Part shown: piece after piece, positions 1-24,453 of the stretch
How positions within the stretch are numbered: the first letter of the stretch is position 1
How the letters are laid out: each line of letters opens with the position of its first letter
IMG/VR virus record: IMGVR_UViG_3300010389_000131
Location: 1 to 24,453 of that record
Strand: one strand, 5' to 3'
From: a virus
DNA length: 24,453 bases
Notes under the pieces: model-generated
Database searches by the model: none
The model's input: the letters and a program-made list of their open reading frames with translations, nothing else
Told to the model about the DNA's origin: nothing
Position numbers and translations under genes: made by a program

Positions 1-46
1 AGATTCCTCTACGTCTCGTGGGCTCGGAGATGTGTATAAGAGACAG
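1..46 (+). other. Illumina/Nextera sequencing adapter (artefact)
   Basis: Bases 13-46 match the 34-nt Nextera read-2 transposase adapter exactly, and 28-46 are the 19-bp Tn5 mosaic end. Bases 1-4 fit the end of the P7 primer and 5-12 (TCCTCTAC) occupy the i7 index position. This is library-construction DNA left on the contig end. Phage sequence begins at about base 47, so the contig is truncated here and any gene to the left of VRR-NUC is unknown. Confidence 0.97.
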
Positions 47-69
47 GTTTGGGGGAATAAGATATACCC

Positions 70-504
70 ATGCCAATCAAAGTAGCAGACTACAAGAAAG
101 CCCTAAAACCAAAGCGCAAGAATAACAACCATGAAGATAAGGTCACTAATGCGGTTTGTACGTTCCTTAGGGCTAAATATCCAAATGTTGTTTTTTATAC
201 GGATGTCATTGGAATGAAGCTACCTCCATATTTGGCTATTAAGCTATCCAAGCAGCGGAGCGATGATAAGATACCTGACTTGTTTATTGCTACTCCAAAA
301 GGCAAATATCACGGATTATTTATAGAAATAAAAAAGGACAAGGAAGCCATCTATCGAAAGGATGGGCATACATTAAAGAAAAACGCACACGTTGAAGCGC
401 AATTGGCTACATTGCTAAAACTCCGAGAACAAGGTTATTATGCAGTGTTTGGGTGTGGGGTAGATGAGTGCATAAAAGTTATTGATAAATATATGAGGTT
501 ATGA
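70..504 (+). CDS. VRR-NUC domain nuclease
   Basis: A 144-residue protein that is almost entirely one VRR-NUC (PD-(D/E)XK-like) domain. The expected acidic residues are visible: E22 in the first helix, D70 in the PDLF strand and E86-x-K88 in the following strand (IEIK). Q111 lies in the next helix and a GYYAVFGCG segment (122-130) precedes the C-terminal helix. Stand-alone VRR-NUC proteins of about 100-150 residues are common in phages and usually lie near replication, recombination or packaging genes; they are thought to cut branched DNA, but the substrate of this one cannot be read from sequence. The ATG at 70 is the first in frame and lies 24 bases after the adapter junction, so the upstream operon partner is missing. 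The 3-prime neighbour is the structured RNA region, not a gene. Confidence 0.85.
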   Translation: MPIKVADYKKALKPKRKNNNHEDKVTNAVCTFLRAKYPNVVFYTDVIGMKLPPYLAIKLSKQRSDDKIPDLFIATPKGKYHGLFIEIKKDKEAIYRKDGHTLKKNAHVEAQLATLLKLREQGYYAVFGCGVDECIKVIDKYMRL

Positions 505-529
505 AAAAGCATTTTAACATTTCAATGTC

Positions 530-560
530 TTGTATATCTCGTATATATGTTATATATTGC
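530..560 (+). promoter_or_regulatory. Putative Bacteroidetes-type promoter for the ncRNA
   Basis: A TTG at 530-532 is followed after 20 bases by TATATTGC at 553-560. This resembles the Bacteroidetes -33 TTG / -7 TAnnTTTG arrangement, with one T missing from the -7 element. The predicted start near 566 falls about ten bases before the first strand of the long closing helix at 576. The same TATATTGC element with a similar spacing precedes the inverted gene pair at 6268, which raises confidence slightly. Confidence 0.4.
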
Positions 561-881
561 AGCATTATTTAATTAAAATCGCTAAAAAATGTTTTATTTA
601 TCATCTTTTTCTTCTGGTTTGGATGTACACAGTAACTATCCAGACGTTTCCTCCTTGGTAAGTGTTTTAGGTCCTTATAGTTTCGACGAGGCTCGACATC
701 AATTCCACCAATTATGGTGTGAATTGTGGGATCTAGATCAAACGGATTTAGCAGAATCCGATTCTGCTTTTTTCCGATCTAGTTTTTTCCAACGTTCTGA
801 CGGACGGCTTGGATTCGACGATCAATTATTAGATCGTCACGGATGCCCAGACCACGTTTATCGTGGTGCATAAAGATTTAA

Positions 882-934
882 AATTTAGCGATTTCCTTCA
901 TCACTAACGTGGTGAGGGTTTCGCTATCTAAATT
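882..934 (+). promoter_or_regulatory. Alternative hairpin competing with the ncRNA closing helix
   Basis: Strand 882-891 (AATTTAGCGA) can pair with 921-934 (TCGC, a TATC bulge, then TAAATT), extending the 10-bp inner stem 895-904/909-918 with its TAAC loop. The same bases 884-894 form the right strand of the 11-bp helix with 576-586. The two pairings exclude each other, so the region can hold two folds. Confidence 0.55.
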
Positions 935-1005
935 AAAAGGATATGACAAAGCTTATAGACATATCCGAATAAATACATTTGCATTAATTAGACTATTGAA
1001 AAAAT

Positions 1006-1045
1006 AAAGGTGCTTTTACGATTCCAGTCGTTGCACCTTTTTTTT
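1006..1045 (+). terminator. Rho-independent terminator ending the ncRNA unit
   Basis: AAAGGTGC (1006-1013) pairs perfectly with GCACCTTT (1033-1040). An inner ACGA/TCGT helix and a run of Ts to 1045 complete it. It lies 68 bases before the HNH start and separates the RNA unit from the packaging genes. Confidence 0.88.
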
Positions 1046-1086
1046 ATGTCTATACACATTACAAAAAAGGATAATATATAATTCCT

Positions 1087-1094
1087 TATATTTG
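1087..1094 (+). promoter_or_regulatory. Putative -7 promoter element for the HNH/packaging operon
   Basis: TATATTTG is a perfect match to the Bacteroidetes -7 consensus TAnnTTTG. It lies just after the terminator and 19 bases before the HNH start codon. I see no good TTG at the -33 position, so only half of the promoter is supported. Confidence 0.45.
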
Positions 1095-1113
1095 TGTATC
1101 AGCAATTTATACG

Positions 1114-1470
1114 ATGCCTACACAGAACCGAAAATCGAGACGTTTGCCATTCCAGAGGGAGCGAGTAAGTAGGGATGACAAGACAAGGGATAAGAGCAAT
1201 TACAATTTCTATAATAGCCATTCCTGGCGCAAGTATTCTACCAATCGAAGAAAGAAAAATCCACAATGTGCGAAGTGCGAGAAACTATATAATTATAAGG
1301 ACCTTGTTACGGATCATATTATTCCTATCAATCAAGGAGGGAGTAAAATGGACCCAAAGAATCACCAAAGCCTATGCAAGTCTTGCCATGCGGTTAAATC
1401 AGGTATGGAAGCAAACGGTATTATAGCACCATATACGTTTAACGCAAAAGGCGAAAAGATACCAGAATGA
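1114..1470 (+). CDS. HNH endonuclease
   Basis: A 118-residue small phage HNH nuclease. The zinc-binding pairs C52-x-x-C55 and C88-x-x-C91 flank the active-site core: D67-H68 with I69-I70-P71, G76-S77, N83, and the final H92 of the CKSCH motif. The basic N-terminus (residues 1-48) is rich in Arg and Lys. In HK97-like phages an HNH protein encoded beside the terminase genes stimulates specific cleavage of the packaging substrate; the position here, upstream of small and large terminase, suggests that role, but homing or other nicking activity is not excluded. The stop overlaps the ATG of the next gene (ATGA), so the two are probably translationally coupled. It is not an IscB-type enzyme: no RuvC segment is present. 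Confidence 0.9.
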   Translation: MPTQNRKSRRLPFQRERVSRDDKTRDKSNYNFYNSHSWRKYSTNRRKKNPQCAKCEKLYNYKDLVTDHIIPINQGGSKMDPKNHQSLCKSCHAVKSGMEANGIIAPYTFNAKGEKIPE

Positions 1471-2714
1471 GAAGACCGATTAAAAATTCGATAAGGTGGT
1501 ACTTGGATAGATTCCCACAGCAAGAGAATGAACCCAACTATAAGTATTACCAGCGGATACAATCAGAGGCTAGGAATGACGGTATTGATTACAAGGAAAA
1601 AAGCATTCTCAATGCAGCTTACAAGTATCGTAAGTATTGGTCAACAGTTAGTGAAAGTCTTGATAAGCACGGGAATGTCACTCATTCTAAGAGAAAAATT
1701 GAGTTTCAGAATGATATAGATACAGAAGGTTTTGAGCGCACACAGTTTACCACATATAAGGGAGTACCTACATGGGAAAGGTTTAGTAAGCAATCTCTAG
1801 CGACCCCAGAGATAAATAAAGAGTTGATTAATGAGTGCATATCTTCCTTAAATATCATTTCTCCACCAAGCGAGAATAAAGAAATAAAACAAACAGATAA
1901 GCTATTACAAGTAAACATTGCCGACGTCCATACGGGCATGGAAACAGATGAGCGAGGAACTTCGATGTTTGGCTTTGAATGGAATGGTGAAATCTTAATT
2001 CAAAGAAAATCCGAGACAGTAGCACAAGTAGTTAAGTTATATGATAATCATTCAGAGATACACATTATTGATTATGGTGACTTAGTGGATGGATGGGATA
2101 AGATGACAACAAGGAAGGGTCATGAGTTGCCGCAAAATATGAATAATGTCGAAGCATTTAAGTATTCGAGTAAGTTTAAGATTGAATTAATTGATAGCAT
2201 CCAGAAGATGACGGGTGCAAAGGTTGTGCATCATGCGGTAGTAAATAGCAATCATGGCGGTGATTTCGAGAAGGTGGTGAACGAACATTGTAAGCACGTT
2301 CTATCATTAATTAATGACAATGTACAATACCATGTACATAGCAAGTTTATCAACCATTATACATGGAATAACTTTGCATTTATTATTACACACGGGAAGG
2401 ATGACATACATCGAAGTAAGCCGATACCATGTAGACCAGATTCAAAGACATTAGAACTTATTAGTGACTATATTGATTACCATAAATTGTGGGAATACGA
2501 TATAGTATTCAAGAAAGGAGATAGTCACCAACAAGTATTAGATATGGACTTCACTAAAAAATTTAGATGGATAGCATATCGAGCATTCTCTCCTTCTTCG
2601 GAATGGGTAACAACAAACTTTGGAAACGGAACATCTGGATTTACTGTTGAAGAATACAATAAAGGAGATAAGTACTTCAAGATAATGCCTTACATATTTA
2701 CACAAAATGCGTAA
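1467..2714 (+). CDS. Calcineurin-like metallophosphoesterase
   Basis: A 415-residue protein whose C-terminal two thirds hold the calcineurin-like phosphoesterase motifs in order: D153-x-H155 (ADVHTG), G204-D205-L-V-D208-G, N262-H263 (SNHG, in the place of GNHE), T-H309-G (metal ligand) and G351-D-S-H354. These supply the residues for a two-metal centre. The first ~145 residues are charged and resemble no family I recognise; they may bind DNA or a partner. Large phosphoesterases of this type recur near terminase genes in Bacteroidetes phages, with roles usually unknown; DNA-end or nucleotide processing is a reasonable guess only. The start overlaps the HNH stop. The stop is followed by a stretch of small ORFs. 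Confidence 0.82.
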   Translation: MRRPIKNSIRWYLDRFPQQENEPNYKYYQRIQSEARNDGIDYKEKSILNAAYKYRKYWSTVSESLDKHGNVTHSKRKIEFQNDIDTEGFERTQFTTYKGVPTWERFSKQSLATPEINKELINECISSLNIISPPSENKEIKQTDKLLQVNIADVHTGMETDERGTSMFGFEWNGEILIQRKSETVAQVVKLYDNHSEIHIIDYGDLVDGWDKMTTRKGHELPQNMNNVEAFKYSSKFKIELIDSIQKMTGAKVVHHAVVNSNHGGDFEKVVNEHCKHVLSLINDNVQYHVHSKFINHYTWNNFAFIITHGKDDIHRSKPIPCRPDSKTLELISDYIDYHKLWEYDIVFKKGDSHQQVLDMDFTKKFRWIAYRAFSPSSEWVTTNFGNGTSGFTVEEYNKGDKYFKIMPYIFTQNA

Positions 2715-2720
2715 CACATA

Positions 2721-2900
2721 ATGCGAATGGTAGGAATAAGATTGAATGCGGATGCAACTAAGACCCAGCTTGGATTAACTATTGAGATGGTTGAGATGGT
2801 TGAGATGGTTGAGTTGGTAAATGAGATTGGTGATGGGATAAAAGATAAGTGGTTGGTAACAATTGGATTCATATTTTTTGACATCGAGATACTTGTATGA
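2721..2900 (+). CDS. Small hypothetical protein with a repeated EMV segment
   Basis: A 59-residue ORF from ATG 2721, seven bases after the phosphoesterase stop. It is hydrophobic and acidic, with three tandem Glu-Met-Val units encoded by a 9-bp direct repeat and a final hydrophobic stretch near FIFFDIEILV. Its stop overlaps the ATG of the next small ORF (ATGA), which supports real translation. I do not recognise a family. An antisense ORF covers the same bases but lacks this coupling. Confidence 0.5.
   Translation: MRMVGIRLNADATKTQLGLTIEMVEMVEMVELVNEIGDGIKDKWLVTIGFIFFDIEILV
2784..2819 (+). repeat. 9-bp tandem repeat (GAGATGGTT)
   Basis: Three exact copies of GAGATGGTT (2784-2810) are followed by a diverged copy (2811-2819). 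Being in multiples of three, length changes would keep the surrounding 59-residue ORF in frame. Confidence 0.85.
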
Positions 2901-3034
2901 ATGATAAGCCAATAACACAGCGCATATGGTTAGATCATTTGATTTATTACCGAGGGAAGTGGCACAGATGTATTTTTGATATGAGATTGGATAAAATGGT
3001 ATATTTGAATAGTTTACAGAATAATATTTGGTAG
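2897..3034 (+). CDS. Small hypothetical protein
   Basis: A 45-residue ORF beginning inside the stop of the previous one (ATGA overlap). It is rich in aromatic and basic residues (WLDHLIYYRGKWHRC core) and ends in Trp. The coupled start is the main support for it; no family is recognised. Confidence 0.45.
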   Translation: MNDKPITQRIWLDHLIYYRGKWHRCIFDMRLDKMVYLNSLQNNIW

Positions 3035-3154
3035 GGGGCTATGAAATCCTTAAAAGATACCGATTTCCTTACACCACGTGATAACTCCGCACATAATACC
3101 TAAAATTTTGCCAAAGGGGGTTTTGTAAAAACGAAGAAAACAAAATAAAATATT

Positions 3155-3301
3155 GTGGATGAATTAAAAGACATAGACTCTGATAAATTGCAAGAAGCTT
3201 ACAAGGCTTTTTGTGTAGATTTTATTGAGCATGAAGATTGTTTGATACCTTCCAAATTGTCGCAAGATTTCATTCCTTTAATTATTGACGAAGAAGAATA
3301 A
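3155..3301 (+). CDS. Small acidic hypothetical protein, non-ATG start
   Basis: A 48-residue ORF starting at GTG 3155 (an ATT lies immediately before it) and ending ten bases before the small terminase. It is strongly acidic, with the C-terminus ending in DEEE, and has two Cys residues. Amino-acid use and the tight spacing to terS argue for a real gene; the non-ATG start and shortness argue for caution. No family is recognised. Confidence 0.45.
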   Translation: MDELKDIDSDKLQEAYKAFCVDFIEHEDCLIPSKLSQDFIPLIIDEEE

Positions 3302-3311
3302 ATAAAAAAAT

Positions 3312-3692
3312 ATGGCACAAGAAAAACAAATAACACCGACACCATTAACGCCATTTGCTAATGAAACGGCAGCGAAGTATTGGGCATTTTTATGGACAAC
3401 GCTAGACCGTGAGAAAATAAGACAAGACCACTACCTGGACTTGTACACGTTGGCTGTCGAATATGGCAAGTATGCGGATGCAGAGCAGACTATGAATGAG
3501 ATAGGTCACGTAATCAAAACTGGTCAAAATGATTATAAGCAAATAGCCCCAGAGGTTACAATCGCTGACAAGGCATTGGCAAAAATCAATACGATTAGAA
3601 AACGATTGATTGACCAGAAGTTATTTAAAGAACCAGCGAAGGTTAAGAAGTCAATCGGTTCATTAAAGCCATTGAGAAGTAAACAAGCTTAG
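3312..3692 (+). CDS. terS: Terminase small subunit (P27-like)
   Basis: A 126-residue helical protein placed immediately before the large terminase, the usual site of the DNA-recognition subunit. The pattern fits the P27 family: an N-terminal helix pair (A14 to about K68, with ETAAKYWAFLW and the YLDLYTLAVEYGKY segment), a small glycine hinge (ETMNEIGHVIKTG-like region), then a helix with regularly spaced basic residues (INTIRKRLIDQK) and a basic tail. It should bind the packaging site and deliver DNA to TerL as an oligomeric ring. The stop is two bases from the TTG start of TerL, indicating coupling. Identification rests on pattern plus position. Confidence 0.72.
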   Translation: MAQEKQITPTPLTPFANETAAKYWAFLWTTLDREKIRQDHYLDLYTLAVEYGKYADAEQTMNEIGHVIKTGQNDYKQIAPEVTIADKALAKINTIRKRLIDQKLFKEPAKVKKSIGSLKPLRSKQA

Positions 3693-3694
3693 TT

Positions 3695-5383
3695 TTGCGA
3701 TTATGGGAACAATACATACACGACGTAACAACGGGCAAAAGGATTGCCAGTAAATTAGAGCGATTAGCAGTAGACCGCTTTGTAAATGATTTAGAAAAAT
3801 CAAAGGGAGATTGGCGTTATTATTTTGATGAAGAAATAGCAGAATGGGTTATTGGTATAGCCAAGGCGCACCGACATACGGCAGGATCATTTGCAGGAAG
3901 GAAATTTGACTTGCAACCATTCCAGGCATTTGACTTGGTCAATTTATTTGCGTGGCTTGACAAAAAAACCAAGTTTAGGAGATTCTTTAAATCGTATGTG
4001 GAAATGCCGAGGGGTGGCGGTAAATCGGAGTATGCTTGCTTGGTGCTTTCTATAATGTTTCGCTTCGATGGCGAAATAGGGAATCAATGTTACATCGGTG
4101 CAACGACCAGGAGCCAATGTAACTACGTTTTCGACCCGTTGAAATATATGTACTTGCGATTGCAGGAGGAAGATGAGGATATAGAAAAACACGTCGATGT
4201 AATGGCAAACATGATTAGGGATAATCATACAAATAGCTATGTGAAAACGATGACGGCAGATCCGACAAAGAATGACGGAGGAAATCCACATTGCGCAATT
4301 ATTGACGAGTACCACGAGCATGAAACCGACGGAGTGGTAAAAATTATCGAGCAAGGTGCAGCAAAACGGGATCAGCCATTAATCTTCATTATTACAACGG
4401 CAGGTTTTGACAAGGATAAGCCATGTTTTGAATTTAGAGAGGTTTGTATAAATATCCTGAATGGCACAGTTGAGAATGACAACATCTTTGCTCACATTTT
4501 TACGGTAGATGAGGGTGACGATATACATGATCCGAAGACGTGGCACAAGGCTAATCCAAACTTAGGGAATGCCCCGAAGCTGCACAAGTTTAAAACGTTG
4601 TACGAAAATGCAATGGTCGAGGGTGAGAGTGCCTTAATTCACTTTTTGACTAAGAATCTTAACGTATGGTGCGATACTGCGACAACATGGATTAAGGATG
4701 AAGATTGGAAGAAGTGCGCTAAGCCTAGAGATAAATCTGAGTTAATCGGTAAACCCGTTATTTTGGGTCTTGACTTATCATTAACTACAGATATAACTGC
4801 CCGAGCTGCATTGTATCCTTCCTATGATGATAAGAAACCATACTTAACAATGGCGTTCTTCTGCCCGAGTGCGAAGTTGGAAGGTGTTAAGCGTGCTGAT
4901 GGGGTAGATTATCGAGCATGGGCGAAGCAGGGGTTTATAGAGGTGACAGATGGTAATGTTATTGATTATGATTATGTAGAGGGTGACATATTGGATTTCA
5001 GAGAAAATAACAAAATTATTGAATTGCAATATGATGCGTATAATTCACACGACTTAATATCCAAGATTGAAGCCGTCGATGTCAAGTGCAACCCACATCC
5101 ACAGTCACCAGTAGGGATGAATATGAGCGTGAAGAGATTTTATAAGATGGTGGTAAATGAAGAAATAGAACATGATGGGAATCCTGTTATGTCCTGGATG
5201 ATTAGGAATTGTGAGATTATCCATGACAGTAATGGTAACGAAAAGATTACGAAGAGGAAGAATAAAAAAAGACGAAAAGTAGATGGAGTGATTGCTGCGG
5301 TCATGGCATTAACGACATTAATGTTTCCTCCAGAAGAGGATAAAAAATCAATTTACGAAGACCGAGATTTACTGATATTATGA
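3695..5383 (+). CDS. terL: Terminase large subunit
   Basis: A 562-residue Terminase_1-type ATPase/nuclease that powers DNA packaging into the prohead and cuts the concatemer. The Walker A loop is P105-R-G-G-G-K110-S111; the Walker B is I202-I-D204-E205 followed by Y-H. The C-terminal RNase-H-like nuclease has D360 in LGLDLS and D530 in the KVDGVIAAVMAL helix as likely metal ligands, with the family-typical LTKNLNVW segment between the domains. The start is TTG at 3695, two bases after the terS stop; the next in-frame ATG is far inside the fold, so TTG is the only sensible choice. Length is normal for the family. The stop overlaps the ATG of the next gene. Confidence 0.95.
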   Translation: MRLWEQYIHDVTTGKRIASKLERLAVDRFVNDLEKSKGDWRYYFDEEIAEWVIGIAKAHRHTAGSFAGRKFDLQPFQAFDLVNLFAWLDKKTKFRRFFKSYVEMPRGGGKSEYACLVLSIMFRFDGEIGNQCYIGATTRSQCNYVFDPLKYMYLRLQEEDEDIEKHVDVMANMIRDNHTNSYVKTMTADPTKNDGGNPHCAIIDEYHEHETDGVVKIIEQGAAKRDQPLIFIITTAGFDKDKPCFEFREVCINILNGTVENDNIFAHIFTVDEGDDIHDPKTWHKANPNLGNAPKLHKFKTLYENAMVEGESALIHFLTKNLNVWCDTATTWIKDEDWKKCAKPRDKSELIGKPVILGLDLSLTTDITARAALYPSYDDKKPYLTMAFFCPSAKLEGVKRADGVDYRAWAKQGFIEVTDGNVIDYDYVEGDILDFRENNKIIELQYDAYNSHDLISKIEAVDVKCNPHPQSPVGMNMSVKRFYKMVVNEEIEHDGNPVMSWMIRNCEIIHDSNGNEKITKRKNKKRRKVDGVIAAVMALTTLMFPPEEDKKSIYEDRDLLIL

Positions 5384-5613
5384 TCGTTATCGATAAAAAT
5401 AAAGTAGGCGAAGACCACAAGCTATTTGACTATCATGGTTATTGGCATGAAGCGCACAGGCTTAAAAATACGTACAAGTACAAGCTACCCCAAATATTCA
5501 ACATCCTAGAGGGGCAGCTCGCTTGTTATGGCTTCGCTCGATATACGGGGTTTCAGTCATTCAGGAAGGAGTATTACCGATATTTGCGGTGTTACCGTGA
5601 TCGGCTTAAATAG
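5380..5613 (+). CDS. Small hypothetical protein downstream of terL
   Basis: A 77-residue basic protein starting in an ATGA overlap with terL and ending the packaging operon. It is rich in Tyr, His and Lys, and its C-terminal half (SFRKEYYRYLRCYRDRLK) is a predicted amphipathic basic helix. No family is recognised. The coupling suggests expression together with the terminase, and a nucleic-acid or terminase partner would fit the charge, but that is a guess. Confidence 0.7.
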   Translation: MIVIDKNKVGEDHKLFDYHGYWHEAHRLKNTYKYKLPQIFNILEGQLACYGFARYTGFQSFRKEYYRYLRCYRDRLK

Positions 5614-5643
5614 TATCCTTCCCTTTAAATATTTTATATAGCT

Positions 5644-5684
5644 CAATTACCCCGTTTTCTATGTTTTTTTTACGGGGTGAATTG
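5644..5684 (+). repeat. Inverted repeat / hairpin downstream of the packaging operon
   Basis: CAATTACCCCGT (5644-5655) pairs with ACGGGGT, a bulged G and AATTG (5672-5684), giving 12 bp. No T-run follows the stem, so it is probably an RNA-stabilising or factor-dependent element rather than a classical terminator. Confidence 0.65.
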
Positions 5685-5709
5685 TTATAAGAAATTTCAT
5701 TCTTATAAC
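5684..5709 (+). repeat. Perfect 10-bp inverted repeat
   Basis: GTTATAAGAA (5684-5693) pairs perfectly with TTCTTATAAC (5700-5709) around a 6-nt loop. It abuts the hairpins on both sides and shares G5684 with the first. It could be an operator or part of a stacked 3-prime-end structure. Confidence 0.6.
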
Positions 5710-5711
5710 CG

Positions 5712-5755
5712 AAAAACTCGGCTATCATTCTATTTGATAAGCCGAGTTTTTTTTT
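5712..5755 (+). terminator. Strong bidirectional terminator
   Basis: AAAAACTCGGCTATC (5712-5726) pairs with GATAAGCCGAGTTTTT (5736-5751) with one bulged A, followed by Ts to 5755. The A-run on the left provides the T-run for the opposite strand. It lies between the plus-strand packaging operon and the minus-strand gene pair, so it can serve both. Confidence 0.9.
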
Positions 5756-5777
5756 GCTTCTTTGATGGTCATAATTT

Positions 5778-5981
5778 TTATTTTACAATATAATAGTCGT
5801 TTGAATATTTAAGAAAGTTTTCCCAATCATGGATAGTGTTGTGTTCCTCTTCCTCGAACTCTTTCCGTGACCTTACATTTGTACGGTACTTTAGAATCGT
5901 ACCGTCAGGATAGTAACACCTGACAGTAAAGGTTCTCTTGCTATAATTTGGTGTTACTTTTATTTCTCTTTTGTTTTTCAT
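5778..5981 (-). CDS. Small hypothetical protein, inverted cassette
   Basis: A 67-residue protein starting at ATG 5981. A longer reading from 6029 would overlap the upstream gene by ten bases and add a hydrophobic, low-quality N-terminus, so the shorter form is preferred. The first half alternates basic and beta-forming residues (REIKVTPNYSKRTFTVRCYY, then a P-D-G turn at about 25-27); the second half is acidic and helical (EFEEEEHN). The layout suggests a small beta-sheet domain followed by a helix. No family is recognised. It is the second gene of the minus-strand pair and ends just before the bidirectional terminator. Confidence 0.65.
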   Translation of the reverse strand: MKNKREIKVTPNYSKRTFTVRCYYPDGTILKYRTNVRSRKEFEEEEHNTIHDWENFLKYSNDYYIVK

Positions 5982-6019
5982 GGTGTGTGATTTTTTAGTT
6001 TGACAATTTATTAAAAATA

Positions 6020-6268
6020 TTAATTCCATTTAGACCCTAATCTTTCTCTGTGGATAACGTGAAAGTCGGGTGCTGCTTTTTTGACTAGGTCGTATAAACG
6101 ACCTATTCTGAAGATTTCTTTTTCCCAATCGTAAAGCTCATCAGCTTGACAAAGCTTTAAAAGCTCTGTCATTATGAACTTTACATTTGATGATCCGAAT
6201 GTGCTAGTTATGTATTCGATTATTTCGTTTCTTTCTTCTTTTAATTCTTCAATAGTGATTGTGAACAT
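6020..6268 (-). CDS. Small hypothetical protein, first gene of inverted cassette
   Basis: An 82-residue, mostly helical, charged protein (EELKEERNEIIEYI near the start, then a helix TELLKLCQADELYDWEKEIFRI). The single Cys and the C-terminal basic segment HRERLGSKWN are the only notable residues. It has its own promoter-like sequence 30-60 bases upstream and is read against all surrounding structural genes. No family is recognised. The context is that of a moron (accessory gene expressed independently of the late operon), for which host-defence or superinfection functions are common; that is inference only. Confidence 0.68.
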   Translation of the reverse strand: MFTITIEELKEERNEIIEYITSTFGSSNVKFIMTELLKLCQADELYDWEKEIFRIGRLYDLVKKAAPDFHVIHRERLGSKWN

Positions 6269-6301
6269 TGTGTTTAGTTTTAGTTTGTTATTAATTACAA
6301 T

Positions 6302-6334
6302 GCAATATAAGCATACACTTATGTTTAAACCAAA
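6302..6334 (-). promoter_or_regulatory. Putative promoter of the inverted gene pair
   Basis: On the minus strand TTTG (6334-6331) is followed after 21 bases by TATATTGC (6309-6302). This is the Bacteroidetes -33/-7 layout and the same -7 variant seen before the ncRNA. The predicted start is about 25-30 bases before the ATG at 6268. Confidence 0.5.
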
Positions 6335-6429
6335 CTTTGAATCAATTATTTTCTAAAAAAGTGAAATTTTAACATATATAGAAAATTATAATGTGACCAA
6401 AGGTTACGTCTCAACATAATACATATATT

Positions 6430-6437
6430 AATATTTG
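6430..6437 (+). promoter_or_regulatory. Putative -7 element for the head-gene operon
   Basis: AATATTTG matches the -7 consensus TAnnTTTG at all but the first base and lies 18 bases before the portal ATG. It also overlaps the TTG that a longer portal reading would use as a start. No clear -33 element is seen. Confidence 0.3.
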
Positions 6438-6455
6438 CCCTATAACATTTTATCA

Positions 6456-7655
6456 ATGTCGATATGGGCAAGGCTATTTGGTGCAAATAACTCACATGAG
6501 CGTGATGGCGTGAATGCGCAAGACCTATTGTACAATTTAGATAACACCCCTTTGTCGGTTGATAAGAAAACAGCCTTATGCTTACCAGCTTTTTATGCTG
6601 GATTAAAAGTACTTGGCGAAACGGTGGCATCTCTAAAAGTAGAATTGCAGAAAGTTGAAGAAAATGGAGATGTAAACCCTGCAAAGGATCACTACTTATA
6701 CGACATCATTTATAATGAACCGAACCCCTTGTATTCTGCATTCTCTTGGACGGAAGCAGGGGTAATGTCAGGAGCAGCAACGGGCAACGACTATAGCTAC
6801 ATTAAGCGTGACCGAAATGGGAGGATAGAAGGGCTTTATTTATTTAAGTCTGAAAATATCTACAAGTGGGTAAGCAATGGCAAAGTATGGTATCGGGATG
6901 TTGTAAGCAAATACACATATGCACAGGATGAGGTATTGCATATTCCCTGGATGACCTTTGACGGCATACATGGGCTTAGTGCGATTGAATACCATGCAAC
7001 TACGATAGGGCAGGGATTGCGAGGTGTAGAATACGGTGAAAATATATTGCGCAATGGTGCATTTATTCAAGGGGTATTAAGTACTGATGGGGAATTATCG
7101 AATGAAGCGATAAAGCGTTTAAAAACTCAATGGGAATCTTCCTACGGTGGTAGCGAAAACAGCGCAAAAACACCAGTTCTTGAACAAGGTTTGAAATTCC
7201 ACCCCGTAAGAATGAAGCCGAGCGACATCGAGTTTATCAAAACGATGAAGTACAACACGAATGACATCGCTATGATTTTGCGTGTACCACTTCATTTGTT
7301 GCAGCAGCTTGAACGGTCTACCAATAACAACATTGAGCATCAAAGTATTGATTTTGTGGTGCATACGATTAGACCGATAGTCAAGCGTCGAGAAGCTGAA
7401 ATGAATCGCAAACTTTTAACACCGACGGAAAGAAGAGAGGGGTATCGAATAAGATACAACATTGATAGTTTATTGAGGGGTGATCATGAGAGTAGGGCGA
7501 ATTTATACAAGGCTTTACATTCAATGGGGGCAATAAATGCGGACGAGATAAGAAGGATGGAGGGTATGAATATGCTACCCAACGGACAAGGGCAAAAATA
7601 TTATATGATGACAAACATGGCGGACACAAACCAAATATCGAATGACAATGAGTAA
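6456..7655 (+). CDS. Portal protein, HK97 family
   Basis: A 399-residue portal that forms the dodecameric ring at one capsid vertex through which DNA enters and to which the tail connects. Family features are in order: N-terminal WARLFG, the LCLPAFYAGLKVLGETVASL helix (typically A-C-V-x-x-I-A-x-x-I-A-x-L-P in relatives), NEPNPLYSAFSW, YSYIKRDRNGRI, the VLHIPW strand, GLSAIEYH, and a C-terminal clip/stem region with NTNDIAMILRVPLHLL and a helical tail. I place the start at ATG 6456: the in-frame TTG at 6435 overlaps a -7-like element and adds seven residues without family support. The end overlaps the protease start by 14 bases. Confidence 0.92.
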   Translation: MSIWARLFGANNSHERDGVNAQDLLYNLDNTPLSVDKKTALCLPAFYAGLKVLGETVASLKVELQKVEENGDVNPAKDHYLYDIIYNEPNPLYSAFSWTEAGVMSGAATGNDYSYIKRDRNGRIEGLYLFKSENIYKWVSNGKVWYRDVVSKYTYAQDEVLHIPWMTFDGIHGLSAIEYHATTIGQGLRGVEYGENILRNGAFIQGVLSTDGELSNEAIKRLKTQWESSYGGSENSAKTPVLEQGLKFHPVRMKPSDIEFIKTMKYNTNDIAMILRVPLHLLQQLERSTNNNIEHQSIDFVVHTIRPIVKRREAEMNRKLLTPTERREGYRIRYNIDSLLRGDHESRANLYKALHSMGAINADEIRRMEGMNMLPNGQGQKYYMMTNMADTNQISNDNE

Positions 7656-8313
7656 TGACATACAATTAAGGGCAAGGGTTACAGAATTGCGTATGGCGCA
7701 AGGTGACGAAACTAATCAAAATCGAACGGTTGAGGGTTATGCAGTTGTCTATGACGATTGGACAACAATTGGCGATAATTGGTTTAGAGAGAAGATCGCA
7801 CCAGGTGCATTGACCAACGTCTTACAAGGTAGTGACATCAGATTACTATTTAACCACGATACAAGCCAATTACTAGCCCGGGAGAAGTCACAAACGCTAT
7901 CGGTAAGGGAAGATCAAAACGGTCTATACTTTACCGCTACTATCCCAGAATCAAGGAATGACATCCTAGAGATGATAAAAAGGGGTGATTTAGATGAGTG
8001 TTCATTTGCATTTAGAGTGGCAAAGCAGACATGGACTTTTGCAGATGAGACGGAGGGTATCACCATTGATGAAAGGGTAATTGAAGAAATAAGTGCAATT
8101 CCAGAAATAACCCTAGCACCTTTTGGAGCATACAAAAACACAAGTGTAGGCATGAGGTCACAAGAAATGGCATTGGAGGAAAGAAATAAGGCTAGAGAAG
8201 CGAGGGATGAAGAAAAGCGGCAAGCATCAGAACAAGACGAAAAACGAAAACAGATTGAAATACAACAAGCGAAGCGAGATCGAGACCTTGCCTTGCGCTC
8301 ATATATTTTTTAA
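7642..8313 (+). CDS. Prohead maturation protease, HK97 family (S78)
   Basis: A 223-residue serine protease of the herpesvirus-assemblin-like fold that cleaves the capsid scaffold domain and itself during head maturation. The core VEGYAVVYD (30-38), REKIAPGAL (49-57), the catalytic His in F-N-H72-D and the catalytic Ser in DECS121FAF are all present, with the conserved ITLAPFGAY region after them. Residues from about 178 onwards form a highly charged coiled-coil tail, which could help packing within the prohead. ATG 7642 or 7648 could both serve; both overlap the portal gene. It sits in the canonical portal-protease-capsid order. Confidence 0.93.
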   Translation: MTMSNDIQLRARVTELRMAQGDETNQNRTVEGYAVVYDDWTTIGDNWFREKIAPGALTNVLQGSDIRLLFNHDTSQLLAREKSQTLSVREDQNGLYFTATIPESRNDILEMIKRGDLDECSFAFRVAKQTWTFADETEGITIDERVIEEISAIPEITLAPFGAYKNTSVGMRSQEMALEERNKAREARDEEKRQASEQDEKRKQIEIQQAKRDRDLALRSYIF

Positions 8314-8328
8314 TTAAAAATTTGACAA

Positions 8329-9531
8329 ATGACAACAGTCGAAAAACAACAAAAGCGGGCTGCCATATATGAGCAGATGAAGGCTCTTAACGCAACCGCA
8401 CATGAAGAAAACAGGTCTTTTACCCAAGAGGAAGAAACTAAATGGGGGAAGATGAAAGCGGACTTAGACAAGTTCGATTCTGAAATCAAGCGTGAGCAAT
8501 TTATGCTTGAGGAAGAGAGAAAAAATGCCAGTGCAGAAGGTGAAGTCGCACAAAATCAAGAGATTAGCGCAGAAGCTAGAGAAGCATTTGACAATTATCT
8601 CAAAAGAGGTGAAAACGGATTGAAGCCAGAGGAAAGAAGAGCGTTAGAACAACGTGCAGCAACCGATCCAAATAGCACCACAGATGGCGAAGGTGGCTAC
8701 ACAGTTCCTGAGATGTGGTCAAATGTGATCGAGCGTGTAATGGTTCAGTACAGCGGAGTCCTTGACAATGCACAAGTGATTAATATGTCAAGAGGTGGTA
8801 CTTACAATCACCCAGTTATTAATGACACAAGCAATACGGGCGCAATTGTCGGTGAAGGTGCAGCGGATGCGGTAAATCAGTTTACCGATACCAACGTACA
8901 GATTTTGGATTACACTTACACAAGTAGAATTATCCAAATGACACTGGAATTGGTGCAGGACACTAACTACCCGTTGACGCAAACTGTGCTTGAATTGTGT
9001 GCTGAAAGAATCGGAAGAATCTTGAATACGCATTTGACTACGGGTGATGGTTCAAGCAAACCATTTGGAGTAGTTACAGGGTCAACACTTGGAAAAACGG
9101 CATCTGCTACGGCAGCCATCACAAGGGCGGAATTGGTAGATTTGATTTATTCAGTAGACCGAGCGTACAGACCACAGGGTAAATTGATGTTACACGATAG
9201 CACGGTGGCAGCTATTCAGAAGTTAGACATTGGATCTGCTGATGCAAGACCATTGTGGGCTCCAAGTATGAGAGAAGGCGCACCTAACACTATCCTAGGT
9301 TACGAGTACATAACCAACAATGATATGCCAGAATTGGGCGCAAGTAACAAGGCCGTTCTTTTCGGTGACTTCTCAAAGTATGTAGTTAAGCAAGTACGAC
9401 AGCCAGAACTTATTACATTTAGAGAGAAGTACATGGATAAGAGATGCGTGGGTTATAACATGTTCGCAAGATACGGAGGTAAGATTGTAAATGATACAGC
9501 AATCAAGCACCTTATTTGTGCAGCATCTTAA
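8329..9531 (+). CDS. Major capsid protein, HK97 fold with delta domain
   Basis: A 400-residue capsid subunit. Residues 1 to about 105 form a charged coiled-coil delta domain that acts as internal scaffold and is expected to be removed by the protease encoded just upstream. A plausible cut lies near R109-A110, before the flexible ATDPNSTTDGEGG linker and the G-Y-T-V-P start of the mature fold; the exact site is inferred. Following segments fit the family: SGVLDNAQV, the E-loop/beta region, TLELVQDTNYPLTQTV spine helix, ERIGRILNTHLTTGDGSSKPFGV, PLWAPSM, NNDMPELGASNKAVLFGDF and the C-terminal RYGGKIVNDTAI. No Shine-Dalgarno is visible; an A/T-rich leader precedes the ATG. Confidence 0.95.
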   Translation: MTTVEKQQKRAAIYEQMKALNATAHEENRSFTQEEETKWGKMKADLDKFDSEIKREQFMLEEERKNASAEGEVAQNQEISAEAREAFDNYLKRGENGLKPEERRALEQRAATDPNSTTDGEGGYTVPEMWSNVIERVMVQYSGVLDNAQVINMSRGGTYNHPVINDTSNTGAIVGEGAADAVNQFTDTNVQILDYTYTSRIIQMTLELVQDTNYPLTQTVLELCAERIGRILNTHLTTGDGSSKPFGVVTGSTLGKTASATAAITRAELVDLIYSVDRAYRPQGKLMLHDSTVAAIQKLDIGSADARPLWAPSMREGAPNTILGYEYITNNDMPELGASNKAVLFGDFSKYVVKQVRQPELITFREKYMDKRCVGYNMFARYGGKIVNDTAIKHLICAAS

Positions 9532-9540
9532 TAGATACGC

Positions 9541-9717
9541 ATGAGCAAGAAAGTACAAGTAATAATCTTACAAGGTCTCGCAGGTAAGGAGACGTTTATC
9601 AAGGGCAAGGAATACGCCTTAGATGCAGATGTAGCGAAGAATTGGGAAGCCAAAGGGCTTTGTAAGATTATTCAGCAAAAGAAAAAAAGCAACACAAGGA
9701 CAAATAAATCCAATTAA
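9541..9717 (+). CDS. Small head-region hypothetical protein
   Basis: A 58-residue protein from ATG 9541, nine bases after the capsid gene and three before the connector gene. It begins with a beta-forming segment (KKVQVIILQGL), has a KGKEYALDADVAKNWEAKGL stretch like small SH3-like or head-fibre accessory domains of other phages, and ends in a basic tail (KKKKSNTRTNKSN). Proteins with this layout commonly lie directly after capsid genes in siphophages. Function unproven; co-transcription with the head genes is clear from spacing. Confidence 0.68.
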   Translation: MSKKVQVIILQGLAGKETFIKGKEYALDADVAKNWEAKGLCKIIQQKKKSNTRTNKSN

Positions 9718-9720
9718 TGA

Positions 9721-10254
9721 ATGATAAGGGTAATCACACCAAGCGGATTAAATGCGGTCACACTGGACGAGGTTAAGGCAGAATTGAACCTTGAATCTTC
9801 CTATACGGCTGATGATACCCTATTAACATTAAAGAGAGATGTTGCTACGGAATGGGTGCAGGATTACGTTAAGAAAATTTTGCTTACCCAAACAATACAA
9901 GTAAAGATAGAGCCTAAGGGAGATGTGGGAGTTTTTATTCCCACACCTTCCAAATCTATCACAGCGATGACACTTTATAAAGATGGGGTGTCAAGTAGTT
10001 TAAATACTGCAAACTTTGAAATAGACGAGTTCAACTATCCTAACATTTTAAAGCCAACATTCGGGAACGAATGGGGCGAAAATGACTATGTTTTAGTCAC
10101 ATTGGTGGCAGGTGAATCGACAGTATCAAAGCGAATAAAACAAGCTATTTTGATGCACGTTGTAGATTCTTATGACAACCGATCAAATCACGAAGCACCG
10201 ATAAGGGATGATCTCAAAATATTGTTGGAAGCCGAAAGAATACCGACGATATGA
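9721..10254 (+). CDS. Head-tail connector, HK97 gp6-like
   Basis: A 177-residue adaptor expected to form the ring beneath the portal. The N-terminal VTLDEVKAELNLE helix and the TADDTLLTLKRDVATEWVQDYVKK helix are typical of the gp6/connector family, followed by a beta-rich middle (SKSITAMTLYKDG) and a C-terminal helix (SKRIKQAILMHVVDSYDNR). Position directly after the capsid and before the head closure protein supports the call. The stop overlaps the next ATG. Confidence 0.85.
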   Translation: MIRVITPSGLNAVTLDEVKAELNLESSYTADDTLLTLKRDVATEWVQDYVKKILLTQTIQVKIEPKGDVGVFIPTPSKSITAMTLYKDGVSSSLNTANFEIDEFNYPNILKPTFGNEWGENDYVLVTLVAGESTVSKRIKQAILMHVVDSYDNRSNHEAPIRDDLKILLEAERIPTI

Positions 10255-10610
10255 AAGGGATAATGAAGGGCAAAAAATTTGATGCTGGGAGGCTAGACCG
10301 CTCGATAATTTACAGAACCTATGCAACAGTAGTAAATGCAGATACGGGAAGTGAGCGAAAAGGTACGCCTACCGATTTAACCCTGCGTGCGAATGTAATC
10401 GAAGCAAACGGGGACGAAGTAGACAGCGATGGTGCAAGAATGTATAAGAGCATTCTTCATGTAGTTGTAAGATACCGTTCAGCGATTAAAAGAGGTGTGA
10501 AAGCGGATATTGTATATGAGGGCAATGTGTATGATGTTAAGGATGTACGAGAGATGCCAGGCGCACCTAGAAAAACGTGGATGCTAATAAAAGCGGTGGA
10601 CTATGAATAA
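10251..10610 (+). CDS. Head closure / head-tail joining protein
   Basis: A 119-residue mainly beta protein of the phage head-tail joining (SPP1 gp16-like) type. The opening AGRLDRSIIYRTYATVVNADTG matches the family pattern of a G-x-L-D/R start followed by a strand and a turn. The core has the E-A-N-G-D-E-V-D-S segment and the closing VYDVKDVREMPGAPRKTWMLIKAV, which is the family signature end. It caps the connector after DNA filling. It overlaps both neighbours by a few bases, which indicates translational coupling. Confidence 0.82.
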   Translation: MKGIMKGKKFDAGRLDRSIIYRTYATVVNADTGSERKGTPTDLTLRANVIEANGDEVDSDGARMYKSILHVVVRYRSAIKRGVKADIVYEGNVYDVKDVREMPGAPRKTWMLIKAVDYE

Positions 10611-11103
10611 GGGTAAAATCATACAATTTAACACACAAGAGTTGAAAGAGATGATGAAGGTGCTTGACAGTTTGCCGTATGAGTTTAACACAAGGCGAAG
10701 AAGGGAGATTTTAAAAAGGGGTGTTAATTCATTCGTTCAACGTGCAAAATCTAGCGCCCCTGTTGATTCGGGGATATTAAAGAAGAATATCGGCACTAAG
10801 GCTTTTCGTAACAATAAAAACTCCCTATTTGCAGGGGTTATATTGAAAGGGAATGCGAAGGACAAAATGGGTAGAGCGAAAGATGGATGGTATGCTAGAT
10901 TGATTGAATACGGGTTCACACAAATTTCATGGCCAGAAAAGAGCAAGAAAAAACAATCTTATCCAGCTAGTCGAAAGATAAGAATACAACCAAAGCCATT
11001 TTTAAGACCAGCGTGGGAAGCGACCAAAAACCAGGTATTTAAAGAAACGATTGAATCGGCTAATAAGAGTTTGAATCGCTGGATGAAAAAGATAGCTAGA
11101 TGA
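10603..11103 (+). CDS. HK97 gp10-like neck/tail protein
   Basis: A 166-residue protein with the hallmarks of the HK97-gp10 family: a central SSAPVDSGILKKNIG motif (P-V-D-T-G-x-L in relatives), W-Y-A-R-L-I-E-Y-G-F, and the C-terminal K-P-F-L-R-P-A-W segment before a final helix. These proteins join the neck to the tail tube. The N-terminal helix (ELKEMMKVLDSLPYEF) and the basic linker rich in Lys before the last motif are normal for the family. Confidence 0.88.
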   Translation: MNKGKIIQFNTQELKEMMKVLDSLPYEFNTRRRREILKRGVNSFVQRAKSSAPVDSGILKKNIGTKAFRNNKNSLFAGVILKGNAKDKMGRAKDGWYARLIEYGFTQISWPEKSKKKQSYPASRKIRIQPKPFLRPAWEATKNQVFKETIESANKSLNRWMKKIAR

Positions 11104-11450
11104 TAGTAGGATTGATAAGAGATGCAATAAGTGATTTATGGGTGGAGCGATTCCCACAAGATCACAGCGTAGGGTTCCCAAAAGGATTGATTCGTGAAGT
11201 CGGGGAAACGTGGCCAGAGGAGGATGATATGACGGATAGGGAGTATGAGCGAAGAATCGAGATACAATGGTTTGATGAAGATACTGACAATTTTGAATCG
11301 AAAAAAGAAACGATAATAACGGCCATGCTTGGGCTTACTTCCAATAGTGAAGTAGATAAAGTGAGATACACAGGATCGCAAGTAGGGTACAGCCCTAACG
11401 AGGATAGAATGGTATTAAGCATGGAGTTTTTAATTGAACATAGAAAATAA
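11100..11450 (+). CDS. Tail completion/terminator-like protein
   Basis: A 116-residue protein starting in an ATGA overlap with the gp10-like gene. Its position between the neck gene and the major tail gene, and its size, fit the tail completion (terminator) protein that caps the tail tube. Sequence support is weaker: a short N-terminal helix, a strand pair around EYERRIEIQWFDEDTDN and the closing RMVLSMEFLIEHRK strand resemble the alpha-beta layout of that group. A precise family cannot be assigned by eye. Confidence 0.6.
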   Translation: MIVGLIRDAISDLWVERFPQDHSVGFPKGLIREVGETWPEEDDMTDREYERRIEIQWFDEDTDNFESKKETIITAMLGLTSNSEVDKVRYTGSQVGYSPNEDRMVLSMEFLIEHRK

Positions 11451-11456
11451 AGGCAA

Positions 11457-11705
11457 ATGAATTATAAATGCGAATTATTGAAATCTATACAAGGTCTACC
11501 GATTGGGGCAAGGATAACGATTAACGATAAAAAGGTGCTAGACCGAAGGTTGCAAAATGGGGAAGTCAAATTGTTATCGACAAGCGAACCAGAAGAAATT
11601 GACGAAAGCATTTATGAAGAAGATGCAATCCATAGTGACAATGCACATGAATTTGAACGTGCGGAAGAAAACCACGAAGGAATTGAAAAAAGAAAAAGCA
11701 AATAA
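11457..11705 (+). CDS. Small hypothetical protein before the major tail protein
   Basis: An 82-residue protein, seven bases after the preceding stop. Residues 1-45 form a compact unit (CELLKSIQGLPIGARITINDKKVLDRRLQNGEV) that resembles small head/tail accessory domains with a G-x-x-x-G turn; the rest is a long, very acidic tail rich in Glu and His ending with a basic KRKSK. No family is assigned. It is clearly part of the tail operon by spacing and strand. Confidence 0.65.
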   Translation: MNYKCELLKSIQGLPIGARITINDKKVLDRRLQNGEVKLLSTSEPEEIDESIYEEDAIHSDNAHEFERAEENHEGIEKRKSK

Positions 11706-11728
11706 TTAATCATTAAAAATAGAAGATT

Positions 11729-12151
11729 ATGCCAACAACTGGAATCGTAAAAGGTGGTGCTATTAGACTTTCAGTCGATGGCACAACAGTAGCAAAAACA
11801 ACGAGTGGTGACATAAGTTTTACCACCGCAACGGAAGCCATACAGCATGATGATAACGTCACAGCTGGCGGTATCTCTTGGGATAAGGCTGACGCTGTAT
11901 CTAATTCTGTAACTGTAAATGCCGAAGCATTCTACGCAGAGTCTGAACAATTTGAGACATTCTGGGCAGGTGTTACGGGAGGCACAAAATTGAGCAATGT
12001 AAAAGTAAGCACAGGCGTAACGGGCGACCTTGAATTTACAGGGACATTTGTAGTTACATCATTAAATCTTACTTATTCGACAACGGATAGAGCGAAGTTC
12101 TCGCTATCTCTACAAAGTGACGGAGAAGTAACAAGAGCAGCAATAGCGTAA
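11729..12151 (+). CDS. Major tail protein (tube)
   Basis: A 140-residue beta-rich, Ser/Thr-rich protein with the pattern of small TP901-1-type tail tube proteins: GGAIRLSVDGTTVAKTTSGDISF at the start, the D-D-N-V turn, W-D-K-A-D-A-V-S-N-S-V-T-V strand, FETFWAGVTGGTKL, and a closing strand pair ending in LSLQSDGEVTRA. It should polymerise around the tape measure to form the tail tube. A hairpin terminator immediately follows, as is usual for a tube gene that must be made in large amounts. Position ahead of the frameshifted chaperones and tape measure is decisive. Confidence 0.85.
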   Translation: MPTTGIVKGGAIRLSVDGTTVAKTTSGDISFTTATEAIQHDDNVTAGGISWDKADAVSNSVTVNAEAFYAESEQFETFWAGVTGGTKLSNVKVSTGVTGDLEFTGTFVVTSLNLTYSTTDRAKFSLSLQSDGEVTRAAIA

Positions 12152-12175
12152 GAGGTGATTTCTTAGATAGATACG

Positions 12176-12209
12176 GGAGTAGCTTATGTGGTGTGGGCTA
12201 CTCCTTTTT
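12176..12209 (+). terminator. Terminator/attenuator after the major tail gene
   Basis: GGAGTAGC (12176-12183) pairs with GCTACTCC (12197-12204), followed by TTTTT. The downstream tail genes lie on the same strand with no other visible promoter, so it probably acts as a partial stop that keeps tube protein mRNA more abundant. Confidence 0.85.
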
Positions 12210-12227
12210 ATAAAAAACAGGCAAAAC

Positions 12228-12512
12228 ATGGGAGTATTAAAAATTGAATGTGGAGGTAAGGACTTCTACTTTAAAATAACAAAAAGGGCATTCCGAAATT
12301 GGGAAAACAGGGGAGAAGCAAGACATCGAAATAAGGTCTTTTCGTTAAAGGCAGACGATGAAATGGACTTGTACTTAGCAGGATTGCAAGAGGGTGCAAA
12401 AATACAAGGGGAGAAATTCAATATGTCATTAGATGATTTGTATGATTTTGACGCAAAACATGACCTTATTTCAAAGATTGATGAAGCGCAAGCCGAAAGC
12501 GCAAAAAAGTAG
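12228..12512 (+). CDS. Tail assembly chaperone (gpG-like), zero-frame product
   Basis: A 94-residue protein read from ATG 12228. A longer in-frame reading from 12186 would start inside the terminator stem and is rejected. The N-terminus GVLKIECGGKDFYFKITKRAFRNWE is a beta-hairpin then helix as in tail chaperones of Gram-positive and Bacteroidetes siphophages. The last codons contain a slippery heptamer right before the TAG, and the -1 frame continues into the next ORF. The zero-frame and fused products together should coat the tape measure before tube assembly. Confidence 0.78.
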   Translation: MGVLKIECGGKDFYFKITKRAFRNWENRGEARHRNKVFSLKADDEMDLYLAGLQEGAKIQGEKFNMSLDDLYDFDAKHDLISKIDEAQAESAKK

Positions 12513-12531
12513 AAACCCTCCTAAGTGAGGG
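12503..12531 (+). promoter_or_regulatory. Programmed -1 ribosomal frameshift site
   Basis: The heptamer A-AAA-AAG (12503-12509) is set in the X-XXY-YYZ register of the zero frame and is directly followed by TAG (12510-12512). A hairpin CCCTC (12516-12520) / GAGGG (12527-12531) lies six bases further on. The -1 frame is open from 12485 to 12829. A slippery run, adjacent stop, spaced hairpin and overlapping open frame together are a full frameshift signal. Confidence 0.88.
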
Positions 12532-12832
12532 ATGGAATGATGAAACAGCTAGTGATTGGGCGATAGCTGCTCGTTATGGGTGTACTTACAGCGACTTCAT
12601 GCAAATGGATGACCTAGAGTTTACTGAGTTTGTAAAAGGGCGTGAGCAGCAAGAATTAGCGACGTTTAAAAATATGCGATTTTGGGTAAGTAGGTTGATG
12701 CAGCCACATTATACGAAGCCTATAAGACCGCAAGATATAGCAAGATTGCCAGGCGAAGAAATAGAACTTGAAGGAGATGAATTGATTGATAACATGACCG
12801 ACGAAGAGTATCAAAAATGGTTGAACGAATAA
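12509..12832 (+). CDS. Tail assembly chaperone, -1 frame extension (gpGT-like)
   Basis: This is the T part of a G-GT pair, read after -1 slippage as join(12228..12509,12509..12832), giving a fused product of about 201 residues. The extension starts V-E-T-L-L-S-E-G-W and contains the typical W-A-I-A-A-R-Y-G motif, an acidic helix, FWVSRLMQPHYTKPI and an acidic end. An internal ATG at 12599 would make a 77-residue fragment, but the 30 codons before it (GWNDETASDWAIAARYG region) are clearly coding, so that ATG is not the start. The tape measure gene follows at once, as in lambda and many other siphophages. Confidence 0.85.
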   Translation, partial: VETLLSEGWNDETASDWAIAARYGCTYSDFMQMDDLEFTEFVKGREQQELATFKNMRFWVSRLMQPHYTKPIRPQDIARLPGEEIELEGDELIDNMTDEEYQKWLNE

Positions 12833-12841
12833 AAAATAGAT

Positions 12842-15640
12842 ATGGGTACTAGGATAGGTTCTTTGTTGGTACGGATGGGATTGGCTACCGATGAGAAGAG
12901 TTTCGATTCAGGTAAAAAAACCATCAATAAATTCTCAAGGTATAGTAATCGTCGGTCAAGTGCCATCTCAAAATCATTCATGCGGATGGGTGGTGCTATT
13001 ACAGGCGCATTTGCCATTGGTAGTGTTGTGAAAAATGCAGCGTCTACAATTGGCAATTTCGAGCAATCGGTAGCGAATCTATCAGCGATTACGGGCAAGT
13101 CGGCAAGTCAAATGTCGGTGTTTAGCGATGCAGCGAAGGAGATAGGTGGGAGGTCTGCATTCTCAGCTAGTCAGGTGGTCTTATTGCAAACGGAATTAGC
13201 GAAGTTAGGTTTTTCAGAAAAGGAGATTTTAAATAGTACGGAGGCGGTTGGTAATTTATCTATTGCATTGGGTACTGATGCAGCGAGTGCAGCAGCATTT
13301 GCAGGTGCTTCGTTGCGGTCGTTTGGTATTGATGCGAGTGACACGGAGTCGGTAATGGATTTACTTGCAAAGGCAACGACAAGGAGCGCACTTGACTTTG
13401 AGAAGCTGAATGTTGGTTTGTCGATTGTTGGTCCAGTTGCGAAGGCTGCAAACGTGGACATCGCTAGGACTACTTCTATCCTTGGGGTGTTAGCGGATAG
13501 GGGTCTTGATGCGTCAACGGCGGGGACTTCGTTAAGGAATATTTACTTAGAATTGGCAGCGTCGGGCATGACTTATGAAGAAGCCATGCAAGAGATAAAC
13601 CAAAGCCAAAACAAGCTAAATACCGCTAATGAGTTATTCGGTAAACGGGGAGCGACAACGGCGCTTATTTTAGCAGAGAATTCTACAGCGGTTGATACCT
13701 TAGATGAAAGTTTGCGAACGGCAAATGGTACATTGGAAACCATGACCGAAAAGCGATTAAATACGTTGCAGGGTAAGTTAACATTATTACAGTCATCATG
13801 GGAAAAGCTTGTTCTTTCAATTGAAAGTGGTGATGGTTTCTTTGCACAATCAGCAAATTCACTATTAGATTTTGCTGATTCAGTGATAACAGCAGTCACT
13901 CCTGTAAAAGACCTGACTAAGCAAGTACAAAAAGAGTACAATGTCTTCAATAGGATGGTTGGCGTTTTAAAAAATGTTGAATCTTCCGATTCATCCAGAG
14001 CCAGTGCGATTAAAAGGCTAAAATCTGATTACCCAGACTATATTAAAAATTTAGATTTAGAGAGTGCAACTCTAGAAGAATTAAATAAGATTCAGAAGGA
14101 ATATAACGACCAAGCAGCTAAAAAATATAAAGAAGCTAAAAAACAAACAGAACTAAATAGATTGCTCAAAGAACAAGCGGAATTGCAAGGGTATATTACT
14201 GATTTTGAGTTAGGTGAGTCAACGATATTGAATACTCTTGATGATTGGGGTTTTGAAAGTGCTTCGGAGGCAGTAGATATTTATAGAAATAAACTTGAAG
14301 AAGTTGAAAATCAAATACGAGCAATCAGAGAAGAACAAGTGCGATCAAATGGATTATCGCAGGAAACTATTGATAGGTTAAGTCGTAGTCATGAGAGTTT
14401 AGATGAGCAATTAAAAAAGCTAGGATTAAGCACAGATAAACAATCCAGTGCATTTATTTCACTCGGTGATCAATTAGAAAACCAGAAGAAAGTTGTAGAA
14501 GGTCTTGAAAAATCATTACTAGGCTTGGATGGTAGTTCGAGCGAGTATTATGAAACTGTCAGCGAGTTAAATAAAGAAAAGGCAATACTCAATGAGTTAA
14601 CAAAAAAATCAAAAGGCAATGTAGAAAAATTAGCTAAGCCCTACAAAAATCTCTCATCTCGTATATCTGAATCTAACTCGCTGATTAAACAACTTACCGA
14701 AGAATACATTTTAAGTGGATCCACAGATAGCGCAAAATTAAGTGCTATTCAAAATGAGATTGAAAAGCGTGACAACCTGAATAATATTTACACCGCTTCC
14801 ATCAACTTACAAAAACGTTTAGAAGAAGCAAGCGACAGTACTATTGAATCGCTGCAAAATGCGCTGAACTTAAAAGATAGGATTTTTAGCGGTGGCGTTG
14901 AACCTTTGGATGCGTTACCTACTAGCACCCCGTCGGCATTACAAAGTACAAGCACATCTTCGCTATTATCGGGTGAAAGTGGCGGTAGTGCATTGCAAGC
15001 TCCTGGGCTTGAAGTTGGAGCAGGTATTGCTGAATCATCACCAAACGAAGGCATGATAGCAGAAATTTTGGGAATAGAGAGCGCATACGCTTCTTTAAAT
15101 GAAGAAATAGCCAAGAATTATGAACTATTGGCAAAGGGTAATGAATTGACACCAGAGCAGAGGGAAGCAGCAAAGGAAGCAATAGAATTGGCAGAAGCAC
15201 AGAAAAAAGCCGAAATAGAAAAAGGACTGGCTTCTATACAGAGTGCTAGTGATGCGGTTAATGCTGCTAGGCAGTTTGTAAAAGCAAAACTTTCTGAATT
15301 TATAGCAGCCCAATTAGTTAGTTTGGCATCCGCAGGGCCGTTAGGTCTTTTGGCAGCAGGTGCGATTGTGGGTACAGCTAACAGCTTATTCGATAAATTT
15401 ATTCCAAAACTAGCGAATGGGGGTATTATTGACAGCCCTACATTCGCCATGCTAGGTGAATACCCGGGGGCGAAGAATAACGTTGAGATTGCCACACCAG
15501 AGAAGCTATTGCGTAAGATAGTTCGTGAAGAAGGCGGTGGAATGGGTGGACGCCTTAATATAAATATCAATGCTATTGCACAAGGTGATGATTTGAGGTA
15601 TGTGGTCAACCGTGCGGAATTTCAAAACGGAAGAGTATGA
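12842..15640 (+). CDS. Tail tape measure protein
   Basis: A 932-residue protein, one of the longest in the window. The N-terminal third matches the TP901-type tape measure core: FEQSVANLSAITGKS, FSDAAKEIGGRSAFSASQVV, the GTDAASAAAFAGASLRSFGID segment, ARTTSILGVLADRGLDASTAGTSLRN and TMTEKRLNTLQGKLTLLQSSWEKL. The middle (about 380-700) is long coiled coil. A hydrophobic stretch near residue 825-850 (ASAGPLGLLAAGAIVG) may enter the membrane during DNA ejection. The end has the usual LANGGIIDSPTFAMLGEYPGAKNNVEIATPEK signature. By the usual 0.15 nm per residue this implies a tail of about 140 nm (inference). The stop overlaps the next ATG. Confidence 0.95.
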   Translation: MGTRIGSLLVRMGLATDEKSFDSGKKTINKFSRYSNRRSSAISKSFMRMGGAITGAFAIGSVVKNAASTIGNFEQSVANLSAITGKSASQMSVFSDAAKEIGGRSAFSASQVVLLQTELAKLGFSEKEILNSTEAVGNLSIALGTDAASAAAFAGASLRSFGIDASDTESVMDLLAKATTRSALDFEKLNVGLSIVGPVAKAANVDIARTTSILGVLADRGLDASTAGTSLRNIYLELAASGMTYEEAMQEINQSQNKLNTANELFGKRGATTALILAENSTAVDTLDESLRTANGTLETMTEKRLNTLQGKLTLLQSSWEKLVLSIESGDGFFAQSANSLLDFADSVITAVTPVKDLTKQVQKEYNVFNRMVGVLKNVESSDSSRASAIKRLKSDYPDYIKNLDLESATLEELNKIQKEYNDQAAKKYKEAKKQTELNRLLKEQAELQGYITDFELGESTILNTLDDWGFESASEAVDIYRNKLEEVENQIRAIREEQVRSNGLSQETIDRLSRSHESLDEQLKKLGLSTDKQSSAFISLGDQLENQKKVVEGLEKSLLGLDGSSSEYYETVSELNKEKAILNELTKKSKGNVEKLAKPYKNLSSRISESNSLIKQLTEEYILSGSTDSAKLSAIQNEIEKRDNLNNIYTASINLQKRLEEASDSTIESLQNALNLKDRIFSGGVEPLDALPTSTPSALQSTSTSSLLSGESGGSALQAPGLEVGAGIAESSPNEGMIAEILGIESAYASLNEEIAKNYELLAKGNELTPEQREAAKEAIELAEAQKKAEIEKGLASIQSASDAVNAARQFVKAKLSEFIAAQLVSLASAGPLGLLAAGAIVGTANSLFDKFIPKLANGGIIDSPTFAMLGEYPGAKNNVEIATPEKLLRKIVREEGGGMGGRLNININAIAQGDDLRYVVNRAEFQNGRV

Positions 15641-18060
15641 GTACAGTAGTTTTGACATTTAGCACCTGGACAACAAGGCAGACACCGCAAGTATTAGAAA
15701 TTATTGATATAAATAATCAGACTTTCACCAATGATACGCATGTAGGTATAAAAAATACCCTATCCATAACGCAAGGGGCTAACGACACTAACCCTTTTGA
15801 AAGATACCATACATCAAGATTGACGTATTCATTCAGATTAACCAATAGTGATTTGGTTACGTTTTATGAAAACTTAGTCAGCGGTGAAGAGGGGCGTTAT
15901 TTTGTGAAGTATTATTTCGATGGTCAAGTAGAATTTATTGGTGTTATTCTTCCAGATGTTGGAGGTGTGGAATTAGACCAAAATAACCCAGTATTAACAA
16001 TTACGGCGGTTGACATTCTTGCAGACATAAAGGGACGTGCATTGTCAGGTACTACAATAGGTACAGGTAGCGGATTGGGAGAATATCCATCAATAAGAAA
16101 TATAACACTTGCACTATCTAATAGTGCAATTTATGACTTGTATGATACCGATGACATTGTAATATCTTCTGCCGTGCCTATTTATGCAGCAGGCATGGAC
16201 ACTGATAATGGGGCAGGGAGGGAGTACGATTCTATGTCACAATTGGCGGTGCAAGATTTTATATGGCGTAAAAGAGATGAGATAGATGATGATTATGAAT
16301 ATGAAGATTGCGATAAATTAATTATTGACTATCTCAATGTCGTTAATGGAAGAATATACACCGCAAAGGGGAGAATAGTAATTGAGAATATTTATGTCAG
16401 GTCTACCGACGGCCCAATCAAGTATTTCAATTATACCAAATTTGAAGCTGAAACCGCAAGTAAAACCAAAGGGACTTTTGTTCATACGGCATTTGACAAG
16501 AAATTGTACAATATTGTTTCCTTGGGTGGAGGTAATACAACAAAGGCGGTTAATAAAATTCCCGTGCATCGACACCTGCCACCAGCGAGGGCAGCGCACT
16601 TGGTGAAATCGGGTTATGATTATGTCAATGTATTAAAAAATAGAGATGTAATTATTAACGGTCTTGTAGGTACTCCAGTGACCACTTGGGGCGGTAGTTA
16701 TGGGATTGAAAGGAGGCTCACAACGGTCAATGAAATAGGCGATAATAGATTGATTATTGACGTAGTGGTAGAGGCTTATGTAGATGGTACGGGCATTGAC
16801 TCTTCGTTAATTCGTCAAGATTATGTAATTGAATGCGATTGGGTGCTAAGGATTGAAGATGAGTATCTAAATAATAAGAATAATGTAGTAACATTATCGA
16901 CACAATTTGAGAGTGTGGCAATGATGGAAGACTTGCCATGGGCAAATGACCCAGCTACGGTGCTGACAATTCGGAACACTTCAACTATCCCCGTGAAAGG
17001 TCACGTTGACCAGGGGGTTTTTGACCAAAAGAAAATCCAAAAAATAAGGCTTATTTCGGAAGCCTTGCCTAGAACTGGAGACTTTTTCTTCGAGATTGAC
17101 GATATACGAATACTTGTACCCGTTACGCTAACGACAGCAAATCTGCCCAATGGAGCAAAAATAAATTACAGATTCTTACAAGCATCGAAAATTGGCTTTG
17201 GTGAGCAAATAGAAGCCGTATATGATGAGAGTGAAAAGGTGACCGTAAAAAGGTTGTCAAGTGCTAGAAATCGACACATCTATGAGTTGGAAACTAGGTT
17301 GATTGACTATGATGATAATCCAAATGATCCTAGAGCATTAATACTACCTTATAAGTACCCATTTGAAAATGTAGGATTAACCGATTGGACAGATAACACA
17401 TTGGGTGTTACAGATAAAATTGATGAGATAATCTTATCGCAAGTCATTAGCATGACACGGAATCCACCGAGGCTGATTGACGTGGAAGCTAACACATATA
17501 TTGATTTTTCTAATAGGTATCGACATAAGTATAGATTAACGAACGATTATTACATATGTATGCCCGTGCGACGCACATTCAATGCAGATAGGGAAACAAC
17601 CAACTTGACGGCATTAGTAATGAATACCGACGGAGCAGCAGGGGTGCAGACTACATTCACCACCGACAAGGGTTTGACAGGGCTTGCAATTGATGCAAAT
17701 ACATTCCAATTGTTGAACGGTCCAGACGGGGGTAATTTCCAAAATACGGAAGGCAACATTTACCCACTATATTTTGAAGATGACAATTTTACGGGCGATG
17801 AATTAACTGTAACAGAAATCATTTTACCTGACCCTGCAAATATCACCGAAGAGATACGAAAAAAAATTATGGTAGTAGTGGGTGGTATCGAATATAGGTT
17901 AGTAGATGCGATAAGTAGCAACCCAAGATTAGCAGCAAGGCAAGTGACAACAATAACGGCATCGGGGCAGAATAAGTTAAAGTTTGGCAGGACATTATCA
18001 AATCAAGATGTATCCGTGCGTCAATTTTCGGCATACAGTGCAAGTGGCACAACATCATAA
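15637..18060 (+). CDS. Tail-tip/baseplate protein (putative)
   Basis: An 807-residue protein translated from an ATGA overlap with the tape measure gene. In siphophages this position holds the distal tail or tail-associated baseplate protein that closes the tube and carries fibres. The sequence fits such a role: residues 1-130 are beta-rich and strand-like (RLTYSFRLTNSDLVTFYENL, RYFVKYYFDGQVEFIGVILP), then a hub-like alpha/beta section (LTITAVDILADIKGRAL onwards), then a long beta-rich C-terminal part. No enzymatic motif or transmembrane segment is seen. I do not recognise the exact family, so the label rests mainly on order, size and secondary-structure pattern. Confidence 0.62.
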   Translation: MSTVVLTFSTWTTRQTPQVLEIIDINNQTFTNDTHVGIKNTLSITQGANDTNPFERYHTSRLTYSFRLTNSDLVTFYENLVSGEEGRYFVKYYFDGQVEFIGVILPDVGGVELDQNNPVLTITAVDILADIKGRALSGTTIGTGSGLGEYPSIRNITLALSNSAIYDLYDTDDIVISSAVPIYAAGMDTDNGAGREYDSMSQLAVQDFIWRKRDEIDDDYEYEDCDKLIIDYLNVVNGRIYTAKGRIVIENIYVRSTDGPIKYFNYTKFEAETASKTKGTFVHTAFDKKLYNIVSLGGGNTTKAVNKIPVHRHLPPARAAHLVKSGYDYVNVLKNRDVIINGLVGTPVTTWGGSYGIERRLTTVNEIGDNRLIIDVVVEAYVDGTGIDSSLIRQDYVIECDWVLRIEDEYLNNKNNVVTLSTQFESVAMMEDLPWANDPATVLTIRNTSTIPVKGHVDQGVFDQKKIQKIRLISEALPRTGDFFFEIDDIRILVPVTLTTANLPNGAKINYRFLQASKIGFGEQIEAVYDESEKVTVKRLSSARNRHIYELETRLIDYDDNPNDPRALILPYKYPFENVGLTDWTDNTLGVTDKIDEIILSQVISMTRNPPRLIDVEANTYIDFSNRYRHKYRLTNDYYICMPVRRTFNADRETTNLTALVMNTDGAAGVQTTFTTDKGLTGLAIDANTFQLLNGPDGGNFQNTEGNIYPLYFEDDNFTGDELTVTEIILPDPANITEEIRKKIMVVVGGIEYRLVDAISSNPRLAARQVTTITASGQNKLKFGRTLSNQDVSVRQFSAYSASGTTS

Positions 18061-18087
18061 ACCATTGAATTAAAATACTCATTTAAG

Positions 18088-18327
18088 ATGACAGCGCAGC
18101 AAGTACAAAATACATTTTTAGAATTAGCAAAAACGCAAGGACTTCCATTTATACTGTTATGTATAGCTGTATATTGGTTTAATGATAAGGTCGAAAAATT
18201 GGAAGTTAAGCAGGAATCATGCAATAAGGAATTAATGGAATACTACGAAAAAGACCATTTGGAGATGGTTAAGGCGATTGACCGCAATACTAAAGCGATT
18301 AATAAAGTTTTAAATGATAACAAATAA
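18088..18327 (+). CDS. BhlA/UviB-like holin candidate
   Basis: A 79-residue protein with one N-terminal membrane segment (about residues 19-32, PFILLCIAVYWF) followed by a charged coiled coil (KVEKLEVKQESCNKELMEYYEKDH) ending in basic residues. The short lead QNTFLELAKTQG, the single membrane helix and the downstream helix repeat the layout of BhlA/UviB-type holin-like peptides. Holins permeabilise the inner membrane so that the endolysin can act. The endolysin gene lies 3 kb downstream after the fibre gene, so the lysis genes are not adjacent. The stop touches the next start codon. Another small membrane protein role is possible. Confidence 0.55.
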   Translation: MTAQQVQNTFLELAKTQGLPFILLCIAVYWFNDKVEKLEVKQESCNKELMEYYEKDHLEMVKAIDRNTKAINKVLNDNK

Positions 18328-20844
18328 ATGAAAAAACAAATATGGCTTTTTATCACTCTATTGCCTTGCTTTATTTATGGACAAGGCATACCGCTCTACA
18401 TGATAGAGAATGCACCAAGCAGCGACCATATCATCCAAATGGCTGCCGATAGTGTCGGGGGTGCCTGGGTGCATAAGGATAGTTTGGGATTGCAAATTGA
18501 TAGTGTTACGACAACTGGTGATACGATTTCTATTTATTCTGGAGGGGGGATATTTAAGGTGGCAGATAATAAACTTATTGACGGGGTGGCGCTTCCCGAC
18601 TTTGGTTTCCCAACACAGTATTATATAAAATTTAAAGATAGGAATGATCTCATTTATGACACTCCTTCAGTCAATTTGGGGTCTTTTGAATTGTCCTATG
18701 ATGATGCATCTAATCAATGGAATTTTAGCAGATTTAATAGCACAAGTGTTTTTAATTGGGATGACAGAAAAACCCAATCTTATGTTATAAATGATACGTT
18801 AACTATTATCCAGCCATTGAGCAGTAGGAGCTCTGAAGGGTTTACGGGGTTAGATACCTTAACTTTTGTGGGTGGTGGTGCCACAGATACGCTACTGATT
18901 AGAAATATAGTAAGCGATAGCATTGCAGCTATTGATACCAACGATGTCACGGGATTGCTTGATTTTGTAACTAACAACTCATCAGGTGGTTCAGCAGATG
19001 GTGTAGTATCAGATATGCAATTAGTAGGTACAGATTTAACAGTTACTGGGTCAAATGGTGGTTTTAATGGAACAGTAGATTTGTCTAGTTTATCAGGAAG
19101 TGCCACCGACACGGCACTGATTAGAAGCATTGTAAGCGATAGTGTTTTGTGGTCTACCAATGTAGATGGAGATGCGTACATCAATGAAGCTGTAGGAATT
19201 TTTAATACCGACCCTTTTTATCCCTTGCAAGTAGGCAAAAATCCTGCATTTTCAGCAGGTTCGAGTATTGCAATCATTGGTGACGGGGCAAATGGTATGG
19301 TCATCAAGGAATCAACAGCATCCAATCCCTATTCGGCTGCCTTCTTTGGACCTGTGAAGTTTTGGAATGGTTCAGAAGGAGGAGGGGCATTGATTAATGC
19401 GAATGATGATGCAGGTACAGCAGGGCAAGTATTGACCAGTCAAGGTGAAGCGTCAACGTTTACTTGGGAAACCATTGATACCAATACGGTAGTTGGCTTG
19501 GGTCCTTTTGTAAGTAATAATGCGCCTAGTCAATTATGGACAGAATCGGGTGCGAATGTTTATCGAAGTTCGGGGAATGTAGGGATAGGCACAACAAACC
19601 CAACAACACCTTTATATGTACTTGGTACTAGCCTACTAAATGGCAGAACAATAATGCTTGATTGGTTAGATTTAAGGTCATATTTAGAAGTTGATGGAAC
19701 TATTACTGTCAAAGAGCCATCAACAGGTAACATTCTTACGGCTTCAGCAAATAATATTACAAGAACAACCATAGATTATAGAGGTCAACAATCGTGGAAT
19801 ATTTCAAGTGGGTCAGCAGAAGTGGGTAAAATTGGTTATGCTACACCAGCTGGTTATCCTGGGATCGTATTATGGACTGGCGCATCTTACGATCTCAATA
19901 GATTTGATATAGTCAATCGTGCTAATCACTTTACACTTGGGTATAGTACAAATACTGATGCAATAGGTATTTATCAGACAGGGAACGTCGGAATAGATAA
20001 ATCAAATCCTCTTGCAAAACTTCATATAGGGGGGGATTTACGGATTGACGACTACACAGGAGGCACACCAACGGGGTTGCTCGCCAAAGATGCAACAGGG
20101 CAGATAGTAGATGCCGATGCAAATTTAATAGCCAACACCCAATTATGGACTGAATCGGGGGCGGATGTTTATCGAAGTTCAGGCAACGTAGGCATAGGCA
20201 CAGCAACACCAAGTGCTGACCTTGATTTAATAGGCAATGCCGAAATAAATGGTAACGCTACAATAACCGACAGCCTTAATGTCATAGGATCGATCAGGGT
20301 TCACTCTTCATTGTATGATGTAAATAACAGTAAAGGGTCTGATGGTCAGCTTGCATTGAATGCAGAAATACCAGGGTCTTCCGATGGTTTTGTTTGGACA
20401 GATCAAGACCAAGCATTAGTTAGCACCCACTATGCAACATTGTATGATGCATCTGCTACTTTGTCGAGCGTAGGCACATCTTATACCGTTGTGAACTTTG
20501 ATGATGCCGTAGCAATCCAACATGGTAGTTCAGCAGACGCAAACGCAGCAAACGAAAGAATTGATATTGATAGGACAGGATGGTATGAAGTAGACTATAA
20601 TATTAGTTTTTCAACAAATACAAGTGCGGAATTTCAAATAGCCGTTATTGATGGTTCGGGTGCTGTTATATGTGGGCTTCAAAATGATTATGTAAATAGT
20701 AGTAATGATTTTGGAAATGTCAGTACAAGTAATATAGCCAATTTGCTAGATACCGATAATTTGAGATTAGCGATAAAAACAAGTAGCGGAACAGCTAATT
20801 TAGCAGACATTAACGCAACTTTAAAAATTAGACGAATTAGATAA
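18328..20844 (+). CDS. Modular tail fibre / receptor-binding protein with signal peptide
   Basis: An 838-residue protein. Residues 1-18 form a standard signal peptide (KK, then a hydrophobic core ending IYG) with Gln next, as Bacteroidetes type I signal peptidase substrates prefer. The body has repeated modules: ATDTxLIRxIVSDS at about 185 and 259, and QLWTESGAxVYRSSGNVGIGT at 402 and 605, with a related GNVGIDKSNP at about 552. Such GNVGIGTxxP repeats occur in fibre and surface proteins of Bacteroidetes and their phages and suggest a trimeric beta-helical shaft. Residues from about 702 (YATLYDASATLSSVGTSY to the end) look like a C1q/TNF-type jelly roll that would form the receptor-binding tip. 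Position after the tail-tip gene supports the fibre role. A signal peptide is unusual for a virion protein. Confidence 0.75.
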   Translation: MKKQIWLFITLLPCFIYGQGIPLYMIENAPSSDHIIQMAADSVGGAWVHKDSLGLQIDSVTTTGDTISIYSGGGIFKVADNKLIDGVALPDFGFPTQYYIKFKDRNDLIYDTPSVNLGSFELSYDDASNQWNFSRFNSTSVFNWDDRKTQSYVINDTLTIIQPLSSRSSEGFTGLDTLTFVGGGATDTLLIRNIVSDSIAAIDTNDVTGLLDFVTNNSSGGSADGVVSDMQLVGTDLTVTGSNGGFNGTVDLSSLSGSATDTALIRSIVSDSVLWSTNVDGDAYINEAVGIFNTDPFYPLQVGKNPAFSAGSSIAIIGDGANGMVIKESTASNPYSAAFFGPVKFWNGSEGGGALINANDDAGTAGQVLTSQGEASTFTWETIDTNTVVGLGPFVSNNAPSQLWTESGANVYRSSGNVGIGTTNPTTPLYVLGTSLLNGRTIMLDWLDLRSYLEVDGTITVKEPSTGNILTASANNITRTTIDYRGQQSWNISSGSAEVGKIGYATPAGYPGIVLWTGASYDLNRFDIVNRANHFTLGYSTNTDAIGIYQTGNVGIDKSNPLAKLHIGGDLRIDDYTGGTPTGLLAKDATGQIVDADANLIANTQLWTESGADVYRSSGNVGIGTATPSADLDLIGNAEINGNATITDSLNVIGSIRVHSSLYDVNNSKGSDGQLALNAEIPGSSDGFVWTDQDQALVSTHYATLYDASATLSSVGTSYTVVNFDDAVAIQHGSSADANAANERIDIDRTGWYEVDYNISFSTNTSAEFQIAVIDGSGAVICGLQNDYVNSSNDFGNVSTSNIANLLDTDNLRLAIKTSSGTANLADINATLKIRRIR
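18880..18924 (+). repeat. Fibre module repeat A, copy 1
   Basis: This 45-bp in-frame unit encodes ATDTLLIRNIVSDSI. The second copy is at 19102-19146. Confidence 0.75.
19102..19146 (+). repeat. Fibre module repeat A, copy 2
   Basis: This copy encodes ATDTALIRSIVSDSV, differing from copy 1 at three residues. It lies 222 bp downstream, so copies are separated by whole codons. Confidence 0.75.
19531..19600 (+). repeat. Fibre module repeat B, copy 1
   Basis: Encodes the QLWTESGANVYRSSGNVGIG module. It is followed by TTNPTTPLYV, a hinge into the next beta segment. Confidence 0.8.
20140..20209 (+). repeat. Fibre module repeat B, copy 2
   Basis: Encodes the near-identical QLWTESGADVYRSSGNVGIG module 609 bp after copy 1. 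The DNA is also closely similar, which points to recent duplication or exchange. Confidence 0.8.
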
Positions 20845-20861
20845 CCATAAAATATAAAAAA

Positions 20862-21233
20862 ATGAGCAACATTGAAAACATTAAAAAAGCATTCACTAGT
20901 GTTATCGGAATAAGCAAGGATATTGTCCCTTTATTCGATGACGGCAAAATCAGCAGAACGGAATTATTCAGCTTACTATTTATCGCACCGAAAATCCCAG
21001 CGGTAGTGGAAAACGCAAAAGCCAGCTTAAGCGAGTTTAAGCGATTAAAACCAGCAGATGCAGAATTGGTAGTAGTGCACATTAAAGAGGTTTTAGACCT
21101 TGAGAATGACGACTTAGAAGCAAAAATTGAAAAGGCAATTGATTTGATTGCAGAGGGGTATTCTCTTGTGATTGCATTAATCGCATTTGGGAAAGATGTG
21201 AGCGATTTTAGCAAATCTCTGAAAGTAGCCTAG
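20862..21233 (+). CDS. Hypothetical protein between fibre and endolysin
   Basis: A 123-residue mainly helical protein. Two moderately hydrophobic helices are visible, LFSLLFIAPKIPAVVENA (about 37-54) and GYSLVIALIAFG (about 102-113), separated by charged helices (ELVVVHIKEVLDLENDD, EAKIEKAIDLIAEG). A membrane-associated lysis or structural role would suit its place between fibre and endolysin, but no family is recognised. It has an A-rich leader and ends just before a hairpin. Confidence 0.7.
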   Translation: MSNIENIKKAFTSVIGISKDIVPLFDDGKISRTELFSLLFIAPKIPAVVENAKASLSEFKRLKPADAELVVVHIKEVLDLENDDLEAKIEKAIDLIAEGYSLVIALIAFGKDVSDFSKSLKVA

Positions 21234-21261
21234 TTTTTTTAGTCACGACCATGTTTCTAAA

Positions 21262-21289
21262 GCCACGGGTGAAATCCTTTGCCCGTGGC
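21262..21289 (+). terminator. Hairpin, probable terminator
   Basis: GCCACGGG (21262-21269) pairs perfectly with CCCGTGGC (21282-21289). Only a short T-run follows, so it is a weaker terminator candidate or an mRNA-stabilising stem between the unknown gene and the endolysin. Confidence 0.6.
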
Positions 21290-21307
21290 ACTTTACAATC
21301 TTGATTT

Positions 21308-21769
21308 ATGATGACACAAGAAGAAGTATTTGTAAAATATGGAAGCCCTGGAGATTGGTCATATATGGTCGATTGCGTGACACCTTACCCACAAGTTATA
21401 GCATGGGATCAAGGCACGGTTATCAATAAATTTAAGTGCCACAAAAAAATAAAAGAGAACCTAGATAACGTATTTTGTGAACTGCTACAATACTATGGAT
21501 TAGAGGAACTCCAACGGTTAGAAATTGATTTATTCGGGGGATGTTACAACTTCCGAAAGATGCGTGGGGGTAACAAATGGAGTAGGCACTCTTGGGCGAT
21601 TGCGATAGACTTGAACCCTGCTAAAAATGGGTTAAGAACGAAAGCACCAAAAGCACAATTCAGTAAACGTGAGTTCATGCCAATGATGGATATTTTCTAT
21701 GATAATAATTTTATAAATTACGGAATAGAAAAAGGGTACGATTGGATGCACTTTGAAATAAAAAATTAA
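21308..21769 (+). CDS. Endolysin, M15-family peptidase
   Basis: A 153-residue zinc peptidase of the M15 (D-Ala-D-Ala carboxypeptidase / L-Ala-D-Glu endopeptidase) group. The metal-binding motif S92-x-H94-x-x-x-A-I-D101 and the C-terminal W146-x-H148-F-E150 are all present, preceded by GCYNFRKMRGGNKW. It should cut peptidoglycan cross-links at the end of infection. There is no signal peptide or membrane segment, so it would need a holin to reach the cell wall. The start could be either of two adjacent ATGs (21308, 21311). Four bases separate it from the next gene. Confidence 0.9.
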   Translation: MMTQEEVFVKYGSPGDWSYMVDCVTPYPQVIAWDQGTVINKFKCHKKIKENLDNVFCELLQYYGLEELQRLEIDLFGGCYNFRKMRGGNKWSRHSWAIAIDLNPAKNGLRTKAPKAQFSKREFMPMMDIFYDNNFINYGIEKGYDWMHFEIKN

Positions 21770-21773
21770 CGAA

Positions 21774-21980
21774 ATGAAAAACAAATCATTGAAAGTAGGT
21801 GATTATATCAAATTGGAAGATACTGGGCAAATATGTAAGATTACAGCAATTGATCCAGAGAATAAGCCTATAGCGCAAGATGTCAATACTAAAAAAATAG
21901 TTGATATAGTTGACAAAGCCTATAAAATTGTTTCATTTTTAAGGGTTGTAGTTACTTTATTTTTGCGGTTATTTGTGTAG
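21774..21980 (+). CDS. Small hypothetical protein, last plus-strand gene
   Basis: A 68-residue protein. The first 40 residues look like a small beta-barrel (LKVGDYIKLEDTGQICKITAIDPENKPIAQ), while the C-terminus (YKIVSFLRVVVTLFLRLFV) is hydrophobic and basic. The latter is encoded in DNA that also contains a -7-like element, so the ORF may have been lengthened by the element that follows. Immediately after the stop are two attC-like palindromes. No family is recognised. Confidence 0.6.
   Translation: MKNKSLKVGDYIKLEDTGQICKITAIDPENKPIAQDVNTKKIVDIVDKAYKIVSFLRVVVTLFLRLFV
21958..21965 (+). promoter_or_regulatory. Possible -7 element before the palindromes
   Basis: TATTTTTG is a perfect match to TAnnTTTG, inside the end of the small ORF and about 20 bases before the palindromes. 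No properly spaced -33 element is seen. If active it would transcribe the palindromes as a short RNA. Confidence 0.25.
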
Positions 21981-21982
21981 TG

Positions 21983-22054
21983 GCTAACGAAGTGTAAGAC
22001 AGCACTCTGCGATGCTTACACGAGCGTTGTAGCACATTAAAACGATGCTACAAC
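21983..22054 (+). repeat. Two overlapping attC-like palindromes
   Basis: Palindrome 1 pairs GCT-AACG-aa-GTGTAAG (21983-21998) with CTTACAC-gag-CGTT-gt-AGC (22015-22033), leaving unpaired bases between the two arms as in integron attC sites. Palindrome 2 pairs GTTGTAGCA (22026-22034) with TGCTACAAC (22046-22054). They share 22026-22033, so only one can form at a time. No T-run follows. The position, between convergent gene blocks, also allows a terminator role. Confidence 0.6.
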
Positions 22055-22072
22055 AACGGCTATAAATAATGC

Positions 22073-22276
22073 TTATTTCGGTACTTTTTGAAAAGTGTTG
22101 TCATAAGGCACAAAAACAATATGAGTTATTACTTGCTCATAATAATCATTTTCTTCAATAAATTCTTGTTTTGTGTAAATGTAATTCCATCCAGAAGGAA
22201 CTCTTTGTATTTGTAAGCCTTGGTCTTTTACATAAAGTGTTTCGTTTAATTCTAAGTTGTATATTGTTTTTTCCAT
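22073..22276 (-). CDS. Small hypothetical protein
   Basis: A 67-residue protein from ATG 22276. A GTG reading from 22315 would add 13 residues (RELKTKLNKYNE) and is less likely. The layout is beta-rich, with NLELNETLYVKDQGLQIQRVPSGWNYIYT and an ITHIVFVPYD strand near the end; the V-P-S-G-W-N-Y motif is common in small phage proteins of Bacteroidetes. Function unknown. It is the last gene of the minus-strand block. Confidence 0.68.
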   Translation of the reverse strand: MEKTIYNLELNETLYVKDQGLQIQRVPSGWNYIYTKQEFIEENDYYEQVITHIVFVPYDNTFQKVPK

Positions 22277-22337
22277 TTCGTTATATTTATTAAGTTTTGT
22301 TTTTAATTCTCGCACTATTCATAGCCAAACCGTCATC

Positions 22338-22595
22338 CTACCATATCACACATTCTAACATACGTTTCCGAGGTGATAACTTTCTTTGCTTGACTGATGG
22401 CGGTTCGTAGGTGGGATCATGCCATGCCTTGTTGTTGACAATCCTAGAAATAGCCATTTTATCTACTCCATACTTTTCACCCATTGCAGAAAAACTTAGG
22501 CTTCCACCGTTCCCGATTGCATTTTGTCGTATCTCTGCTACAAGATTCCAATTTAGTTTTGCGTTAGGGTTTGTTTTTGTTGTACGATTTTTCAT
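22338..22595 (-). CDS. Helix-turn-helix DNA-binding protein
   Basis: An 85-residue protein. The segment NAKLNWNLVAEIRQNAIGNG and the following SFSAMGEKYGVDKMAISRIVNNKAWHDP form a helix-turn-helix of the type found in phage DNA-binding proteins and at the ends of homing endonucleases (A-K-L-x-x-x-x-V-x-x-I-R then Y-G-V-x-x-x-x-I-x-x-I). No nuclease residues are present, so it is probably a stand-alone regulator. The C-terminus is basic (KQRKLSPRKRM). A role in controlling the recombination operon or the switch to late genes is possible but not shown. Confidence 0.75.
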   Translation of the reverse strand: MKNRTTKTNPNAKLNWNLVAEIRQNAIGNGGSLSFSAMGEKYGVDKMAISRIVNNKAWHDPTYEPPSVKQRKLSPRKRMLECVIW

Positions 22596-22655
22596 ACGTT
22601 ATTGTTATTTTTTCAGTTAATGACTTATATCTCATTCACTTTTAAGTTAATTTTA

Positions 22656-22718
22656 AAAGCACCCCAGCACATAAATACTCATTCTTAGATTGGCTTTTGC
22701 GATAATGCCAGGGTGCAT
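22656..22718 (-). terminator. Possible terminator after ssb (minus strand)
   Basis: On the minus strand GCACCC and GGGTGC flank a long loop that contains an inner TGGC/GCCA helix, and TTTT follows the second arm. It lies between the end of ssb and the HTH gene. The long loop makes it only a weak candidate. Confidence 0.35.
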
Positions 22719-22730
22719 AATGGAACTAAA

Positions 22731-23123
22731 TTAATACGGCAAGTCTTCTATCCCATCGGTTGCACCTTTGAAATGTTGACTTGTTTTTTTACTCAATTCG
22801 TCGGTTTTCTTCTCGAGGGGTTTTACTGATGAAGCACGAATGATAGTGGTGTATCTTTCATTTCCGTCCTTGTCTTGCCACTTCTGGGTCGTTATCTTAC
22901 CTTCTACCGCCACAAGACATCCTTTGTGAAGTCTCTGCGCCAAGTATTCAGTACCCTTCCATGCTTCGACGTTGTGCCATTCTGTAATGCTTTGCCATTC
23001 TCCGCTTTTGTCTTTGTAGTTCTCGTTTGTGGCGACGGGAAACTTGACAACCGACGTGTCGCTGTTGATTTGTTTTAATTCTGGATCTTTCCCAACATTT
23101 CCTATTAAAATTATTCGATTCAT
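22731..23123 (-). CDS. ssb: Single-stranded DNA-binding protein
   Basis: A 130-residue SSB. The OB-fold spans about residues 1-105: MNRIILIGNVGKDPEL at the start, the FPVATNENYKDKSG strand-turn, TEWHNVEAWKGTEYLAQRL, LHKGCLVAVEGKITTQKWQDKDGNERYTTII. A short linker follows, then an acidic tail ending GIEDLPY, a variant of the D-D-x-P-F tip that recruits partner proteins. It protects single-stranded DNA in phage replication or recombination. The exonuclease gene lies directly upstream in the same operon. Confidence 0.95.
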   Translation of the reverse strand: MNRIILIGNVGKDPELKQINSDTSVVKFPVATNENYKDKSGEWQSITEWHNVEAWKGTEYLAQRLHKGCLVAVEGKITTQKWQDKDGNERYTTIIRASSVKPLEKKTDELSKKTSQHFKGATDGIEDLPY

Positions 23124-23158
23124 AAATTATTATTTTGCGTGTTATTATTCCTTTTTTT

Positions 23159-24016
23159 TTATTGTGTTTTACATTTATTTTCTATTTCTGTTATTTCACT
23201 AATTAAGTCTACCGTCCTATTTTTACTCGCCTTGATTCTATTAACACTATCCTTGATTGCATTCTTCACAGCGGGTATTCGCTCTAAGTATCTATCCCAT
23301 GCTGATTGATCCCATTCAACTTTATGAATCATTAACCTATCAATCGGTGCAAGATGGTCATAGCTTCCTTCATCCATGTAGTAGGATTCCCAAAGCACGT
23401 ACACGAAATATATCACTTTGCGATTATACAGCGCCATATATGCGTGACCTTGCCAGAAGTATTGATTAAGCAATTCTTCGCTTTGCTTGTGCATCGAGAA
23501 TCCATCATACGGGCATTTAATGTCAATAATGTACCCCGGTCTTATAACGTCACATTCCCCAGTAAGCAGCAAGTCATCATTATAGATTCGTTGCTCATTT
23601 TTTTGCAACTTCCTCTCAAGTGGTTTGCCTTCCAAGTCACATAGTACTGAATTAATGATGTGATTAAGGAAGTCAATCGACGCACTTTCAAAAGTGTTAC
23701 CATGTGCGGTCTGTACAGAATAGAAGTCTTTCTCAAATCCATAAATTGCGGATAATACAATAGTGTCTATGTATGACTTTGCACCTTGTAAAAGTTCTGG
23801 GTTATCTCTTTTGTGTTCGAGTTCTTCCAGTTCTTTTATCATGTTGGGTGTCATTCCCAACGGTTGACCATTCTTGCCAGTCGCTTCCCCTCTATTTCTT
23901 AGCTCCAATTCTCCAAGTCTGCTAATTTGCTTGTCAGTCAATCCAAAATTACCGCTCATAATAGTGGCAAGATTTGAAGCACTCAAGTATATTTTCTTAT
24001 CTCCTATTTTTACCAT
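23159..24016 (-). CDS. YqaJ/lambda-Exo-like recombination exonuclease
   Basis: A 285-residue PD-(D/E)XK nuclease. The catalytic set is visible: G106-x-x-x-E110 (HGNTFE), D156 in GECDV, D165-I-K167 in the IIDIKCPY strand, then Q189-G-H-A-Y-M in the following helix. This order is that of YqaJ and lambda exonuclease, which resect double-stranded ends so that an annealing protein can pair the strands. The adjacent SSB supports a recombination role; the annealing recombinase itself is not in the window. The N-terminal 100 residues are longer than the minimal domain. It overlaps the upstream gene by seven bases. Confidence 0.88.
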   Translation of the reverse strand: MVKIGDKKIYLSASNLATIMSGNFGLTDKQISRLGELELRNRGEATGKNGQPLGMTPNMIKELEELEHKRDNPELLQGAKSYIDTIVLSAIYGFEKDFYSVQTAHGNTFESASIDFLNHIINSVLCDLEGKPLERKLQKNEQRIYNDDLLLTGECDVIRPGYIIDIKCPYDGFSMHKQSEELLNQYFWQGHAYMALYNRKVIYFVYVLWESYYMDEGSYDHLAPIDRLMIHKVEWDQSAWDRYLERIPAVKNAIKDSVNRIKASKNRTVDLISEITEIENKCKTQ

Positions 24017-24366
24017 GTCTTGCCTTGATTAATTCCCTTTAAACTTGCCTTTGTATATGTCGATGGCTTCCTAGCCATTTTAGTTAAATTGTTATTCACC
24101 CTCTTTCTCATAGTATAGCCATTTTCATTTAAGAAGTCGTAATATGTTGCAATATCAGTTCCAGGCTTGTTTATTTTAAAACGCTCTGTTACCCCTAGCA
24201 TTGACAACACTTCTTCATTAAATGATATAGACGACAATTTATAATAAGCAGAGATTAAAGACAGTTCTTTTCTAAGGCCTATCATTTGTTCGACTGTACA
24301 GTTTTTGTACTTGCCAAAGTTTAATTTCGATTTAAGTGAAAGTTTCCTTAATTTGATTATTTGCAT
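24010..24366 (-). CDS. Hypothetical protein with a GKYK motif
   Basis: A 118-residue protein. The segment LNFGKYKNCTVEQMIGLRKEL resembles the small F-G-K-Y-K-G-K-T domain found at the end of ExoX-like exonucleases and in stand-alone phage proteins. Here the motif is near the N-terminus and no exonuclease domain is attached. The second half is basic (MRKRVNNNLTKMARKPSTYTK). Overlaps at both ends (TAATG upstream, seven bases with the exonuclease downstream) mean it belongs to the recombination operon. Its precise function is not known. Confidence 0.7.
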   Translation of the reverse strand: MQIIKLRKLSLKSKLNFGKYKNCTVEQMIGLRKELSLISAYYKLSSISFNEEVLSMLGVTERFKINKPGTDIATYYDFLNENGYTMRKRVNNNLTKMARKPSTYTKASLKGINQGKTW

Positions 24367-24452
24367 TATTCCTCTATTTTATCGGTGATTGATTGCAATG
24401 GGTTTTCTAGTGCTTTATTGATAAGCCCTACATCTTCCCTGTGTGGCACTAA
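24366..24452 (-). CDS. C-terminal end of a truncated gene
   Basis: The last 28 residues of a protein that runs off the right end of the window (minus strand, read from 24452 to the TAA at 24368-24366). The stop overlaps the next ATG (TAATG), a sign of true translation. The visible part is a helix ending ITDKIEE. By position it could be the annealing recombinase or another DNA-metabolism protein, but the fragment is too short to say. Confidence 0.65.
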   Translation of the reverse strand, partial: LVPHREDVGLINKALENPLQSITDKIEE

Positions 24453-24453
24453 G

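Follow-up and report, generated by a model that had tools for sequence, protein, structure and literature searches.

The window analysed here is a virus record of 24,453 bases, taken over its whole length. Its gene order begins with an endonuclease/resolvase-like ORF, which is followed by the segment 566-1045 and by genes for an HNH protein, a phosphoesterase, TerS, TerL, the portal, the protease, the capsid and connectors; the portal and protease were named by position and by their relatives. The order continues with the major tail protein, the tape measure, a fibre-like protein and a peptidase, after which SSB and other genes are found on the opposite strand. Among named phages, the nearest matches of the phosphoesterase sit in Cellulophaga phages, and a Bacteroidota host is therefore likely on sequence grounds; the phage itself is unclassified. 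Positions 1-46 of the window, like 15020-15065 of the related contig L118, correspond to Nextera/Tn5 adapter sequence at a contig end, which we take to be an assembly artefact, so the window begins at a library break and not at a phage end. Other features were observed along the window: a short tandem repeat, TTGAGATGG, at 2782-2818, downstream of the phosphoesterase gene; a second strong long-loop intrinsic terminator at 5711-5752, between the packaging genes and the portal, which has no long complementary partner; and, in the fibre-like ORF 18328-20844, both an apparent Sec signal peptide at the start (MKKQIWLFITLLPCFIYGQ), unusual in a tail protein, and a 67-nt imperfect direct repeat at 19531 and 20140. 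The HNH gene next to the segment encodes a short protein, as is the case for the HNH proteins adjoining terminases in relatives; a HEARO-like link between the segment and this gene was considered and found no support in Rfam. The segment comprises the following elements.

566-1045, + strand: structured transcription unit (predicted RNA of about 480 nt), recognised by its fold z-score and its absence from Rfam
553-560, + strand: possible promoter -7 box, TATATTGC, which fits TAnnTTGY and predicts a start at about 565
576-586, + strand: 5' arm of an 11-bp long-range helix with 884-894, located just before the ORF start codon
589-873, + strand: ORF of 94 codons with neither Lys nor Ile, possibly translated in view of a period-3 signal
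743-768, + strand: hairpins 743-760 and 750-768, which exclude each other, the second followed by a T run, inside the ORF
851-867, + strand: predicted hairpin ACCACG-TTTAT-CGTGGT
875-934, + strand: long local hairpin containing 884-894 (z -5.7 for 875-940)
939-966, + strand: predicted hairpin GGATATG...CATATCC
974-981, + strand: possible sigmaA -7 box, TACATTTG, suggested by a published motif (PMC9723704) and of a kind present at chance frequency
1006-1045, + strand: intrinsic terminator, AAAGGTGC-[19-nt loop]-GCACCTTT followed by a T run, predicted from the fold

The segment 566-1045 is a real structured unit that belongs to no known RNA family. Folded from one sequence, its + strand reaches an MFE of -140.4 kcal/mol (z -7.1), a value matched by none of 100 shuffles, and the strong folding that a preliminary description of this DNA had read as a large structured RNA is thus upheld. 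The same is true of the G-U pairs that had been read as a sign of RNA, since the weaker fold of the reverse strand (-126.3 kcal/mol, z -5.2) fits the use of such pairs in a + strand RNA. The fold signal is concentrated in about 660-990, where local z-scores go down to -6, and in the terminator, whereas local structure in the first ~90 nt is within chance. Inside the ORF, a nested hairpin at 735-780 has a z-score of -3.9, and the alternative hairpins at 743-768 could possibly act as an attenuator. The perfect 11-bp helix 576-586/884-894 that had been pointed out is present, but a helix as long and as distant was found in 21 of 500 shuffles (~4%), and forcing it costs 2.2 kcal/mol relative to the MFE, the competitor being the local hairpin 875-934. 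Likewise, the proposed TCTG/CAGA pseudoknot amounts to a 4-bp pairing, which is unremarkable and weaker than claimed. Comparison with Rfam at the gathering score, which had been recommended, gave no match, including none to the covariance models of GOLLD, ROOL, OLE and the other families, and relaxing the threshold returned weak unrelated families far below gathering.

The ends of the unit are also recognisable. The TAnnTTGY motif corresponds to the SM5 box of Flavobacterium psychrophilum (PMC9723704), and with it the promoter-like start noted earlier can be narrowed to TATATTGC at 553-560, with a predicted +1 at 565. It is the position of this box that speaks for it, because boxes of this type occur in the window at chance frequency (45 seen, 44 expected). 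The second box, TACATTTG, could possibly direct transcription of a short RNA from about 986. The terminator at the 3' end proved as strong as had been stated (z -4.8 alone), which supports the view that a self-contained unit, terminator included, adjoins the HNH and terminase genes. Another flavobacterial sigmaA -7 box, TATATTTG, lies at 1087-1094, just upstream of the HNH gene, and is a probable separate promoter for the HNH and packaging genes; therefore, the RNA unit is probably not the leader of those genes.

The 19-nt loop of the terminator has a complementary partner far downstream, which the earlier interpretation of the segment as an RNA had left out. Three further features are involved.

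1013-1033, + strand: putative antisense element, CTTTTACGATTCCAGTCGTTG, which takes in the terminator loop together with its flanks; 20 of its 21 bases are complementary to 11733-11753
11729-12151, + strand: predicted target, the major tail protein gene (PHROG 1407, Pfam Phage_tail_2)
11733-11753, + strand: predicted pairing site in codons 2-9 of the tail mRNA, located by complementarity

The identity of the target gene is clear from its profile matches (PHROG 1407, E 2.4e-13; Phage_tail_2, E 5.2e-11). The complementarity includes 16 unbroken pairs (E 4.9e-4 in a self-search of the window), spans a distance of 10.7 kb and ends on a site that abuts the start codon. No other distant complementarity in the window equals it (score 18, the runner-up having 15), and only one of 1000 dinucleotide-shuffled versions of the RNA scored 18 or more when compared with the remainder of the window (a single 19). 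No third site within three mismatches was found in the window, where none was expected. The loop duplex is also the most stable in the window at the tail site (-30.3 kcal/mol, against -24.2 for the next), but duplex energy discriminates poorly: whole shuffled RNAs reach -30.4 kcal/mol against start sites, nearly the -30.9 observed, and it is therefore the contiguous match, rather than the energy, that constitutes the evidence. By the same measure, a second candidate target, the hairpin that follows the tail gene, was discarded: its predicted pairing with RNA 836-871 has -28.2 kcal/mol, and shuffles give equal energy. Antisense loops are not a general habit of terminators: 134 long-loop terminators, taken from the window and from related loci, were surveyed, and apart from this one none scored above 13. 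The match emerged from a genome-wide look, so the argument from location is partly post hoc, and the placement in a loop together with the adjacency to a start codon carries no clean p-value because both were noticed after the fact. With regard to accessibility, eight of the 19 loop bases are predicted to be fully unpaired and most of the others lie in a weak inner stem, a 5-bp helix that would slow pairing, while much of the target site in the tail gene is predicted to be partly open. As expected of a phage antisense RNA that regulates its own mRNA, a long stretch complementary to the region of translation initiation is present (20/21, codons 2-9), and a discrete unit, a terminator and an accessible loop seed are predicted to accompany it. 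Directly 3' of the major tail gene, a terminator-like hairpin with a T run (GGAGTAGC...GCTACTCC, 12177-12205) was also seen, which suggests that expression of the tail gene may be independent of that of the genes downstream.

Relatives of the locus were gathered by means of TerL, the capsid, the phosphoesterase, the tail protein, ORF 589-873, a tail-start pattern, and alignments of the phosphoesterase and capsid. No homologue of 566-1045 was detected by blastn against phages and plasmids, nor by blastn and nhmmer in about 200 related loci; comparison with 300 genomes of the family of genome G001 gave just chance-level matches of ~30-60 nt, and a covariance model (R1) of 838-970 found no match over 1.9 Mb of loci. 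The only close relative, L024, has a capsid 98% identical and is a 3.1-kb contig, too short to include the loop or the target site. The 35-kb genome G003 has most of its module in common with the window (24-52% protein identity) but lacks the RNA as well as any matching loop, and no such loop was seen in any of the 14 other contigs with the tail gene, G003 included, most of these contigs being fragments. Since G003 lacks both the RNA and the loop and the L024 contig is too short, the trait is of recent origin or else restricted to a narrow lineage. No comparable structured RNA was found upstream of HNH genes in relatives. Among those gaps of related loci whose folding was computed, the one that precedes the tail gene in L125 and in L128 was structured but proved to be a coding ORF, and a 200-nt gap at L118:14021-14219 had no match in Rfam. 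In G003 (L118 12760-13120), a segment like TATATTTGAGTAACGGAAGCAATGAAGC recurs before successive small genes, and these repeats are probably a family of phage promoters.

Taken together, we consider it on balance slightly probable that 566-1045 is a transcription unit whose terminator hairpin doubles as an antisense element acting on the major tail mRNA. The mechanism that we infer, from transcription and pairing in the cell to repression and a biological role, would run as follows. The active form would be either the 3' element within the long transcript or the short RNA from ~986. Its 19-nt loop would pair with codons 2-9 of the tail message, beside the start codon. The bases immediately after the ATG, which this pairing would cover, lie within the footprint of the initiating ribosome, and the pairing could block ribosome loading or mark the message for decay. 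The outcome would be a limited or delayed synthesis of the tail tube, that is, a control of timing in infection; alternatively, if the phage is temperate, the RNA might serve in the exclusion of a superinfecting sibling. Against this proposal stands the fact that the complementarity is known from a single genome and that the RNA is kept in no relative found. If true, a terminator loop antisense to a tail gene would mean that the stoichiometry or timing of assembly, or superinfection exclusion, is controlled post-transcriptionally. Phage RNAs with a predicted target among their own morphogenesis genes are few, and little is known of RNA biology in phages of Bacteroidota-type hosts. The complementarity gives the RNA a specific candidate target, and it can be tested with a single reporter.

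The upstream part of the unit raises the question of its coding capacity. The absence of Lys and Ile from ORF 589-873, already observed in the preliminary description, is confirmed, with a P of about 3e-7 under the amino-acid frequencies of the phage. The statement that the segment lacks a credible gene did not hold, however, as the computed three-base periodicity of the ORF (chi2 28.9) is inside the range of real genes of this phage; its designation as non-coding is accordingly doubtful and not established. Only three of 20,000 structure-preserving shuffles, in which its own base pairs were kept, equalled this periodicity, which comes mainly from the second half of the ORF. The codon-frame preference is attained by 0.7% of open-frame shuffles, and is weaker when judged among open-frame shuffles that also preserve structure (17 of 405). 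These properties, together with an ATG that follows the predicted start by 23-24 nt in an A-rich, unstructured leader, speak for a rival explanation, in which 566-1045 is just the mRNA of a small orphan phage protein, its body structured and its terminator ordinary, and its complementarity to the tail gene is coincidental. We regard this as rather unlikely. The composition of the ORF is unlike that of neighbouring genes, with A at 7% of first codon positions against 35% in the neighbours and an AT skew outside the range of genes; sequence and profile searches found no family or homologue for it, and its single-sequence structure model is of low confidence (pLDDT 51). In addition, its folding is stronger than in 300 of 300 synonymous shuffles (z -3.1), although this excess is modest because pieces of real genes give z-scores from -2.8 to +1.3, and the loop/tail match would stay unexplained. 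The chances that the ORF is translated are about even. Both constraints, fold and codon phase, may be real, which leads to a dual-function reading, to which we give tentative and less than even credence: a transcript that would be both the mRNA of a Lys- and Ile-free small protein and, by means of its terminator loop, a trans-acting antisense RNA repressing the phage's own tail gene. The upstream part may accordingly carry a translated ORF within a dual-function RNA, or the whole may be an mRNA with an sRNA derived from its 3' UTR; if true, a single transcript would link a small protein and virion assembly to termination.

A still less probable explanation, in line with the preliminary description, is that 566-1045 is a new type of structured non-coding RNA with a function of its own (a scaffold, a protein-binding RNA or one related to packaging). 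The strength and strand bias of the fold, the absence from Rfam, the excess of folding over synonymous shuffles and the atypical composition of the ORF all agree with it, but it requires two separate coincidences, the periodicity and the loop/tail match, and known ornate phage RNAs are widespread, whereas no relatives of this one were found in the collections searched. Finally, the loop and the start of the tail gene might share a DNA site, such as an operator for a phage regulator, as the core ACGATTCCAGTCGT is an imperfect palindrome, partly symmetric (ACGA-N6-TCGT), with only two copies, in opposite orientation; this is very improbable, since the match (21 bases) is longer than the palindromic core, one copy lies within codons 2-9 while the other is framed exactly by the arms of the terminator stem, and the symmetry is broken in the tail-gene copy (ACAA).

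With the antisense reading preferred, the comparison with known systems can be made. The likeness to GOLLD and ROOL suggested in the preliminary description extends to their being large structured phage RNAs of unknown function, and many GOLLD RNAs exceed 800 nt (PMC12286853). It is not supported further: unlike them, 566-1045 is shorter, has neither an Rfam match nor relatives nor tRNA neighbours, and contains a possible ORF. The UTR-derived flagellar sRNAs of E. coli are sigma28-dependent; they are bacterial and unrelated in sequence to 566-1045. They limit the synthesis of parts of a large assembly (PMC10578931), as 566-1045 would on the antisense reading. The segment would likely work like a phage antisense regulator while being a member of none of the RNA families tested, and the nearest to it in logic are the c4 RNA of phage P1, the CI RNA of P4 and the prophage RNA STnc6030. 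The c4 and CI RNAs adjoin their immunity targets, whereas the predicted target of 566-1045 is a distant late structural gene, and no sequence relation to them was found. More generally, RNAs of phages P1, P7 and N15, of the satellites P4 and PhiR73, and the IIR transcript of PLE are complementary to leaders of their own genes (PMC7567579). STnc6030 of prophage BTP1 is a long phage RNA that opposes structural or injection genes belonging to its own phage; a role in superinfection exclusion has been proposed for it (PMC7067206; PMC12197685). It is cis-encoded, fully antisense and of ~786 nt, with all its ORFs at most 60 aa (PMC7067206; PMC12197685), whereas for 566-1045 the proposed action on a major tail target is in trans, across 10.7 kb, with a 21-nt terminator loop as the pairing element; the segment also contains a 94-codon ORF. 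Escape mutants place the functional seed of STnc6030 at its 3' end (PMC7067206), and it is in this position of the seed, predicted here for 566-1045, and in a target belonging to the same phage that the two RNAs resemble each other.
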